Shown here one piece after another: positions 1-64,000 of a stretch of 64,000 nt of DNA. Positions within the stretch are counted from its first letter, which is position 1. The number at the start of each line of letters is the position of its first letter. This DNA is from Microvirga puerhi (GTDB taxonomy: Bacteria > Pseudomonadota > Alphaproteobacteria > Rhizobiales > Beijerinckiaceae): contig NZ_JAIRBM010000025.1 in NCBI RefSeq assembly GCF_020089865.1, positions 1 to 64,000 of the forward strand, in the 5' to 3' direction. Made by a program: the position numbers and the translations under genes. The notes beneath the pieces are model-generated. The model worked only from the letters and a program-made list of their open reading frames with translations. It was not told where the DNA came from and did no database searches.

Positions 1-169
1 AGGTGATCTTGCAGTTCTGGATGGTGACGTTCTCGGCCCGGACCCAGATCTGGCCGCGGACATTGAGGTTGCTGAGAACCGTGCCGGCTTTGGTGACGAT
101 GATGTCGCCGGACGCCGTCAGCGTCACGCCAGCCGGAAGTCCCGTCGTCGATGAAGTCGGAAATGACAT
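1..169 (-). CDS. Right-handed beta-helix repeat protein, N-terminal part (runs off the window)
   Basis: Read on the minus strand from ATG at 169-167, the 56 visible codons give a serine/threonine-rich start followed by strand-like repeats (LTASGDIIVTKAGTVLSNLN, then VRAENVTIQNCKI). The pattern 'xVTIxNCxI' with regularly spaced small hydrophobic residues is typical of right-handed parallel beta-helix proteins of the pectate-lyase fold, which bind or cleave polysaccharides and are often exported. A purine-rich stretch (AAAGGA) lies about 8 bases before the ATG. No signal peptide is visible, and the catalytic part lies outside the window, so an enzymatic role cannot be assigned. The plus-strand ORF over the same bases is a shadow. 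Confidence 0.6.
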   Translation of the reverse strand, partial: MSFPTSSTTGLPAGVTLTASGDIIVTKAGTVLSNLNVRGQIWVRAENVTIQNCKIT

Positions 170-1350
170 CGATAAATCCTTTTCTCAGTGAGTCTAGAAA
201 TGATGCGAGGTTCAGGTAAGCCGAAAGTCGGAGGCGGCTGATTAACGAGCAAGATTAAACAGCGCGATTGATCAGCCCGACCGAGTCACGCACCAATCCA
301 GATGGACCTTCTGAAATTTTCAGAAGTACGGATTGGCAAAATGCGATGGCGAAATCCGTGAATGACACAAGGATAGCGCTACCCTTGATAATCATTAGCG
401 GTCCGATAGCAGAGCTATCGTTTCACAGCGGAGATGGACAATGGCATGGCTACCCCTTGATTTCTGCTTTTACTGGCATTTAGGAAAAGCTTTTAACTTT
501 CCGGTCAGTATTCCGCCTCTAGTCATGCGCGTAGAAAGCATGCTGCAGCTTTATTGATTCCATCCCGCAGCCAATCGCCTGATATTATTACAGATACTTG
601 CCTATCGAGGGCGTTGCTTTGAGTTACACATTACGGCAAAGCTTATTCTTGTTCTATCAAGACACTCTCTTGTCAAAGAAAGCCAAACCATAGAAATAGG
701 CATGCAGATGGATCGAAAATTCGAAAAATGACGACCTCATATCGGCAACTGTCGAAAAGCAGTGTGCTCTACTGACTCCACTTCGCAGGCAAGCAGCCAG
801 CATCAAGACCAATACAGGGCCGTGCCCCAGAGACACGTGAAATCCAGATCGATGACATCTGCGTGAATATTATCTGTCTCAAAAAGTTTTTAGGGAGAAA
901 GACCGTCGCGCTTTAATGGAACGCGACGCGCTCCCGATGAAGGTCGTGCCAGCCGCTTCCACCGAGGAGAAACGATCTAAGGTAGACAAGGTGCTTAACA
1001 AGGAAGTCGCCCCGTACTCCGCATTCGCTGCGGCTCAAGTTGCGCTGCGTGCTGCGCTCATGGATGGACCAGGACACTTCTTATGGATTCGACAAGCCTC
1101 TGTAGCGGATGCCGGACAAAACCCAGCAGGGCTTCGTCGCACAGCGCGCAGATCGTAGCTGCGAGACCAATCCCCAGCCATGCCGTCCCATCAAATTGCG
1201 GCTTGGCGACGATGCATGCCGGGAGCATATCGAAACAACATCTCGACATACTCCCTGGGGACCCGGATATTGAGTTGTGCTCCACACATCCTTCGTTGCG
1301 ACCACCAAGCATCCAGCAAGATGTGCATGCGGACGGTACAAACCTCACTA
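170..1350. other. Long intergenic stretch without a convincing gene
   Basis: About 1.2 kb between the divergent beta-helix gene and the TetR promoter. Base composition is more AT-rich than in the flanking genes up to about 900. Short ORFs occur (268-483 +, 916-1158 +, 1058-1357 -) but none has a good ribosome site, family resemblance or consistent codon use. A 7-bp inverted repeat, CGTCGCG at 904-910 and CGCGACG at 922-928 with an 11-base loop, surrounds the ATG at 916. The stretch could hold a decayed gene or a small RNA; nothing decides this. Confidence 0.5.
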
Positions 1351-1395
1351 TTGACACGAGCTCTCACATTTACATACTGATCGATATGTATGTAA
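1351..1395 (+). promoter_or_regulatory. Promoter and probable autoregulatory operator of the TetR gene
   Basis: A perfect -35 hexamer TTGACA at 1351-1356 is followed after 16 bases by CATACT at 1373-1378 (4 of 6 matches to TATAAT). Overlapping this -10 is an inverted repeat with perfect 8-base arms, TTACATAC at 1370-1377 and GTATGTAA at 1388-1395, and a symmetric ATCGAT at its centre (1380-1385), so 11 of 13 base pairs are symmetric. Size and placement match known TetR-family operators: a repressor bound here would block RNA polymerase. Autorepression is inferred. Confidence 0.65.
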
Positions 1396-1405
1396 GTTGG
1401 CATGA

Positions 1406-2041
1406 ATGGCGACAGTCCCAAATCGCAGACGTACCCAGGTCGACCGCAGCGCGGAAACGCGGGCGATTCTGATCCGCGCAGCCATCGAGCTCCTTCAGAC
1501 CCTGGGCTTTGCAGGCACCTCGACAGCGCTCATTGCCAAGCGGGCGGGGGTTACGACTGGCGCCCTTCATCATCATTTCGCAACGAAGGACGAACTCCTG
1601 TTCGGCGTCCTCGATCATGCCTCTGAACGTATGCGTGCTCGTCTTGAGCAGGAGAAGCCTGTCTCTCCGGCCGGTACGCTGAACATCTCGGATACCGTGC
1701 GCCATCTTTGGGAGGTCTATGGCAACCCTGAATACTGGGCGACCTGGGAAATCATTATCGGCACACGATCCGATCCCGCTCTACATCCTCGCGTCGTCGC
1801 ACATCGTCTGGAAACGATGCGCATGGTTCTACATCCCTGGCTCGAACATCACACCTCGGAAGAAGGCACGCGCCCTGAGGTGATCGCACTCTTTGAATTC
1901 ATGCTGATCGCAATCCGCGGCCTGAGTCTCGAGCGCTTCCTGGACAAGGATGAGGCGTATTTCGATCGCAATCTCAAGATCCTGGCAGATCTCGTCGGCC
2001 AGCGACTCGAGGCCCTCGCACAACATAACTTCGTCCGCTGA
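1406..2041 (+). CDS. TetR/AcrR family transcriptional regulator
   Basis: A 211-residue protein of normal TetR length. Residues about 16-65 form the N-terminal helix-turn-helix domain, with the family pattern 'GVTTGALHHHFATKDELL' at about 48-65. The remaining C-terminal helices form the variable ligand-binding and dimer domain. It begins 10 bases after a near-perfect palindrome that overlaps its own promoter, so it probably represses itself. The transporter gene starts 84 bases downstream on the same strand, so TetR, the transporter, the deacetylase and the aspartoacylase-like gene may form one unit induced by the transported compound. The ATG at 1402 belongs to another frame; 1406 opens the conserved frame. 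No strong ribosome site is visible. The ligand is unknown. Confidence 0.9.
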   Translation: MATVPNRRRTQVDRSAETRAILIRAAIELLQTLGFAGTSTALIAKRAGVTTGALHHHFATKDELLFGVLDHASERMRARLEQEKPVSPAGTLNISDTVRHLWEVYGNPEYWATWEIIIGTRSDPALHPRVVAHRLETMRMVLHPWLEHHTSEEGTRPEVIALFEFMLIAIRGLSLERFLDKDEAYFDRNLKILADLVGQRLEALAQHNFVR

Positions 2042-2125
2042 CGGCGGTCGAGGCGAGAGAGCGGGGCACGGCGCCAACCACCAAACGAAGCGGCCGCAAA
2101 GGCCAAAGAGAAGAGGGACAACAGA

Positions 2126-3442
2126 GTGAGCGAAAGTGTGCGTGCCTATGGAGGCGCTACGACCTTGCGCGACAGCGCAGCGCCGAGCCGACTGAAAACG
2201 ATATTCGGCGGCTCGATCGGCCATTTCATCGAATGGTATGAGTGGTCCATATATGGACTTCTGGCGGGCATCTTCGCAAGCCAGATGTTTCCGGCCAGCG
2301 ACGCGCTGGTCTCGCTGATCGCCAGCTTTTCAGTATTCGCCATTGGCTTTGCCGCCCGTCCGATCGGCGCTTTGGTGCTCTCGCCCATGGCCGACAAATA
2401 CGGTCGACGCACGATGCTCTCTGCGACAATCATCATGGCAGGGCTTGGCAGTCTCATCATTGCCCTGTGCCCAACCTATGGGCAGATAGGCATCCTGGCC
2501 CCCGTCATCATAGTTCTGGCGCGGCTGCTTCAGGGTTTCTCGGCAGGCGGTGAATTTCAGATTGCCGTCACTTTCCTGAACGAACATGCCTCGGACCGTA
2601 ATCGTGCGCTCAATGCATCGCCGCAAATGGTGTCCATCGGCCTCTCAGTGCTGATCGCAACGGCAGTTGCAGGCCTGACGACTCGCTTCATTCCGACAGA
2701 TGCTCTCGCCTCATGGGGATGGCGCGTTCCCTTCCTCATCGGAGCGCTGCTGTCACTCTACGGCTTGTACATGCGCCGCGGCCTTACGGAGACACCGGCC
2801 TTCGAGAAAGACAGACACGCCCAGAAACTCAGTCTCGGAGGCATCGTCGCCTCGCTAGCCAAGTATCCGAAGGAAGCGTTCATCGTCTTCGTCGTGCAGA
2901 TGAACGGCGTGCAGTATTATCTCTGGCTGATTTTCCTGCCGACTTATGCAAACCTTGTCGGCGGCCTTGATCGATCCGCCGGGTTCGCCGGCAATATCGC
3001 GGCAACCGCCGCCTATTGCATCGGGGTTCCGGTATTTGCCTACCTATCGGATCGCATCGGCCGCAAGCCGTTCCTGATCGGCTCGGCAGCATGCTTCCTG
3101 ATCTTCACATATCCGCTTCTCTCGATGCTGGTCGGAAGCCCAAGTTTCGGAACATTTCTGTTCGTTGCCGTGGTCGGTGCGTTGTTCATCGCACTCAACA
3201 ACTCCGTCATCGGAACGGTCTTCTCCGAGCTTTTCCCAACCAAGGTTCGCACGTCCGGGATCGGCATTCCCTACGCCGTCTGCGCGGCCATTTTCGGAGG
3301 CACGGCTCCCCTGCTGGCAACGTGGCTCCATGGACTTGGCGGTCCTTTATACATCTCGATCTATGTGGGTGTTATCTGTGCGATCACGCTTGCAACTCAC
3401 TTCTTCTTGACGCCGGAGACACGGGGTCGGCCGCTCGATTGA
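2126..3442 (+). CDS. MFS transporter, metabolite:H+ symporter (MHS) type
   Basis: A 438-residue membrane protein with about 12 predicted transmembrane segments. 'GHFIEWYEWSIYGLLA' near residue 31 and 'MADKYGRR' near 88 are hallmarks of the MHS branch of the major facilitator superfamily (ProP, KgtP, ShiA), which imports organic acids, betaines or other small polar metabolites with protons. A second loop motif, 'LSDRIGRK', near residue 310 begins the C-terminal half. The start is GTG at 2126, with AGAGGGA about 8 bases upstream. It lies between the TetR gene and two amide-hydrolysing enzymes, so it probably imports their acylated substrate or the osmolyte/amine released from it. The substrate is not visible from sequence. 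Confidence 0.88.
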   Translation: MSESVRAYGGATTLRDSAAPSRLKTIFGGSIGHFIEWYEWSIYGLLAGIFASQMFPASDALVSLIASFSVFAIGFAARPIGALVLSPMADKYGRRTMLSATIIMAGLGSLIIALCPTYGQIGILAPVIIVLARLLQGFSAGGEFQIAVTFLNEHASDRNRALNASPQMVSIGLSVLIATAVAGLTTRFIPTDALASWGWRVPFLIGALLSLYGLYMRRGLTETPAFEKDRHAQKLSLGGIVASLAKYPKEAFIVFVVQMNGVQYYLWLIFLPTYANLVGGLDRSAGFAGNIAATAAYCIGVPVFAYLSDRIGRKPFLIGSAACFLIFTYPLLSMLVGSPSFGTFLFVAVVGALFIALNNSVIGTVFSELFPTKVRTSGIGIPYAVCAAIFGGTAPLLATWLHGLGGPLYISIYVGVICAITLATHFFLTPETRGRPLD

Positions 3443-3499
3443 GCGGCCAATCTCGCCTCGCGAGCCAAGACAACAACACAAAAGCAAGGATAGCTATCG

Positions 3500-4537
3500 A
3501 TGCTCGTCGTTCACCATCCGGACCAGGCCCTCCATGATCCGGAGCTCGTCTTCCGAACCGGCAAATTCATTGCCCAGCCGGATCGGGCGGAGCGTTATCG
3601 AATTTTCCTCGATATCGTGAGGGAGGACGGTCATCAGATCGTACAGGCTCCCCTCGGGAATCTCGACCCCATCCTTGAGATTCATGACAGGGACTACGTC
3701 GAATTCCTGAAGACCGTCTATAAGCGTTGGACGGAAAATCCGGATTATGGTCCGAACGTCATTCCAAACGTGCATCCTACACACCGCATGCATCGCAAGC
3801 CCACTGAACTCCTCGGTGAACTTGGCTGGTATTCGAACTCCACCTCCTGCCCGATGACTGAAGGCACCTGGCCAGCCGTCTACGCCAGCGCGCAAGCCGC
3901 GATTCACGGCGCTGATCGCCTCTCCTCATCAAGTGGCCCGGTCTACGCTCTCTGCCGCCCTCCCGGGCACCATGCCTATCCTGACCTGATGACGGGCGTG
4001 TGTTTCCTGAACAATGCTGCGATTGCAGCTCATCGTCTCACGAAGCAATACGGGAAGGTTGCTCTCGTCGATATCGATGTGCACCATGGGAACGGGACGC
4101 AGTTCATCTTCTACGAGCGTGCAGACGTTCTCTTCTGCTCCATTCATATCGATCCACGTGTTTCTGCACCGTATTATGCTGGCCATGCGGACGAAATCGG
4201 CGAAGGAGCCGGTCGCGGCCTTAACTTCAATCAGCCACTTCCATGGGCGACACCGGACTCAGTCTGGCTCAATGCGATCGATGCAGCCCTTGCGAAGGTG
4301 CTTGAATTCTCCGCAGGAGCTGTCGTCGTTTCGCTGGGCTTCGATGCGTCTGAGCATGATCCAGTTGCGACTTTCAAAATCACCAATGATGGCTTCGCTC
4401 AGGCAGGCCGTAAGTTTTCTGCGCTCGACCTGCCGACGCTGCTGGTGCAGGAGGGGGGATACCTGAGCCCTCATCTCGGCGGGTATCTGCGTAGTTTCCT
4501 GCGCGCCGTCGAGACGTCGCAACCCGCATTCTCCTGA
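3500..4537 (+). CDS. Histone deacetylase-superfamily amidohydrolase, acetylpolyamine amidohydrolase type
   Basis: A 345-residue member of the arginase/deacetylase superfamily. The signatures line up well with bacterial acetylpolyamine amidohydrolase: catalytic histidines H157-H158 in 'RPPGHHA', zinc ligands D193 and H195 in 'DIDVHHGNG' and D282 in 'GFDASEHDP', and the transition-state tyrosine Y321 in 'EGGYLSP'. The length and the N-terminal 'RTGKFIAQPDRAERY' region also fit that subgroup rather than AcuC. Such enzymes remove acetyl or short acyl groups from amines such as acetylputrescine in the cytoplasm. The next gene, 13 bases downstream, is another amide hydrolase, which suggests a two-step deacylation route. 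The fold and chemistry are secure; the exact substrate is inferred. Confidence 0.85.
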   Translation: MLVVHHPDQALHDPELVFRTGKFIAQPDRAERYRIFLDIVREDGHQIVQAPLGNLDPILEIHDRDYVEFLKTVYKRWTENPDYGPNVIPNVHPTHRMHRKPTELLGELGWYSNSTSCPMTEGTWPAVYASAQAAIHGADRLSSSSGPVYALCRPPGHHAYPDLMTGVCFLNNAAIAAHRLTKQYGKVALVDIDVHHGNGTQFIFYERADVLFCSIHIDPRVSAPYYAGHADEIGEGAGRGLNFNQPLPWATPDSVWLNAIDAALAKVLEFSAGAVVVSLGFDASEHDPVATFKITNDGFAQAGRKFSALDLPTLLVQEGGYLSPHLGGYLRSFLRAVETSQPAFS

Positions 4538-4550
4538 TCGGATCACGAAT

Positions 4551-5483
4551 ATGAACGCACTTCCGTCTTTTCAAACCGGAAAGCCTCGCATCGAGCAGGG
4601 CCATGTTCGGCCGTTCGATGGCGTCGAAATCCCGTTCGGCATCATCGAGGGCTCAGAACCTGGTCCTTGCCTGCTCGTCACCGCCGGCGTCCACGGTTCC
4701 GAGTTCTGCTCGATCGAAACAGCCATTCGCCTGATGAAAAGGAGGCCTCAGGACATCAAAGGGACTCTTGTCGTTCTGCCCATTCTCAATGTGCAGGGCT
4801 TCCACAGGCGCAGCATTTACATCATGCCGGAGGACGGGAAGAATCTGAACCGAATGTTCCCCGGCAAGGCCGACGGATCGACAAGCGAGAGGCTCGCGCA
4901 CTGGCTCGTGACGCAGGTCTATCCGCAGGTCGATGCCTATCTCGATCTCCACGGAGGTGATCTTAGTGAGTCGCTCGCGCCATTCACGCTCTATCCGAAT
5001 GGCTGCGAGAAATCGAAGGCGCTTGCGACAGCCTTCGGCATTCCTGTCAATATCGCTGCGGGCGGAGAGGGCTATACGATCAATGCGGCCTATAAGGTAG
5101 GTGTGCCGAGCATCTTGCCGGAAGTGAGCGGTAACGGGCTCTGGGGCGAGGATACGGTCGGCGAGATGACGGCCGGTGTAGAGCGTGTCATGCACTATCT
5201 CGGCATGATCTCGGGGTCTGTAAAGTCCGTTCTCGAGAAAGCTCCGAAATTCGTCACGATGTGGGTGCCATCGGCTCCGTGCGACGGGCTCTGGTACGCC
5301 GCCAAAGAGATCTCCGATTCGGTGGCCGTGGGTGAGGTCCTCGGCGAGGTACGGGACGTCTTCGGAAAGGTGCTCGCAACAATACGCTCCGAGAAGGACG
5401 GTTTCATCCTATACCGGCTTACCAGCCTATCGGTAAACAAGGGCGAGGCATTGCTGGGCGTCGGGACCCCGCTCGCGCACTGA
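4551..5483 (+). CDS. Succinylglutamate desuccinylase/aspartoacylase family zinc hydrolase
   Basis: A 310-residue M14-like deacylase. Zinc ligands are visible as H48 and E51 in 'GVHGSEF' and H134 in 'YLDLHGGD'. E191 in 'LPEVSGNG' is the likely general base, and 'NLNRMFPGK' near 98-106 matches the substrate-carboxylate binding region. The family (AstE, aspartoacylase, DoeB) releases N-acyl groups from amino acids. The gene follows the deacetylase by 13 bases and is probably in the same operon. DoeB of ectoine breakdown belongs to this family, but its usual partner, the DoeA hydrolase, is not seen here, so that role is not claimed. A second paralogous enzyme lies at 57273-58289. Confidence 0.82.
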   Translation: MNALPSFQTGKPRIEQGHVRPFDGVEIPFGIIEGSEPGPCLLVTAGVHGSEFCSIETAIRLMKRRPQDIKGTLVVLPILNVQGFHRRSIYIMPEDGKNLNRMFPGKADGSTSERLAHWLVTQVYPQVDAYLDLHGGDLSESLAPFTLYPNGCEKSKALATAFGIPVNIAAGGEGYTINAAYKVGVPSILPEVSGNGLWGEDTVGEMTAGVERVMHYLGMISGSVKSVLEKAPKFVTMWVPSAPCDGLWYAAKEISDSVAVGEVLGEVRDVFGKVLATIRSEKDGFILYRLTSLSVNKGEALLGVGTPLAH

Positions 5484-5496
5484 CATCTTGGCTCAA

Positions 5497-5520
5497 CAGT
5501 CCGCGCGACGGTGCGGACTG
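5497..5520 (+). terminator. Hairpin after the deacylase operon, possible terminator
   Basis: A perfect 8-bp inverted repeat, CAGTCCGC at 5497-5504 and GCGGACTG at 5513-5520, begins 13 bases after the stop codon of the preceding gene. The loop is 8 bases. No run of T follows, so this is either a weak or factor-assisted terminator or an mRNA-stabilising stem. Confidence 0.4.
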
Positions 5521-5714
5521 CTTCCCATAACGAGACATTGTCGCATTATCGGGGAACTTGATCGAGAACGAGAGCCTGCTTGAGCAACGGGCTCGGAAAG
5601 ATATGTGGATTCATATGTGCCTGGATTGGATCCCTATTGCAGGGACGCCTGCCAAGCAGGAACATCATCGCCTCGGCTCTTATCGATTTCAGGATGTCGT
5701 CTGAGGAGAAGCTG

Positions 5715-6020
5715 ATGCGAGTGCTTGTGACAAGGGTGGCAGCTATCCTGATCGGGCTTGTCTTCTTACAAAACGAAGCAAAAGCGCTGGATGTCCAGGA
5801 CAAGCTCGAGCTCTGCCAATCCTGTCATGGTGAACATGGGCATCCGGAGATGAAGGGAGTTCCTATCTTGGCTGGTCGCCCCACGCAGGAATTGGCGCAG
5901 CAACTGGAACTGTTTCGCAATGGCAAGCGTGAGAATCCTCAGATGGTGATGGCAAAGCATCTAACGGATGAGGAAATCCAAGAGCTTGCTGCCTATTTCT
6001 CTCGTCAGCCGAATGGCTGA
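5715..6020 (+). CDS. Small periplasmic class I cytochrome c (c553-like)
   Basis: A 101-residue protein when started at ATG 5715, which has GAGGAGA five bases upstream and gives a clean signal peptide (about residues 1-24, cut near 'NEAKA'). The frame stays open upstream to 5580, but that extension has no leader character. One haem-binding site, CQSCH, lies at residues 34-38. The 'PILAGRPTQELAQQLELF' and 'HLTDEEIQELAAYF' segments and a methionine near 77-79 as distal haem ligand match cytochrome c553/c-type electron carriers. It should carry electrons in the periplasm. It is separated from the deacylase operon by a hairpin and about 230 bases, so it is probably expressed on its own; its redox partner is not obvious. 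Confidence 0.82.
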   Translation: MRVLVTRVAAILIGLVFLQNEAKALDVQDKLELCQSCHGEHGHPEMKGVPILAGRPTQELAQQLELFRNGKRENPQMVMAKHLTDEEIQELAAYFSRQPNG

Positions 6021-6078
6021 CGAGCAATCGAATAGCGCTGGGAAGGCGCCCTCATTGAATTAACAAGCGGTGCCGCAA

Positions 6079-7113
6079 TTATCTCATTGGGGGCGCGTAG
6101 AGCACGCCGCCCATGCTCCAGAGTTGGTTCAATCCACGCGGAATACCAAGGCGAGACTCGACGCCAAGGTTTCGCTCATAAATTTCAGCATAGTTCCCGA
6201 CGGCCCGAACGGCGCGCAGGGCCCACGTATCTTGGAGTCCCAGCATCGCCCCAAAACCGCCCTCCAATCCTATGAAGCGGCGCACGTCCGCCTTCGTGGA
6301 GGTCGATGCCTCGCCCGCGTTCCTCGATGAGAGGCCGAGTTCTTCCGCGTTCACTAGCGCGAAGTTCACCCATCTCACGACGTTGAACCAGGCAAAGTCA
6401 TCCGCACGGGTCGCCGGTCCGAGTGGTTCCTTCGAGATGACATCCGGAAGAATGATGGCATCGTTCGGGCGGGTCAGCTTCAGGCGCTCGGCATAGAGCG
6501 CAGACTGATCTCGCGTCAGGACATTGCATTGCCCTGCCTGAAAGGCATCAAGGGCCTCCGCGGCACTCGGGAAAGCGCGTTCCTCAAAAGACATCGAGTT
6601 GGCACGGAAGAAATCGGCCAGATTGAGCTGGCTCGTGGTGCCGTTCTCCACGCACACCTTCGCGCGATCAAGATCCAGTGCGGACGTGACGTTGAGCTCT
6701 CGCTTAACCATGAAAGACTGGCCGTCGTGATAGGTGATGCCCGCGAAGGCGAGGCCCAGTCCAGCTTCGCGCTCCAGGGTCCAGGTCGAGTTCCGCGACA
6801 GAAGATCGACGCGTCCCGCGCGAAGCGCGTCGAACCGATCGCTGGCGGAGAGCGGCACGAAATCGACCTTCGATCGATCGTCAAAGATGGCACCTGCAAT
6901 GGCGCGACAAAAATCGACATCGAACCCTGACCAGTCGCCCTGAGCGTTCCGCTCCGAGAACCCGAACAGGCCTTCACTAACGCCGCATTTCAGAGTGCCG
7001 CGTTGCCTGACAGTCTCAAGAGTGCCAGCTATGGCAGGTAGCGCCATGATGCAGCACAGGAGGGATATGATGCCGGCGAGGGCAAAGCGAATGTGCGCAT
7101 TGGCATTCGACAT
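6079..7113 (-). CDS. General L-amino-acid ABC transporter substrate-binding protein (AapJ/BztA type)
   Basis: A 344-residue periplasmic binding protein with a signal peptide (about 1-29, ending near 'LPAIAG'). The patterns 'TLETVRQRGTLKCGVSEGLFGFS', 'WSGFDVDFCRAIAGAIF' and 'VCVENGTTSQLNLADFF' are characteristic of AapJ/BztA, the binding subunits of broad-range amino-acid importers of alphaproteobacteria, and the length fits. No permease or ATPase gene is next to it; its neighbours are a cytochrome c (convergent) and an L,D-transpeptidase. It is therefore an orphan binding protein, which either delivers to an Aap system elsewhere or has been recruited for sensing. GGAG lies about 11 bases before the start. 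Confidence 0.88.
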   Translation of the reverse strand: MSNANAHIRFALAGIISLLCCIMALPAIAGTLETVRQRGTLKCGVSEGLFGFSERNAQGDWSGFDVDFCRAIAGAIFDDRSKVDFVPLSASDRFDALRAGRVDLLSRNSTWTLEREAGLGLAFAGITYHDGQSFMVKRELNVTSALDLDRAKVCVENGTTSQLNLADFFRANSMSFEERAFPSAAEALDAFQAGQCNVLTRDQSALYAERLKLTRPNDAIILPDVISKEPLGPATRADDFAWFNVVRWVNFALVNAEELGLSSRNAGEASTSTKADVRRFIGLEGGFGAMLGLQDTWALRAVRAVGNYAEIYERNLGVESRLGIPRGLNQLWSMGGVLYAPPMR

Positions 7114-7179
7114 AACCTGCGGTCTCCATCAAACGACGCGCCTCATTTTCGGGCCCGAATGCTCGTCTAGGCTCATTCT

Positions 7180-7821
7180 TCACAGACTCGCTCCATGGCG
7201 GACCACCACCTTCGTCCCCACCGGCACACGCTCGTAGAGATCGATGATGTCGCCATTGGCGAGACGAAAGCAGCCAGAGGATATGGCATGACCGATCGTC
7301 TCCGGCTGGTTGGTACCATGGATGCGAAAGACCGTTGACCCGAGATACAGGGCACGCGCACCCATCGGATTCCCCGGCCCGCCAGCCATGAAGCGCGGTA
7401 GATAGGGTTGGCGCGCAAGCATCTCCGGCGGAGGGCGCCAATCCGGCCACTCGGCCTTGCGGCTCACGCGCACCAATCCGGACCATTGGAAACCTTCACG
7501 CCCGACGCCGATGCCGTAGCGCAGGGCTCGATTGTTGCCCTGGACAAGGTAGGCGAAGCGTTCCGATGTGTGGATGACCAGGGTTCCGGGCGGCTCATTG
7601 GATCGGAAGAATACCACTTGGCGCGCATAGGGACCCTCGCTGATGACTGCTTCCTCGGTCGAGATCCGACCCGGTTCGTCGTCGACCTGCATATCGAGCG
7701 CCGGCGGCGCGGAACTGCCCTGGGCCATTGCTGGTATCGGAAGGCTGGCCATCAACGTCAGTCCGGCTGCCGCCGCGCACGCTCGCCACAGGTCCATTCG
7801 ATCAGAGTTCACTCGGAGCAT
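7180..7821 (-). CDS. L,D-transpeptidase (YkuD domain)
   Basis: A 213-residue exported protein from ATG at 7821 (the frame extends two codons to a TTG). Residues about 8-35 look like a signal peptide ending in 'PIPAMAQG'. The YkuD catalytic signature is present near the C-terminal half: the histidine in 'IHGTNQPETIG' and the nucleophilic cysteine in 'AISSGCFRLANGD'. Such enzymes make 3-3 cross-links in peptidoglycan or attach proteins to it in the periplasm. 'GAGGPGNPMGARALYLG'-type sequence before the histidine also matches the family. It reads in the same direction as the flanking lipoprotein gene but with a 36-base gap, so co-transcription is possible. The substrate preference cannot be read from sequence. 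Confidence 0.88.
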   Translation of the reverse strand: MLRVNSDRMDLWRACAAAAGLTLMASLPIPAMAQGSSAPPALDMQVDDEPGRISTEEAVISEGPYARQVVFFRSNEPPGTLVIHTSERFAYLVQGNNRALRYGIGVGREGFQWSGLVRVSRKAEWPDWRPPPEMLARQPYLPRFMAGGPGNPMGARALYLGSTVFRIHGTNQPETIGHAISSGCFRLANGDIIDLYERVPVGTKVVVRHGASL

Positions 7822-7857
7822 AGACAACGTCCCGTCCCCCGCTGAGTGGCTATAGCG

Positions 7858-8295
7858 TCAGGCGCCGCAGCGTATGTACACGAACGTCCCGTAGCGTCTG
7901 TTTGCATCCGGATCGACAAAACGCATGACGACAAGGTTATCCGTCGCCGACAGGATCTCGCGATCCTGCGGATCGCCTGGCGGTGCTTCGAAGCCAAGAT
8001 AAGTCTTGCCCGAGACGTCACCTTTGAGCTTGAGTTCATAGAGCTTTGGATCGTCGGCGACATGCATCATCACCCCATCGGTCGGGCCTTTCGCGATCGT
8101 ATAAGGCTGACTGCACTGCGCCCTTGCCTCACGCTCAGTCCTTTGCCTGTCCTTGTCCGTATGGAATGACGCGGTACCCCATCGCCCGACTAGGCGCTCG
8201 CGCGCGTAGGCAGCGGGTGCCGAGGCGACGATAGAGGGAGGCGCCTCGTCCGTCGTGACCGTGCAACCTGCCATGAGGAGCGCCACGGCAATCAT
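7858..8295 (-). CDS. Putative lipoprotein of unknown function
   Basis: Started at ATG 8295-8293, the protein has 145 residues and opens with a short lipoprotein leader, 'MIAVALLMAGC', in which LMAGC is a good lipobox with the lipidated cysteine at residue 11. The frame continues upstream to a GTG at 8421, but the added 42 residues are charged and would bury the leader, so the shorter form is preferred. The mature part contains 'LVGRWGTASF' and 'DRQRTEREARAQCSQPYTI', and ends with a pair of cysteines spaced far apart (AQC...YIRC). No known family was recognised. It is probably anchored to a membrane facing the periplasm. Its neighbours are a cell-wall transpeptidase and a mechanosensitive channel, so an envelope role is plausible. 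Confidence 0.65.
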   Translation of the reverse strand: MIAVALLMAGCTVTTDEAPPSIVASAPAAYARERLVGRWGTASFHTDKDRQRTEREARAQCSQPYTIAKGPTDGVMMHVADDPKLYELKLKGDVSGKTYLGFEAPPGDPQDREILSATDNLVVMRFVDPDANRRYGTFVYIRCGA

Positions 8296-8563
8296 CGCAG
8301 ACCCGAGCTGGGACTGCCGATGAAGCAGCACGCGCCAGAATTCCCCAGGAATGGTGATGGCGCGCCGCTCGTTCTCCGCTTCCTGTGTTTCTACTTCGGC
8401 AATCCGCACTCCAGGTAACACGCCCCGCTCCCGCCTTCATAGGCTGCAATCTCATTGCCCAGCGCACCACAATGGCATGCCGTTGGGCAATTGGCTCTTC
8501 GGGATAACCCCACAAACTCGACAGGCAAACCCTGACCATGAGCCGGGGCGTATCCCGACACAC

Positions 8564-10426
8564 TCATGTTCCCGGCTGCAGGGCCGGCACCGGCATAGGC
8601 CGGGGGACGGCCATGATGTCATTCTCTTGGAAGGCGCGCTGAACAGCGGTCAGAACCGCCTTTCGGATGCCAAACTGTTTGCCTGCCCTGGCCTTGAACT
8701 TGCCTCGGACAAGCAACGTCCCGTCTTCGACGGATGCAATGCCCTGGCTTTTGAAAGGTTCGAGAAGATCAACGTTCAAGTTCGGGTCGTTCGCAATCTC
8801 CTGTCCGATCTGCTTGAACAACTTACGAACCTTCTCGACGTCGGTATCGAATGCCACCCGGAACACGAGCTTCTCGATAACCCAATCTCGCGAGTAGTTC
8901 TGGATCTTGCCGATCTGGCCATAGGGAATGGTTGCGATGGCGCCGCGCGGATGCCGCAAACTGACCGAACGGACAGAGATCTTTTCTACCGTCCCCTTAG
9001 CACCGGAGGTCTCAATATACTCACCCAGCCTGAACGCATCATCGACGAGGAAGAACAGTCCCGACACAATGTCCTTCACCAGCGTCTGCGAGCCGAAACC
9101 TATCGCCAAGCCGAAGACGCTAAGGCCCGTAATGACTGGCCAGACGTTGACGTCGAGGACGACCAGGATCGTCAAGATCGTGAAAACCAGGATGCCGATC
9201 TTGGCGGTGCTGCCCAACAAAGGCAGAAGGGTTCCCAGGCGACTGCGGGGCGCTTGCACTTCCTCGTCCGACGGGCCAACGGAATCCTGCCGCGCGATGC
9301 GAGCGATGGCGACGCCCGTCGCGTTCCATAGAAGCGATCCGATCAACGCGACGAGAGCAATGGCGATCGCCTTGGCTCGGATCCACTGCACGTCGGAACC
9401 GAGGGCCTCGAGAGCCGGCAGCGCCCACTCATAACCGAGAAGCACCAGAACGAGAATCGCGAATGCGAACCGTGCCGTTCGACGCAGTGAGGCAGACATA
9501 ACAGAGGAAGAGGACGTGCGCTCGCGCCTTTCGGCCCAAACACCGATGGCGCTATCGACATGGGGCGCGACGAGAACGAGCAACAGGGTCAAGAGCATCG
9601 GCAATCCGGGAAGTGGGTGTCCCAAGGTCACCCCCAGTTGCAATACCACCGCGGTACCGAGGAGAGCGACGATCGCAATGACCGGCCATGCTTTGGCGAA
9701 GCGCTGACGGGTCGGGCTCCATGGCTGAGGTCCTGCTACGGCGACCATGATCGCACTTCGTCTCCGCCAATAGGCGCTGGCGAGGAGGAGTGTGGCAGGC
9801 AAGGTCACCGCGAACGTACCAACGACATCATGAAGACCCGGTCCGGCCCCATAGCTTCGCAGAATCGCCAACACGGCAATGCCAAAGAGACCCCAGGCCA
9901 TTCCCATCGCGACAGTATCGGCAAAGGCCAACATCCCTTGAATCGACGCCGCTGCTTGGGCATCGTCAATCATCAGTCTCCGCAGCAGTTGACGTACAAG
10001 GAGGCTCAGGATTGTCGCAGCGCCCAAGGTCCTGAGAATCACGCGTCCGCTTTCATCCAGAGGAGCCAGCCGCGCCACACCGGCAATGACGAGGATCGAT
10101 AGAAACCCTACAGCGAGAACTCTCAGAATGCGGGTTCGGCACAGCCATGGAACACGATCAAGGCTCCGCGAGAGTGCAAACCAAATCAGAATGGAAGCGA
10201 GTAACGCACCAACTGCGATCGCTAAAACGATGCCGGGGCTGGATCCCGCGGCTGCGATGGTTCCCTTCACGGCATTCCAATCGGTCCCGATATCTCCCAT
10301 TGCATGAAGGCGCTCCCGCCCTCCGGTTTCCACCGCTGCGGTCAGATCGTTCAGCCAATCGAAAATGGAGGCGGTGTCGGGTGCGTTGGTCATGGCCATC
10401 GGTCCTTTCGGCATACCGTCGCGCAT
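8564..10426 (-). CDS. Mechanosensitive ion channel family protein (MscS superfamily, large form)
   Basis: A 620-residue inner-membrane protein. The first about 380 residues hold roughly ten hydrophobic segments. The last about 200 form the MscS core: the pore helix with 'GLSVFGLAIGFGSQTLVKDIVSGLFFL', then the beta domain 'GTVEKISVRSVSLRHPRGAIATIPYGQI' and the cytoplasmic alpha/beta part 'VFRVAFDTDVEKVRKLF'. This is much longer than E. coli MscS (286 residues), resembling YbiO/YnaI-like members. Its likely role is to release solutes on osmotic downshock. Two internal ATGs near the start (the M of 'MAMTNAPDT' or 'MTNAPDT') could be the true start. A 326-aa plus-strand ORF over its 3' half is a shadow. 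Confidence 0.9.
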   Translation of the reverse strand: MRDGMPKGPMAMTNAPDTASIFDWLNDLTAAVETGGRERLHAMGDIGTDWNAVKGTIAAAGSSPGIVLAIAVGALLASILIWFALSRSLDRVPWLCRTRILRVLAVGFLSILVIAGVARLAPLDESGRVILRTLGAATILSLLVRQLLRRLMIDDAQAAASIQGMLAFADTVAMGMAWGLFGIAVLAILRSYGAGPGLHDVVGTFAVTLPATLLLASAYWRRRSAIMVAVAGPQPWSPTRQRFAKAWPVIAIVALLGTAVVLQLGVTLGHPLPGLPMLLTLLLVLVAPHVDSAIGVWAERRERTSSSSVMSASLRRTARFAFAILVLVLLGYEWALPALEALGSDVQWIRAKAIAIALVALIGSLLWNATGVAIARIARQDSVGPSDEEVQAPRSRLGTLLPLLGSTAKIGILVFTILTILVVLDVNVWPVITGLSVFGLAIGFGSQTLVKDIVSGLFFLVDDAFRLGEYIETSGAKGTVEKISVRSVSLRHPRGAIATIPYGQIGKIQNYSRDWVIEKLVFRVAFDTDVEKVRKLFKQIGQEIANDPNLNVDLLEPFKSQGIASVEDGTLLVRGKFKARAGKQFGIRKAVLTAVQRAFQENDIMAVPRPMPVPALQPGT

Positions 10427-11199
10427 GAGATCGTTCCCTTGTTGATCATGGGAAACAGATCCATTCTCATCATCCTATGTCCAGCACATGACCTTCCGCA
10501 ATGAGCTGCAGCCTGTCCGTCCAGAACGGCTCCGGATCTGTCGGGCGGCTGCAAGCGGACACGCCGATGGCATATCATCCAGGATTGTGGTGCTGGATTG
10601 GATGACTTGCATCCGATCAATGGCGCCTTTGTCCTCCTTGGCTCTGCTACGCCTTCCTAGGCGATAATTCCCTTTTGGGGTTACGTGCTCTCGTCCCAGG
10701 CATGTCGGATGCAGCATACACCCCTTGGCCGGCTGCCTCGCTCGGATAAAACCCTGAAATGGCTACCGGAAAACCCTGAACGTCGAAGAAACAGCCTAGT
10801 CTACAGATCGGCACCTAGCCGAAAGAGCCGGCGGGTATTGCGCCAGCATTCGTCCTCTTGCAAACGAGACCGGGGCTATCGTGACGACGAACATTCCCGA
10901 CGAGTGCCCCCAAGCCCTTTCGCTAGGTCGCGAAAGGCTGTCTGAACCCGTACTTTGCCAGGCTCGATAGTTGTGAGGCGTAAGTGGAGCGGCTGCTCTT
11001 CCAATCTAAGTGCGCGTGGAGCAAACCGCGGGTGGATTATCGGAACGGAATGCGCGATGCTTTGTGGCCGACCGCTCCAGTCCTTGTACGCACCTCGCCC
11101 TGCACGGATCTGAAATGCCTCGAAAGTCTCACAGGCATCACGATCATGGCGCGCGATGTCATGAACCGGGTCGGACGGCTACTCAACGATGGGAATACC
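10427..11199. other. Intergenic region between divergent genes
   Basis: About 770 bases between the channel gene (minus) and the phosphodiesterase (plus). Short frames in both directions show no recognisable domain. The open frame of the phosphodiesterase extends back to 10984, but the extra 72 residues are arginine- and cysteine-rich, without ribosome site or leader character, and are taken as untranslated. No clear promoter, repeat or RNA gene was found. Confidence 0.5.
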
Positions 11200-12189
11200 A
11201 TGCGACCGACCGCGTTACTTGTCCTGATCTCGACGCTTCTGATCCCTGCCGCAGCTTTATCGGGCCAAGGCTTCGACGTGGTCGTCCTCGGCGCCTTAGG
11301 TGGTATTCAGGACGGCAATCTCAGTTCGTACCTCATTCGACCGCACGGGAACCATGCCGCCATTACCTGCGACGCAGGCAGCCTCGTCAATGGATTAAAG
11401 GTCGCTCAAGAGAAGGGCGTCTTTGCCGATGTCAGGGTGCCTGAAGGCTCAACCGACAGCGTCGTCGGTCATGTTCTGAAAGATCATATCAAAGGCTATT
11501 TGATAAGTCATGCTCACCTCGACCATGTAGAAGGGTTGGTGATCGCCTCGCCTGACGATAGCAACAAGACTATTTACGGCTTGCCATCGGTAAATGCTCG
11601 CCTTGAGCAGAATTACTTCAATTGGGTTGCTTGGCCCAATATGTTGGACCGAGGTCAGCCGCCACAGCTGAAAAAGTATCACGTAGCAGATTTGGTCCCT
11701 GGCCTAGTCCAGGAACTTGCTGGAACTCGAATGGCGGCCACCCCTTTCCCGCTCAGCCACGCCGGAAGCGAATCCACAGCGTTTCTCATCGAGAGCGGGG
11801 GCGATGCCATACTTTGCTTCGGCGATACGGGACCTGACGAGGTCGAGAATTCCTCTGCCATGCAAAGCATTTGGAAGGTCGTCGCCGACAAGGTGAAGCA
11901 GCGAAGGCTAAAGGCGATCATTCTGGAAGTATCGTACACCAACGACCGGCCGGACAATTTATTATTCGGGCACATGACTCCCAAATGGGTGCACAAAGCA
12001 CTGCATGCTCTGGGCCAAGAGGCAGGCGGAGATGCTCTAAAGGGGCTGCCTGTTATTGTAAGCCATATCAAGTACTCATTGACCAATGCGCAACCTCAGG
12101 ACGCCATTCGCAAAGAATTGGAAGCAGGCAACGATCTTGGCGTCCGATTCCTGATCCCGGGCCAGGGCGAGCTTTACCATTTCCCATAG
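11200..12189 (+). CDS. Class II 3',5'-cyclic-nucleotide phosphodiesterase (metallo-beta-lactamase fold), secreted
   Basis: From ATG 11200 the protein has 329 residues and begins with a signal peptide (about 1-22, 'STLLIPAAALSGQ'). It then shows the class II cAMP phosphodiesterase layout: 'VLGALGGIQDGNLSSYLI' near the start, the metal-binding 'ISHAHLDHVEG' (H-x-H-x-D-H), 'FPLSHAGSESTAFLI' and 'CFGDTGPDEVE' with further metal ligands, and 'ILEVSYTNDRPDNLLFGH' towards the end. Related enzymes (yeast PDE1, Vibrio CpdP) cleave cyclic nucleotides to 5'-monophosphates; a leader places this one in the periplasm, where it may salvage external cAMP. The exact start is uncertain, since ATGs at 11146 and 11161 are in frame. 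It is a single gene facing the dpp operon convergently. Confidence 0.82.
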   Translation: MRPTALLVLISTLLIPAAALSGQGFDVVVLGALGGIQDGNLSSYLIRPHGNHAAITCDAGSLVNGLKVAQEKGVFADVRVPEGSTDSVVGHVLKDHIKGYLISHAHLDHVEGLVIASPDDSNKTIYGLPSVNARLEQNYFNWVAWPNMLDRGQPPQLKKYHVADLVPGLVQELAGTRMAATPFPLSHAGSESTAFLIESGGDAILCFGDTGPDEVENSSAMQSIWKVVADKVKQRRLKAIILEVSYTNDRPDNLLFGHMTPKWVHKALHALGQEAGGDALKGLPVIVSHIKYSLTNAQPQDAIRKELEAGNDLGVRFLIPGQGELYHFP

Positions 12190-12198
12190 TACCGGCTC

Positions 12199-12227
12199 GA
12201 TCCGCCAAGAACCTTCCCTGGCGGATC
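12199..12227. terminator. Bidirectional hairpin between convergent genes
   Basis: Perfect 9-bp arms, GATCCGCCA at 12199-12207 and TGGCGGATC at 12219-12227, with an 11-base loop, lie in the 75-base gap between two convergent stop codons. The position fits a shared terminator, although no T run follows on either strand. Confidence 0.45.
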
Positions 12228-12264
12228 CTATCGGCATCGAACAGTGCCATGAAACTAGGCCCCC

Positions 12265-14121
12265 CTAATTGAGCAAGACGAGGTGTCCTGTCGAGATCTC
12301 CCTATACTCACGAACCGGCGGTACGTATTTGAGGGATCGGATCGGGCTTCTCAGCTCATCGACCGACAGTTCTCGCTTCAAGGTCCGGCGAGAGGGATCT
12401 GGAATCGGAACCGCTGACATGAGCTTCCTGGTATAGGGATGCTGCGGGTTCTCGAATACCGCAGCGCGGGGTCCGACCTCTACGATCTCACCGAGATACA
12501 TGACGGCAACACGATGGCTGATCCGCTCGACCACGGCCATGTCATGAGAGATAAACAGATAGGCAAGGTTCAGGCTCTGTTGGAGATCCAACAGCAAGTT
12601 ACAGACCTGAGCCTTGATCGAAACGTCAAGCGCCGATACCGCTTCATCGGCGACGATAACCTTGGGGTCCAGCATCAAGGCGCGCGCAACGGCGATCCTC
12701 TGGCGCTGCCCTCCCGAGAACTCGTGGGCGAAGCGTCGCATCATATCAGCCTTGAGGCCAACTTTCTCCAACAGGTCCGCCGCCTTCTCTTGGGCCTGTC
12801 TCCTGGAGCCGAGCCCGTGCTCGAGGTATGGCTCCATGACGGCCGTGCCAATGGCCATACGCGGATTAAGACTTGCAAAGGGGTCTTGAAAGACCATTTG
12901 AATGCTGCGGCGCATCCGGCGGAGTGCTGGGCGGTTCAGCGCCATCACATCGTGGCCATCAATGACGATGCTGCCTTTGACTGGCTCGATAAGCCGCGTA
13001 ACGGAGCGTCCGGTTGTGGATTTTCCGCATCCGGATTCGCCCACAATCGAGAGAGTCTCACCTTCGAAGAGATCAAACGAGATGTTCTCTACCGCATGCA
13101 CAGCCGCTGTCTTGCGAGAGAAAATACCTGAGTGAATATCGAATCGAGCCGTCAGATTCTTGACGGAGAGCACGGGTGACTTCGTCTGCGCCACCGTATC
13201 GATGACATCCCGCTGCGGCTGCATATCTCCTGTGAGGACATCCACGATTGGAAAACGCAAAGGCAGGCTGCGACCCGTCATCGAGCCGAGCTTCGGCACA
13301 GCCGATAGCAGAGCACGGGTATACGGATGTTTTCCGCGAAGAAAGATATTCTCCGTCGGTCCCATCTCCACAGCCTCGCCACGAAACATCACGATGCACT
13401 CGTCAGCGATCTCCGCCACGACGCCCATGTCATGAGTGATGAAGAGAACGGACATTCCATCCTCATCCTGAAGGGTCTTGATTAGGTCGAGAATCTGCCC
13501 TTGGATCGTCACATCAAGCGCCGTCGTCGGCTCATCGGCAATCAAAAGCTTCGGCTTGGACGCGAGCGCCATGGCAATCATGACGCGCTGACGCATGCCA
13601 CCTGAGAACTGGTGAGGATATTCATCAAAGCGAGAAGCCGCGTTCGGAATGCGCACCTTGTCCAGCAGTCGGATGACCTCAGCGCGCGCCTCAGACCGAG
13701 ACAATGGCTTGTGAACGGTCAACGCCTCCGCAATCTGCTTCCCAATCGGGAAGATCGGGTTGAGACTAGTCATCGGCTCCTGGAAGATCATCGACACGTC
13801 TCGCCCTCGGACGCGCCGCATCTCGTCATCGGAGAGCGTGTGAAGATCCTGCCCGCCGAGATTGATCTGCCCCTCGATATAACTGGATCGCTTAGGAAGA
13901 AGCCGCATGATCGACAGAGATGTGACGCTCTTTCCCGAACCGGACTCGCCGACGATGGCGACGGTTTTTCTAGGGGGTACGTCGAAGCTCAGATTGCGGA
14001 CCACCGGCTTCCAAACGTCATCACTTCTGAACGAGGTCGTCAGATTACGAACGGACAGAATGGGAGACTCTGCTTCCTGTATCGGAAGCGTGGGGCTCTG
14101 AGTCTGATTCATGGAAGTCAT
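12265..14121 (-). CDS. Peptide ABC transporter, fused double ATPase (GsiA-like)
   Basis: A 618-residue protein with two complete ABC ATPase domains, each with a Walker A (GESGSGKS near 57, GESGCGKS near 360), an ABC signature ('FSGGMRQRV', 'FSGGQRQRI') and a Walker B ('[12 protein letters not shown]', '[12 protein letters not shown]'). Each domain ends with the oligopeptide-specific tail ('[12 protein letters not shown]', '[15 protein letters not shown]'). The arrangement equals a DppD-DppF fusion, as in GsiA of the glutathione importer. It is the last gene of a six-gene minus-strand operon that begins with a binding protein at 20387 and should energise the two permeases at 16966-18815 from the cytoplasmic side. 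Confidence 0.93.
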
Positions 14122-14130
14122 ATCAACGCT

Positions 14131-15555
14131 TTAGATGGCGAGTTCGGGAACGGGCCTGGACAACGCGACATCTGTCCTGAAGGCACTCTCGATAGCTTGG
14201 GCGATCGCCAGAACTTCTCGATCCCGATGTAGCTTGCCGACGATCTGAATACCGAACGGTGTACCATATTCATCCACGCCACAAGGAATGGCGACAACCG
14301 GATTCCCGGTAACAGTCAGTGAAGACGTCAGGGCCGCCCAGTGGACGTAGTTCTCCATAGGTGCGCCATCGATTTCTCTGGGATAGAGCTCTGCGAACGG
14401 GAACGGTGTGACTGTCACAGCCGGGCAGATCAGAACATCGAAATCCGCCATGAGATGGTGGAAATCTCTCATGAGGCGATACTGTTCGCGTGCTGCCCAG
14501 CCGACCTTTCGCGCATCCATCTTCAAGGCAGCGGCAACGTTGCTGCGTACATTCGGATTCACATCGTCGTTGTAAGTCTCGAATACTGCCTCATGCTTAG
14601 CAAGCATGTAGACACCACGCAGGTACCAAAAGACATCGAGTGCATCCCTGAAGTCGGGATCCTTGTGTTCCACATCTCCGAACAGGGATGAGAAACGCTT
14701 GACTCTGTCCTGGAATGCCGCCCGCACGGCGCGTGCCACGGGCGCGATGCCAAGATCCTCGCTGACGACAATCCGCAGACTGGAAAGATCCACCTCTGGC
14801 AGGGCCTGAAACTGCTGCGGATCCAGCGGGTAAGCCATGGGATCCACGGTATTGCGCTCCGCCATGGCAGAAAGCAGCAGCGCTGCATCTGCAACAGTCC
14901 GAGCCATCGGGCCCTGGCTCTGGTAGGTACTGAAGGCCTGAGAACGGCGATCAAAGGGAACGATGCCCGGGCTGGGGCGGTAAGCGACGACGCCATTGAA
15001 TGCCGCCGGTAGCCGCAAGCTCCCACCTGTATCGGATCCGGTAGCAAGCGGCATCATGTTTGTCGCCAGTACAACACCGGAACCGCCAGAAGAGCCTCCA
15101 CAGGTCTTTTCCAGATCGAAGGGGTTGCGGGTAGGTCCATAGAGCTTGTTGTTGGTATTGCCGCCGGCTCCGAATTCCGGACTGTTGGTCTTACCGATGA
15201 CGATCCCGCCCGCGCGGCGAACAGCTGCGACCACATGCTCATCCTTAGCAGGGATATGATCGCGATAAAGGAGAGAGCCGTAGGCGGACACGATACCCTC
15301 CGTGTCGCTCAGATCTTTCACGCCTACGGGCAATCCATGAAGCGGCGGGAGCAAATCGCCTCTCATGACTGCGCTTTCTGCCGCTGCGGCCTCCTTGCGA
15401 GCACGATCGAAGGCCTTCACCACAAGAGCATTGACGTGGGGGTCGACCGCTTCGATCTGCTGAATGCATGATTCCAGCAGTTCTACCGGGGAAAGCTTCT
15501 TCTGGCCGATGAGACGCCGCGCTTCGACGGCATCAAGCTCGCAAGGTCGAGTCAT
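14131..15555 (-). CDS. Amidase (amidase signature family)
   Basis: A 474-residue enzyme of the normal amidase-signature length. The Ser-cisSer-Lys triad is visible: K80 in 'LPVGVKDLSD', the cis-serine at 155 in 'CGGSSGGSG' and the nucleophile S179 in 'GSDTGGSLRLPA'. The family hydrolyses carboxamides, including amino-acid and peptide amides, in the cytoplasm. It lies inside the peptide importer operon, 9 bases before the ATPase gene and 34 bases after the dipeptidase gene, so it probably processes a product of the imported compound, such as an amidated amino acid or dipeptide. It is not GatA: no gatC or gatB lies nearby, and the C-terminal part differs. The precise substrate is unknown. Confidence 0.87.
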   Translation of the reverse strand: MTRPCELDAVEARRLIGQKKLSPVELLESCIQQIEAVDPHVNALVVKAFDRARKEAAAAESAVMRGDLLPPLHGLPVGVKDLSDTEGIVSAYGSLLYRDHIPAKDEHVVAAVRRAGGIVIGKTNSPEFGAGGNTNNKLYGPTRNPFDLEKTCGGSSGGSGVVLATNMMPLATGSDTGGSLRLPAAFNGVVAYRPSPGIVPFDRRSQAFSTYQSQGPMARTVADAALLLSAMAERNTVDPMAYPLDPQQFQALPEVDLSSLRIVVSEDLGIAPVARAVRAAFQDRVKRFSSLFGDVEHKDPDFRDALDVFWYLRGVYMLAKHEAVFETYNDDVNPNVRSNVAAALKMDARKVGWAAREQYRLMRDFHHLMADFDVLICPAVTVTPFPFAELYPREIDGAPMENYVHWAALTSSLTVTGNPVVAIPCGVDEYGTPFGIQIVGKLHRDREVLAIAQAIESAFRTDVALSRPVPELAI

Positions 15556-15589
15556 GGAGAATCTCCTCGTGTTTCTATGGCAACCGTGC

Positions 15590-16963
15590 TCAACGTCTCA
15601 ACGTTTTGGCGAGACGTGGAAATACCCGCACGCCGGTGCGGATGCCGTTGAAGAACCCGTCGAGATCCATGCTTTCGTCCGGAGCGTGATTGGCTTGATC
15701 ATGAGTCGCGTGAGGGACGACGAAACAGGCCTGCCGCAAGATATCAGTGAAGACATAGTTTGGGCCGGCGCCACCAATGCCCGGGTAGACAATCGGCTCA
15801 CGTCCGTATGCTTCCTCGAGCGCTTCGACGATGACCGGCAGAGCAGGATGATCGATCGGCGTGCGCGAGGGCGTGAGGAAATTGAAGCCTTCGACCTCTA
15901 TGTCGCCAAAGCCCTTTTCCTCCAGATGCTGTTTGAGCTTCTCAAGAATATCCTCCGGCCGTTGATCAGGCACGAGGCGTATGTCGATTTTTGCTTTGGC
16001 AACAGAAGGCAGGACAGTCTTGGATCCCTCTCCCGTATAGCCACTGACAATTCCCGCGATGTTGCATGTCGGCTCGGAGATCAGATTGAAATAGTAGCCA
16101 TCCTCGATGCGCCCGGGGAGGAACTTGTCGATGCCGAAAAAGTCGAGAAGACCCTGCTCATCCACGGGGATCTTCGCAATGGTCTCCCGCTCCATATTGG
16201 TGAGAGGTCTCACATCGTCATAGAAGCCTTCGATGGCGACCCTGTTGTCCGGCCCCTTCAGAGAATTGAGGGCCCAGACGAGACGCCATGCCGGGTTCGG
16301 GACGCCGGTTGCACGCATGGAGTGCTGATCGATCCGTGCGCCACGAGCGGTCAACTCGGCGTAGACCATCCCCTTGAGGCCAAGGATGATCATCGGGCGA
16401 CCAGACTCGTGGATATGGCTGTCCGAGTAATAGGTTAAGTCCGCCTTCAGAAGATCCCGGTTAGCCTCAACGAAGGGGGCAAGGCTTGGGCTGCCGATTT
16501 CTTCCTCGCCCTCGAAAAGGAACTTGAAGGACAACGGTACGTCGCCGGTAGCCGCGCGAAGGGCTTCGATGGTCTTAACATAGATGAAGATTTGCGCCTT
16601 GTTGTCCGATGTTCCACGACCATAAATCTTCCGGTCGCGAATTTCCGGCGCGAACGGTGGAGATGTCCACAATTCCAACGGCTCGGGCGGCTGTACGTCG
16701 TAATGACCGTAAACAAGGACGACGGGCGCATCCGGTCCCTTATCGATTTCACCGTAGACGATCGGGTGCCGAGGCGTCTCCATGACTCGAGTCTCGATCC
16801 CGACATCCCGCATTAGGCTGGCGAGAAGCTCGGCGCACTCATGCATGCCTTCATTGCGTGTAGAAATGCTCGGCTGCCGGAGAAACGTGAACAACTCCTC
16901 CAGAAAGCGCTCACGATTCGCCTCGATATACGAATCCAGTTTCCCCTGAAGTTCGATGTTCAT
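15590..16963 (-). CDS. M20 family dipeptidase
   Basis: A 457-residue di-zinc peptidase. Motifs in order: 'VLVYGHYDVQP' (metal-binding H and catalytic D), 'YGRGTSDNKAQ' (bridging D), and 'FLFEGEEEIGSPSL' (general base and metal-binding E pair); a central dimerisation domain carries 'ARGARIDQHSM', and the C-terminal 'HATHDQANHAPDESM' holds the last histidine ligand. These features place it with carnosinase/CNDP-like dipeptidases (PepV/DapE superfamily). It starts 2 bases after the DppC permease gene, in the operon of a peptide importer, and thus should cleave the imported dipeptide in the cytoplasm. Together with the neighbouring amidase it suggests an unusual or modified dipeptide. Confidence 0.9.
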   Translation of the reverse strand: MNIELQGKLDSYIEANRERFLEELFTFLRQPSISTRNEGMHECAELLASLMRDVGIETRVMETPRHPIVYGEIDKGPDAPVVLVYGHYDVQPPEPLELWTSPPFAPEIRDRKIYGRGTSDNKAQIFIYVKTIEALRAATGDVPLSFKFLFEGEEEIGSPSLAPFVEANRDLLKADLTYYSDSHIHESGRPMIILGLKGMVYAELTARGARIDQHSMRATGVPNPAWRLVWALNSLKGPDNRVAIEGFYDDVRPLTNMERETIAKIPVDEQGLLDFFGIDKFLPGRIEDGYYFNLISEPTCNIAGIVSGYTGEGSKTVLPSVAKAKIDIRLVPDQRPEDILEKLKQHLEEKGFGDIEVEGFNFLTPSRTPIDHPALPVIVEALEEAYGREPIVYPGIGGAGPNYVFTDILRQACFVVPHATHDQANHAPDESMDLDGFFNGIRTGVRVFPRLAKTLRR

Positions 16964-16965
16964 GA

Positions 16966-17886
16966 TCAGCGCTCCGCCATTTTTGGATCAAGGGCCAACC
17001 GCAGCCCATCTTGAAACAGGTTGATCCCGAGCACGAGCAGCACGATGGCTCCGCCTGGGAAGATAACGACGTGGGGAGCAACCAGCATGTAGTTTCGACC
17101 CGCAGCAAGCATGGCGCCCCATTCTGGAGAAGGTGCCTGCGCGCCAAGCCCGAGAAAGGACAGACTGGATGCGGTCAGAATTGCCAACGCCACACGCAAA
17201 GCCGCCATGACCCATAGGGTACTAGCGATGTTCGGAAAGATATGTCGCAGCAGGATCCGGCTGTGCCGCATTCCCGCAGATTGGCAAGCCTCGATATAAG
17301 GCTCCTCCTTGACAGACAGTGTAGAGCCGCGGGCCAGCCTCGCAAAAATCGGCACTGTGTAGATCGCAACCGCAATCATGGCGTTCACGAGGCTCGGGCC
17401 GAGGATCGATACAATGACGATGGCGAGAAGGACGCCCGGAAATGCCAGCATCACGTCGATGATACGCATGATGACCGTGTCGGTACGTCCGCCTACATAT
17501 CCCGATATCATCCCGGTCGGAACGCCGATCAGCATTGCAAGCGACACTGAGAACAGTCCCTCGACTAAAGAAAGCCGAGCCCCGACGAGAACTCTGGATA
17601 AGATATCGCGCCCAAGTTCGTCCGTGCCGAAAGGATGCTCCGCGCTGGGCGGGAGCAGCATGGCCATTAGATCGTTGGCATAGGGATCGTGCGGAGCAAT
17701 CCAAGGTGCGAGAATAGCCAGTATGATGAAGATCAGTACAATCGCGCCGCCCGGCAAGGCGAATTTCGACTTTCTCATCTGCTTGAGAATCTGGCGGATC
17801 CGTGAGGACGCTGGGCGCGAAGCCTCCTCGACAGCTACGGGCGCAGGTCGGGGGTTCCCGGACATGAGGTTCGCATTAGAACTCAT
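16966..17886 (-). CDS. Peptide ABC transporter permease (DppC type)
   Basis: A 306-residue membrane protein with about six transmembrane segments. The N-terminal 'ILAILAPWIAPHDPYANDLMAMLLPPSAEHPFGTDELGRD' layout and the cytoplasmic 'EEPYIEACQSAGMRHSRILLRHIFPN' loop (the EAA motif contacting the ATPase) are standard DppC/OppC features. It overlaps the upstream DppB gene by 4 bases (ATGA), so the two subunits are translationally coupled. It forms the import channel with DppB. Confidence 0.93.
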   Translation of the reverse strand: MSSNANLMSGNPRPAPVAVEEASRPASSRIRQILKQMRKSKFALPGGAIVLIFIILAILAPWIAPHDPYANDLMAMLLPPSAEHPFGTDELGRDILSRVLVGARLSLVEGLFSVSLAMLIGVPTGMISGYVGGRTDTVIMRIIDVMLAFPGVLLAIVIVSILGPSLVNAMIAVAIYTVPIFARLARGSTLSVKEEPYIEACQSAGMRHSRILLRHIFPNIASTLWVMAALRVALAILTASSLSFLGLGAQAPSPEWGAMLAAGRNYMLVAPHVVIFPGGAIVLLVLGINLFQDGLRLALDPKMAER

Positions 17887-18815
17887 TTGAACTTAATCCG
17901 CGGGTCGAGAATTCGATACAACACGTCCGTCAGAAGATTGATCATGACGAAGGTAAGTGCGAGAAGCAGAACCGAGGCCTGCACGACGGGGAAGTCCCGT
18001 GCTGCGATCGATTGAACAATCAGGCGACCGATCCCGGGCCACGCAAAGACGGTTTCAGTGACGACAGCGCCGCCCAGCAGATAGCCCATCTGAAGACCGA
18101 CCACCGTGACAACCGGAATCAGGGCATTGCGCACGCCGTGATGACCGACAACGACGGATTCCTTCAGCCCCTTGGCTCGTGCGGTGCGCACATAATCCTG
18201 ATTGAGAACTTCGACAAGGCTCGACCGTGTGATCCGGGAAATGATCGCGGCGTTCGGGATGCCCAGAGTAAGCGTTGGCAGGATGAGATTCTTCCAACTG
18301 TCCATGCCGGTCAGCGGGAGCCAGCCCAGATAGACCGAGAAGAGCAACATGAGGGAGATACCGAGGAAAAAGGACGGAATCGAGATCCCCAATAGAGAAA
18401 CCGCCAGAATACTGCTATCGAACCACCCGTTCCTGTAAACAGCCGTTAGAATGCCCGTGATGACCCCGAGAAGGGTGCCGAAGACGACAGCCGACAGTCC
18501 GAGGATCATCGTGTTCCAATAACGGACGCCAATCTCTTCGCTGACCGGGCGCCCAGTTCTAAAGCTCTTGCCAAAATCGCCGGTAGCAACGCGACCAACG
18601 AATTCGCCGTATTGCATCACGAGGGGTTTATCGAGACCTAGAGACTGTCGAACGGCCGCGACGTCTTCTTTGGTCGCATCGATACCAGCAACGAGAACGG
18701 CCGGATCGCCTGGGATTAGATGGATCATCAGGAAGACGATCACGGAGACCCCGACGAGGACCGGAACCAATTGCGAGAGCCGTCGGGCGAGAAAGGTTAT
18801 CATCAGTTCACTCAT
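17883..18815 (-). CDS. Peptide ABC transporter permease (DppB type)
   Basis: A 310-residue membrane protein with six predicted transmembrane helices. It opens with 'LARRLSQLVPVLVGVSVIVFLMIHLIPGDPA', the classic DppB N-terminus, and has the ATPase-contact loop 'LNQDYVRTARAKGLKESVVVGHHGVRNALIPVVT'. Two in-frame ATGs (18815 and 18803) are possible starts. The gene follows the binding protein by 42 bases and overlaps dppC by 4 bases. Confidence 0.93.
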   Translation of the reverse strand: MSELMITFLARRLSQLVPVLVGVSVIVFLMIHLIPGDPAVLVAGIDATKEDVAAVRQSLGLDKPLVMQYGEFVGRVATGDFGKSFRTGRPVSEEIGVRYWNTMILGLSAVVFGTLLGVITGILTAVYRNGWFDSSILAVSLLGISIPSFFLGISLMLLFSVYLGWLPLTGMDSWKNLILPTLTLGIPNAAIISRITRSSLVEVLNQDYVRTARAKGLKESVVVGHHGVRNALIPVVTVVGLQMGYLLGGAVVTETVFAWPGIGRLIVQSIAARDFPVVQASVLLLALTFVMINLLTDVLYRILDPRIKFK

Positions 18816-18857
18816 CGGTGAGGAGGCATGAGCCAGCGCCCCGCCTCCCCAGTTTGA

Positions 18858-20387
18858 TCACTCGACCTTGGCGTTCACGAACAGAACGTTTTCGTTGGGC
18901 AGAACCTCGACGCCACGAACATTCTCGCGCTCACCAAATATCTGGTTCTCATAGAAAAGGACGATCCACGGAACATCGTCGTAGGATTGCTGCAGTACCT
19001 GGCGCAGCTGCTCGTTGCGCTTAGCCACCTCTACAGTGCTCCGCTGTTCGGTCAGAAGCCGATCGACCTTGTCATTGCGATAGTTGCCATAGTTGCCTGT
19101 TCCTTCACTATGCACGTTGATTGTCAGCGTGAAGTCGGGATCGCCGGTAGGGCTCCCCTTACCGAGGAGGAACATGGGGATCTTCTTTTGGCGCAGCATG
19201 GCCGAGTAAGCGCCGAACTCGGGCGATTGGAGATTTACCTTGATGCCAACCTTAGCGAGCTGCGCTTGAATAGCCTCTCCAAGCTGCTTGTCGTTAATGT
19301 AGCGACCCGTAGTGATATAGAAGTCGATAGTGAAGCCATTGGGATACCCAGCTTCTGCAAGAAGCTTCTTCGAGAGCTCTGGATTATACGGGTAGGGAGC
19401 AATCTTCGCTGAGCCAGGGATCACGGTAGACTCCAGGCCACCACCGGCCGTCCCGATATTGTTCATGACTCCGGAAAGCAACAACTTCGTGTCGATGGCA
19501 TGAGCAATGGCTTGACGCACCTTCAGATCGTCGAAGGGCTTGGTGTCGAGATTCAAGCCCACGTAGATCGTGCGATAGCCAGTCTGCTCCACGATTTTGA
19601 CACCTGGTGCGCCCTTAAGTCGATTCACCATGATCGGCGGAACATTAGATACGACGTCCGCCTCGCCCGACATGAGCATCAGCACGCGTGCGCTGTCTTC
19701 TGGAACGACCGTGAACTCCACGGCGGCAGAAGCTGCCTTTTTCCCCCAGTACTCATCGTTGCGGATGATCGTGAGCTTCTCACCGGGAGTCCACTTTCCA
19801 AGCTTGAACGGACCCGTTCCCGCTGGAGCGCGGCTATATTCGTTATTCAGTTTGACGCCAGCGGACGGGCTAATGATCGCGAGGTTATAGGCCGACAACT
19901 GGGCCAGGAGCGGTGCGTAAGGCGACTTTGTTTTGATGATGACGGTGTGTTCATCCTTCACTTCGACGGAGTCGATGGCCGCCGCGGAGCTGGCGCGCGG
20001 AGCGGCCGTCTCTTTAGCCATGATCCGATCGAAGGTGAACTTTACCGCGGCGGCATTGAAAGGGGTTCCGTCATGGAATTTGATTCCCTTGCGCAGATGG
20101 AATGTCCACGACAGCTTGTCTTCGCTCACATCCCAGCTCTCAGCCAGAACGCCGACCATTTCCCCGGCGCTGTTCGGATAGATAAGCGTCTCATGGATCT
20201 GGGTCACCACCCGAGCCGTCGGGATATCGGTGACGAATTGCGGATCAAGCGTCTGGGCGTCGGTGCCCGTCGCATAACGCAAGGGCTTGATGTTCTGCGC
20301 CAAGACCGGAGCGGTCCATAGGGATGCGGAAACCAAGCCGGTTCCTACCAGCACCCCCAGTCGCCGAAATAGTCGTGATGTTGGCAT
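18858..20387 (-). CDS. Peptide ABC transporter substrate-binding protein (family 5)
   Basis: A 509-residue periplasmic protein with a signal peptide (about 1-30, ending 'TAPVLAQN'). 'LRYATGTDAQTLDPQF', 'WDVSEDKLSWTFHLRKGIKFHDGTPFNAAAVKFTFDR' and 'GTGPFKLGKWTPGEKLTIIRNDEYW' are family-5 (DppA/OppA/GsiB) signatures. As the first gene of the operon it probably sets substrate choice; the family takes up di- and oligopeptides, glutathione or opines. Its promoter must lie in the 273-base divergent region that also contains two GntR-type palindromes, so expression is probably controlled by the GntR protein encoded at 21791-22507. Confidence 0.93.
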   Translation of the reverse strand: MPTSRLFRRLGVLVGTGLVSASLWTAPVLAQNIKPLRYATGTDAQTLDPQFVTDIPTARVVTQIHETLIYPNSAGEMVGVLAESWDVSEDKLSWTFHLRKGIKFHDGTPFNAAAVKFTFDRIMAKETAAPRASSAAAIDSVEVKDEHTVIIKTKSPYAPLLAQLSAYNLAIISPSAGVKLNNEYSRAPAGTGPFKLGKWTPGEKLTIIRNDEYWGKKAASAAVEFTVVPEDSARVLMLMSGEADVVSNVPPIMVNRLKGAPGVKIVEQTGYRTIYVGLNLDTKPFDDLKVRQAIAHAIDTKLLLSGVMNNIGTAGGGLESTVIPGSAKIAPYPYNPELSKKLLAEAGYPNGFTIDFYITTGRYINDKQLGEAIQAQLAKVGIKVNLQSPEFGAYSAMLRQKKIPMFLLGKGSPTGDPDFTLTINVHSEGTGNYGNYRNDKVDRLLTEQRSTVEVAKRNEQLRQVLQQSYDDVPWIVLFYENQIFGERENVRGVEVLPNENVLFVNAKVE

Positions 20388-20422
20388 CTATAGCTCCTCT
20401 CTCAACACCATCTCCCTCTCAG

Positions 20423-20434
20423 ATGGTATACCAT
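20423..20434. promoter_or_regulatory. Perfect 12-bp palindrome, probable GntR operator
   Basis: ATGGTATACCAT lies 36 bases upstream of the binding-protein gene (which reads leftward from 20387). The TGGT-AT-ACCA core matches the general form of operators of FCD-type GntR regulators, and such a regulator is encoded in the divergent operon. A second copy with one change lies at 20571-20582. Confidence 0.55.
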
Positions 20435-20570
20435 ATTGCGCTCTGGTCCGCTGAGAGGACATACACCCCGTCTCGCCGTCCCAGTCGAGGCTCGCGGTTT
20501 TTCCTTATGTTTTAAAGGAATTCTAATCGGACCGATCCGTTGATCTTTTCATATTGACCGTACGGAAACG

Positions 20571-20582
20571 ATGGCATACCAA
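20571..20582. promoter_or_regulatory. Second GntR-type operator-like site
   Basis: ATGGCATACCAA repeats the 20423-20434 palindrome with a C for T in the left half and an A for T at the end. It lies about 80 bases before the serine hydrolase start, close to where that operon's promoter should be. Two sites 148 bases apart could allow looping or separate control of each divergent operon. Confidence 0.45.
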
Positions 20583-20660
20583 ATTATGGCGCGCAAGACA
20601 CAATTTGAACAATCGCATTGCACGCTCAAATTGCGGGCACACCGACAAATCCGGAGGCAG

Positions 20661-21791
20661 ATGATGGATATAAACAATGCAACGACACCCGTCTGGCTCA
20701 CCTCCAGCCCGGCGGAGGCAGGTTTCGACCCCCACCACCTGGAAGAGGCCGTCACGTTTGCCATCTCTAGCGAGACGCGCTGGCCCCGAGACATGTACAT
20801 TGACGGGATCTTCGTCGGCTCTGCTCATGTGGACGATAAGCCGCCTTACAACCGGCCAATGGGGCCGGTCTTCGCGCGTGGTGGGGCCAACGGTCTTGTG
20901 CTTCGCCATGGTAAGCTTGTGGCCGAGTGGGGCGATACGCACCGAACCGACATGACCTTCAGCATCGCCAAGAGCTATCTGGCAATCCTCACAGGCCTCG
21001 CTTTTGACAAGGGCCTTATCGGCTCCATCGACGAGCCGGTCCGGGAGCGTGTAAAAGACGGAGGTTTTGACGATCCGCACAACGGCGTGATCACCTGGCG
21101 TCATCTCCTCGAGCAGACGAGCGAATGGCACGGCGAATTATTTGAACGGCCGGACTCCGTGGACTGGCATCGTCAGGTCGGGCCTTCCGTTACATCCGGC
21201 GCCGGCAATTCGAAGGGTACTGAGCGCTCCCTCGCCTCTCCTGGAACGCATTTCGAATACAATGACGTTAGAGTAAATCGACTGGGCCTCAGCCTCCTGC
21301 GCCTGTTCAAGCGTCCCCTCCCTGAGGTTCTCAAAGAGCACATCATGGATCCCATTGGCTGCTCAGCGACCTGGGCATGGCATGGTTATGAGACGAGCTG
21401 GGTCAATGTGGACGGCCATCGAATGCAGTCGGTACCCGGCGGTGGACATTGGGGAGGCGGCATTGTCATCAATAGCCGCGATCATGCGCGCCTGGGTGAG
21501 CTGATCAAGAACAAGGGGCAATGGGATGGCCGACAGCTCCTATCCCGGGAATGGGTCGAGACCATGTTGGTGCCCTCACGTCTCAATCCTACCTACGGCC
21601 TGCTATGGTGGCTGAATACAGACAGGCTATTGTATTCGCAAGCTCCGGAGACAAGCGTTTTTGCCCTCGGGGGTGGCTCCAACATCATCTGGATCGATGA
21701 GCCTAGAGATCTTGTGATTGTCATTCGCTGGCTCGATAAGACCTGCTCCGACGACCTGCTCGGCAAATTCACTCGCGCGATCATTGCCTGA
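20661..21791 (+). CDS. Serine hydrolase, class C beta-lactamase/esterase family
   Basis: A 376-residue protein from ATG 20661, which is preceded by a strong GGAGG about 5 bases upstream; the open frame reaches back to 20571 without ribosome site. The SxxK nucleophile motif is S101-I-A-K104 and a YxN-type motif appears in 'HFEYNDV', with a 'GGGHWGGG' segment later. The family contains D-aminopeptidases, D-alanyl carboxypeptidases, esterases and 6-aminohexanoate-dimer hydrolases; this one resembles the last group ('GAMGPVFARGGANGLVLRHGKLVAEWGD' style) as much as beta-lactamases. No signal peptide is visible, so it is probably cytoplasmic and acts on the compound imported by the divergent peptide transporter. 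It overlaps the GntR gene by one base. Confidence 0.83.
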   Translation: MMDINNATTPVWLTSSPAEAGFDPHHLEEAVTFAISSETRWPRDMYIDGIFVGSAHVDDKPPYNRPMGPVFARGGANGLVLRHGKLVAEWGDTHRTDMTFSIAKSYLAILTGLAFDKGLIGSIDEPVRERVKDGGFDDPHNGVITWRHLLEQTSEWHGELFERPDSVDWHRQVGPSVTSGAGNSKGTERSLASPGTHFEYNDVRVNRLGLSLLRLFKRPLPEVLKEHIMDPIGCSATWAWHGYETSWVNVDGHRMQSVPGGGHWGGGIVINSRDHARLGELIKNKGQWDGRQLLSREWVETMLVPSRLNPTYGLLWWLNTDRLLYSQAPETSVFALGGGSNIIWIDEPRDLVIVIRWLDKTCSDDLLGKFTRAIIA

Positions 21792-22507
21792 TGTCAGTGC
21801 TTGAACCCATCAACAAGGACGGCCCGCCCGAAAGCAGCGACGGCGCAAAAGTCGCGCACGTCAAGGACCGCATTCGGGAGATGATTCTGAAAGGGGAGCT
21901 AGACCCCGGACATCCTATTCGCGAGAGGACCCTGGCCAATCGCCTAGGAGTGTCACGGACGCCTATGCGGGAGGCTCTGAAGCTGCTCGCTGGAGAGAAT
22001 CTGGTCGAGCTTCATCCGCACAGAGGCGCAATCGTCGCGATACTTCGGCGAAGCGAGGTCTTCGAGATCATTCAGGTTCTGGCGGCGCTCGAGGGTTTGG
22101 CCGCAGAATTGGCCTGCACCGCGATCACCGACAAAGAAATGGCGGAGCTTTGGGCTCTTCATTATGAGATGCTAGCCTTTCGGGCGCGTAAGGAACGGCT
22201 GCGCTACTTCCAAAACAATCAGGCGATCCATTTGGGCATCGTGCATGCTGCCCGTAACGCTGTCCTCGCGGAACACCACGCCATTCTCAATGCTCGCGTT
22301 TATCGGCTTCGGTTCATTGCACATCAAGCCACAGAGAACTGGGACAATGCCGTACGGGAGCATGAAGAGTTTCTGCATGTTCTTGAAGCGCGAGACGCTG
22401 CCAGGGCTCGCCCATTGCTGACCGCGCACGTCGCCAGCATCTGGACACGCTTGAGCACCATCCTCGACGAAGACGGCACTATCACCGAGCAGGTTCCCGT
22501 AACATGA
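21791..22507 (+). CDS. GntR family regulator with FCD domain
   Basis: A 238-residue regulator. Residues about 19-85 form the winged helix ('VKDRIREMILKGELDPGHPIRERTLANRLGVSRTPMREALKLLAGENLVEL'); the rest is an all-helical FCD ligand domain with the histidines that usually bind a metal ('AIHLGIVHAA', 'HEEFLHVLEARDAARA'). The start codon overlaps the hydrolase stop (TGATG) and its end overlaps the transporter start by 4 bases, so all three are translated as a unit. FCD regulators mostly sense small carboxylic acids or amino acids. Likely targets are the two TGGTATACCA-like sites at 20423 and 20571. Confidence 0.92.
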   Translation: MSVLEPINKDGPPESSDGAKVAHVKDRIREMILKGELDPGHPIRERTLANRLGVSRTPMREALKLLAGENLVELHPHRGAIVAILRRSEVFEIIQVLAALEGLAAELACTAITDKEMAELWALHYEMLAFRARKERLRYFQNNQAIHLGIVHAARNAVLAEHHAILNARVYRLRFIAHQATENWDNAVREHEEFLHVLEARDAARARPLLTAHVASIWTRLSTILDEDGTITEQVPVT

Positions 22508-23484
22508 AAAAGCTTCTCCGGTTTCGACCGGACGTTCTGATCACTGCTCTTATAGCTGCAGCGATCATCGCGACCTTCTTGCCAGCGTCAGGCCGTGCTG
22601 CGGAATGGCTGAATATCTTCACGCAAGGCAGCGTTGCATTTATCTTCTTTCTGCATGGCGCACGTCTTCTACCTCGAGTCGTAATGAACGGCTTTGCGAA
22701 CTGGCGTCTTCACCTGACAATTCTCGCATGTAGCTTCGTGTTGTTTCCTCTCCTCGCCCTTCCGTTGCGCGGATTGGTTCCGGAATGGCTGCCGTCGGAC
22801 CTTTATGTGGGCTTCGTCTTCCTTTGCATCTTGCCCTCAACAATTCAGTCGTCCATCTCCTTCACGTCGATTGCCGGTGGAAATGTCCCGGCCGCCGTCT
22901 GCGCGGCATCAGCATCAAACATGCTGGGTGTCGTGGCAACTCCTGCACTCGCGATGATAATCTTGGGCAAGCAGGGAGGCATCAATGCCCATGCCATCGA
23001 GAGCATCATGATGCAGCTCCTTGCACCATTCGCTCTTGGGCAAGTCCTACAACGATGGATCGGGAACGCGATTCGCTCGCAACCGAAACTGGTCGGTTTC
23101 GCTGAGCGGATTTCAATTGTAGCGGTCGCTTATCTTGCCTTTTCCAACGCAATTGTTGGCGGCGTTTGGAAGCAAGTTGACGCAAACAACCTCGTGGTAA
23201 TGTTACTTCTGGTTGTTATTCTTCTCGCCTTTGTACTGGTAGCGACGCATCTCATCAGCCGCCTCCTTGGATTTAATCGAGAGAACGAGATCGCTCTCGT
23301 CTTCTGCGGATCGAAGAAGAGCATGGGAAGCGGCCTACCAATGGCAAACATTATCTTTGCCGGCCAGACAATCGGACTAATCGTATTGCCAATGATGATT
23401 TATCATCAGATACAGCTCATCGTATGCGCCATCCTAGCACGCGCTTTTGCGACGGAGAGCGCCAACAAAGGAATATCGGGCTGA
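22504..23484 (+). CDS. SBF-like transporter (bile acid:sodium symporter family, YfeH type)
   Basis: A 326-residue membrane protein with about ten hydrophobic segments. 'GSVAFIFFLHGARLLP', 'ILPSTIQSSISFTSIAGGNVPAAVCAASASNMLG' and 'FCGSKKSMGSGLPMANIIF' match the SBF-like/YfeH branch of the bile acid:sodium symporter superfamily, including the conserved paired helix-break regions. The substrate of this branch is generally not known; organic acids are likely. The ATG overlaps the GntR stop by 4 bases. Its place beside the hydrolase suggests that it moves a product or precursor of that enzyme across the inner membrane. Confidence 0.85.
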   Translation: MKKLLRFRPDVLITALIAAAIIATFLPASGRAAEWLNIFTQGSVAFIFFLHGARLLPRVVMNGFANWRLHLTILACSFVLFPLLALPLRGLVPEWLPSDLYVGFVFLCILPSTIQSSISFTSIAGGNVPAAVCAASASNMLGVVATPALAMIILGKQGGINAHAIESIMMQLLAPFALGQVLQRWIGNAIRSQPKLVGFAERISIVAVAYLAFSNAIVGGVWKQVDANNLVVMLLLVVILLAFVLVATHLISRLLGFNRENEIALVFCGSKKSMGSGLPMANIIFAGQTIGLIVLPMMIYHQIQLIVCAILARAFATESANKGISG

Positions 23485-23891
23485 AAAGCGCGGATCCCAC
23501 GAGGAAAGCAGGAGACTGATATACAGATCTCCAGCATCCGAAGTCGTCTCATTACGACAATCAGTCCTCCGAGCTGTTCTTCATAGGGCTCACAAACGAG
23601 CGCCCATCTCGCAAGTGAATGGCCTATCACGTTCGCTGTATCGCCCTGCTTGAGCGATTCGACGTCCTCGTCACGGCAGGCGACCATAGCAACTGCTGAT
23701 ACGCCCGTAGAATTGCAGAATTCGCACTCAAGCAGATGCGAATGCCGTCATTTGCTTCTTTATTACATCTTAGTTAGGCCGGGGTAGAAAGCTTGACAAT
23801 ATTCATTCGACCAGGAAAAGACGCAGGGTTATTTTTTGCATTTCGGAATATGTGAGGCCGCTCCCGAAGGTTTCGGCGGACCAGTTCTGGA
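23485..23891. other. Intergenic region before the quinoprotein oxidase
   Basis: About 400 bases. A TTGACA hexamer at 23793-23798 could be a -35 box for the oxidase genes, but no good -10 follows at the right spacing. Around 23617-23694 a short frame reads 'ALLERFDVLVTAGDHSNC' and then stops; 'FDVLVT' recalls the end of amidases, so a decayed amidase fragment is possible but not supported further. Confidence 0.4.
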
Positions 23892-25958
23892 ATGGGCAAG
23901 CTACGTCATATGGATAAGACCATGGCAAATAGCGACAAGAACAGGCCTTTCAGCCGACGTGATTTTCTTGCCACGGTAGCAGCTGGGACTGCTGCATATG
24001 CCATGCCCTGGCATCCGAAGTCCGCTGTCGCAGCAACAACAGCAGAGCCCGCACCCGCAGGCGCAAAGATCGCGAAAGTGCGTGTTTATCCAGCGATCGG
24101 TATCTGTCGGGTGGGTGGCAGCAGCAAGTGGTTCTTGGCGCCGGAGGTTCCTGGTCTCACGGTGCAACCGGAAGGTGGCTTCAAAGACGGCGCGTATCAT
24201 ATCAAGAAGCAGGTCCAGCGTTTCCGAGTTTACGCTTTCGATGCAAATGATCGCGTCATCGGGGAGGTGACACCAGGCAAGGGCCGGGTGGAGTGGCGTG
24301 TACACTTGGCAAACACGAAAGCGGCTTGGTACGGCTTCACCAATCCGCTCGATAACGGAGATCTGGCTCCAGGTGTCCCCGGAGTGATGCGAAATGCCTA
24401 CATTGTTGACGACGCCGAGCGCGAGCGAATGCTCGTTATCGACGGCGGCGAGAAAATGATTTCCGGCGCATCTGTCAACATCGAAGGAGGCGTATCGGCC
24501 TATAAGTTCCAAGGTCGGTTCTGGGACAAGGTATCTGTCAATCTTGGCGAGTTGAGAACCGATGAGGAAGGACGTCTGCTGGTCGTTCCGCCAGACGGCA
24601 AATCCGCATCGCCCATCGATGCCGGTATCACGAGCTTCGCCGACAACGACGGTTGGTATGATGATTGGTGCGATGGCCCCGTCCAAGCCCGTGTGAAGCT
24701 CGCAGATGGGCAGGTACTTGAGGCCGAACCCGCATGGGTCGCCTGCGTTGGGCCAGATTTTGTGCCCGAGATTCAGCCGATCTCCACGTTATTCGATGTT
24801 GTTCAGGATCTTAATACAAAGCTAGGTTGGATTCCGAAGCCCGCCAAACCGCTTTCCTTCCGCAAATATATTTACCCGACATTTCGGCGAGTTGCGCTGA
24901 TGGAATGGTTGACGGATGCGGATCGGCTGCGTCAGGGATGGCTGGAGGTCGGTGATTTCAGCGATCCACGCTTCATCGACCGCCTTGCTGATCCGAGTGG
25001 TGCAAACAAGGCATTTCGAGAGTCCGTATTCGCGCTTTTCCGAAATCCGGAAAAAACCGGACCTGAAGCATTCCGGGAAGAAAGACTAAAGATCCCATAC
25101 ATGTTAGGTGACGGCGTCAATTTTCCCGGCAGCCCGTTACAATGGTTTCAGTTTCCAGCGCTCCAATACAGCTATTTGAAATCCTGGGCCACAGGAGACT
25201 TCGTGAACGACCTTCATGATGCGAAGGCAGATGCCATCGGCAAACTGGAGGATCTCCCCGTTGAACTGCAGCCTTCCGCTCTGACAGAAGCAGCCCTCGA
25301 ACGCTGTTCTGGTGGCGCCTTTCACCCTGGCGTCGAGCTGACCTACTATCTCCGCCACGCTCCCATGTACAGCAGGAGCTATGACGACAAGGCGGAACCC
25401 TTCAGGATTGCGCTGGGAGGTCGGCAGAGCCTCCTTCAGAATGTTGGGCGGCAACTGAACGCAGAGAAGGCCTTCAAGGGAACGGGTGACGTGCCAGCGC
25501 CTATCGGCAGACAAATGCCAGGGGATCTAACACGCTGGATGGGACTGCCATGGCAATGCGACGCGTTCAGCTGCCAACAGGTCCAATTACAAGAGAACTT
25601 CCCCGTCGCGGTATGGTGGCCAGCCCTGCTTCCGATCGACGTGCTGTCGGAGGCGTACTATGCCCAGGTTTTGAGGGCCGATCTGTCTGCGAAAGAGCGT
25701 ATCAAATTTCTCAATAGTCGCGTGCCGTGGTCTCGGGAAGTCTCAGGGCTCGGCCTTCATCCAACGGATGGATACTGGCGGGGAATCACGAACATGATCT
25801 CGCTCTGGGAGCGTATGGGTTTCGTGGTGAAGCATCCTGGTCCGACGGATGCCGGTAAGCCTGAAGGAATACCGGAAGAGATCTTCGTCGAAGTTGGGCG
25901 GGCGCCGACCATGGAGCGGCGGATCGATTGGAAGCCAGGCCACGGACTGTTGCCCTGA
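23892..25958 (+). CDS. LodA-like quinoprotein amino-acid/amine oxidase with Tat leader (CTQ cofactor)
   Basis: A 688-residue protein. After a twin-arginine leader ('FSRRDFLATVAAGTAAYAMP', residues 20-39) comes the LodA-family N-terminus ('RVYPAIGICRVGGSSKWFLAPEVPG', compare 'HPAIGIARVGNS'). The two residues that form the cysteine tryptophylquinone cofactor in LodA are in the expected contexts: C472 in 'RCSGGAFHPGVE' and W554 in 'GLPWQCDAF'. The family oxidatively deaminates amino acids or primary amines, giving aldehyde or keto acid, ammonia and hydrogen peroxide. The Tat leader implies export of the folded, cofactor-bearing enzyme to the periplasm or beyond. The stop overlaps the start of the LodB-like maturase gene. 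In-frame ATGs at 23910 and 23922 are alternative starts; the latter places the arginines at a more usual distance. The substrate is unknown. Confidence 0.88.
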   Translation: MGKLRHMDKTMANSDKNRPFSRRDFLATVAAGTAAYAMPWHPKSAVAATTAEPAPAGAKIAKVRVYPAIGICRVGGSSKWFLAPEVPGLTVQPEGGFKDGAYHIKKQVQRFRVYAFDANDRVIGEVTPGKGRVEWRVHLANTKAAWYGFTNPLDNGDLAPGVPGVMRNAYIVDDAERERMLVIDGGEKMISGASVNIEGGVSAYKFQGRFWDKVSVNLGELRTDEEGRLLVVPPDGKSASPIDAGITSFADNDGWYDDWCDGPVQARVKLADGQVLEAEPAWVACVGPDFVPEIQPISTLFDVVQDLNTKLGWIPKPAKPLSFRKYIYPTFRRVALMEWLTDADRLRQGWLEVGDFSDPRFIDRLADPSGANKAFRESVFALFRNPEKTGPEAFREERLKIPYMLGDGVNFPGSPLQWFQFPALQYSYLKSWATGDFVNDLHDAKADAIGKLEDLPVELQPSALTEAALERCSGGAFHPGVELTYYLRHAPMYSRSYDDKAEPFRIALGGRQSLLQNVGRQLNAEKAFKGTGDVPAPIGRQMPGDLTRWMGLPWQCDAFSCQQVQLQENFPVAVWWPALLPIDVLSEAYYAQVLRADLSAKERIKFLNSRVPWSREVSGLGLHPTDGYWRGITNMISLWERMGFVVKHPGPTDAGKPEGIPEEIFVEVGRAPTMERRIDWKPGHGLLP

Positions 25959-27076
25959 TGCGCAATGCCACTGTCCCAGTGGCAGTCCTGGGCGGCGGGA
26001 TTGCTGGGGCAGCTGCATGTATCACGCTTGCAGCCGCGGGCTTAAGGCCCTTATGGATTGCACCACTCGGCCGAGGCGGCGACAAGCCCGGCGAGCATCT
26101 TGCCCCCGCCGCCTGGCCGCTTCTATCGAAGTTGGGCAGCTCCGATTTGGTTGCGCGATCTTATCATCGTCCTGCAGGCATTACGTTCTCGTCCTGGGGA
26201 TCGGACCATCTGGCAGAGCGCCATTCTATGGTGCATTTGGAGGGCCCAGCCACAGTTCTTAATCGAATGCGCTTTGAGGCCGACCTTGCTGACCGTGCCC
26301 TCAACCTTGATGTTGAGCGGATAAGCGCACCGGTGGCTCAGGTCTCGCGACAAGATGATGTCTGGCATCTGCAAGTCGGGGATACCCGGCTTCGCACGTT
26401 CTTCCTCCTCGATGCGACTGGACGGACCGCTTTTGTTGCTCGGAGTCGGGCATCTCGCTTCCGAGCAGATCGCCTCGCAGCCCTCGTTGGATTTCTTGAG
26501 CAGGATCCCCAAGCCGAGGTCGTTCCTACACGAGCAACACTTGTCGAAGCGACGGCAAGTGGATGGTGGTATGTAACGTTGCTTGCTGACGATCGGCTCG
26601 CATTGAATCACTATACTGATCCGGATTTAATCCCGTTCGGTTCATCGAAAGCACAGGCGCTCCTGGACCGGCTCTCTCAGGAGACACGATACGTCGGCCG
26701 ATGGATCGACGAGGCGGGCTTTCGGTTTGTGACACCAATCAAGGCAACAAGTGCCGGAACGACTTGGGTTGCACCAGCGGCAGGAATTGGTTGGGCCGCC
26801 ATCGGAGACGCTGCTGCGGCTTTTGATCCCTTATCTTCTCATGGGATGACAACGGCCCTCTGGACAGCTATCGCCGGTGCAGAAGCTTCGGTTGCCGCGC
26901 TTTCAGGTGACCTCCGTCCTCTCGCGGCCTATGCGACAAAAGTTGCAACCGGCGTTCAAGAGTTCCTCTCCTCGCAACGTGAGATCTATCGTAGGGAGCA
27001 ACGCTTTCTTAATGAGCCGTTTTGGAAGCGGCGTCATAGTCAGCATGCATCAAACACGCTGCAGGATGATACTTGA
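25958..27076 (+). CDS. LodB-like FAD-dependent maturase of the quinoprotein oxidase
   Basis: A 372-residue flavoprotein. The FAD-binding Rossmann motif 'VAVLGGGIAGAAACITLAAAG' starts near residue 8, and the second FAD motif appears as 'AAIGDAAAAFDPLSSHGMTTALWTAIAGAEA', the form seen in LodB/GoxB and related tryptophan-halogenase-like proteins. In Marinomonas, LodB is required to make the cysteine tryptophylquinone of LodA. ATG at 25958 overlaps the oxidase stop codon (TGATG), so the pair is translationally coupled. There is no signal peptide: maturation should occur in the cytoplasm before Tat export of the oxidase. The open frame reaches back to 25928, but the upstream codons overlap the oxidase end and lack a start signal. 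Confidence 0.87.
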   Translation: MRNATVPVAVLGGGIAGAAACITLAAAGLRPLWIAPLGRGGDKPGEHLAPAAWPLLSKLGSSDLVARSYHRPAGITFSSWGSDHLAERHSMVHLEGPATVLNRMRFEADLADRALNLDVERISAPVAQVSRQDDVWHLQVGDTRLRTFFLLDATGRTAFVARSRASRFRADRLAALVGFLEQDPQAEVVPTRATLVEATASGWWYVTLLADDRLALNHYTDPDLIPFGSSKAQALLDRLSQETRYVGRWIDEAGFRFVTPIKATSAGTTWVAPAAGIGWAAIGDAAAAFDPLSSHGMTTALWTAIAGAEASVAALSGDLRPLAAYATKVATGVQEFLSSQREIYRREQRFLNEPFWKRRHSQHASNTLQDDT

Positions 27077-27246
27077 TAATCAAGAAGCCCCGTTAGCATG
27101 ACCGTGTAACGCGCCTGCCATATTTGATGTGAGCCGAGTGTCGTTGCATATTGCGCAAATGGGCTCCCTCCAGCCACTGCTGACCCCAGGTTACTTAAAC
27201 ACTCTCAGCCTTTGTCAGTGCCCAGGTGAGAACATATCCGTCCCGC

Positions 27247-28089
27247 TCAGCCTTTGAGGCCCGTGTGCGCTAATCCCTCGATGAAGTGACGCTGAGCGAT
27301 AACGAAAACCAGTAGGACTGGAAAAGCTGTCAGTGTGGCCGCTGCGAGCTGGATATTCCACATCGGGCCGCCATAGGCATCGACGAACTGCGTCAACGCT
27401 TGCGGCAAGGTGAACTTCTCTGGCGAGGAAAGGAATACGATCGGCTCCAGATAAAGATTCCAGCTATGCAGAAATGTAAAGATCGCAACGGCAGCCAGTG
27501 CTGGGCGAGCCAAAGGCAAGGCGATCATCCAGAAAATTCCAATTCGCCCTAACCCGTCGATCCGCGCTGCCTCCTCTAGTTCCGCCGGAAGGCTGATAAA
27601 GAATTGCCGCATCACAAAGGTCGCAAAGACACTGGGAGCACCGAAGACAGGAATAAGAATTAACGGCCAATGAGTGTTGATGAGGCCAAATTTCAGAAAG
27701 AACTGGAACAGCGGTACGATCGTAACTTCAGCTGGTATCAACAGCCCCAGCAGAACGACCATGAAAAGCAGATTCTGTCCCGGAAATCGGATTCGAGCGA
27801 AGGCGTATCCCGCAAATGACGAGACTGCCATGGTGCCTAACGTCACGACCGCTGCGATATAGGCACTGTTGAAGTACTGCGTCGCAAACGGCTGGAGGGA
27901 AAAGACCTTACTGTAGGTTGTCAGGTCAGCGTCTCGTGGAAAGAGCACAGGTGGAAATGCAAAAATCTGCGAAGCAGGCTTGAGCGAAGAGGTAACCATC
28001 CACCACGTCGGAAACACGAAGGGAACGGAAAGCACGCATAGGAGACCGTAAACCGCGACTTTCGTTCGAGCAGATAAGCTATGCTTCAT
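27247..28089 (-). CDS. Sugar-type ABC transporter permease (MalG type)
   Basis: A 280-residue membrane protein with six predicted transmembrane helices and the ATPase-contact loop 'EAARIDGLGRIGIFWMIALPLARPALA'. The start chosen, ATG 28089, gives the family N-terminus and overlaps the end of the upstream permease gene by 11 bases; the frame runs further up but inside the other permease. It is the last gene of the LacI-led operon. No ATPase gene accompanies the two permeases, so a shared ATPase encoded elsewhere must power the system. Confidence 0.92.
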   Translation of the reverse strand: MKHSLSARTKVAVYGLLCVLSVPFVFPTWWMVTSSLKPASQIFAFPPVLFPRDADLTTYSKVFSLQPFATQYFNSAYIAAVVTLGTMAVSSFAGYAFARIRFPGQNLLFMVVLLGLLIPAEVTIVPLFQFFLKFGLINTHWPLILIPVFGAPSVFATFVMRQFFISLPAELEEAARIDGLGRIGIFWMIALPLARPALAAVAIFTFLHSWNLYLEPIVFLSSPEKFTLPQALTQFVDAYGGPMWNIQLAAATLTAFPVLLVFVIAQRHFIEGLAHTGLKG

Positions 28090-29026
28090 AAAATACCCAC
28101 TTTTTGCGAAGCTGCCACTGTGCAAACGTGAGGATTGCCACGATGACGAACAACAGAATGGAAAGTGTCGATCCATAGCCGAAAAGATGGAACTGAAAGG
28201 CCTGTTGATAAAGATAATAGACCAGAACCGTTGTCGAAGTCCCAGGCCCGCCCTGTGTCAGAACAGCGATCTGTGCGAAAACCTGAAGTGAGCCCACGAT
28301 AGTAATGATAGCGGTCAGTAGGACCGTAGGGCTGATCAGCGGAAGGGTAATGCGGAGGAATTGCTGCCAGCGACTAGCCCCATCCATCAGCGCGGCCTCG
28401 TAGAGTTCGCCCGGCACATTCTGCAATGCGGCAAGAAACAAAACCATATTCAGCCCGACATTCTTGAAGACCTGAACGATGATCACGGAGACCATTGCAG
28501 ACGTCTCGTTTCGTAGCCAGTTGGGCCCTTCGACTCCGATCACAGCGAGAAGGCCGTTGATGCCACCGTCTTTCTGTAGGAGGAAGCCCCAGACAATAGT
28601 CCAGGCCACAAGTGAAACGACGACGGGCGAGAAGAAGAGAGTTCGAAACAGGATAATGCCGTGCAGCTTCTGATTCAGAAGGATCGCAAGTAGCAGAGCG
28701 AGCGACATATTGAAGGCAACGAGACCAATGGAAAAAATCCCTGTGACTCTCAGAATCTCGGGCAAGACCGGATCTGCAAAGAGTTGTCGGTAATTATCTA
28801 GTCCCGTGTAGTCGAAATTCCCAGCCAGCACGTTCCATTCGTGAAGGCTATACCAAAAGACCAGCACGAGCGGCACCACGACAAAGATCGTGATGCCAGC
28901 AAGCTGCGGCAGAATGAAAAGATATCCGATCAGTGCATCCTGGTGTGCCATCGTCCAGAGGCGCTTCTTACCTACTCCTTCCGTTTCGGCCGGGCTGATG
29001 GTCGCCACTTTCGTTCGCACGAGCAT
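28079..29026 (-). CDS. Sugar-type ABC transporter permease (MalF type)
   Basis: A 315-residue membrane protein from ATG 29026, which has GGAGAGAGA directly upstream; a longer frame to 29068 would overlap the binding protein and is less likely. It shows 'LIGYLFILPQLAGITIFVVVPLVLVFWYSLHEWN' at the first helix and the loop 'YEAALMDGASRWQQFLRITLPLISPTVL'. The gene begins 9 bases after the binding-protein stop and pairs with the MalG-type gene to form the channel. Confidence 0.92.
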   Translation of the reverse strand: MLVRTKVATISPAETEGVGKKRLWTMAHQDALIGYLFILPQLAGITIFVVVPLVLVFWYSLHEWNVLAGNFDYTGLDNYRQLFADPVLPEILRVTGIFSIGLVAFNMSLALLLAILLNQKLHGIILFRTLFFSPVVVSLVAWTIVWGFLLQKDGGINGLLAVIGVEGPNWLRNETSAMVSVIIVQVFKNVGLNMVLFLAALQNVPGELYEAALMDGASRWQQFLRITLPLISPTVLLTAIITIVGSLQVFAQIAVLTQGGPGTSTTVLVYYLYQQAFQFHLFGYGSTLSILLFVIVAILTFAQWQLRKKWVFYEA

Positions 29027-29034
29027 TCTCTCTC

Positions 29035-30315
29035 CTATCGGGCGAGCAACGGGGCGATGCGTCCGCAAATAGCGGTTAGTCCGGCCTTGATATCGGCATC
29101 TGGCTTCCAGATCTGGTCGAGACCAGCGCGGACCAATTGCTGGATTTGAGCAAAGCCGGTGTGACTCGGTTTGACTTCACCCGTTGCGATCCCTTTGATG
29201 ACGACGCGTTCGATTTGCTCGGGCTTCAAGAGCGGATTCGTCTTGGCGAGTACATCGGTTTTAAGCAGCTTCTGCCGTGCTGGTGGAAAGAACTGGGCGA
29301 GTTTCTCGGAATTCTCGGGGTTTGTCATGAATGCGAGGAACCGAGCCGCTTCCTCAGGATGCTTGCCGTTCTTGAATACGCCTATCCCGGCTTGGCCTAT
29401 CACCGCATAGGAGCCTGATGGGCCCGCTGGCAAAGGAAGCAGATCCCAAGAGAAGCCATCTTTTGGGAGCAAGGATGCTCGACTGATCTGCGTGATCGTC
29501 ATTGCGGCGTCGCCAGCAAAGAAGTCAGCGGCTGTTCCGGGCTCTGGCATCGCTTTGTCATTGAATACAGCTTTATGAATGAACGACATCGCCTGCGCCA
29601 TCTCGGGCTTATCGAAGCCGCAGGTCTTGCCGTCTTCGCTCCAAGGGCGTGCATTCCAGCCACCCCATATTGTCGCCAAGTTATCCCAACCTTTGTAGTC
29701 GAAGTCACGGACTACAAGACCCGCTTTCCCGGTCTTTGCGTTCACGATCCTGGCGGCTTCTATCAGCTTGTCCCATGTCCAACTGCCTGAAGACAGCATC
29801 TCTCCTGCACTCTTCTGCCCACTCTTCTGAATCAGGTCATTGTTGACGAAGACACCGAACGGCGATGTCGAGAATGGATAGGCGAATACCTCTCCCTTGC
29901 GCTGCCAGAGAGCGAGCGCACTTGGTGCGATGTCGCCGACATCGTAGTTTGGTGTCGACTTGAGGATCTCCGTCAGGGGCAGCAAGGCTCCGGAATTAAC
30001 GAAATCGGGCGCTGAGTTTTCGAAGATCCAGGCCAGATCTGGAGCGTTTCCTCCGGCAATCTGTGTCGTCAGGGTCGTTGTGTAATTCTCGAAGGGCAAC
30101 GTGTCGAACGCGACTGTCACTGTGGGATGCGCTTTCGTATAGGCCTCGGCAATCCCATTAAACAAATCAAGATGCGCCTTGTTACCGGTCCATACCGTTA
30201 CGCGCAAAGATATGCTTTCCTGCGCCGTAGCTCGTTCCAGGCCTATCGGAACACCTAATACGCCAAGCAACGACAAAGTTGCGAGCATCATCTGACTGCG
30301 GCTGGTCTTCGTCAC
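29035..30315 (-). CDS. Extracellular solute-binding protein, family 1 (sugar ABC transporter)
   Basis: A 426-residue periplasmic protein with a signal peptide (about 1-31, ending 'ERATAQE'). 'NGIAEAYTKAHPTVTVAFDTLPFENYTTTLTTQIAGGNAPDLAWIFENSAPDFV' is the standard family-1 start, and 'FLAFMTNPENSEKLAQFFPPARQKLL' the usual end. Family members bind oligosaccharides, glycerol phosphates or similar polyols. It lies 24 bases downstream of the FAD oxidoreductase gene in the LacI operon, so the two probably handle the same compound. Confidence 0.92.
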   Translation of the reverse strand: MTKTSRSQMMLATLSLLGVLGVPIGLERATAQESISLRVTVWTGNKAHLDLFNGIAEAYTKAHPTVTVAFDTLPFENYTTTLTTQIAGGNAPDLAWIFENSAPDFVNSGALLPLTEILKSTPNYDVGDIAPSALALWQRKGEVFAYPFSTSPFGVFVNNDLIQKSGQKSAGEMLSSGSWTWDKLIEAARIVNAKTGKAGLVVRDFDYKGWDNLATIWGGWNARPWSEDGKTCGFDKPEMAQAMSFIHKAVFNDKAMPEPGTAADFFAGDAAMTITQISRASLLPKDGFSWDLLPLPAGPSGSYAVIGQAGIGVFKNGKHPEEAARFLAFMTNPENSEKLAQFFPPARQKLLKTDVLAKTNPLLKPEQIERVVIKGIATGEVKPSHTGFAQIQQLVRAGLDQIWKPDADIKAGLTAICGRIAPLLAR

Positions 30316-30339
30316 GGCACTCCCTCCTTGATTTATGTT

Positions 30340-31950
30340 TTAGTATCCCTTGATCTCGGGCCAGCGGAGCTCGATTCCCTGGCGCTCAAGCAAGCTCTGA
30401 AACTCGGCGAGATGAGCTTTTGCTTCATGCACGCCGTGCGGCGTCAGACCCCGCTCGATGCAATGTGCCGACAGCAGCCCGGCCACCTCTCCAATGTTCC
30501 ATTCAACCGGATGGAGCCTGTAGCATCCATTCGTAATGTGGGTAGTTCCAATGTTCTTACCCGCGGGCAAAAGATTCCTCATCCGCTGCGGAAGAAGCGC
30601 TCCCAGGGGGATTTCGAATGGGCAAGAACCGACGTCGATGTAATTGTCCCCGCCGGTGGAAGGATGCAAATCAATCCGGTACATGCCCACGCCGACCGAG
30701 TCGTCATAGTTCATTGCTCCTCGGTTACCGCGAAGGGCTAGGGACAGGTCCTGTTCGACGATGGTGTAGGCTGCCTTGATCCGTCGACTCTCACGAATAT
30801 ATGGCGCCTGGGCAAGGCCATGCTCGGTCCCTGTCACATCGCCTCGTAGTCGGAGGCCTCTGAAGCCCGCTCCTCCATCAGTTCGTGGAGCTTCCGTCTG
30901 GAGCCAATAGAACACACACCGGGATAGTTCGTGCGCCGCCTTTAGATGCTCGCGAGCCTTCTCCTCGGGAACCTCGAAAACAGGGCCTTCGAAATAGTCG
31001 ATCATCGGCCAGTTCACGAGGCAGATATCACTTGCGTAGAAACCTTCAGTGAAATTCCGGCGCGCCGCAATCCGACGAAAGGTCCAGAGATTGGCGTCGC
31101 CTGGGTTCCGACGCTGATCTGCATCGACGAGCAGCGGATCGTCATCGGGGTTCGGCGTAAAGCTACGCTCGACGATCTCGAGCGTGCGCGGATGTGGGGA
31201 CTTCCACCCCAGGAGAGGACCGCCCCAGAAGGCGGGCTGATAGCGACGCCAGAACTCGTAGTTGGCTGGCTTGTCGACCGTATGGTCGCCATCGACATGA
31301 TCGACCGCAAAGCAGATCGAAACAGCCTGCATGTTGAGGGGTTGCGCTTCGTCCGGAGCGCTCGGCTCCCCTGTTGTCGCTTGCGACTCGAAGCCGGTTA
31401 CGTACTCCGTTCCCGTGAGAGGCAGCAATTCGCCGGTTTCGGTGGCATCGATCACGTAAGTTGCCGAAATAACCCATTCTTCTCCGCTATCGCGATGGGC
31501 GAGACGGATTGCGGTGACCCTGTCCCTATCGACCTCCGCCCCGATGGGCCTATACGGCTGAAGAACCTTGAGCCGTCCGCTGCCCCGGTATGGCAAAAGC
31601 ATATTTTCGAGAACGCTTAGCGCCACTCTCGGCTCATGGCAAAGGCGGCTGACCCAGCCCGCCCCTGGATTCAAATCCCTCCAGCGTCGAGAATGCTCTG
31701 TCAGTGGGAAATGCTGGCGGTAATAGTCACGGATGCCTTCGCGCAACGCCCTATAGCTCGCGGTTACCCCGAATTGTTCGACCCACGAATGTTCGTCGGG
31801 AGGCACGGCTTGGCTTGTCAGCTGCCCACCAATCCAATCGAACTCCTCCGTCATGATGACTGAGCGCCCTGCCCTAAGCGCGGCCAACGCAGCAGCGACC
31901 CCACCCAATCCACCACCAACGATTAGAATTTCAGCATGGGCTTCTTTCAC
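30340..31950 (-). CDS. FAD-dependent oxidoreductase (FAD_oxidored family)
   Basis: A 536-residue protein that opens with the dinucleotide-binding motif 'ILIVGGGLGGVAAALAALRAG', followed by 'EEFDWIGGQLTSQAVPPDE', the latter typical of the FAD_oxidored group (PF12831). A conserved end block, 'NLLPAGKNIGTTHITNGCYRLHPVEWNIGEVAGLLSAH', also matches that group. Reactions of most members are unknown; many sit in carbohydrate-uptake operons, as here between LacI and a sugar-type binding protein. The start codon overlaps the LacI stop by 4 bases (ATGA). No leader is visible, so it acts in the cytoplasm, perhaps oxidising or isomerising the imported sugar or sugar acid. Confidence 0.85.
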   Translation of the reverse strand: MKEAHAEILIVGGGLGGVAAALAALRAGRSVIMTEEFDWIGGQLTSQAVPPDEHSWVEQFGVTASYRALREGIRDYYRQHFPLTEHSRRWRDLNPGAGWVSRLCHEPRVALSVLENMLLPYRGSGRLKVLQPYRPIGAEVDRDRVTAIRLAHRDSGEEWVISATYVIDATETGELLPLTGTEYVTGFESQATTGEPSAPDEAQPLNMQAVSICFAVDHVDGDHTVDKPANYEFWRRYQPAFWGGPLLGWKSPHPRTLEIVERSFTPNPDDDPLLVDADQRRNPGDANLWTFRRIAARRNFTEGFYASDICLVNWPMIDYFEGPVFEVPEEKAREHLKAAHELSRCVFYWLQTEAPRTDGGAGFRGLRLRGDVTGTEHGLAQAPYIRESRRIKAAYTIVEQDLSLALRGNRGAMNYDDSVGVGMYRIDLHPSTGGDNYIDVGSCPFEIPLGALLPQRMRNLLPAGKNIGTTHITNGCYRLHPVEWNIGEVAGLLSAHCIERGLTPHGVHEAKAHLAEFQSLLERQGIELRWPEIKGY

Positions 31951-33017
31951 AGTAACCTCTTCGTCTCAGTCAGAAAGCCAAGCGTCTCGCCTCGCACCAG
32001 TTCACAAGGAAGAAGTCGCTGCCGCTCATGCAGATGCCCCTCAAGAGAAGCCGCTAGCATCTCAACTGCAAGGCGCCCCATTTCCTCTCGCGGGATATTG
32101 AAGCGCGTAAAGTTCACTTGTGTCGGTATCGATCCCGTCGGATTGCCAAGCGCTACGATGGAAAGATCGCCCGGCAGATATAGCCCCATCTCGCGTGCTG
32201 CCTCTTCGCCCTGTACAGCATCTGACAGGTCTTCGTAAAAGATCGCAGTCACACCCGCTTTCCTTAGGTCCAACAGGGCCTCGTTCACAGGCCGAGGATC
32301 GGCGGTGTCGATAACAAGCGCTTTCTCGCCCGACCGCGTCGCTTCATGGAATCCACGCCAGCGGTCCGACGATGCCTCGATGCCCGGCTTGCGTCCGACA
32401 TAGCCGAACGCGCGGTGACCGAACTTCAACGCCTGCCCGACAAGAGCTGCCGTTGCCGTTGCATAATCGGCTCCGACGTAAGGCACGGGTCCGCCCGCGT
32501 CGTCTCGTCGTCCAATAGCGACAAAATGGTAATCGCCAGAAACCAGCTGAGCGAGTTCCGCTCGATCGAGTTCACGACCTAACACAATACAGCCGTCGGC
32601 GAGGCGCAACCGATTATTACTGCTGAAAATACGCCTTTCATCTCCGCCCTTTGCAGCGGAAGTAAAGAGAAGCACGTCGTAGCCAAATTGCTGAGCGCCC
32701 TGCTCAATCCCAAGAAGAAATGGTAGGAAGAAATCAGCCTGCGCGCTCGGAAAAACCGGCTCATAAGAGAAGACGCCTATGATCTGGTTGCGCTTCTGCA
32801 CCAACCGGCGCGCAATCGGATCCGCAACATAACCAGTCTCACGAATGACACGAGCGACCCGCTCCCGCGTCTCTATCGGAATCCGATCTATAGCGTTGGC
32901 TTGGCCGTTCAGGACAAGCGACACCGTTGCTTGGCTCACTCCGGCCAAGCGCGCGACATCGCGTTGCGTTACCCGTACCTTCAAGAGCCGACCCGCTTTG
33001 CTAATACGTATTTCCAA
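31947..33017 (-). CDS. LacI family transcriptional regulator
   Basis: A 356-residue regulator as drawn. The LacI DNA-binding domain 'VTQRDVARLAGVSQATVSLVLNGQ' begins at residue 16, followed by a periplasmic-binding-like sensor domain with 'VADPIARRLVQKRNQIIGVF' and 'GLYLPGDLSIVALGNP'. No ATG precedes the DNA-binding domain: the start must be TTG, either at 33017 or at 32984, and the latter gives the shorter N-terminus usual in the family. It leads an operon with the oxidoreductase and ABC genes, so it probably controls this operon and senses the imported sugar. Confidence 0.9.
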   Translation of the reverse strand: MEIRISKAGRLLKVRVTQRDVARLAGVSQATVSLVLNGQANAIDRIPIETRERVARVIRETGYVADPIARRLVQKRNQIIGVFSYEPVFPSAQADFFLPFLLGIEQGAQQFGYDVLLFTSAAKGGDERRIFSSNNRLRLADGCIVLGRELDRAELAQLVSGDYHFVAIGRRDDAGGPVPYVGADYATATAALVGQALKFGHRAFGYVGRKPGIEASSDRWRGFHEATRSGEKALVIDTADPRPVNEALLDLRKAGVTAIFYEDLSDAVQGEEAAREMGLYLPGDLSIVALGNPTGSIPTQVNFTRFNIPREEMGRLAVEMLAASLEGHLHERQRLLPCELVRGETLGFLTETKRLL

Positions 33018-33556
33018 CCAACTTCAACGCGAAACTCAACGGTGGCAATTATTCTTTAGACTTAGTTACCGACGCACAAGATGACGGACGATCTCCGGAT
33101 GCGCCTCGTCCCAGCCGGATAACTTTGACATCCAAGCCAAACCTAGCAGGAGATGCTCGCACAGGTCCTCGGCATGCGGTCTTTGCGGGCCACTACCCGT
33201 GCCGTGGCATTAGCCCAAATTGGGACCCGGAGTACTAAGGCTCGACATGCCGACGTATAGGTCTTGTGCCCAGAAAGAGGCGCTCTGCGATCCGACTTGT
33301 GGGGACACTACGCAAGATCTTTGATTGGTTGTCCTTTTGGCGGCCGCGAGCATTAAAGAACTGGCCTGTCTACAACAATCGAAACGGTTAACCTTCTTGC
33401 TTCAATAAATATTAATCTCGAGGCAACACGGTCCATTAGATCTGAGTGGAAAGCAAAGCTTCAAGTTTGAAGATCATTGCTTCTGCAACGACGGGCCTTA
33501 TCGCTATAAGCTCGGCCGGATAACGGGATCTGATATTTAGGGCGGAAGGTTGCCTC
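33018..33556. other. Divergent intergenic region between lacI and the GGDEF-EAL gene
   Basis: About 540 bases with no supported gene. It must hold the promoters of both divergent units. A 14-base inverted repeat (CTTCAA at 33459-33464, TTGAAG at 33467-33472) and a GGTTAACC palindrome near 33384-33391 are visible; neither has the central CG symmetry expected of a clear LacI operator. The stretch 33390-33420 is markedly AT-rich. Confidence 0.45.
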
Positions 33557-35158
33557 ATGAGTCGCAAACTGCTGCCTCGCGATAATATCTTAGACATTTA
33601 TAATTCGTCTGGCCAAAATACACTGCAGCTCTTGAGTAACCCTGCATCGCCCTCAGATCGGGAGCGGGACCCCAAGTCGACGCCGCGGCAACCCAGCCCG
33701 CGCGATCGATCCATGTCAGCGGCAACCTCGACAGTAGCAGTGAAGGATAAGGCAGAACAGGTACTGGACATTGAAAGAGCCGCGGTTTCGCTCAAGGAAA
33801 ACCGTCGTAAAGGCCACGACTTCGGACGACAGGATATTCTAACCGGTCTGTATAGCCGCAACGATTTCCAGGATCAATGTGGCGAAATCCTTGTAAGGGC
33901 TCGCACCGCCGGACAACGCCTAGCGCTTATTTTGATGGGGCTGGATCGGTTCAAAGATCTCAACAATGCATTTGGCTACAGAGCGGGTGACGAAGCGCTC
34001 GCCAACATTGCAAAAAGTCTAAGCGCCCTTCTGACAGAGAATGATCGGATCGGCAGGTTTGGAAGCGATGAATTTGCACTCCTGTTGGCCGGTCCAAGCA
34101 ATACCGGCGACGTAATGTCTGCAGTCACCGGGCTGCTCGGAGCCGCAACGTCCGCTATGCGTCGATACGTGCCTGGGCTGAGATCCGGAGCAAGCGCCGG
34201 TGTTGCTCTCTTTCCGGAACACGGAGCAGAAGTCCACGAACTCATTCAGAGCGCAGACATTGCTCTCGATCGCGCGAAAGTGGAGGCAAAGGGCCAGGCT
34301 CAGGTCTATGAACCCCACATGCGAGCTGCGGCGCTAAATCGCCTGGGAAAGCTCACAGCATTTCAGAAAGCTATCGAGAATGGTGAAATCAAGCCGTTCT
34401 ACCAACCCCAGGTGCGACTATCCGATCGCCGCTCTTACGGATTCGAGGCGTTAGCACGGTGGGTAACGGCAGAGGGGCACATCATTCACCCGGGTGACTT
34501 CAAGATCGTCCTTGATGATCCGGATGCTGTCATCTTGCTAGGAGAACGGATGCTACAGTCCGTCAGCCATGACTTGCGTCATTGGCACAGCATCGGCATT
34601 CCAAACTGCAAGGTCTCTGTAAACGCGGCTGCATCAGAACTCAGATGTGAAGACTACGCAGAGAAGGTTGCCGATCTCTTTGCCTCCAATAAAGTTCCTC
34701 TATCACAACTCACCATTGAGATTACGGAATCCGTTCTGCTAGACGATACGACATCAAAAATTGCTCGGACCTTGTCCGATCTTCGAAAGCTCGGCGCATG
34801 CATATCGCTTGACGACTTTGGAACGGGGTTCGCCTCCCTTACTCATCTCAAGAGTTATGCAGTCGATCAAATTAAAATCGACCGATCCTTCGTGATTCAT
34901 CTCATGTCCAATTCAAATGATCGCGCAATCGTTCGCGCCACGTTGACCTTGGCACGCGGTCTTGGAATACGGACCGTCGCCGAGGGCGTAGAGGACATTG
35001 CGCAACTTAAGAGTCTCCAGGCACTTGGTTGTGACTATGGGCAGGGCTTCTTCTTTAGTCCAGCATTGCCCGCTGATCAGGCTGGAGCATACTTTCAGGC
35101 GCACCGAGCATATAAGAAGGCACAACTGCACCAGTTCGTAGTGCCTCCCGCATTCTAA
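33557..35158 (+). CDS. Diguanylate cyclase/phosphodiesterase with altered GGDEF and intact EAL domain
   Basis: A 533-residue soluble protein. Residues 1-90 are polar and probably disordered. The GGDEF domain (about 92-250) keeps the metal-binding D130 in 'MGLDRFKDLNNAFGY', but its signature is GSDEF (169-173) instead of GGDEF. The EAL domain (about 265-515) looks complete: E297-A-L in 'GFEALARW', N356, E388 in 'TIEIT', D419-D420 in 'LDDFGTGFASL', K440 in 'IKIDRSF', and 'VAEGVED'. It should therefore cleave cyclic di-GMP, with the GGDEF part either weak or regulatory. No membrane or PAS sensor segment is seen. A GGAAGG lies about 9 bases upstream of ATG 33557. It is a single gene with long spacers on both sides. 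Confidence 0.9.
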   Translation: MSRKLLPRDNILDIYNSSGQNTLQLLSNPASPSDRERDPKSTPRQPSPRDRSMSAATSTVAVKDKAEQVLDIERAAVSLKENRRKGHDFGRQDILTGLYSRNDFQDQCGEILVRARTAGQRLALILMGLDRFKDLNNAFGYRAGDEALANIAKSLSALLTENDRIGRFGSDEFALLLAGPSNTGDVMSAVTGLLGAATSAMRRYVPGLRSGASAGVALFPEHGAEVHELIQSADIALDRAKVEAKGQAQVYEPHMRAAALNRLGKLTAFQKAIENGEIKPFYQPQVRLSDRRSYGFEALARWVTAEGHIIHPGDFKIVLDDPDAVILLGERMLQSVSHDLRHWHSIGIPNCKVSVNAAASELRCEDYAEKVADLFASNKVPLSQLTIEITESVLLDDTTSKIARTLSDLRKLGACISLDDFGTGFASLTHLKSYAVDQIKIDRSFVIHLMSNSNDRAIVRATLTLARGLGIRTVAEGVEDIAQLKSLQALGCDYGQGFFFSPALPADQAGAYFQAHRAYKKAQLHQFVVPPAF

Positions 35159-35753
35159 GAATGCAGTTCTTTGTGCCTTTTATCAAGCATGAAGAATTTG
35201 TAACGAAAAATAGCTCGCGATTCCAGGTGGAGAGGCTAATAGGTTCATCTCCTTCGCCACCGCAGTTTAGGTCTGAGTAGATCGCACATAAGTCACGATA
35301 ATCCCCCACTCTGTAATCCATGTTGTGATGTACAACTATAGGATCGGTGCTGCGGATGATTTGACAAGTAGTCCAGGATGTACCAGCATTGGATTATCAT
35401 GCCGGATTTCATACAAGATCGCCGTGGCCTGCATCGAGCAGGCAATCTCATCGCGGGTGGGTAGCCCCGAGCTTAATGTGCAACTGCGCAACGAGTTCGG
35501 GGCGCTGAAGATATCTAAGCTTTAGATATCTTAAATGCCGGATGCTGGCGCATCGAATGGCGCCGCGTGCTTCAAGGTTCCTTCAAAATTTGGTCCCCGC
35601 GAGGGAAGGCTTGTTTGCGCACGCGACAGGCTAGCTAACTCCATTCATCGAGTAGAGGCGTGTCCGCAACTCAGATGCATCGCAACTGAACTGCGGACAA
35701 ATTCGTTCTGATCAATGCTCATTTCCATGTTAACACAGCGCAAAAGTCACACC
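35159..35753. other. Gene-poor stretch with palindromes
   Basis: No supported gene in about 600 bases. A short stem (GCATTC at 35150-35155, GAATGC at 35159-35164) spans the GGDEF-EAL stop and may help end transcription. A perfect inverted repeat with 11-base arms and a 3-base spacer (AAGATATCTAA at 35508-35518, TTAGATATCTT at 35522-35532) stands alone. A longer imperfect stem follows at 35661-35699 (TGTCCGCA/TGCGGACA arms, then inner TCAG/CTGA) just before a small ORF. A 66-residue frame at 35325-35525 has no recognised family and ends in the first palindrome. Confidence 0.4.
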
Positions 35754-35900
35754 ATGAAACAATCGCAGAATAGATTGCTATCCGAATCTTCATCATCAGA
35801 CGAGCAGGTCTTTCACCTCACGCCGCGAGCGAGTTTTTCTCCAGAGGAAGATTCAATATCAGAGACAGACGATGATGATTTCGGTCCGATAGCTGCATGA
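35754..35900 (+). CDS. Possible small acidic protein, unrecognised
   Basis: A 48-residue frame from ATG 35754 (an extension to ATG 35715 is also open). It is rich in serine and acidic residues: 'LLSESSSSDEQVF', then 'SPEEDSISETDDDDFGPIAA'. No family is recognised and no strong ribosome site is present. A stem structure lies just upstream at 35661-35699. It could be a genuine small protein, a peptide precursor or a chance frame; the biased composition slightly favours a real product. Confidence 0.25.
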   Translation: MKQSQNRLLSESSSSDEQVFHLTPRASFSPEEDSISETDDDDFGPIAA

Positions 35901-36152
35901 CTTGTGTTGGCCGCCGACAGGACATGAAGAACAAGATCGGCAGCGATGCCGCGCTTTGCGGCACATTGATAACTCTGAATCACGAGGCGCTATCAGTGCC
36001 CCTGACCCATGAAGCCGCCGTCGCAGTGTGTGGCCAGCATAGCGCGGATCCCTTAGGCGAGCACCCGTCGACGCTCTCATTATGCGGAGCCACACCAAAG
36101 GCATTCGCCCACCGGCATCACTTCACCAATCTAAGGCAAGAGCATTCTTTCT
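35901..36152. other. Spacer before the pseudouridine synthase gene
   Basis: About 250 bases. A frame from 35897 runs on into the synthase gene out of phase and has no family match, so it is not called. No clear promoter was seen. Confidence 0.35.
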
Positions 36153-37010
36153 ATGAAACGGACGCCTACAACACGGAAATCGACAGGACTGCAACGTCTA
36201 TCCCACTCAGCTGTGAGTCTTTCGCGCGCCCTCTCGAAGCTTGGATTCTGCTTCCGCACGCAGGCTGAACTCTTGATCGCAGAGGGGCGCGTGTGTGTTA
36301 ACGGTGCGATGACTCGCAATTCGGACATCCGCATCGATCTCGAAAATTCTTGCATCGCTGTTGACGATCGACCTATCGCAGCGGAGCGCAAAATCTACAT
36401 GATGCTCAACAAGCCACGCGGCTTGGTCACAACTCGCAACGATCCGCAGGAGCGGAAAACCGTCTACGATTGCCTAGAGGGGCTCGATCTGCCTTTCATC
36501 GTTCCGGTAGGTCGCCTCGACAAAGCAAGCGAAGGCTTACTGCTGCTAACCAACGATACGCGCTGGGCTCAGCGCGTACTAGACCCGGCGTCGAATATCG
36601 AGAAGGTATACCATGTCCAGATTGACTGCTCGCTTGATGAATACCTCCTGAAGCAAGTTGAGGCAGGCATTGTGCTCGATGGCGAATACCTATTCGCAAA
36701 ATCAGCTCGAACTCTCCGCTTCGGCAAACGAAACGCATGGCTTGAAGTTGTTCTGACCGAGGGAAAGAATCGCCAGATCAGACGGCTATTTAACGCTATG
36801 GGTGCGGAGGTGCTTCGTCTTGTAAGGATCGAGGTCGGCGGATTACAGCTGGGCGATCTGCCCCGCGGCATGGTCCGGAATCTCAAGCCCATAGAGAAGG
36901 CGATGCTGGACGTTCAGGTACATGCCCTTCCTGGCCGCTCAAATCGCCGCGCAATGGCTTCGTCAAAGACCCCTCATATCGGATCGGGATATCATCGAGC
37001 GCGTGCTTGA
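36153..37010 (+). CDS. Pseudouridine synthase, RsuA/RluB/RluE/RluF family with S4 domain
   Basis: A 285-residue RNA-modifying enzyme. An S4 RNA-binding domain occupies about residues 18-75 ('SLSRALSKLGFCFRTQAELLIAEGRVCVNG'). The catalytic domain starts with 'MMLNKPRGLVTT' and contains the active-site aspartate in 'VGRLDKASEGLLLLTND'. 'YHVQI', 'LTEGKNRQIRRLFNAMG' and 'LVRIEVGGLQLGDL' complete the family pattern. It converts a specific uridine in rRNA (or possibly tRNA) to pseudouridine. Subtype and target position cannot be fixed by eye. Its flanks are unusually gene-poor. The C-terminal 25 residues are basic and not part of the core fold. Confidence 0.9.
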   Translation: MKRTPTTRKSTGLQRLSHSAVSLSRALSKLGFCFRTQAELLIAEGRVCVNGAMTRNSDIRIDLENSCIAVDDRPIAAERKIYMMLNKPRGLVTTRNDPQERKTVYDCLEGLDLPFIVPVGRLDKASEGLLLLTNDTRWAQRVLDPASNIEKVYHVQIDCSLDEYLLKQVEAGIVLDGEYLFAKSARTLRFGKRNAWLEVVLTEGKNRQIRRLFNAMGAEVLRLVRIEVGGLQLGDLPRGMVRNLKPIEKAMLDVQVHALPGRSNRRAMASSKTPHIGSGYHRARA

Positions 37011-38068
37011 GCTTGATTTGACGTACGGCGGCCGGCTCATTGCCGATGATAAGCGACACCGGATGCCTAGCTGTGAAGCCTGAACCACGCGCGTACCCAA
37101 TGGATCTTATCCAATATCATCGGGTTGCAATCGTCGCTATGGGTCACTTGCACAAATCCTACGCGACGATCAATGACAGCTGTCGGTTCACGTCCGGTCC
37201 GTCACCAAGCTTTATGATCGGGCTAACAAATTAACGCCGCATACCCGGCGAGCGCCTTTTGGGTGCGGTAACGTATACGCTCACCGGTGGCGAGGTTAAG
37301 GTTACGCTATCAAAAGTTCCGAGCCCTCACCACTTTGGATCGATGACGTTATGCATGAGGTGTACCATCCCATCAGATGGCTTAGATAGACACGGTCTCG
37401 TCTAGAGATTTTCGAACTCAAGTACCTATCTATACTTTTTTATCTCACGTAATGTGTGTGGGCCCTCGACTCTGTCCAGTCGCCGCCAGTTCGGCCCAAG
37501 TGTGAATCTTCCTCGCTTAGAGAAGTGCATCCTCTGCGATGATCATGTAGAGTCACCACCATTCCTCCCTTGTCGCGTCCGATACCGAAGTAAAAGACAA
37601 AGTAGCTCTAAGTACAACTCACTGTATTGCGCAAGGAAGTTGCCTCTGATGAATGGGATCGAACCTCAAATAGAGTCGTCATAATTTTTGCATAAACCCT
37701 TCCGACGCAGCGCCTTTGAAGCCCGATCAAAGACAACGTCGCGGAAAGGTCGACTGGACTGTATGCTTGCCCGCGGGGCTTCAACTTTCCTCTACAAGTA
37801 ACTGAGATTGCTTAGCACGCGAAGAGGGAAACCTGGCCCCATTTGCCACGCTTACGGAACAGGATTGCTGCCGGATCTGTTTTACCCACGTATAAATGCC
37901 TTTTCCTCGTTCCAGATCGACTCGACGACTAAGGCAGAGATACAACGGCGCAGGAATACGCGCTTATCCTTCCTGCGGAAACGAAGGCGGATGCTTGTCG
38001 TCGATCGGCCATGGTAGGATATAAGTCACGGTCGCAAAAATGTGAGGCAACGAGCTCTGGAGATGGGC
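37011..38068. other. Gene-poor stretch of about 1 kb, possibly with decayed coding sequence
   Basis: Several short frames occur but none is convincing. One at about 37243-37401 reads 'IPGERLLGAVTYTLTGGEVKVTLSK' and then loses similarity to anything; it has no start codon after the preceding stop. Another at 37454-37684 contains spaced cysteines (CILC...C...C) without a known domain. The base composition is lower in GC than that of neighbouring genes. The promoter of the exporter operon must lie near the right end. Confidence 0.4.
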
Positions 38069-39325
38069 ATGCTCGATGACTCACCACAACAGGTTGGGAA
38101 TCCTCACCAAGACAAGTTCGCAAAGCGAGCGAACTCGTCGAAAGGCGAGCCAGTTCTGCGAGATCGGGAGGCCAAGGACGGGTCGCTCAACGACGACGTA
38201 AGAACCGATACAACTGATGAAAATCGAGCTTCCTCTGGAAAGAGTCGAACCAAACGACTACTGGATATCCTCAAGCATAATCCCGTTGCTGTAACATTCG
38301 GTTTGATAGTTGCCGTTCTAGCAACCCTTGGAGGCTATCTCTACTGGGATTACGCACGCCATTTTGAATCAACTGATGATGCTTTTGTCGACTCGCGCCA
38401 GTTCTCGATCGCGCCAAAGGTTTCGGGCTATCTAAGGGCTGTGGCCGTGACCGACAATCAGCACATCAGCGGTGGAGACCTTATCGCTCGGATCGATAAT
38501 CGGGATTATCGTATCGCTCTGGAGCAGGCAGACGCCCAGGTCACGGCTGCCGAAGCCAATGTCCAGAATATCGATGCTCAGATAACGGCCCAGCAGGCAC
38601 AGATCAGCGAGGCCCAAGCGCAGATCGTACAGGCGCAAGCTGCGCTGACCTTCGCTGAACAGGAAGCCGCTCGTTATGAGGATCTAGCCCGTCGCGGTGC
38701 TGGGTCCATTCAACAGGCACAGCAATCCTCCTCAAATCTTAGGCAACAGGGAGCTAATCTCGAGCGCACGCAAGCAGCGACGACAGCTGCACAACGACAA
38801 ATCGACCCCCTGAAGGCACAGCGGCGTAGTGCGGAGGCAAGCCTCGCTCAGGCCGAAGCTCAGCGCGACCAAGCTCAACTCAATCTCTCTTATACGACCG
38901 TCACAGCCGCCCAAGCTGGCCATATCGTTCGTCTGACCGCAGCTGTCGGACAGCTCGCCCAGGCAGGCACGAGTTTGGCGATGTTCGTGCCGGATGAGAT
39001 CTGGGTCACCGCGAACTTCAAAGAGACGCAGCTTGCATTCATGCGCCCCGGTCAGCCCGTAACCATGACGATCGATGCCTATCCGGCGCGTACCATCCAC
39101 GGCCGCGTCGACAGTATCCAACCCGGATCAGGGACTGCCTTCTCGTTACTCCCGGTAGAGAACGCGACGGGCAATTATGTAAAAATAGTCCAGCGGGTTC
39201 CAGTAAAGCTGACAATGGACGGCCTTCCCCGCGACGTATCAATCGGTCCTGGAATGTCGGCTGTTCCGACGGTCCGGGTTCTACCCCAGCCCTCGCTGTT
39301 CGAACGACTGACGAGGTGGATGTGA
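38069..39325 (+). CDS. Membrane fusion protein of a multidrug exporter (EmrA/HlyD family)
   Basis: A 418-residue protein from ATG 38069 (GGAG 7 bases upstream; the frame also opens at GTG 38042). A polar N-terminus of about 75 residues precedes one transmembrane helix ('VAVTFGLIVAVLATLGGYLYW'), then 'STDDAFVDSRQFSIAPKVSGYL', the hallmark of EmrA-type adaptors. Residues about 155-270 are glutamine/alanine-rich coiled coil, followed by the lipoyl/beta-barrel part 'NLSYTTVTAAQAGHIVRL' and 'VTANFKETQLAFMRPGQPVTMTIDAYP'. It bridges the inner-membrane pump, encoded in the overlapping downstream gene, to an outer-membrane channel. No TolC gene is adjacent. Confidence 0.92.
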   Translation: MLDDSPQQVGNPHQDKFAKRANSSKGEPVLRDREAKDGSLNDDVRTDTTDENRASSGKSRTKRLLDILKHNPVAVTFGLIVAVLATLGGYLYWDYARHFESTDDAFVDSRQFSIAPKVSGYLRAVAVTDNQHISGGDLIARIDNRDYRIALEQADAQVTAAEANVQNIDAQITAQQAQISEAQAQIVQAQAALTFAEQEAARYEDLARRGAGSIQQAQQSSSNLRQQGANLERTQAATTAAQRQIDPLKAQRRSAEASLAQAEAQRDQAQLNLSYTTVTAAQAGHIVRLTAAVGQLAQAGTSLAMFVPDEIWVTANFKETQLAFMRPGQPVTMTIDAYPARTIHGRVDSIQPGSGTAFSLLPVENATGNYVKIVQRVPVKLTMDGLPRDVSIGPGMSAVPTVRVLPQPSLFERLTRWM

Positions 39326-40941
39326 ACGCGAATCCGGCATCTGCTCATGGCGTTCCAACCTCGGCGGCCAGCGGCTCGGTTGGTGGACAGGGTTCCTGGC
39401 TGGTCGCGATTGTAGTCGCCGTCGCGACCTTCATGGAAGTTCTGGATACCACGATTGCCAACGTCGCACTACGTTACATCGCCGGAAGTCTTGCGATCAG
39501 CATTGACGAGGCGTCATGGGTAGTGACGACTTATCTTGTCGCGAACGCCGTCGCGCTGACCGCCAGCAGCTTTCTGGCGAAACTGCTGGGACGGAAAACC
39601 TTCTTTCTCGCATGTCTTGTGCTCTTCACTGCAAGCTCGATTCTTTGCGGACTCGCTTGGAGTATCCAATCGCTACTTTTCTTCCGCATTCTTCAGGGCC
39701 TTGGTGGAGGCGGCATGGTGCCTGTGTCTCAGTCGATTTTAGCAGACTCCTTCCCGCCGCAGAAGCGAGGTCAGGCCTTTGCCCTGTTCGGCATTGCTGT
39801 TGTTGTCGCACCTGTCGTCGGCCCCACACTTGGTGGCTACATTTCCGATAATTACTCCTGGCATTGGTGCTTCTTGATCAACGGGCCCGTCGGACTCGTA
39901 TCGATGGCGCTCGTTTTCATGCTTATCCGAGAACCGCGGGCCGCGACAGAGGAGCGCCGCAAGCTGCGCGAACAGGGCTTTCGATTCGATACGATTGGTT
40001 TTCTCCTAGTCGCTACCTTTCTTGGAGCGCTTGAGGTCATTCTTGATCGAGGTCAGCAGGATGATTGGTTCGCATCGAACTTCGTGATCTCTTTCGCCAT
40101 AGCAAGCGGGCTCGCATTTGCACTCATGATCCCTTGGGAAATTCGCCATCGCAATCCTGTTGTCGATATCCGCATGGTATTTACGCGTCAGTTCGGCTCC
40201 TGCTTCGTGGTTATGCTGGCGACGGGCGCAATTCTGATTGCCACCACTCAGGTCCTGCCACAACTGCTGCAGGAGAATTTTGGCTATACTGCCATGTGGG
40301 CCGGTCTCGTACTATCGCCGGGTGGCTTGATTACGATGATAATGATGATTGTCGTAGGACGACTCTCTGGCCAAGTCCAACCAAAGTACTTGATCGCGAT
40401 TGGAGCATTCGTCATCGCCCTCGCAATGTATAATCTGACTAATCTCTATGGCGCACTCGACTTCTGGTTCTTTGCGCGCTCGCGCATGTATATAGGGATA
40501 GGTTTGCCTCTCATTTTCATTCCTATTACGACGGCGTCCTATGAGGGCATTCCGACCGACAAAACGGACCAGGCGTCCGCCTTAATCAATGTTGCACGCA
40601 ACGCCGGTGGCTCGATAGGCGTATCTCTGGCGCAGAATGTACTGGCCCATCGAGAGCAGTTCCATCAAAGTCGGCTCGTTGAGCACATCATACCTTCAAA
40701 TGCTCAATACCAAGAGACTCTACAGCAAGTTATTAATTACTTCATCGCTCACGGCAGCTCTCCTGAGACCGCTCGAGGCCAAGCCTTGGCATGGATCGGC
40801 CAGCAAGTGCAGGTTCAAGCCTCCATGCTCGCCTACGTCGACGTGTTCTGGACTTTAATGGTGATTTCGTCGGCTACAGTAGTCCTTGCGATGATTCTCC
40901 GGAAAGTCAAACTTGGAGACGCCGTCGCTGTTGCACACTGA
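39322..40941 (+). CDS. MFS drug exporter, DHA2 family (EmrB type)
   Basis: A 539-residue membrane protein with about 14 transmembrane segments. 'FMEVLDTTIANVALRYIAGSLAISIDEASWVVTTYLVANAVALTASSFLAKLLGRK' is the DHA2 start, and 'FRILQGLGGGGMVPVSQSILADSFPPQKRGQAFALFG' carries motif C-like glycines. It exports toxic compounds by proton antiport with the EmrA-type partner. The start is GTG at 39322, whose GTGA overlaps the upstream stop by 4 bases; GTG at 39316 is also possible. No local regulator is present. Confidence 0.92.
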   Translation: MNANPASAHGVPTSAASGSVGGQGSWLVAIVVAVATFMEVLDTTIANVALRYIAGSLAISIDEASWVVTTYLVANAVALTASSFLAKLLGRKTFFLACLVLFTASSILCGLAWSIQSLLFFRILQGLGGGGMVPVSQSILADSFPPQKRGQAFALFGIAVVVAPVVGPTLGGYISDNYSWHWCFLINGPVGLVSMALVFMLIREPRAATEERRKLREQGFRFDTIGFLLVATFLGALEVILDRGQQDDWFASNFVISFAIASGLAFALMIPWEIRHRNPVVDIRMVFTRQFGSCFVVMLATGAILIATTQVLPQLLQENFGYTAMWAGLVLSPGGLITMIMMIVVGRLSGQVQPKYLIAIGAFVIALAMYNLTNLYGALDFWFFARSRMYIGIGLPLIFIPITTASYEGIPTDKTDQASALINVARNAGGSIGVSLAQNVLAHREQFHQSRLVEHIIPSNAQYQETLQQVINYFIAHGSSPETARGQALAWIGQQVQVQASMLAYVDVFWTLMVISSATVVLAMILRKVKLGDAVAVAH

Positions 40942-41187
40942 TGTGATCGAGCAATCTAGCTCGCCCAATAGCGATATTGTCGTGGCTAAATTCGGAAAAT
41001 ATCCTCAGAATGCCCGTGCGACTATGCACCTCGTTCTGACGCCAGCCGGCAAACAGTGCGGGAACAAGGATAGTCAACAAAGGCGCCTAAATACGATTTC
41101 ATGAAGTGTTGTAAGGGCTCTTCCGTGACCCATTCACGAAATCAATTTCCCCAGCTACAAGTTTACTAGCCTCCCTTTTTAATTTGG
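40942..41187. other. Intergenic region between the exporter and pepT
   Basis: About 250 AT-rich bases without a supported gene; the frame at 40913-41104 overlaps the exporter end and matches nothing. The pepT promoter should lie here, but no clear -35/-10 pair stands out. Confidence 0.4.
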
Positions 41188-42432
41188 ATGCCACCTATGA
41201 CCACTACTGTTACCGACCGCTTCCTTCGCTATGTTGTCATCGACACCCAGTCGAACGCAGCATCTTCTACCCAGCCTTCGACCGAGAAACAGAAAAATCT
41301 AGGGCGTCTATTGGTTGAAGAACTACTCGCAATTGGAGTTTCCGATGCGCACCTCGACGAGTATGGTTATGTCTACGGAACTATTCCGTCAAATACATCT
41401 AAGAGCAACGTCCCTGTCATTTGCTTCTGTTCTCATATGGATACGGCGCCAGATTTCTCTGGCACCAGTGTCAGGCCGCAGATCGTCAGCAAGTACCGGG
41501 GCGGCGACATCCAACTGCCGGGCGGCTCTCGTCAAGTCATTCGCGTTTCCGAGCATCCCGTATTGGGCGACCTAATTGGTAACGACATCATCACTTCCGA
41601 TGGCACGACGCTATTGGGTGCGGACGACAAAGCCGGCATTGCCGAAATCATGTCTGCCGCCGAGGTCTTGATTAACAACCCCGATATCAAACATGGCACG
41701 ATCCGTATTCTCTTCACTACTGACGAAGAAATCGGCCGGGGTGTCGACAAGGTCGACCTCAAGAAGCTTGGTGCCGACGTCGGTTACACAATGGATGGCG
41801 AAACCGCCGGAACCGTCGAGGATGAAACCTTCTCTGCTGATGCGGCGGAGATCACTATCGAAGGCGTGGCGATTCATCCGGGCTTTGCCTACGGCAAGAT
41901 GGAAAATGCCATCAAAATCGCCAGTTCCATCGTTGACCGTCTGCCGAAGGATATGGCGCCTGAGACGACGAAGGGTCGACAAGGCTTTATCCATCCAATT
42001 GCTATTTCCGGCATAATGGAAAAGGCGAGCATCAGCTTCATCATCCGCGACTTCACGGAGGAAGGTCTCGGGAGCCAAGAGACACTGCTTCAGAACATTA
42101 CTAAGGAGGTCATCGCAAGATATCCCGGTTCCAACTACACCTTCACGGTCAGGGAGCAGTATCGCAATATGAAGGTCGTGCTCGACCGGCACCCGGAGAT
42201 TGTCGATTATGCCTGCGAGGCGATCCGTCGCGCCGGCATGACGCCTGTGCGTGGCAGCATTCGCGGTGGAACGGATGGCTCACGCCTCTCCTTTATGGGG
42301 CTGCCCTGCGCCAATATCTTTGCCGGTGGCCACGCCTTCCACTCTCCGCTGGAGTTTATCAGCAGTCAGGATATGGAAAAAGCAGTAAGAACGATTGTCG
42401 AACTCGCTAAGCTCTGGGAGGAACGTGCATAA
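41188..42432 (+). CDS. pepT: Peptidase T (tripeptide aminopeptidase)
   Basis: A 414-residue M20B di-zinc peptidase of the usual PepT length. The motifs are 'VICFCSHMDTAPDFSG' (metal H and catalytic D), 'LLGADDKAGIAEIM' (bridging D), 'FTTDEEIGRGVDK' (base and metal ligand E-E), 'TMDGETAGTVEDETFSA' and the closing 'FAGGHAFHSPLEFI' (last histidine ligand). PepT removes the N-terminal residue from tripeptides in the cytoplasm. The gene runs convergent to dppDF of the peptide importer with a 24-base gap, and it fits the peptide-degrading theme of the region. An ATG at 41197 is an alternative start; neither start has a clear ribosome site. Confidence 0.93.
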   Translation: MPPMTTTVTDRFLRYVVIDTQSNAASSTQPSTEKQKNLGRLLVEELLAIGVSDAHLDEYGYVYGTIPSNTSKSNVPVICFCSHMDTAPDFSGTSVRPQIVSKYRGGDIQLPGGSRQVIRVSEHPVLGDLIGNDIITSDGTTLLGADDKAGIAEIMSAAEVLINNPDIKHGTIRILFTTDEEIGRGVDKVDLKKLGADVGYTMDGETAGTVEDETFSADAAEITIEGVAIHPGFAYGKMENAIKIASSIVDRLPKDMAPETTKGRQGFIHPIAISGIMEKASISFIIRDFTEEGLGSQETLLQNITKEVIARYPGSNYTFTVREQYRNMKVVLDRHPEIVDYACEAIRRAGMTPVRGSIRGGTDGSRLSFMGLPCANIFAGGHAFHSPLEFISSQDMEKAVRTIVELAKLWEERA

Positions 42433-42456
42433 GCGCTCCTTATATTTCTTATCAGC

Positions 42457-43410
42457 TCATGCGGGGCTCGCTTCACGCACGAAATGCGTCGAAGTTACTT
42501 CTCGCATGGGATGATGAATAGGGACAAAATTCAGGGGCCGAACGGCACTTGGAATTTCGTCAACTATCGGTTTACGACCTATAGGCCGGCGCGATGGATC
42601 GGCGACCGGCACGGTAGCGAGAAGTTTTCGTGTATAGGAATGCTGCGGATTCGAAAAAACCGACCGTCGATCTCCGATTTCCACGATCTCACCCAAGTAC
42701 ATTACCGCTACTCGATGAGCGATCCGTTCCACAACAGCCATATCATGGCTGATGAACAGGAGTGCGATCCTCATCTCTTGCTGAAGATCCATTAGAAGAT
42801 TTATGACTTGTGCCTGGATCGTCACATCAAGCGAGGCGACTGCCTCATCTGCAATAATTAGCCGCGGCTTCAGAGCCAATGAGCGGGCGATGCAGATCCG
42901 TTGACGTTGCCCGCCGGAGAAGGCGTGAGGGTAACGCTCGAGATGCTCAGGTGCAAGTTCCACCTTGGCCAGCAACTCGGCGGCTCGAGACCGAAGTACT
43001 CTGGACGAGCCCAAGCGATGAACCCGCATTGGGTCTATCAGGGCTTGAGCAATGGTCATACGCGGATTTAGGGATGAAAATGGATCTTGGAAAACCATCT
43101 GAGCTTCACGGCGGAAGCTCGCCATAGCTTTACGAGACGCGCCTATCATTTCTACGCCATCGAAGCGTACTGAGCCAGATTGCGGCTTGTCCAGCTGCAT
43201 GATGCTGCGCGCGACTGTAGACTTTCCGCACCCGGACTCACCCACAAGCGCCAAGGTTTCACCGGGAAAGATATCAAAGGAGACCTTTTCTACGGCATGC
43301 ACGCGACCGGTCGGTCGGCCCAAGACACCAGCCCTAAGATCAAACCGTGTCACAAGATCGCGGACCTCGACAAGCGGTTTGGTACTTGCATCAGTAGGAG
43401 TGGGTATCAT
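42457..43410 (-). CDS. Peptide ABC transporter ATPase (DppF type)
   Basis: A 317-residue ABC ATPase with Walker A GESGCGKS, signature '[17 protein letters not shown]', Walker B '[13 protein letters not shown]' and the oligopeptide-family tail '[19 protein letters not shown]'. It overlaps dppD by 4 bases (ATGA), and the two are expected to form the heterodimeric motor for the permeases encoded at 47639-49545 on the other side of the LysR gene. Confidence 0.92.
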
Positions 43411-44306
43411 CCTATCTCCTTAACCGGCGAGCGCGCCGGCTCATAGACTACAAGGGGAAATTTTTCGGGAGCGTCCCTATCAGCCATACTTCCGAGACGG
43501 GGCACTGCAGAGATCAGCGCCCTCGTGTAGGCATGCTTAGGATTCGAGAAGATTTCATGAACTGAATTCGTCTCGACGATCTCGCCTTTCAGCATGACGC
43601 AGACCCGATCGGCAATTTCAGCGACGACGCCCATATCGTGAGTGATAAACAGTACGGACATGCCGATCTCAGTTTGCAATGCACGCACAAGGTCCAATAT
43701 CTGAGCCTGGATTGTCACGTCGAGCGCCGTCGTTGGCTCGTCGAGAATCATCAGCGACGGGCGGCATGCGAGAGCAATGGCGATCATGACCCGTTGGCGC
43801 ATTCCTCCCGATAACTGGTGAGGATATTGATCCAAGCGCCGGATCGCATCCGGGACCCGAACGAGCTTCAGCACATTTAGAGCAATCGCGCGCGCTTCGC
43901 TTTTGGTCTTATTTTGGTGATGAGTAACTGCCTCAGCAATCTGATCACCGACCGTAAAGACGGGGTTCAAGCTCGACATTGGATCCTGAAAGACAATCGA
44001 TATTTCGGATCCCCGGAGTTTCTCGACGTGCTTTTCTGGGAGCTTAACTAAGTCGATCACTTGGCCGTTCTTCAGTCGCATCATAATTCGCCCGGCCGTA
44101 ATTCGCGCACCGTCGTGCTCCGTAAGTCGCATAACCGTCATTGCGGTAACGGATTTTCCGGAACCCGACTCGCCTACGAGAGCGAGAGTTTCTCCTCGGG
44201 CTATATTGAAGGATACTCCACGAACTGCTCTTAGAGGCTTTTGAGCCTGATTTGCGAAACTGACCTCAAGGTCTTCGACAGCCAGGATCACATCATCAGG
44301 CAGCAC
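43407..44306 (-). CDS. Peptide ABC transporter ATPase (DppD type)
   Basis: A 299-residue ABC ATPase. The start is GTG at 44306-44304, directly preceded by AAGGAG at good spacing; the frame continues to an ATG at 44396 but those 30 residues are cysteine-rich and unlike the family. Motifs: '[17 protein letters not shown]', '[17 protein letters not shown]', '[13 protein letters not shown]' and '[17 protein letters not shown]'. About 215 bases upstream lies a LysR-box palindrome (44520-44534), identical to one near the binding-protein operon, which suggests joint control of the separated transporter halves. Confidence 0.92.
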
Positions 44307-44519
44307 TGAGTCTCTCCTTCGATCGCAGGCACAAGCCTGCACATGGTTACCCATGGCGGAACTTACATCGAACGCAATCAGGCAAGATGCTGTCAATAGC
44401 CTCTGTGAGAGCTCGGGCTGTATATATGCTCAAGTAAAAGCCAGCTAAATGATCAAACAGCGATCAATTGATGAATGATTGCACAGAAACGGCAGATATT
44501 CCCTTCAGGAAACTACATT

Positions 44520-44534
44520 ATGCATTTTTTGCAT
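44520..44534. promoter_or_regulatory. LysR-box palindrome upstream of dppDF
   Basis: ATGCATTTTTTGCAT is a perfect palindrome apart from its T-rich centre (ATGCA and TGCAT arms, 5-base spacer). It contains T-N11-A, the core geometry of LysR-family binding sites. It lies between the LysR gene stop (44580) and the dppD start (44306). The identical 15-mer recurs at 45532-45546. Confidence 0.6.
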
Positions 44535-44579
44535 CCATGCTTCACTTTTCACATATTCACAGCGATTGGATGCGGATAA

Positions 44580-45521
44580 TCAGCGAGGAATGGAAAGATC
44601 TCTCCCAGGCCGCCTTTCCGCATTATGGAGAAGATGCTTCCAAAGCTGTTCTCCAGCCCGGCTCAGAGGTCCCGCGCGCCGAAAGATACGAATTTCCATA
44701 GCGAGGGACATTTGCTGCCCCCCGATTTGCACGAGTTCGCCGTCTAGAATGCCCTTGCGAGCGCAGCTCTGAGGCAGCCAGGCGACCCCGTGGCCTGCCA
44801 TCACCATATGTTTCAGACTTTCTGCCAGCGACGACTGATAGACGGTGCTCAGATTCAAAGGCTGTCGCCAACGCGAACGGATTAACGATATGATTTTGCC
44901 TAAATAGCCGTCATTCCAGGAGTACGCGAGGAACGGGATCTCCTCACCATCGGACCGATCAATATCGTAGAGCGGCTTACCCGGACTATCCACCTTCGAG
45001 ACAAGGATCAGCCGATCGGTACCGAGCAGCAATGACTCGAACGGGCCAGTTTTCAATACTGGAGGGCCGTCTGGGTGATCATAGGTGATGGCAAAGTCGC
45101 ACCTATTTGAGGAAAGATGCTCGATGCACTCCATGAAGTCGGCGGCGTGCATGCTGCTACGCGTAGCTAAACTCGCCATCTGCGGCGAACTCATCCATGT
45201 CGGAAAGAAATAGATCGATAGGGTATGGAGCGCAGCAAATGTTACAAGCTGAGAGCTGGCACCCGCTGCGTTGCGACAATCCGTGCGCAGTCGGTACATC
45301 TCACGCACCTGCTCCTGGCACCGTGGGAGGAAGACGTTTCCTGCATCCGTCAGATGAACCGGGTAAGTGCTCCGGTCTATGAGGTCGGCACCGATCCAGG
45401 CTTCCAAGGACTTGATGCGCCGACTGAAGGCAGGTTGGGAAATACTGCGCGCTAGTGCGGCGGTGGAAAAGTTACGGGTTGCGACAAGCTCCAGAAAGTC
45501 TTCGAACCAAGCGAGTTCCAT
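44580..45521 (-). CDS. LysR family transcriptional regulator
   Basis: A 313-residue regulator from the ATG at 45521 (an ATG four codons earlier, at 45533, lies inside the operator palindrome and is less likely; GGGGCAG lies before the chosen start). The N-terminal winged helix reads 'LAWFEDFLELVATRNFSTAALARSISQPAFSRRIKSLEAWIGADLIDRST', followed by a ligand-binding domain with 'GHGVAWLPQSCARKGILDGELVQIG'. The gene is placed between the dppDF genes and the divergent binding-protein operon, and identical LysR-box palindromes flank it, one overlapping its own start region. It probably activates both transporter halves in response to an imported peptide or its product and represses itself. Confidence 0.92.
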   Translation of the reverse strand: MELAWFEDFLELVATRNFSTAALARSISQPAFSRRIKSLEAWIGADLIDRSTYPVHLTDAGNVFLPRCQEQVREMYRLRTDCRNAAGASSQLVTFAALHTLSIYFFPTWMSSPQMASLATRSSMHAADFMECIEHLSSNRCDFAITYDHPDGPPVLKTGPFESLLLGTDRLILVSKVDSPGKPLYDIDRSDGEEIPFLAYSWNDGYLGKIISLIRSRWRQPLNLSTVYQSSLAESLKHMVMAGHGVAWLPQSCARKGILDGELVQIGGQQMSLAMEIRIFRRAGPLSRAGEQLWKHLLHNAERRPGRDLSIPR

Positions 45522-45531
45522 AGACTGCCCC

Positions 45532-45546
45532 ATGCATTTTTTGCAT
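45532..45546. promoter_or_regulatory. LysR-box palindrome in the divergent lysR/binding-protein promoter region
   Basis: A second exact copy of ATGCATTTTTTGCAT, extended here by GCCC/GGGC-like flanks (GCCCC on the left, GGGC on the right). It sits immediately upstream of the LysR start codon and 100 bases before the binding-protein start at 45647, the usual position of an activator/autorepressor site of LysR regulators. Confidence 0.65.
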
Positions 45547-45646
45547 GGGCAATCCTATCTGCACATTGGACAGCGACACAAGTGTGCCCGTAGCCTCATC
45601 TCCAAAATGAGAAGATTGCACGACTCCAGCCAGCAGGGGATATTTG

Positions 45647-47572
45647 ATGAAGCGAACTTTGACTATCGTCGCAAGCCTAATACTTGGCGCCGCCGCTTCC
45701 TCGGCAATCGCCGAAACCAAGAATCCAGGGACATTCGTCTTCCTTTGGGCAGACGATGTCCAGTCTTTCGACCCTGCTTATATCGCGAACACCCCCAGCT
45801 CTTACGGGGTACTAAACGTATATAGCAGGCTGCTAAACTATAAAGGATCTGAGATTTCGGATTTCGTTCCGGCCATCTCAACTGAAGTGCCATCCTTAGA
45901 AAATGGCCTTATCAAGCAAGGGCCGGACGGCTCAGTCAGCTATACCTTTCCAATTCGCAAAGGCGTGCATACGCACAAGGTCGGCTTGAAAGGTGCCGGC
46001 GGTAAGATTTCCTGGGAATACTATGACGGCCTGTCTGATGCGCAAAAATCGTCCATAGAGCCGGGATACGGTGAAATCACACCAGACGATGTGCGTTATA
46101 CCTTCCTTCGAGCCATCCTGATGGGACAATCATGGATGTCCAACGCCATCACGGAAGTCGTAACCGCCGGAAAGTACACAGATATCGCCAAGTGGGTAGA
46201 AGCCGAGGGCGGCGGCGCGAAAATCAAGGAAGCCAAGCCAGAAATTCTTCGGAAGGTTTATGATCAGCTTGCTTCACAGATTACCGTCGAGGGTGACAAA
46301 GTAACCTTAAAGCTCCCGAAATCCTTCCCTGCCACTCTTGGCGTGATTGCATTGCCGTTCGGCGCTTCGATCGTTGACAGGGAATGGGTTGCATCCGTTG
46401 GCGGCTGGGACGGCTCCGGCGATACTTGGATCAATTACTATCGTCCAGAACTGAGCGCAGATCCGCTATTCGCACAAGAAAATGGCAGCGGACCGTTCAT
46501 GCTGGAAGACTGGAATCGAACCGAGCGACGCATCACACTGAAGCGATTCAATAGCTACTTCATGGGCCCAGCATCCCTGGAACGCGTTGTGATGCGCACC
46601 GTTCCTGAATGGACCACGCGTCGACTTCAATTACTCTCGGGAGATGCAGACTTCGTCACAACCCCGGTGGAATTCCTTGACGAGCTGAGCAAGACCGACG
46701 GGATCAAGGTCGTTGACGGACTTCCTAAGGTCTTCGGGCGCGGCCTGTTCTTCGCCTGGCCCATCGACGATGTCGATAACCCTGCCATCGGAAGCGGAAA
46801 GCTCGATGGCGCGGGTATTCCACCCGATTTCTTCGCAGATATCGACGTTCGAAAGGGCTTCAATTACGCCCAGAATTACGATGTTCTGCTGAAGCAGGTT
46901 CTGCTCGGCAAGACCGTGCAGTCGCGTGGCCCAACGGTGCGCGGGATCATGGGCTACCGACCGGACTCGCCGATCTATTCATACAATCCGGCGAAGGCAG
47001 CTGAACACTTCAAGAAAGCCTTCGGTGGAAAGCTATGGGAAACCGGCTTTACTCTTACGGCCTATGTACAAGAAGGCACGCCACAGGGCACCGCCGCACT
47101 GTCCGCTTTGCAGCAAGGCCTGCAGCGTATTAACCCGAAGTTCAAACTGAAGATCCAATCGTTGCCGTGGGCCTCGATTTCAGACAAATTGAACAACCGG
47201 GCAAAGCCGGCATCTCCTCTGACGTATATGGGCTGGGGACCTGACTATTCCGATCCAGGTGGACCGCTAGGTGCTGCGTCCTACTATTTATCTCCGACAG
47301 GACTTGTCGGGGGAATGGTCGGACAAGGCTACCGCGACTTGATGGAGGAGAAATTCAAGCCGCTGCTTGACGAGGCTTGGGCCTCTAACGATCCAGCTGT
47401 ACGCGAGCCAATCTATGCCAAGCTCCAGGAGATGTCGTACGAGTATGCCACAACACAGTTTCTCTGGGAGGACTTCGGCTACATCGTGACCCGCAGCAAC
47501 ATCGACGGTTACGTGAACAACATGATCCTGTACGGAGCTTGGGATTTCTACACGATCAAGAAGGCGAACTGA
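45647..47572 (+). CDS. Peptide ABC transporter substrate-binding protein (family 5, long form)
   Basis: A 641-residue periplasmic protein from ATG 45647 (AGGGGA 6 bases upstream) with a signal peptide (about 1-23, 'SLILGAAASSAIAE'). 'TFVFLWADDVQSFDPAYIANTPSSYGVLNVYSRLL' and 'NGSGPFMLEDWNRTERRITLKRFNSYF' identify family 5. It is about 100 residues longer than DppA, with an insertion around residues 95-150 ('SVSYTFPIRKGVHTHKVGLKGAGGKISWEYYDG'), so the ligand may be bulky or unusual. It leads a six-gene operon with two permeases and three enzymes and is probably activated by LysR from 45532-45546. Confidence 0.92.
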   Translation: MKRTLTIVASLILGAAASSAIAETKNPGTFVFLWADDVQSFDPAYIANTPSSYGVLNVYSRLLNYKGSEISDFVPAISTEVPSLENGLIKQGPDGSVSYTFPIRKGVHTHKVGLKGAGGKISWEYYDGLSDAQKSSIEPGYGEITPDDVRYTFLRAILMGQSWMSNAITEVVTAGKYTDIAKWVEAEGGGAKIKEAKPEILRKVYDQLASQITVEGDKVTLKLPKSFPATLGVIALPFGASIVDREWVASVGGWDGSGDTWINYYRPELSADPLFAQENGSGPFMLEDWNRTERRITLKRFNSYFMGPASLERVVMRTVPEWTTRRLQLLSGDADFVTTPVEFLDELSKTDGIKVVDGLPKVFGRGLFFAWPIDDVDNPAIGSGKLDGAGIPPDFFADIDVRKGFNYAQNYDVLLKQVLLGKTVQSRGPTVRGIMGYRPDSPIYSYNPAKAAEHFKKAFGGKLWETGFTLTAYVQEGTPQGTAALSALQQGLQRINPKFKLKIQSLPWASISDKLNNRAKPASPLTYMGWGPDYSDPGGPLGAASYYLSPTGLVGGMVGQGYRDLMEEKFKPLLDEAWASNDPAVREPIYAKLQEMSYEYATTQFLWEDFGYIVTRSNIDGYVNNMILYGAWDFYTIKKAN

Positions 47573-47638
47573 TCTTGGTATGTAGCCGGGCAGCTAGCCT
47601 GCCCGGCCGTCCTGCTCTCGTATCGAACGGAACTCCGT

Positions 47639-48676
47639 GTGCTGAACTATGCCTTTCGGCGTCTGCTGATGCTGCCTGTTGTCATGTTTGCTCTATCTCT
47701 GATGATATTTGCGTTGCAGATGTCTCTGACGCCGACCCAACGCCTGGCTGCCTATGCTCCCTCTCCCGATTTTCTCAAAGGCGGTCAGGAGAGCATTCGT
47801 ATGCTCATCGAGCAATACGGCTTGAACGACCCGTTCTACATTCAGTATGGCCGGTGGATTGGAAATATCCTTACCGGAAATCTGGGCTGGTCAGAAACTG
47901 CGCGGCAGCCAGTGGGCACAGCGCTCGCTTCATTACTGCCAGCAACGATAGAGCTCGTCTTCCTAGCATTCTTTCCTGGACTCCTTCTAGCAATCTATCT
48001 CGGCTCTCGCGCCGGCATCTATCTCAACCGCTGGCCCGATCATCTTATCCGCGTGTTCACCATTCTGGGATGGTCCTTTCCCGTTTATGTCTTCGGCTTA
48101 CTCATGCTGCTGGTGTTTTATTCCGCCCTTGACTGGTTTCCGCCAGGGCGTCTCAGTCAGTGGGCCCAAGCAGTTGTCGCGTCGCCCAGCTTCGTTCGCT
48201 ATACAGGAGCGAACACCGTCGATGCGTTGCTGAATGGCAATCTTTCAGTTTTTCTGGACGCACTCCGCCATCTCGTAGCGCCTGTCGTCACACTTATTTA
48301 CGTCAATCTTGCCAATATGACGCGCGTCATGCGTACCTCGATGCTCGAGACGCTCAGGCAGGATTATGTGCGGACAGCACGAGCCAAAGGCATGCCGCGC
48401 CGCGTCGTCGAATTACATCATGCACGGCGCAACGCACTGCTTCCTGTAGCGACGATCGCGGGCATGGAGCTAGCCTACATGATGGGTGGCGTCGTCATTA
48501 CCGAAACGATCTTCGACTATTCGGGCCTGGGTCAGTTTGCAGCCAAGTCTGCTGCGAATCTGGACTTCCCAGCGATCTTGGGCTTCGGACTCTACTTCGC
48601 CCTGGTCCTTGTCGTCCTTAATCTCCTGGTCGACCTCATCTACCCGCTTCTCGATCCCAGGGTGAAGACAAAGTGA
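47639..48676 (+). CDS. Peptide ABC transporter permease (DppB type)
   Basis: A 345-residue membrane protein with a GTG start at 47639. It has the DppB-type opening 'AFRRLLMLPVVMFALSLMIFALQMSL', a longer periplasmic loop than usual, and the ATPase-contact region 'LRQDYVRTARAKGMPRRVVELHHARRNALLPVAT'. It overlaps dppC by 4 bases. Confidence 0.92.
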   Translation: MLNYAFRRLLMLPVVMFALSLMIFALQMSLTPTQRLAAYAPSPDFLKGGQESIRMLIEQYGLNDPFYIQYGRWIGNILTGNLGWSETARQPVGTALASLLPATIELVFLAFFPGLLLAIYLGSRAGIYLNRWPDHLIRVFTILGWSFPVYVFGLLMLLVFYSALDWFPPGRLSQWAQAVVASPSFVRYTGANTVDALLNGNLSVFLDALRHLVAPVVTLIYVNLANMTRVMRTSMLETLRQDYVRTARAKGMPRRVVELHHARRNALLPVATIAGMELAYMMGGVVITETIFDYSGLGQFAAKSAANLDFPAILGFGLYFALVLVVLNLLVDLIYPLLDPRVKTK

Positions 48677-49545
48677 AAGTCCTCCGCTACCTCGCTGGTA
48701 ACCCAATGTCGCTTCTTGGGGTCGCGATCCTTCTGGCGTTCGTATTGATTGCTGTCTTCGCTCCGGTTCTTGCACCGCCGCAAGAATTTCAGATGACACC
48801 CTACGACACGCCGCGGGCCGGCTTTCTTGCTACACCGCAACCTCCATCGGCTGACGCAGTCTTCGGCACGACCGAGGGCCAATACGACATTTATTATGCT
48901 GTCATCTGGGGAACTCGTACAGCCTTCAAGATCGGCTTAGGCGTTGTCGCAATCTCGGTTCTCGTCGGGACAATCGTCGGCGCCACTGCTGCATATTATG
49001 GCGGAGCGGTCGATGAAATCCTGATGCGCGCCGTCGACGCCTTCATGGCGGTGCCTTTTCTGATCGCCGCAATGGTCCTCACGGCCTTGCTTGGAAAGGG
49101 AATTGTCCCCGTCACAATAGCCTTGGCGACATTCGGTTGGATGGGATATGCGCGGATCATTCGCAGTGAGATTCTGCGGATCCGCGAGATGGATTACGTC
49201 CACGCAGCCAGAACCTACGGAGCGAGCGATCTTCGTCTCATTGCCCTACACATCATCCCGAATGCCTTCTTCCCAGTGCTGGTCCTTGCGACGATGGCGA
49301 CAGGATCGATGGTCCTTTCCGCCTCCGCGCTCAGCTTTCTCGGAGTCGGGACTGAAGAAGGTTATGCGGATTGGGGACAATTTATTGCCTATTCGCGAAA
49401 CTGGATCATCGGACAACCAGGGAACCCGTTCCAATACTGGTATACCCTCGCATTTCCGGGAGCTGCAATCTTTCTATTTGTTCTGTCGTGGAACCTCGTA
49501 GGCGACACACTGCGAGATATTCTCGACCCCCGTCATACCCGTTGA
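48673..49545 (+). CDS. Peptide ABC transporter permease (DppC type)
   Basis: A 290-residue membrane protein with a GTG start overlapping the DppB stop (GTGA). 'LLAFVLIAVFAPVLAPP' begins the first helix; 'FGTTEGQYDIYYAVIWGTRTAFKIGL' and 'REMDYVHAARTYGASDLRLIALHIIPNAFFPV' are DppC features. It forms the channel with DppB and uses the DppD/DppF motor encoded at 42457-44306. Confidence 0.92.
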   Translation: MKVLRYLAGNPMSLLGVAILLAFVLIAVFAPVLAPPQEFQMTPYDTPRAGFLATPQPPSADAVFGTTEGQYDIYYAVIWGTRTAFKIGLGVVAISVLVGTIVGATAAYYGGAVDEILMRAVDAFMAVPFLIAAMVLTALLGKGIVPVTIALATFGWMGYARIIRSEILRIREMDYVHAARTYGASDLRLIALHIIPNAFFPVLVLATMATGSMVLSASALSFLGVGTEEGYADWGQFIAYSRNWIIGQPGNPFQYWYTLAFPGAAIFLFVLSWNLVGDTLRDILDPRHTR

Positions 49546-49560
49546 CAAAGGAGATGGTCG

Positions 49561-51237
49561 TTGACTGCGCTCACTTCTGCCGCCATCGAGCAGTTTGAAG
49601 ATTTGATCCGCCATGAGGTGGAAGACAAGGAGATTCCCTCGATCTCCTACGCTCTCGTCGATCGTGATCGCCTCTTGGCCCAGGGCCACGTCCAGCGTCA
49701 CGACCTTAGGTTTGATATGCGGGACGATACCTGCTTTCGGATCGGCTCAATTACCAAGACATTCACTGCTTTGGCGATCATGCAACTGGTCGAGCAAGGG
49801 CTTGTTGATCTCGACGTCGATGTCTCCGAATATCTACCGGGCTTTCAGCCCCTAAACCCTTTCAAGGGCCGCGAAAGCGGCCCCTATGGGACCCAGATTA
49901 GTCTCCGCAAACTGATGAGCCATACCGCTGGCGTCGTCAGAGAACCTAAAAGCGGTCACTATCTGGATGCAAATCGCCCCCCTCTCTCCGAAACGGTAGC
50001 GGAACTTGCTACATCGACGCTCAAGCAGGATCCGAGCGCTGGCGTCATGCACTATTCGAACGCAGGCATTGCTGTGGTTGGAATGGTGATCGAAAAACTT
50101 ACGAAAAAAAGCTATTCGGAATACATTACCGAGAGCATTCTAAATCCACTTGGAATGCACAACACCTCGTCCGGAATGGCGCCAGGTATCCGTGAGCGGC
50201 TGGCTCCAGCTAATATGTGGACATTAGAGGGTGATAGCCCGGCGCCAGTTTTCAGTCTCGGCGGATCACCAGCCGGAAATATTTTTTCAACGACGGGCGA
50301 CATGGCAAACTACGCGCAATGTCTTCTTCGCGGCGGATTTGCGCCGGGCGGTCGTTCCATCGTATCGCCCGGATCATTGCGGCAGATGTGGACCCCAATT
50401 GGTAAGCGCCCCGCAGGTCACGACAAGGCTCTAAGCGGCTATGGTCTGTGCTTCGGTATTGGAGATATCGACGGCTGGACTTCAGTGGGCCATGGCGGTG
50501 CCGTCTATGGTTATGCCTCCCAGATGATGCTTCTGCCGACGGCCGGAATTGGTGTTCTCATCTTTGCGACTCTCGATTTCGCGAACCAAATCGCTTCGCG
50601 TCTCGGAGCAGATGGGCTGCGAATCGTTCTCGCTGAACGCGGTATGGGGCCGCGTCTCCACCGGTTACAGAGTTCACCACCGATTTCTGAAGAACAGCTG
50701 GCGGTATTGCCCGGACATTACCGGCACGAGGCGGCCAGCGAAGTGGTCGAGATCAAGAGCAAGGGAGGAAAGCTCTATTTGATGGGCGAAGGCGTTCCGC
50801 TTCAAATCAAGCCGGTTTCCGGCAAGGATTTTGTCATAGATGGTCGTATCTACGGTCGTGGTGCAGACTATCCGCACATGAATCTGTCGTTTCCAAAACC
50901 CGGTACGCTCGCATGGAAAGGCGCGAATTGGTCGCGGATCGACACACTTCCGCCTGAGAAGGTTCCGCCCGAGATCGCGCCCTATCTGGGCGAATACGGC
51001 CCGGACTTTAACATCAGTTATCTCTATTACCGGCATGGCGAGCTCAGATGCCTGATCGAATATTTTTGTACGCATGTATGCGAGCCAGTCGACGCGGGTC
51101 GATACCGCATGCATGGCCTTCTCTACGAAGAAGAAATCCTTGAGCTCGATGCAGTTGACGATCAAGGCCAGCGTGGCATTCGTGTCGGTCCGATGTTCCT
51201 AGTACGCCGCCATGCTCAGACGGAGGGCGCGCATTGA
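49561..51237 (+). CDS. Serine hydrolase, class C beta-lactamase/D-aminopeptidase-like, with C-terminal extension
   Basis: A 558-residue protein with a TTG start (AAGGAG at 49548-49553). The catalytic domain has S63-I-T-K66 in 'FRIGSITKTFTALAIMQL', 'MHYSNAGIAVVGMVIEKL' (YxN motif) and 'SVGHGGAVYGYASQMMLLP' (HGG third box). Residues about 375-558 form an extra, mainly beta region, as in D-aminopeptidase (DAP) and some peptide esterases. No leader is visible, so it probably acts in the cytoplasm. It sits between the peptide permeases and an M55 D-aminopeptidase gene, favouring a role in cleaving D-residue-containing or otherwise unusual peptides rather than resistance to beta-lactams. Its 3' end overlaps the next gene by 4 bases. 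Confidence 0.85.
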   Translation: MTALTSAAIEQFEDLIRHEVEDKEIPSISYALVDRDRLLAQGHVQRHDLRFDMRDDTCFRIGSITKTFTALAIMQLVEQGLVDLDVDVSEYLPGFQPLNPFKGRESGPYGTQISLRKLMSHTAGVVREPKSGHYLDANRPPLSETVAELATSTLKQDPSAGVMHYSNAGIAVVGMVIEKLTKKSYSEYITESILNPLGMHNTSSGMAPGIRERLAPANMWTLEGDSPAPVFSLGGSPAGNIFSTTGDMANYAQCLLRGGFAPGGRSIVSPGSLRQMWTPIGKRPAGHDKALSGYGLCFGIGDIDGWTSVGHGGAVYGYASQMMLLPTAGIGVLIFATLDFANQIASRLGADGLRIVLAERGMGPRLHRLQSSPPISEEQLAVLPGHYRHEAASEVVEIKSKGGKLYLMGEGVPLQIKPVSGKDFVIDGRIYGRGADYPHMNLSFPKPGTLAWKGANWSRIDTLPPEKVPPEIAPYLGEYGPDFNISYLYYRHGELRCLIEYFCTHVCEPVDAGRYRMHGLLYEEEILELDAVDDQGQRGIRVGPMFLVRRHAQTEGAH

Positions 51238-52346
51238 GCAATGCTCAAAGTGCCGATGGGCAATTGAGGATGGAATCTCCTCTAGGCCCTCGTATGCGGA
51301 TTGGCGGGCGCGAGGTCGACTACTTTTGTGGCACCAGTTATTACTGCTTGCATAGCCACCCGGATGTCATTGAAGCCGCTTGTGTAGCAACGCGTCAGTT
51401 CGGCATGGGTCCTGGTACGCTCGCACAGATGCAAGTCTACAACGATCTCCAAGATCAGCTACGCACGTGGTTCAATGCTGAACATGTCGTCACCTTAATA
51501 TCGGGCTACTCAAGCCCGATGGCGCTTCTTCAAGGTTTACGCGACGCATTCGATATTGTCTTCGTTGATGCGGCTACCCATTACAGTGCTCGCGACGCTC
51601 TGAGGACGTTGGTGAAGCCGATCCACAGTTTTCGTCATCTCGACCCTGGGTGTCTGGCCGATGCATTGGCCCGCAATGTCGCGCCAGAACAACGCCCCGT
51701 CATTGTGACGGACGGCGTATTCCCCTCTTCCGGTGCACTTGCTCCATTGCACGAGTATCGTCGTGCCATGGATCGTTTTGAAGGGGCGCTGCTGGTCATA
51801 GACGATTCCCACGGCGTTGGTACATTGGGACCCAGCGGGCGAGGTTCGCTCCAGCACGCCGGGCTTGAGAGCGACGGAAACTTCTTCGCTGGAACATTGA
51901 GTAAGGCTTTTGGGGCGTCGGGTGGTATTATTCCGGGCAGCGGCGAACTTGCAGAGAAGATCGCAGCCAATGCGATGATTATGCGTGGCGCTTCACCGCT
52001 TACTCCTGGAGCGGCAGCGGCAGCCGCTGCGGCCATGCATATCCTTCAATCGAACCCGGAGATGAAAGACAACCTGGCTCGTAATGTCAAACAATTGCGG
52101 AGCGGATTGCGCAGTTTAGGATTTGATGTACCAGAAACACCGGTCCCTATCATCAGTGTTTGGGGAGGACCTGATCTAGAGCATCTACGCCTTAAGCTTG
52201 ACGCTAGGGATATTATCGTCAGGGTTGTGAAGCCTTCGGGATATTCCGACGCGCCTGACGTCCCAACGATGCGTCTCGCAGTCTTCTCCGAGCATACTCC
52301 CGAACAGATCGATCGGCTCCTGTCGTCGATCGCTGAGCTTATCTGA
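51234..52346 (+). CDS. Alpha-oxoamine-synthase-like PLP enzyme (AONS/KBL/SPT group)
   Basis: A 370-residue fold-type I PLP enzyme with a TTG start overlapping the hydrolase stop (TTGA). The AONS-type active site is visible: 'VIDDSHGVGTLGPSGRG' (D190-D191 and H193 contact the pyridoxal ring), the Schiff-base lysine K224 in 'FFAGTLSKAFGASGG' and 'DAATHYSARDAL' around H117, where AONS has 'NHASIIDG'. The group condenses acyl-CoA with an amino acid (biotin, sphingolipid and haem synthesis) or runs the reverse cleavage in threonine breakdown. It lies in a peptide-uptake operon without biotin or lipid genes, so a catabolic or specialised role is likely. It is slightly shorter than typical members (about 390-400). 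Confidence 0.82.
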   Translation: MSNAQSADGQLRMESPLGPRMRIGGREVDYFCGTSYYCLHSHPDVIEAACVATRQFGMGPGTLAQMQVYNDLQDQLRTWFNAEHVVTLISGYSSPMALLQGLRDAFDIVFVDAATHYSARDALRTLVKPIHSFRHLDPGCLADALARNVAPEQRPVIVTDGVFPSSGALAPLHEYRRAMDRFEGALLVIDDSHGVGTLGPSGRGSLQHAGLESDGNFFAGTLSKAFGASGGIIPGSGELAEKIAANAMIMRGASPLTPGAAAAAAAAMHILQSNPEMKDNLARNVKQLRSGLRSLGFDVPETPVPIISVWGGPDLEHLRLKLDARDIIVRVVKPSGYSDAPDVPTMRLAVFSEHTPEQIDRLLSSIAELI

Positions 52347-52365
52347 AATGAGGAACACGCGAGAT

Positions 52366-53163
52366 ATGAAAGTCTTTATCAGCTCCGACATTGAAGGCAC
52401 AGCCGGAATAACTGCTTGGGACGAAGCCAAGAAAGGAAATCCGGACTATGCGGAGTTTCGCGAGTATATGACAGATGAGCTAGTCGCGGCATGCGAAGGG
52501 GCAAAGGCGGCTGGTGCAACCGAAGTCTGTGTGAAGGACGCCCACTCCACTGCAAGGAACCTTATCCTCTCCAAACTTCCTGAATATGTCCGTATCGTAC
52601 GAGGCTGGAGCGGACATCCCGACATGATGATGTTCGGCATTGATCACAGCTACTCCGCTGCCGTCTATATCGGCTACCACAACAAAGCCGGAACGGACAC
52701 CAATCCGCTAGCACATACGCTGACCGGAACAATATCGAAGCTTCTTATAAACGGTGAGGTTGCGTCTGAATTTACGATCAATGCGCTATGTGCAGCGCGC
52801 TATCGTGTACCGTCGACGTTCCTTGCGGGCGATGCTGGCATGTGCGCAGATGCAAAAATTCTAGTATCCGGCATCAGTACTGTTGCAACGAGTGAAGGCT
52901 TCGGCCCGGCTACATCATCCCTATCGCCAAGCGCCTCCGTAAAAGCGATCCGAGACGGCGTAGAAGCCGCATTGTCGCGGGATCTGGCAACTTGCATGCC
53001 GCGGATGGCCGACAGTTTCGAGCTGATCATTGAATTCACAACACCGGTCGAGGCCTTTCGTGGCAGCTGGTACCCTGGCGTCGAACATATTGCACCGCGT
53101 ACTCTTCGTTTCGTGTCCGACGATTTCTTCGACATTCAGCGCGCGATCCGCTTTATCACTTAA
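52366..53163 (+). CDS. M55 family D-aminopeptidase (DppA-like metallopeptidase)
   Basis: A 265-residue protein from ATG 52366 (an upstream in-frame ATG at 52348 gives six more residues). It starts with the M55 signature 'MKVFISSDIEGTAGI', in which D8 and E10 are zinc ligands, and contains 'VCVKDAHSTARNLI', 'GWSGHPDMMMFGI' with further metal-binding histidines and 'GYHNKAGTDTNPLAHT'. Bacillus DppA of this family removes D-alanine from D-Ala-peptides as a decameric, self-compartmentalised peptidase. As the last gene of an importer operon it should process imported D-residue peptides, such as wall-derived ones, in the cytoplasm. The gene ends inside a hairpin shared with the convergent M81 gene. 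Confidence 0.9.
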   Translation: MKVFISSDIEGTAGITAWDEAKKGNPDYAEFREYMTDELVAACEGAKAAGATEVCVKDAHSTARNLILSKLPEYVRIVRGWSGHPDMMMFGIDHSYSAAVYIGYHNKAGTDTNPLAHTLTGTISKLLINGEVASEFTINALCAARYRVPSTFLAGDAGMCADAKILVSGISTVATSEGFGPATSSLSPSASVKAIRDGVEAALSRDLATCMPRMADSFELIIEFTTPVEAFRGSWYPGVEHIAPRTLRFVSDDFFDIQRAIRFIT

Positions 53164-53171
53164 AGCGGATC
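53145..53171. terminator. Bidirectional terminator-like hairpin containing both convergent stop codons
   Basis: Perfect 11-bp arms, GATCCGCTTTA at 53145-53155 and TAAAGCGGATC at 53161-53171, enclose a 5-base loop. The right arm contains the TAA stop of the M55 gene and the stem edge reaches the TGA stop of the opposing M81 gene. The inner TTTA/TAAA pairs give an A/T-flanked stem from both directions. Confidence 0.55.
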
Positions 53172-54630
53172 AGAAGCCCAGTTCAGGCATCGGGTCGAGC
53201 GGCGCAATTGGCCGGCGAATCTTCGTATAAGGAATTTTCGCCGGATCCGGCGGATAGGGACCTCCGCAATTCACATAGATAATCTCACGAGCGATGGGCG
53301 CAAACCCCGCGTAGAAGTGACTGGCAGACTTCACGGCCACGATCTTTTGCGCTTCTGGATCGATCGCGAGATTACGGAACACATCAGGATGAAACGTCTG
53401 TGCCCGTTTCGATGCGAGAACGACAGAGAGTGCTCCAACGCGGACAGCGACGGCCGCGCCGAGAGACACACGACTGCTCTCGAAGGGAACTGCCAAGTCC
53501 TGCGTGAAAGCAACAATCTCAACATTGGCGTCGACAGGTGGGCCGGAACTCGGCGCCACCTTTCCACCAATCCGAAGTGCGAGCCGTGCACCGACCCCAG
53601 CCGCGCGGCAGAACTGGACGGCCACGGGATCCCACAGAGCACCGACTGCTGCCGGAACCGACGGATACTTCAAGAGTTCCTGGATCAGGAAGGTGCTGTC
53701 CCCTGCAACGCCGCCGCCTGGATTGTCCCAACGGTCAGCCAATATAACGGGGCCACCATCCATGTCCAAGGCCGCCCTCACCGCCTCCGTGGGCGACGGC
53801 ATCGGCGGCAGACGGTTGGCACCAAACGCGAGCACATCCTTCGCGAGGGTTCGAGCAAGCACCTCTCCCCGTTCGGGTGCAGCATCAGATATCACGATGA
53901 TCTTAGTTCCCACATCGTGGACATCTGCGGCCGGGAATCCATGAACGATGGAAATGCTGAGGATCCCATTTCGACCTTCCAACGTCTTGATCCGATCGAC
54001 GAGTGAGCGGCCCGGTTCACGGCTCGTGATGAAGTTGGCAATAGCGCGGCAATCGACCACCGACATAATCGGCTTGATCTCAGAACGAGCCGCCCGCAAG
54101 GCGAGATCGACTAGGTCCTCCGCACAGTCTAAAAAGTCCGTGTGTGGCACTTCCTTAAAGGTGACGATGACAGTAGATGCAGCAACCATGGCATCGCTGA
54201 GATGACAGTGGGGATCAAGTTCGACCCCGATGACCGCATCCGGCCCCACTATCGCGCGGGCACGAGTAAGAAGATCGCCTTCGCAGTCGTCATAACCATC
54301 TGCGACCATCGCGCCATGCAAACCGAACAGTGCGATATCGACTGGCATGCAGGCTCGAAGTTGGCCAAGAATCTCCTCCCTGAGGCTTTCATAGGCGTCA
54401 CGGCTTACGAGTCCTGCCGGCTCGGCCCAGGTCGCTGTCCCCTCGATCAGGGTAAAGCCTTCCTTACACGCTCTTCGGCGAGCTGCGATGAAGGGAGCTG
54501 AGCAGAGTGTTGGAGTTTCAGGATGCTGGCCTGGGGGTGCGTAAAATGCGTCTTCGAAGGCAGCTCGGTCGGTCGGGATTGGAGAGAAGGTATTGGTCTC
54601 GGTAGCGAGGGAAGCCACGAAGATCTTCAT
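53170..54630 (-). CDS. M81 family metallopeptidase (MlrC-like)
   Basis: A 486-residue protein of normal family length. 'MKIFVASLATETNTFSPIPT' at the start, 'ALFGLHGAMVADGYDDCEGDLL' near 104-125, 'VIGVELDPHCHLSDAMV' with metal-binding histidines, and 'ILADRWDNPGGGVAGDSTFLI' are all M81 hallmarks. MlrC opens the way for final breakdown of linearised microcystin, a peptide with D- and beta-amino acids, and other members are thought to act on unusual small peptides. Its start overlaps the RpiR gene by 4 bases; with RidA it forms a three-gene minus-strand operon facing the M55-containing operon. The exact substrate is unknown. Confidence 0.9.
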   Translation of the reverse strand: MKIFVASLATETNTFSPIPTDRAAFEDAFYAPPGQHPETPTLCSAPFIAARRRACKEGFTLIEGTATWAEPAGLVSRDAYESLREEILGQLRACMPVDIALFGLHGAMVADGYDDCEGDLLTRARAIVGPDAVIGVELDPHCHLSDAMVAASTVIVTFKEVPHTDFLDCAEDLVDLALRAARSEIKPIMSVVDCRAIANFITSREPGRSLVDRIKTLEGRNGILSISIVHGFPAADVHDVGTKIIVISDAAPERGEVLARTLAKDVLAFGANRLPPMPSPTEAVRAALDMDGGPVILADRWDNPGGGVAGDSTFLIQELLKYPSVPAAVGALWDPVAVQFCRAAGVGARLALRIGGKVAPSSGPPVDANVEIVAFTQDLAVPFESSRVSLGAAVAVRVGALSVVLASKRAQTFHPDVFRNLAIDPEAQKIVAVKSASHFYAGFAPIAREIIYVNCGGPYPPDPAKIPYTKIRRPIAPLDPMPELGF

Positions 54631-55547
54631 GAGCGATCTCTCCGAAACGAGTTGACAACTTCATCGCGATGAGGTTGGAGCCGCAGGTCGACAAGGCTGT
54701 CCTTCACCTCCCGCAACCGCGCAAGCATCGGTTCACCGAAACTTAGAGCGAGTGCTGTGGCAATCACATCGATCAGCACTGCATGAGCAATGCGAGAAGT
54801 CATCGGGGCATAGACCTCCGTATTCTCTTTTGCATCTACGGCGAGCAGCACGTCGGCAGCATCCGCAAGGGTCGTGCCAGGACGCGTCACGGCAACTACG
54901 GTCGCGCCGACATGCCGCGCCATTTGTGCCATCTTTACCGTGTCGCTGACCTCGCCTGTGTGAGAAAAGCACATAGCGACGTCGCCGGGACGTAGTGTGG
55001 CGGACGCCATGCGCTGCAAGTGAGTGTCACCATAGGTCACAACCGGTATACCGAGACGCATAAGCTTATGCTGCGCCTCAATGGCTAAGATACTTGCAGC
55101 GCCGGTGCCGAAGCAGTCAATTCGACGCGCGTCATGCAGAATGCCGACGACGCGCCTAAGCGCATCCTGATCAATGGACTGACGTACCGAATTCAGAACG
55201 TAGACGCTGGAGTCAAAAACCTTCGTGACGATGGTATCGAGTTCATCGTCAGGGGCGACTTCGCTGTGCAGATACGGAGTGCCGGAAACAATGCTCTGTC
55301 CGGTGAGAAGCTTCAATTCCGGATAACGCTGAAGCCCAAGCGCGCGAACGAAGCGCAGCACCGTCGGCTGACTGACGCCGACCGTTTCGGCAAGGGTCGC
55401 AATCGACATGCGAATGATCTGCTCAGGGTGATCGAGCACGAAGTCCGCCACTCGCCTTTCCGACGGAGAGAGATGTACCCGTTGGGCTGCCAACTTCTCG
55501 AGAAACCGATTCGAAGTTAATTGGACGTCTAGTTCGGTCCCGGACAT
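54627..55547 (-). CDS. RpiR/MurR family transcriptional regulator
   Basis: A 306-residue regulator with an N-terminal RpiR helix-turn-helix ('SPSERRVADFVLDHPEQIIRMSIATLAETVGVSQPTVLRFVRALGL', about 27-75) and a C-terminal SIS domain ('RRIDCFGTGAASILAIEAQHKLMRLGIPVVTYGDTHLQRMASATLRPGDVAMCFSHTGEVSDTVKMAQ') that normally binds phosphosugars. The gene is between RidA (31 bases upstream) and M81 (4-base overlap). MurR-like members govern aminosugar/peptidoglycan-fragment use, which would suit a locus for wall peptides. Possible target sites with TGTA-N7-TAC spacing are at 56171-56185 and 59674-59688. Confidence 0.9.
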   Translation of the reverse strand: MSGTELDVQLTSNRFLEKLAAQRVHLSPSERRVADFVLDHPEQIIRMSIATLAETVGVSQPTVLRFVRALGLQRYPELKLLTGQSIVSGTPYLHSEVAPDDELDTIVTKVFDSSVYVLNSVRQSIDQDALRRVVGILHDARRIDCFGTGAASILAIEAQHKLMRLGIPVVTYGDTHLQRMASATLRPGDVAMCFSHTGEVSDTVKMAQMARHVGATVVAVTRPGTTLADAADVLLAVDAKENTEVYAPMTSRIAHAVLIDVIATALALSFGEPMLARLREVKDSLVDLRLQPHRDEVVNSFRRDRS

Positions 55548-55578
55548 CGCCAGATCTCCCTTCCCGCGTGCAACATCG

Positions 55579-56058
55579 TCACGGCGAGGCGACTTCTAGA
55601 ATTGCTTCCACCTCCACGCAAGATCCAAGCGGGAGCGTCGCCACCCCGATGGTGGTGCGGGAATGACGTCCTCTTTCGCCCAGGATCTCGACGATGGCAT
55701 CGGAAGCGCCATTCATCACGGCTGCAAGATCGGTGTAGTCGGGTTCGGCATTAACGTAGCCGCCGAGCCGGACACATTCCTTGATCGCATCAAGGGATCC
55801 AAGTGCGAGGCGTGCATGAGCGAGAACATGAAGGAGGCAAAGGCGAGCCGCCAAATAGCCGTCTTCCGGCGAAACCACACTGCCAATTTTTCCGACGTAG
55901 CGTTGCGGAATTTTGCCGTCAGGACCAAAGCAAAGCTGGCCCGAGACATACAGCAGATCGCCCGTTCGTTTTGTATGGATGTAGTTTTTCACCGACTTCG
56001 TTATAGCAGGAAGCTCAATTGCGAGACTTGCTAATTTTTCGTCTGACTTATCAGGCAT
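55579..56058 (-). CDS. RidA family protein (enamine/imine deaminase)
   Basis: A 159-residue protein, longer than E. coli RidA (128) and closer to the 150-160-residue subfamilies. It shows 'RTGDLLYVSGQLCFGPDGKI', 'AARLCLLHVLAHARLALGSLDAIKECVRLGGYVNAEPDY' and the active-site arginine in 'RGRHSRTTIGVATLPLGSCVEVEAIL'. RidA proteins hydrolyse reactive enamines and imines released by PLP enzymes. It is therefore a natural companion of the two PLP enzymes nearby (51234-52346 and 56248-57276). It leads the operon with the RpiR and M81 genes. A PLP-related detoxifying role is inferred from the family. Confidence 0.9.
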   Translation of the reverse strand: MPDKSDEKLASLAIELPAITKSVKNYIHTKRTGDLLYVSGQLCFGPDGKIPQRYVGKIGSVVSPEDGYLAARLCLLHVLAHARLALGSLDAIKECVRLGGYVNAEPDYTDLAAVMNGASDAIVEILGERGRHSRTTIGVATLPLGSCVEVEAILEVASP

Positions 56059-56170
56059 TTAGCTTCCTATTTTGCGACGCGTGCATTGGTTTTGAACAGG
56101 CTAAAATCACCTGCCACACATACGAACTTGAAGATATGCGATGTCTTTCTCAGGTTGACTCGGCCATTCA

Positions 56171-56185
56171 TGTAATTAATCTACA
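56171..56185. promoter_or_regulatory. Candidate RpiR-type site between divergent ridA and desulfhydrase genes
   Basis: TGTAATTAATCTACA has TGTA and TACA half-sites seven bases apart, resembling the TGTART-N3-AYTACA motif described for the RpiR-family regulator HexR. An RpiR gene lies in the leftward operon. A related sequence (59674-59688) sits in the next divergent promoter region. Short AT-rich sites arise by chance, so this is tentative. Confidence 0.3.
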
Positions 56186-56247
56186 CGGAGCCTAGGCGGG
56201 ACGCAACGTTCCGGACCTGGAAAAAGCCGGCCGCGAGATTTCAAGCC

Positions 56248-57276
56248 ATGCCCCCTCTTGTTCGCGATCCCACCACCGGGCTTGACCGCCTGGCACTCGC
56301 CCATCTGCCAACGCCGCTCGATCCAGCGCCTAAGCTGGCTTCAGCTCTCGGATTGGCGCGATTATCCGTGAAGCGGGAAGATCTCTCGGGTTATGCCCTG
56401 GGCGGCAACAAGCTGCGCCAGCTCGATTTCATTCTTGCCGAGGCGCTTGCCGCAGGAGCAGACACCCTCGTCACGACCGCGGGCAGTCAATCCAACTTCT
56501 GCCGTTCGCTTGCAGGAGCCGCCGCCAAACTCGGCCTGAGTTGTCACTTGCACCTGCGCGCCGCAACCGGCACTGACTTGGTCGGGAATCTTCTGCTCGA
56601 TGAGGTTCTGGGGGCCACCGTCACTTTCACACAAGTCACCGATCCCTGGGATTCGCAGATCGTACAAGAGCTCTCCAATATTGCTGCGGGTTACGAGCAG
56701 CAGGGCAAAAAGCCTTTCATCATACAACTCACAGGAGTCAGCGCCGCCACCGCCATCGCGGGGTGGATGTCCGGTGCAGCAGAACTCATGCAAGATGCGG
56801 AAGCAGGCCCAGGCATTCCCGATGTGGTGATCTCTGTCTGCGGCTCGGGGTTGTCTCTCGCGGGCCTCGCTCTTGGTTTCAAGCATCTCTCCTGCCCGAC
56901 CCGATTGATCGGCATCAGTGCACAGCAGCCCGCAGCCCGCCTGAAAGCATGGATCGTCACAGCTGCGGACGCCGCCGCGACGCGCCTGGGCCTTTCATGT
57001 CGACTTACGCCCGAGGATTTCGATATCGTGGATAGTGAAATCGGCCCAGGCTACGGTAAACCGTCGGCAGCAAGCGTTGCTGCCGTCAGGCTCGCGGGCC
57101 GCACAGAGGGTTTGTTGCTCGATCCAATCTACACGGGCAAGGGGCTCGCAGGCCTTCAGGCCTCTCTGCGATCCGGGCTGGTGCGGCATGAACATTCCGT
57201 CATCTTCGTCCACTCCGGTGGGACACCGGGCTTGTTCGCCCATGCCGATGCATTCGGAACGGACAGGGCCGCATGA
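56248..57276 (+). CDS. D-cysteine desulfhydrase/ACC deaminase family PLP enzyme
   Basis: A 342-residue fold-type II PLP enzyme. 'RLSVKREDLSGYALGGNKLRQLDFILAEAL' contains the Schiff-base lysine K55, and 'TTAGSQSNFCRSLAGAAAKLGL' the phosphate/substrate loop. 'DVVISVCGSGLSLAGLALGF' and 'LLLDPIYTGKGLAGLQA' complete the pattern shared by DcyD and ACC deaminases. The enzymes split D-cysteine (or 1-aminocyclopropane-1-carboxylate) to ammonia and an oxo-acid; some act on other D-amino acids, so it could serve the D-peptide route to its left. It overlaps the downstream aspartoacylase-like gene by 4 bases. D-Cys versus ACC specificity is not settled by eye. Confidence 0.85.
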   Translation: MPPLVRDPTTGLDRLALAHLPTPLDPAPKLASALGLARLSVKREDLSGYALGGNKLRQLDFILAEALAAGADTLVTTAGSQSNFCRSLAGAAAKLGLSCHLHLRAATGTDLVGNLLLDEVLGATVTFTQVTDPWDSQIVQELSNIAAGYEQQGKKPFIIQLTGVSAATAIAGWMSGAAELMQDAEAGPGIPDVVISVCGSGLSLAGLALGFKHLSCPTRLIGISAQQPAARLKAWIVTAADAAATRLGLSCRLTPEDFDIVDSEIGPGYGKPSAASVAAVRLAGRTEGLLLDPIYTGKGLAGLQASLRSGLVRHEHSVIFVHSGGTPGLFAHADAFGTDRAA

Positions 57277-58289
57277 CAACGCAACCGGGGCCGGCGCGGC
57301 TCGATATTCCCCTCGACAGACCGGGGCGCACCATCGGAGCCCTTAGACTTCCTTGGTCCCATGATCGGTCGGCCTACGGCCAAATCGTCATTCCGATCGT
57401 AGTCGTTCAGAATGGAAGCGGGCCGACAGCACTTCTCACCGCGGGGGTTCACGGTGACGAATATGAGGGCCAGATCGTGCTTGGCCGTCTTGCCCGCGCT
57501 CTTCGACCCGAGGCCATCCAGGGGCGGGTCATCATACTGCCTTGCGCTCATCCTGCCGCCGCATTGGCAGGACGACGCACGTCTCCATTCGACGGTGGCA
57601 ATCTTGCGCGACTGTTTCCAGGCGATCCCCACGGCGGACCGACGAGCCAGCTTGCAGAGGGCATCTCCCGATTGCTCCTGCCAGAGGCGGATTACCTCGT
57701 GGATTTCCACAGTGGCGGAAGCACTCTCGACTATCTGCCCTGCGCTTTCGGACGCCTCCCCTCGGATACACCGCTCGCAAATTGCGTCCTAGATCTTCTG
57801 ATAGCATTTGGCGCGCCGGTGACGGCTGTTGTCCGGAGGCCTGAGGCACGGGGCACGTTGGTGGCCGAAGCTCTAGAGAAGGGCGTCGTCGCGATGGCGA
57901 CGGAACTCGCCGGTGGTGGGGGCGTAACGAAGGAGACTCTTGACATCGCTGAGCAGGGCCTTGCGCGCGCCCTTGCGCATATAGGCATCTTGCCTCCGGC
58001 AGGTCCAACGCCGCAAACGCGGCTTCTCGCCATCGAGGCAGAGCATTTTTTGCGCTCCCCCGGACGCGGCTTGTTCGAGCCGATGTTTACATTGGGGCAG
58101 GATGTCGATGCCGGCGCGATTGCCGGCCGTCTGTCCGATCCCGAGCGACCGGAGCGCCCGACCGAAGACATCATCTTCACCGCGAGCGGCACTGTCCTCT
58201 GCCGACGCGTCCCGGCCATGGCCGAACCTGGTGATGTCCTTGTCCATCTGGGTAAGGACATCACCAGAGCGGAACTGCTTAGCCGATAA
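57273..58289 (+). CDS. Succinylglutamate desuccinylase/aspartoacylase family zinc hydrolase
   Basis: A 338-residue deacylase, paralogous to that at 4551-5483. Zinc-binding 'LLTAGVHGDEYEGQIVLGRL' (H and E), 'NLARLFPGDPHGG' and 'ADYLVDFHSGGSTLDYLP' (third ligand histidine) are all present, and 'MATELAGGGGV' holds the probable general base. It should release an N-acyl group from an amino acid. Its start overlaps the PLP enzyme stop (ATGA), suggesting sequential action: deacylation of an N-acyl-amino acid, then elimination by the PLP enzyme. Its last 11 bases overlap the end of the convergent binding-protein gene. Confidence 0.85.
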   Translation: MTTQPGPARLDIPLDRPGRTIGALRLPWSHDRSAYGQIVIPIVVVQNGSGPTALLTAGVHGDEYEGQIVLGRLARALRPEAIQGRVIILPCAHPAAALAGRRTSPFDGGNLARLFPGDPHGGPTSQLAEGISRLLLPEADYLVDFHSGGSTLDYLPCAFGRLPSDTPLANCVLDLLIAFGAPVTAVVRRPEARGTLVAEALEKGVVAMATELAGGGGVTKETLDIAEQGLARALAHIGILPPAGPTPQTRLLAIEAEHFLRSPGRGLFEPMFTLGQDVDAGAIAGRLSDPERPERPTEDIIFTASGTVLCRRVPAMAEPGDVLVHLGKDITRAELLSR

Positions 58290-59559
58290 GCTTCTGGACG
58301 CGTATGGTCAAATCGTCCATTGCCTGCTGCGGGCTCTTCATGCCCAACACTGCAGCTTCCGCCTCCTCCTTGAAGAAATCGGCAGCCCGCGCCGCGTTGT
58401 CGAAGGCTGGCAGCGGGACGCGCGATACCTTTAGGACTTTTCTTTCCGCCTCTGCATAAGGCAATTCTGCTTTGATGCGTGGATCGTCGTAGGTGGAGCT
58501 GCGGACTGGTCCATTGCCGTTGAGAGCTGCCGCCAATGCCGCCTCCTTGGATGACATCGCTTTGATGAAGCTCCAGGCAAGATCCTTGTTCTTGGAGTTC
58601 TTCGGAATCGCCATGCTCCAGAATTCGACCTTGGTCGGTGCAACCTCATACTTACCCTTCAACGCTGCCGCCACGGGGAAGTAGGTGGTCTTAATCTTGC
58701 CAGCAACCTGCGATTTGGCTGGATCGTTATAAAGGCCATTTCTGCTCATGGAGCTGGCGGCCATGGCAGCACGACCGTTCTGCATCCATGTGTTGGCATC
58801 CTCAGCCTTCATGCCGGTCAAGTTCTTCGGGATCGCTCCTGACGTATAAAGATCGCGGATCATCGTCAGAGCAGCCACCATCTCCTTGGAATTCGCCACG
58901 ACCTTCATGTCGGGTGTGATGAAGTCGGCATCCCAGGCCCTGGCGAGGGCGATAACCTCGGGATAAGCGACACCAGGAAGGATCATCCCGACCACCGGTG
59001 TTCCATCGGCACGCGTATAAGTACATTTCTTGGCGACTTCGACGAATTCCTCGATCGTCTGCGGTGGCTCCTTGATGCCTCGCTCGGCAAAGATCTCCTC
59101 ATTGTAGTGCAAACCGGTAGAGGCGTGGCGGAAGGGCATGGCGAACAGCTTATTGTCCAGCGTCACACCCTTCAGCAGTCCCGGAAAGACGTCGTTCAGA
59201 TCCGGGATCGGGTCCTTCGCCATATAGGTATCGAGAGGTTCGAACATCGACGCGACCCGCGGCGTCGCGTAGGTATTCAGGATGAACGCCACGTCTACGG
59301 TCGATTCTCCAAGGGACGCTTCACGGAAGAGCCTATCGTGAAGCGGACCGGTCTCGAAGGTCACCCAGTTGACCGTAGCACCGGCTACTTTGGTAAATCC
59401 CTGCGTGACGTCGCCACCCTTGGTGCCATTGGATACGTTCTGCAGCACGCGATGGGCAAATACATTGATCTGTTTACCTTGAGCACGGGCCAGATCTGCA
59501 AATACAGGCAATGTCGCTGCTGCAAGTCCTCCCACCAGAATTTCTCGTCTATTGACCAT
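58279..59559 (-). CDS. Extracellular solute-binding protein, family 1, with Tat-like leader
   Basis: A 426-residue periplasmic protein from ATG 59559, which has GGGAGGAG about 6 bases upstream (the frame reaches 59589). The leader 'NRREILVGGLAAATLPVFADLARAQG' carries twin arginines and fits Tat export. 'VAGATVNWVTFETGPLHDRLFREASLGESTVDVAFILNTYATPRVASMFEPLD' and 'PIPDLNDVFPGLLKGVTLDNKLFAMPFRHASTGLHYNEEIFAERGIKEPP' are family-1 features. It reads divergently from the permease genes starting at 59850, an arrangement that points to one transporter with a shared control region. The ligand is unknown; the downstream enolase-type enzyme hints at a sugar acid. Confidence 0.9.
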   Translation of the reverse strand: MVNRREILVGGLAAATLPVFADLARAQGKQINVFAHRVLQNVSNGTKGGDVTQGFTKVAGATVNWVTFETGPLHDRLFREASLGESTVDVAFILNTYATPRVASMFEPLDTYMAKDPIPDLNDVFPGLLKGVTLDNKLFAMPFRHASTGLHYNEEIFAERGIKEPPQTIEEFVEVAKKCTYTRADGTPVVGMILPGVAYPEVIALARAWDADFITPDMKVVANSKEMVAALTMIRDLYTSGAIPKNLTGMKAEDANTWMQNGRAAMAASSMSRNGLYNDPAKSQVAGKIKTTYFPVAAALKGKYEVAPTKVEFWSMAIPKNSKNKDLAWSFIKAMSSKEAALAAALNGNGPVRSSTYDDPRIKAELPYAEAERKVLKVSRVPLPAFDNAARAADFFKEEAEAAVLGMKSPQQAMDDLTIRVQKLIG

Positions 59560-59849
59560 GATGCTCTCCTCCCGGATCCGGTCTCGCATGGGCAGGCCAT
59601 GTCCCAGTTATTTGCCGCGCCCGTCGGATCCAGCCGGACGCATGTCGGTCATCGTCGCCATTCCGATGGCTTTTGTAGAATAATTACGAGAATAATCGAA
59701 TTTCAAGAGAAAACTTGACTTGTGGCGACTTCGTTTTTTATTTTTACTACACATGCCGCGGTCGCGGCCTTCCTGTGACTGGATGCCTTCGCCATGTTCC
59801 TTCTTTATATCACGGCCGGCTCAATTGACGGTCCAACGGAGGACTGACG
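59560..59849. promoter_or_regulatory. Divergent promoter region of the second sugar-type transporter
   Basis: About 290 AT-rich bases between the binding-protein and permease genes. It contains TGTAGAATAATTACG at 59674-59688, related to the candidate RpiR site at 56171, and two direct copies of AGAATAAT (59677-59684 and 59689-59696) 12 bases apart. A TTGACT at 59714-59719 could be a -35 element for the permease operon. None of these is proven. Confidence 0.35.
59674..59688. promoter_or_regulatory. Candidate RpiR-type site in the divergent transporter promoter region
   Basis: TGTAGAATAATTACG has TGTA and TAC(G) half-sites with the same seven-base spacing as the site at 56171-56185. One terminal base departs from symmetry. 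The claim rests only on resemblance and position. Confidence 0.25.
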
Positions 59850-60761
59850 ATGATATTGCGCCCTTCGTCGAAAACGTCGCCGCGCCGCATCCCGATGCCC
59901 TGGCCGGCGATCGTTCTGATTTCACCTGTCCAACTCCTGATAGGCGCTGTCATTTTCGTGCCAGCCCTTTACGTGGCATGGCTTAGCCTGACGCAGTCTT
60001 CCTTCGGACAGCAACCTATCTTCGTCGGTTTCCAGAACTACGCCCAGGTTCTTAGCGATTCGTATTTCTGGCGCTCGCTCGGCAATACCGTTCTCGTCGT
60101 GCTGATCGTCGTTCATCTCGAGCTCTTGCTCGGCCTGGGAATCGCACTTCTGTTCGCCAGCGGATTACGGGGGACACCTCTGTTGCTCGCCGCGGTGCTG
60201 GCACCCTACGCCGTGAGCGAGGTGAGCGCAGTCGTCATGTGGCGCTATCTTTTCGATATCGACGTCGGATATGTCAGCCAGGTCCTTGCTTGGCTCGGTC
60301 TGCCTTCCCTGGAATGGGCGATCAATCCAGTTCATGGATTGATCCTTGTCGCACTGCTGAGCATCTGGCTACATTTGCCATTCACGTTCGTGATCCTTTA
60401 TGCGGCGCGGCTCGCAATTCCGCGCGAGCTTTACGAGGCTGCGAAGGTGGATGGTGCCACGCCGCTCCAACAGTTCCGGCGAGTAACCCTGCCGCTGCTG
60501 ATGCCAGCGATCCTGATCGCCGTCCTGTTCCGCTACATCTTCGCCTTCCGCTTGTTCTCCGAAGTCTGGCTTCTCACGGGCGGCGGTCCCGCACGACAGA
60601 CGGAAGTACTCGCTGTCTATCTCTATCTCGAAGCTTTTCGGTACAATGCCTTTGGCGAAGCCGCTGCGACCGGCTGGCTCCTAGTACTCGCGTCTCTCAT
60701 CCTTGCGCTGTGGTACCTACGCCGGCTCTACAAGGACATGTTTGCGACCTATGCGCCCTAA
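59850..60761 (+). CDS. Sugar-type ABC transporter permease (MalF/UgpA type)
   Basis: A 303-residue membrane protein with six predicted helices; GGAGGA lies about 7 bases before ATG 59850. 'PAIVLISPVQLLIGAVIFVPALYVAWLSLTQ' starts the membrane part and 'ELYEAAKVDGATPLQQFRRVTLPLLMPAIL' is the ATPase-contact loop. It overlaps the next permease gene by 11 bases, as in the first sugar-type operon. Confidence 0.92.
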   Translation: MILRPSSKTSPRRIPMPWPAIVLISPVQLLIGAVIFVPALYVAWLSLTQSSFGQQPIFVGFQNYAQVLSDSYFWRSLGNTVLVVLIVVHLELLLGLGIALLFASGLRGTPLLLAAVLAPYAVSEVSAVVMWRYLFDIDVGYVSQVLAWLGLPSLEWAINPVHGLILVALLSIWLHLPFTFVILYAARLAIPRELYEAAKVDGATPLQQFRRVTLPLLMPAILIAVLFRYIFAFRLFSEVWLLTGGGPARQTEVLAVYLYLEAFRYNAFGEAAATGWLLVLASLILALWYLRRLYKDMFATYAP

Positions 60762-61584
60762 ATCTTTCCTTCGTAGATTTCTGAAGATCGTGGCAGTCGC
60801 GACTGTTCTCGTCTGGTCACTCGCGCCGATCCTGCTGATCGTCATGTCATCGTTCAAGGCTGATCGGGACATTTTCGCGGTTCCGCCGCGACTTGGTTTC
60901 GACCCCACGCTGGCCAACTATATGGCTCTCGTCAGCCGCTGGAGCGACTTTTTCAGTGGGCTGCTCAATAGCCTTATTGTAACGATAGGCGCCACGGTTC
61001 TCGCCGTGATCACAAGTGCCATGGCAGGCTACGCCTATTCCCGTTTCCGCCACAGAATCCTGGCTGGAAGCGCCTTCTTCCTCATCTTCATTCGCCTGAT
61101 TCCGCCGATCGTCATTACGCTGCCGCTCTTTCCGGTCGTCAACGCTCTTGGTCTCAGTGATACGCACCTAATTCTGATCGTGCTCTATGCCACGTTCTTC
61201 GTGTCACTCGGCACTTTGGTCATGCGCACTTTCATTGATCAGATTCCGAAGGAGGTAGACGAGGCTGCCCATATCGATGGCGCGAGCCGCGGGCAAATTC
61301 TCCGCAAGATTATCCTGCCATTGTCTGCGCAAGGTATGGTGGCGGTGGCAGTTTTTGTCATTGTCTACGCGTGGAACGAGTTCCTGTTCGCCTTCATCTT
61401 TACCACGACGCGCGCGAAGACAGCCCCCCTTGTGATTTCCGAAATGATAGGCGCCGTGGAAGGTGTGGAATGGGGAGTTCTCTTCGCCGCCTCGACCATC
61501 CAGCTCCTTCCCATCCTTCTCTTCGTCGTTCTCGCCCAAAAGCACCTCGTTGCGGGTCTTACCGCCGGCGCGACCAAGGGATGA
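60751..61584 (+). CDS. Sugar-type ABC transporter permease (MalG/UgpE type)
   Basis: A 277-residue membrane protein from ATG 60751, which overlaps the upstream gene by 11 bases (an earlier start at 60703 would lie deep within it). 'KIVAVATVLVWSLAPILLIVMSSFKADRDIFAVPPRLGFDPTLANY' and the loop 'KEVDEAAHIDGASRGQILRKIILPLSAQGMV' are MalG features. No ATPase gene is seen before the window ends. Confidence 0.92.
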   Translation: MRPKSFLRRFLKIVAVATVLVWSLAPILLIVMSSFKADRDIFAVPPRLGFDPTLANYMALVSRWSDFFSGLLNSLIVTIGATVLAVITSAMAGYAYSRFRHRILAGSAFFLIFIRLIPPIVITLPLFPVVNALGLSDTHLILIVLYATFFVSLGTLVMRTFIDQIPKEVDEAAHIDGASRGQILRKIILPLSAQGMVAVAVFVIVYAWNEFLFAFIFTTTRAKTAPLVISEMIGAVEGVEWGVLFAASTIQLLPILLFVVLAQKHLVAGLTAGATKG

Positions 61585-61624
61585 AGAACATGGACACGAT
61601 CATGAATTCCAGGAGACATCATAC

Positions 61625-62515
61625 ATGCTAGGCAACCACCGAGCGGCGCAGGTGCCCGCCACCTGGGCAGACCCGGCATTGAGCCGCTTCGATCCCCTGC
61701 CCCGGATTATCTGTCTGGACGATTTCGACCGTGGCTTTTGCGGCTGGACCCAGCTCGTCGGAAATTATGAGAACAGCATCGACTCCATGCTTCCCGGCTA
61801 TGCTCAGCATACCTCTCCCATGCTGTCCAGCCTTGCTCATTGGGATGCGGGTTCGCATAATTCTGTCGACGGAAACTATGCGCTCAAGATTGCCACACGA
61901 CCCCGTCGCGGGGCGCAGAACGTCGCCATCAAGAGGCTCACCTTCCGTGAAGCAGGCCCTATTCGCATGGAAGCCTATGTGACGTTCAAGCCCGAAGCGA
62001 CGGAGCTGAAACTATCCGAGAGCGATATCCGCTCCTTCGGCTTCCTTTTCGACCTGCAGGTCGGCGATCGTCACGGTGCCGGCGGCGAGCGGGTGATGCC
62101 TCATATGCGCTTCCTGAACGCCCGTGACGGTGAGCATGTGCAGCGCTGGCAATTCAAGAGGCGCTCCGTCCCGATCATTCCGCTCGGCACGGAAAACAAG
62201 ACCATCAGCCACTACCATCTTGCGCCCGAGGATTGGGAGGATTTATCGGGCGGAGAGCAACATCTCTGCTACAACGAAATCCCCACTAAAGTGAACTGGC
62301 ACTATATCCGATTTGATTTCGACCTAGCCTCGATGACCTGCACGGGCTTTCGTTGCAACGACCGTGACTTCGACATGTCAGGTTTCGATTCTCTGCGCCT
62401 TCCTGCCATGAAGAATCTTTGGTGCATGCTCAACCTCGCGTTTTTTGCCGAGACCGACGTCGACAAGCGCGCATTCCTGTACCTTGATTCCGTCTGTCTC
62501 TCAGGAGATTTCTGA
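61625..62515 (+). CDS. Conserved protein of unknown function (possibly DUF6772)
   Basis: A 296-residue protein from ATG 61625, with AGGAGA about 9 bases upstream; the frame opens earlier inside the permease gene, without support. It has no leader. The content is beta-rich with many aromatic residues: 'ICLDDFDRGFCGWTQLVGNYENS', 'DGNYALKIATRPRRGAQNVAIKRLTF', 'FGFLFDLQVGD', 'KVNWHYIRFDFDLASMTCTGFRCNDRDFDMSGF'. The pattern suggests a jelly-roll, carbohydrate-binding-like sandwich. From memory it may correspond to DUF6772; this is not verified. It lies in an ABC/enolase operon, and its stop overlaps the start of the next small gene, so it probably acts on the same sugar or sugar acid. Confidence 0.75.
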   Translation: MLGNHRAAQVPATWADPALSRFDPLPRIICLDDFDRGFCGWTQLVGNYENSIDSMLPGYAQHTSPMLSSLAHWDAGSHNSVDGNYALKIATRPRRGAQNVAIKRLTFREAGPIRMEAYVTFKPEATELKLSESDIRSFGFLFDLQVGDRHGAGGERVMPHMRFLNARDGEHVQRWQFKRRSVPIIPLGTENKTISHYHLAPEDWEDLSGGEQHLCYNEIPTKVNWHYIRFDFDLASMTCTGFRCNDRDFDMSGFDSLRLPAMKNLWCMLNLAFFAETDVDKRAFLYLDSVCLSGDF

Positions 62516-62847
62516 TGCGCACCAGCATGAGCGCAATTGTTGCGCGTAATGAAACATGGTCTGGTGATGCGGCAACGGAGCCCTATGAGGCAGGGTGGGC
62601 TCAAGAGGCGATCATCTTCGTGCGCTCCCTAAAGACACCGGCGGGTCCTCAAGGCCGCGCGCGGGTCGAAATCTCTCCGGACGGCATGAATTGGGTCTGG
62701 GAAGGCACGGAAATCCCTCTCCCCGATCGAAAGGACGCTGTAACTTTTGCCCGCGTCTCGCATTTTGGCACCTGGCTACGCCTTGCCGCGACGTTGCCCG
62801 AGAGCAGCACCAATACCGTTCTCGTCACGATTCATCTGAAGAGTTGA
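62515..62847 (+). CDS. Small conserved-looking protein of unknown function
   Basis: A 110-residue protein. ATG at 62515 overlaps the upstream stop codon (TGATG), so both are translated as a pair. The sequence is beta-strand-like ('EAIIFVRSLKT', 'RARVEISPDGMNWVWEGTEIPLP', 'VTFARVSHFGTWLRLAATLPE') and recalls single-sheet galactose-binding or discoidin-type modules, where 'ISPDGMNW' turns are common. No leader or catalytic motif is seen. It may be a partner subunit of the preceding protein. Confidence 0.65.
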   Translation: MRTSMSAIVARNETWSGDAATEPYEAGWAQEAIIFVRSLKTPAGPQGRARVEISPDGMNWVWEGTEIPLPDRKDAVTFARVSHFGTWLRLAATLPESSTNTVLVTIHLKS

Positions 62848-62858
62848 GGTTTATTGCG

Positions 62859-64000
62859 ATGTCCGCTTCCTCCCTCGTTACTTTAGCCGAACCTAGCTCT
62901 CAGCTAGATGCGGTTGGGCGCATCCGCAGGATAACGACTCATCCGTTGAGAGTGGTTTTGCCGAAAGCGCAGCGAACCTCGCAAGGCGACTACCCCTCTA
63001 TCGAGATCCTGTTGGTTGAGGTCGAGACCGAAGCGGGGATTGTCGGGATCGGTGAAGGCTTGGCTCGGCGCGGTGCGCGAGGGTATGCGACACTTGTTGA
63101 TGAGGCCTTGTCGCCGCGCCTGATCGGTCAGGACGCACGCGATCGCCGTCGTCTGTGGCGCCTCATGAGAAATGCCCTTACGGGGCGGCCCGGCGGCCAA
63201 TTGGTAGAGGCTATTGCAGCCATCGACATTGCCCTGTGGGATATTGCCGGGAAGATCGCAGGCGAGCCCATCTATCGCCTGCTCGGTGGAATGGGGCGAA
63301 CACATGTCAACGCCTATGCATCGTCGATCAACTGGCTTGACGATGCAACCGTTGAGGCTGAAGTCGCTCATGCGCTGGCTCTCGGCTTTCGTGAAATCAA
63401 GGTAAAGCTCGGACGACCCGTGAAGGATGCCATCGCCCGGGCTGCATTGGTGCGGCGCCTTGCGCCGGAAACTTTGCTCGGGGTCGACGCCAACTGGGCC
63501 TACGATGTCGATGAAGCCATCACCGTCGGCCGCGCCCTTGCCGATCTTGGCTACGATTTTTTTGAGGAACCTATCGTACCCCATGATCGCGCAGGCTATC
63601 GTCGCTTGTCGCAGCACCTTCCGATCAGGATCGCCGCTGGCGAGAGTGACTATGTCGCCGCTGAGGCTTTGATCTCGCTTGAAGATCGTTCCCTTGGCAT
63701 GATCCAACCGGATGTAACCCGCTCGGGCGGCATCACGGAAACATGGCGAATCGCTGAGCTGGCTGCGGCCCACCATGTGGCCTATGCGCCGCATGTCGGC
63801 TGGTCCGGAGCGATCTGTGTCGCCGCGAGCCTTCATCTTGCCGCAGCGGCGGAATGCTTCCGTAGCTTCGAATGCATGGTCTATGATAACCCGCTGCGTG
63901 ATTCATTGTGTAGCCCTGTCATTGGCAGCGCATCCCAGCTTGATGAAGGTCGCCTCTTGGTACCACAGGCTCCAGGCCTTGGCGTCACGCTCGATCGCGC
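62859..64000 (+). CDS. Enolase superfamily enzyme, mandelate racemase/dehydratase type (cut by window end)
   Basis: The frame from ATG 62859 stays open to the window end (380 complete codons), so only the last residues are missing. The enolase-superfamily active site is visible: K181 and K183 in 'REIKVKLG', metal ligands D210 in 'GVDANWAYD', E236 in 'FFEEPIVP' and E262 in 'AAGESDY', and the catalytic histidine H312 in 'APHVGWSG'. The KxK plus His arrangement fits the mandelate racemase subgroup, which includes sugar-acid dehydratases and racemases. It begins 11 bases after the 110-residue gene, in the operon of a sugar-type importer, so dehydration of an imported sugar acid is a reasonable guess. 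A large minus-strand frame over it is a shadow. Confidence 0.88.
   Translation, partial: MSASSLVTLAEPSSQLDAVGRIRRITTHPLRVVLPKAQRTSQGDYPSIEILLVEVETEAGIVGIGEGLARRGARGYATLVDEALSPRLIGQDARDRRRLWRLMRNALTGRPGGQLVEAIAAIDIALWDIAGKIAGEPIYRLLGGMGRTHVNAYASSINWLDDATVEAEVAHALALGFREIKVKLGRPVKDAIARAALVRRLAPETLLGVDANWAYDVDEAITVGRALADLGYDFFEEPIVPHDRAGYRRLSQHLPIRIAAGESDYVAAEALISLEDRSLGMIQPDVTRSGGITETWRIAELAAAHHVAYAPHVGWSGAICVAASLHLAAAAECFRSFECMVYDNPLRDSLCSPVIGSASQLDEGRLLVPQAPGLGVTLDR

Follow-up and report, generated by a model that had tools for sequence, protein, structure and literature searches.

Genes of the locus

The window, i.e. the whole 64-kb stretch of DNA analysed here, carries a complete Dpp/Opp-type importer complement, with a peptide-binding protein (SBP_bac_5), two permeases (both BPD_transp_1) and two ATPases (both ABC_tran and oligo_HPY). 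The regulator gene lysR (44580-45521, minus strand; HTH_1 and LysR_substrate domains) and the genes of a DppD-type ATPase (43407-44306, minus strand) and a DppF-type ATPase (42457-43410, minus strand) are read leftwards. On the plus strand, a rightward operon begins with the binding-protein gene (45647-47572) and continues with a DppB-type permease (47639-48676) and a DppC-type permease (48673-49545), both identified by Pfam/NCBIfam matches, a serine hydrolase of the beta-lactamase family (49561-51237; weakly matched by the NCBIfam models of AmpH and D-aminopeptidase) and a BioF-like PLP enzyme (51234-52346; Pfam/NCBIfam matches). Known Dpp/Opp importers such as DppABCDF, Gsi and Ddp also comprise a binding protein, two permeases and two ATPases. 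The system found here differs from these in the arrangement of its genes as two divergent units flanking the regulator, in having the serine hydrolase and the BioF-like enzyme within the same operon, and in having transporter proteins that remain below the NCBIfam cut-off in all matches listed. A Peptidase T gene (tripeptide aminopeptidase; 41188-42432, plus strand; NCBIfam PepT 571 bits for a cut-off of 255) lies tail to tail with dppF; as no Peptidase T match occurred among the orthologous loci listed, it is regarded as a neighbour and not as a core part of the cluster.

Two start sites require comment. The likely start of lysR is the ATG at 45521; an Ensifer orthologue has its annotated start at the corresponding position, and a Nitratireductor one 150 nt further upstream. 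For dppD, the mechanically assigned start (TTG 44396) coincides with the first three bases of a conserved TTGACA, and the true start is probably the GTG at 44306, behind a GGAG; of 13 alignments with dppD orthologues, 11 start between residues 29 and 37 of the long ORF and the other two at residue 1.

The regulator has orthologues in Microvirga, Mesorhizobium and Nitratireductor, on plasmids of Ochrobactrum, Ensifer and Nitratireductor, and in further genomes. The set used below was defined by a LysR identity above 50%, which gave 25 loci including the window; removal of four with identical regions left 21 distinct loci, i.e. the window and 20 orthologues (LysR identity 57-100%), which are counted without regard to kinship. 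Eleven plasmid records had at least 57% identity, five of which were used. Wherever the flanks extend far enough, the gene order matches that of the window, lysR having the genes of the binding protein, the permeases and the serine hydrolase on one side and those of the two ATPases on the other. In Microvirga rosea, the proteins encoded at 42457-50523 are 84-97% identical, as far as its locus extends. Since no regulator orthologue above 42% identity occurs in 198 other sampled genomes of the same family, own genus included, the cluster is probably mobile and has probably been transferred horizontally.

Genes found beside the orthologues encode an M55 D-aminopeptidase, a protein annotated as alanine racemase but having a D-serine-dehydratase domain, a dipeptide epimerase and a D-serine ammonia-lyase of the PALP family (all by annotation and Pfam), as well as a D,D-dipeptide permease (by annotation). 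Together with the serine hydrolase of the window, these neighbours suggest a role in the uptake and degradation of peptides that contain D-residues or other unusual ones.

Two palindromic boxes flanking lysR

The 15-mer ATGCATTTTTTGCAT occurs at 44520-44534 (site 1, downstream of lysR and upstream of dppDF) and, on the same minus strand, at 45532-45546 (site 2, in the divergent region between lysR and the binding-protein operon). The first-pass annotation had described these two identical 15-mers as a symmetric LysR box unlikely to recur by chance, and exact matching in the window recovers both copies. They are the only exact copies in the whole genome (5,165,995 bp), so that the 15-mer is by no means common genome-wide, and within the window no other place matches with up to two mismatches. 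In 100 dinucleotide shuffles of the window, such matches occurred with a mean of 0.13, two matches never being obtained (0/100), and a chance repeat is thus very unlikely, as had been claimed; the genome as a whole contains three additional places with two mismatches. The T-N11-A core attributed to the sequence is present (bases 2 and 14). Its symmetry holds for the arms only (5+5, extending to 8+8 in copy 2 as CCCATGCA-N5-TGCATGGG) but not for the T-rich middle, which is asymmetric. Palindromes of the form ATGCA-N5-TGCAT number two in the genome, namely sites 1 and 2.

Copy 2 lies ca. 10 nt before the likely lysR ATG and touches the start of a longer ORF at 45533; with ATG 45521 as the likely start, it falls within the lysR leader. 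Comparison of both intergenic regions among relatives, which had been proposed as a check, revealed that the conserved feature at each site is a core, ATGC-N7-GCAT, whose middle seven bases vary among the 21 loci. This core is exact at site 2 in all 21 loci, where it starts 24-26 nt upstream of lysR, and at site 1 in 17, the other four having ATGC-N7-ACAT (one mismatch). Identity of the two 15-mers is not itself conserved: an identical pair is found in the window only (1/21), and the identical 15-mers were consequently rejected as a functional unit. Neither outcome named in the first-pass annotation as refuting was obtained, the 15-mer being rare in the genome and the core being conserved at both places.

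Each palindrome is accompanied by a half-site (both minus strand), which is ATGT at 44551-44554 for site 1, 20 bp off the palindrome on the lysR side and thus away from dppD, and AATGT at 45563-45567 for site 2, 20 bp off towards the binding-protein gene. Across the orthologues, ATGY is found exactly 20 bp from the palindrome, to its left in the lysR sense, in 18 of 21 loci at each site and never at the mirror position on the right (0/21), while any other offset of an ATG, to the left or right, is shared by at most 5/21 loci at site 1 and 10/21 at site 2. At site 2 the half-site reads AATG in 18/21 loci and lies on the target side. The three exceptions are the Nitratireductor-type loci, which lack the half-site at both sites. 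Sites 1 and 2 are therefore very probably two-part operators of the LysR kind, each combining a palindrome with a weaker half-site.

The possibility that the repeat is fortuitous, or that it forms the stem of a transcription terminator, could be entertained for an A+T-rich 15-mer with symmetric arms, yet it has practically no probability. Shuffle and genome counts speak against it, as does the retention of the boxes in 21 loci in spite of their variable middle seven bases; moreover, a lysR leader and, in relatives, the upstream regions of first genes are the wrong places for a terminator. Chance was also rejected by the ranking of palindromes beside distant relatives (see below). An RNA element was rejected as well, with no Rfam match at gathering score and no tRNA.

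The preferred reading is that both 15-mers are primary recognition boxes of the HypT-like LysR encoded between them, to which we assign a probability of roughly 85%. The assignment to the adjacent regulator, already made in the first-pass annotation, is strongly supported by the occurrence of boxes at both places in 21 loci, by the half-sites at 20 bp and by a clade-wide association described below. The looser ATGC-N7-GCAT is found at 106 places in the 5.17-Mb genome (ca. 1 per 49 kb) and at 77-121 places in each of eight other genomes, corresponding to ca. 0.5% per 260 bp. The full pattern AATG-N17-ATGC-N7-GCAT occurs once in the genome, at site 2, and a many-gene regulon marked by the full pattern was rejected on this count and on the two occurrences of ATGCA-N5-TGCAT.

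Proposed promoter geometry at the two sites

At site 2, the half-site (CCAATG) overlaps a conserved TGTCCAA that corresponds, on the other strand, to TTGGACA, the putative -35 of the binding-protein operon. The promoter proposed for this operon (45567-45596, plus strand) consists of TGGACA at 45567-45572 and TAGCCT at 45591-45596, with a spacing of 18 bp; it coincides with two blocks conserved in the alignments, CTGTCCAAT and CTA/GCTA. Site 2 lies 28 bp from the proposed -35, which would place its centre at about -65 of the predicted start of the operon. On the minus strand, a block TAGGAT (45552-45557), conserved but absent from the Nitratireductor group, is the likely -10 of lysR, and the predicted lysR start would then fall inside the site 2 palindrome. 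This geometry fits activation of the binding-protein/permease operon combined with autorepression of lysR.

Autorepression is a common trait of LysR regulators, and BenM/CatM recognise ATAC-N7-GTAT at sites ca. 20 bp apart. The general layout described for the family in PMC11602165, which also describes AccR, has a recognition site (RBS) near -65 and an activation site (ABS) near -35. The arrangement at site 2 would correspond to this common layout of an autorepressing regulator that activates a divergent operon: a T-N11-A palindrome lies between regulator and target, a weaker second element follows ca. 20 bp towards the target promoter, and the primary box covers the predicted start of the regulator gene itself. 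The window departs from such divergent promoters in its arms (ATGC/GCAT) and in having a second complete operator beyond the regulator gene, with a polarity reversed relative to the downstream operon. The operator pair is ordinary in kind for LysR regulators, apart from two points, namely the conserved but backward site 1 and the clade-wide box.

Taken together, the HypT-like LysR would recognise ATGC-N7-GCAT, a T-N11-A box, at both sites. At site 2, where the palindrome would cover the lysR start and the half-site the -35 of the rightward operon, a bound tetramer would repress lysR and, in the presence of an inducer (probably an imported peptide or amino acid), would activate the binding-protein/permease/serine-hydrolase operon. 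A second tetramer would occupy site 1, downstream of lysR, with remote action or joint action with site 2 being probable there. For the window, a probable DNA box and a probable target operon of the regulator can thus be named.

The situation at site 1 is less straightforward. The proposed dppDF promoter (44367-44396, minus strand) consists of TTGACA at 44396-44391 and TTCGAT at 44372-44367, 18 bp apart. TTGACA precedes dppD in 21/21 loci, at 66-134 bp from the centre of site 1, to be compared with box-to--35 distances of 28 bp at site 2 and of 22 bp for the E. coli box (see below). The half-site of site 1 lies on the lysR side in 18/21 loci and on the dppD side in none. Since the half-site faces away from dppDF and the -35 is this distant, site 1 probably acts remotely or coupled with site 2. 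The two boxes had initially been thought to explain how ATPases and permeases on opposite strands are expressed together; the activator geometry and polarity of site 2 agree with this proposal, but the reversed polarity and variable spacing of site 1 do not. That the two halves of the importer are expressed together is plausible, yet with site 1 as the exception in polarity this explanation is not established. A site that is conserved and nevertheless faces the wrong way for simple co-activation raises a clear experimental question.

That site 1 is a standard activator site, switching on dppDF along with the permease operon, would account for its being kept in position and sequence. The TTGACA distances, which take 10 distinct values, are moreover weakly helical, with a Rayleigh p of ca. 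0.04 at a period of 10.5, 0.15 at 10.0 and 0.004 at 11.0 (kinship ignored). We nevertheless consider this role unlikely: in 18/21 loci the half-site faces away from dppD and in none does it lie towards that gene, the distance to the -35 far exceeds those of site 2 and of E. coli, and TTGACA, as a full consensus -35, may work without an activator.

More tentatively than for site 2, site 1 may be an auxiliary operator, either looping with site 2 over lysR (ca. 1 kb) and thereby tuning lysR and the rightward operon, or blocking read-through from lysR into dppDF. Sites 1 and 2 are alike in orientation and two-part structure, and binding of HypT to two separated motifs at fhuA, with formation of a DNA loop, is described in a review (PMC7464077). 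Against looping, the site-to-site distances (997-1041 bp) display no helical phasing (Rayleigh p 0.68-0.90), although little phasing is to be expected over 1 kb; a phased pair was on this basis rejected. An antisense promoter conserved on the lysR-facing side of site 1 was also considered and rejected, no column left of the half-site reaching 70% in 13 aligned rows.

The box beside HypT and its relatives

The nearest named family of the regulator is HypT. The NCBIfam HypT model (NF007488) is its best match, with 149 bits for a cut-off of 301 that is not reached; with the same model, one enteric HypT scores 592 bits and the HypT of locus L092 336 bits. By structure, the closest solved entries are 5ydw, a Salmonella HypT entry according to PMC8063818, 7dwo/7dwn ("Predicted DNA-binding transcriptional regulator") and 5y9s (VV2_1132). 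HypT (YjiE) of E. coli and Salmonella is thus close to the window LysR as its nearest named family and as one of its nearest structures, and resembles it in the DNA-reading helix, where QPAFSRRI is common to the window and E. coli proteins, and in the box, found in E. coli upstream of the operon that contains hypT. They differ in that the window protein is only 30% identical to E. coli HypT and has Leu/Ile in place of Met206 and Met230.

HypT is described as a hypochlorite sensor acting via Met123, Met206 and Met230 (PMC7464077, PMC8063818). In the window LysR and its 20 orthologues, positions 206 and 230 are Leu or Ile and never Met; position 123 of the window protein is not Met in the MAFFT alignment but faces Met in the BLASTP alignment. 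As Met is missing at 206 and 230, hypochlorite sensing by the three-methionine route is unlikely for the window LysR. All three residues are kept in 12 of the 12 enteric HypT proteins of the set. Among distant alphaproteobacterial relatives, Met206 occurs in 3/32 (29/32 being without it) and Met230 in 13/32, and Met206 is missing in 14 of 16 gammaproteobacterial relatives; the methionines are, however, not confined to enterics, since some alphaproteobacterial relatives have Met206 or Met230 and two loci (L076 and L077) carry both.

The box was further searched beside distant relatives, within 300 bp upstream of the regulator. The distant set derives from 33 matches, 30 of which had loci; the window's own regulator was removed and L040, L047 and L048 were added, giving 32 loci, several from one genome and one corresponding to the contig-45 paralogue of the genome under study (kinship ignored). 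Beside these regulators, 32-42% identical to the window LysR, ATGC-N7-GCAT ranks first of the 256 four-base palindromes possible with this gap, being found in 20/32 loci against a mean of 0.28. Among the 16 loci retrieved with E. coli HypT as query it is again the commonest, with 9/16 for a mean of 0.10. With gaps of 5, 6, 8 or 9 in place of 7, ATGC palindromes are counted 0 or 1 times. Within these 300 bp, the exact box was not found in 12/32 and 7/16 loci, nor does it occur in four 13-14-kb regions around HypT-like genes (L094-L097). Among 29 distant box places, ATG lies on the left at 20 bp in 12 and at 21 bp in 9. Ten neighbouring genes were tested for family membership: three encode binding proteins of two families, three MR/MLE-type enolases, two Lyase_1 proteins (NCBIfam aspartate ammonia-lyase) and one a class IV aminotransferase (NCBIfam D-amino-acid transaminase), one remaining without assignment. 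These counts yield a candidate DNA box for one clade of LysR regulators.

The E. coli K-12 genome carries ATGCGTTTTTTGCAT, which differs from ATGCATTTTTTGCAT in a single base, at NC_000913 4560796-4560810 (L075:9797-9811), 116-130 bp before yjiH, the first gene of yjiH-yjiG-iadA-hypT. A search of 295 enteric genomes gave matches in 81, and the best 30 places were taken as loci; three of these (L127-L129; ca. 50% identity, no iadA) were excluded, so that 27 loci and E. coli K-12 make up the 28 counted here, all with yjiH and iadA and without regard to kinship. In this sample, all loci that carry hypT downstream have the box before yjiH (13/13), and none of those that lack hypT does (0/15). For instance, one locus (L141) has neither hypT nor the box, its yjiH being 82.5% identical to that of E. 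coli. The half-site lies on the target side in 13/13 cases before yjiH.

In enteric relatives, the box also precedes other genes. Three loci carry a second box that lies across hypT from the first and precedes a racemase gene of the Asp/Glu or cysteate type (L142:1026-1040, L143:1030-1044 and L144:1069-1083), at 85 bp from that gene in L142 and 83 bp in L143. Their two-box layout resembles that of the window, but both half-sites face their targets. Two further loci (L092:9020-9034 and L093:9683-9697) have a box before a sodium:dicarboxylate symporter gene, beside a HypT of ca. 50% identity and a racemase gene; the stretch that separates hypT from the racemase gene has no exact box there. Before the racemase gene (3/3 loci) and before the symporter gene (2/2), the half-site faces its target.

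These counts bear on the possibility that a different regulator binds the boxes and that the LysR neighbour is incidental. Several regulator families use short palindromes, and the 23 kb around the paralogous regulator on contig 14 (L099, ~62 kb) contain no exact box. Such a coincidence is nonetheless quite improbable: the box is tied to one LysR clade across its own family, order and phylum, next to differing target genes, and in enterics it follows the presence of hypT (13/13 against 0/15) in loci that all retain yjiH and iadA.

ATGC-N7-GCAT, often with a half-site 20-21 bp off, may represent the ancestral operator of a whole HypT-like clade, whose members would control how peptides and acidic, iso- or D-amino acids are taken up and degraded. 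E. coli HypT would accordingly be a local regulator of yjiHG-iadA-hypT acting through the box at 4560796-4560810, and in some genera also of the Asp/cysteate-type racemase gene, three-methionine hypochlorite sensing being a late enteric addition. On balance, we lean slightly towards this scenario. As the window, its orthologues and most alpha- and gammaproteobacterial relatives are without Met206, the box probably predates the full hypochlorite sensor. Its occurrence beside distant relatives, E. coli HypT among them, suggests an earlier function of HypT in the use of unusual amino acids and peptides. A clade-wide box predicts a local, metabolic regulon for HypT. For E. coli, the prediction is specific, involving a conserved box before yjiHG-iadA-hypT whose spacing and orientation are correct and whose presence follows that of hypT. 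If it is true, E. coli HypT would serve the use of isoaspartyl peptides or related amino acids and not hypochlorite defence alone, iadA being the gene of isoaspartyl dipeptidase.

The upstream region of fhuA, a published HypT target in E. coli, has no exact box but only places with two mismatches. A hypT promoter fragment of 158 bp was used in PMC3792123. No open-access title linking HypT/YjiE regulation to iadA or yjiH occurred among the matches listed, and no open-access paper was found under the spelling ATGC-N7-GCAT together with LysR; the original HypT literature may describe the box.

Finally, the two paralogous regulators of the genome under study, on contigs 14 and 45, are both associated with dpp-type importers and beta-lactamase-family hydrolases. 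The HypT-like paralogue on contig 45 (~239.3 kb) is the last gene of its cluster. Two ATGC-N7-GCAT boxes, neither with ATGY at 20 bp, are found 23 bp apart at the cluster head (L130:3277-3291 and 3300-3314), where a binding-protein gene and a membrane-dipeptidase (M19) gene diverge.
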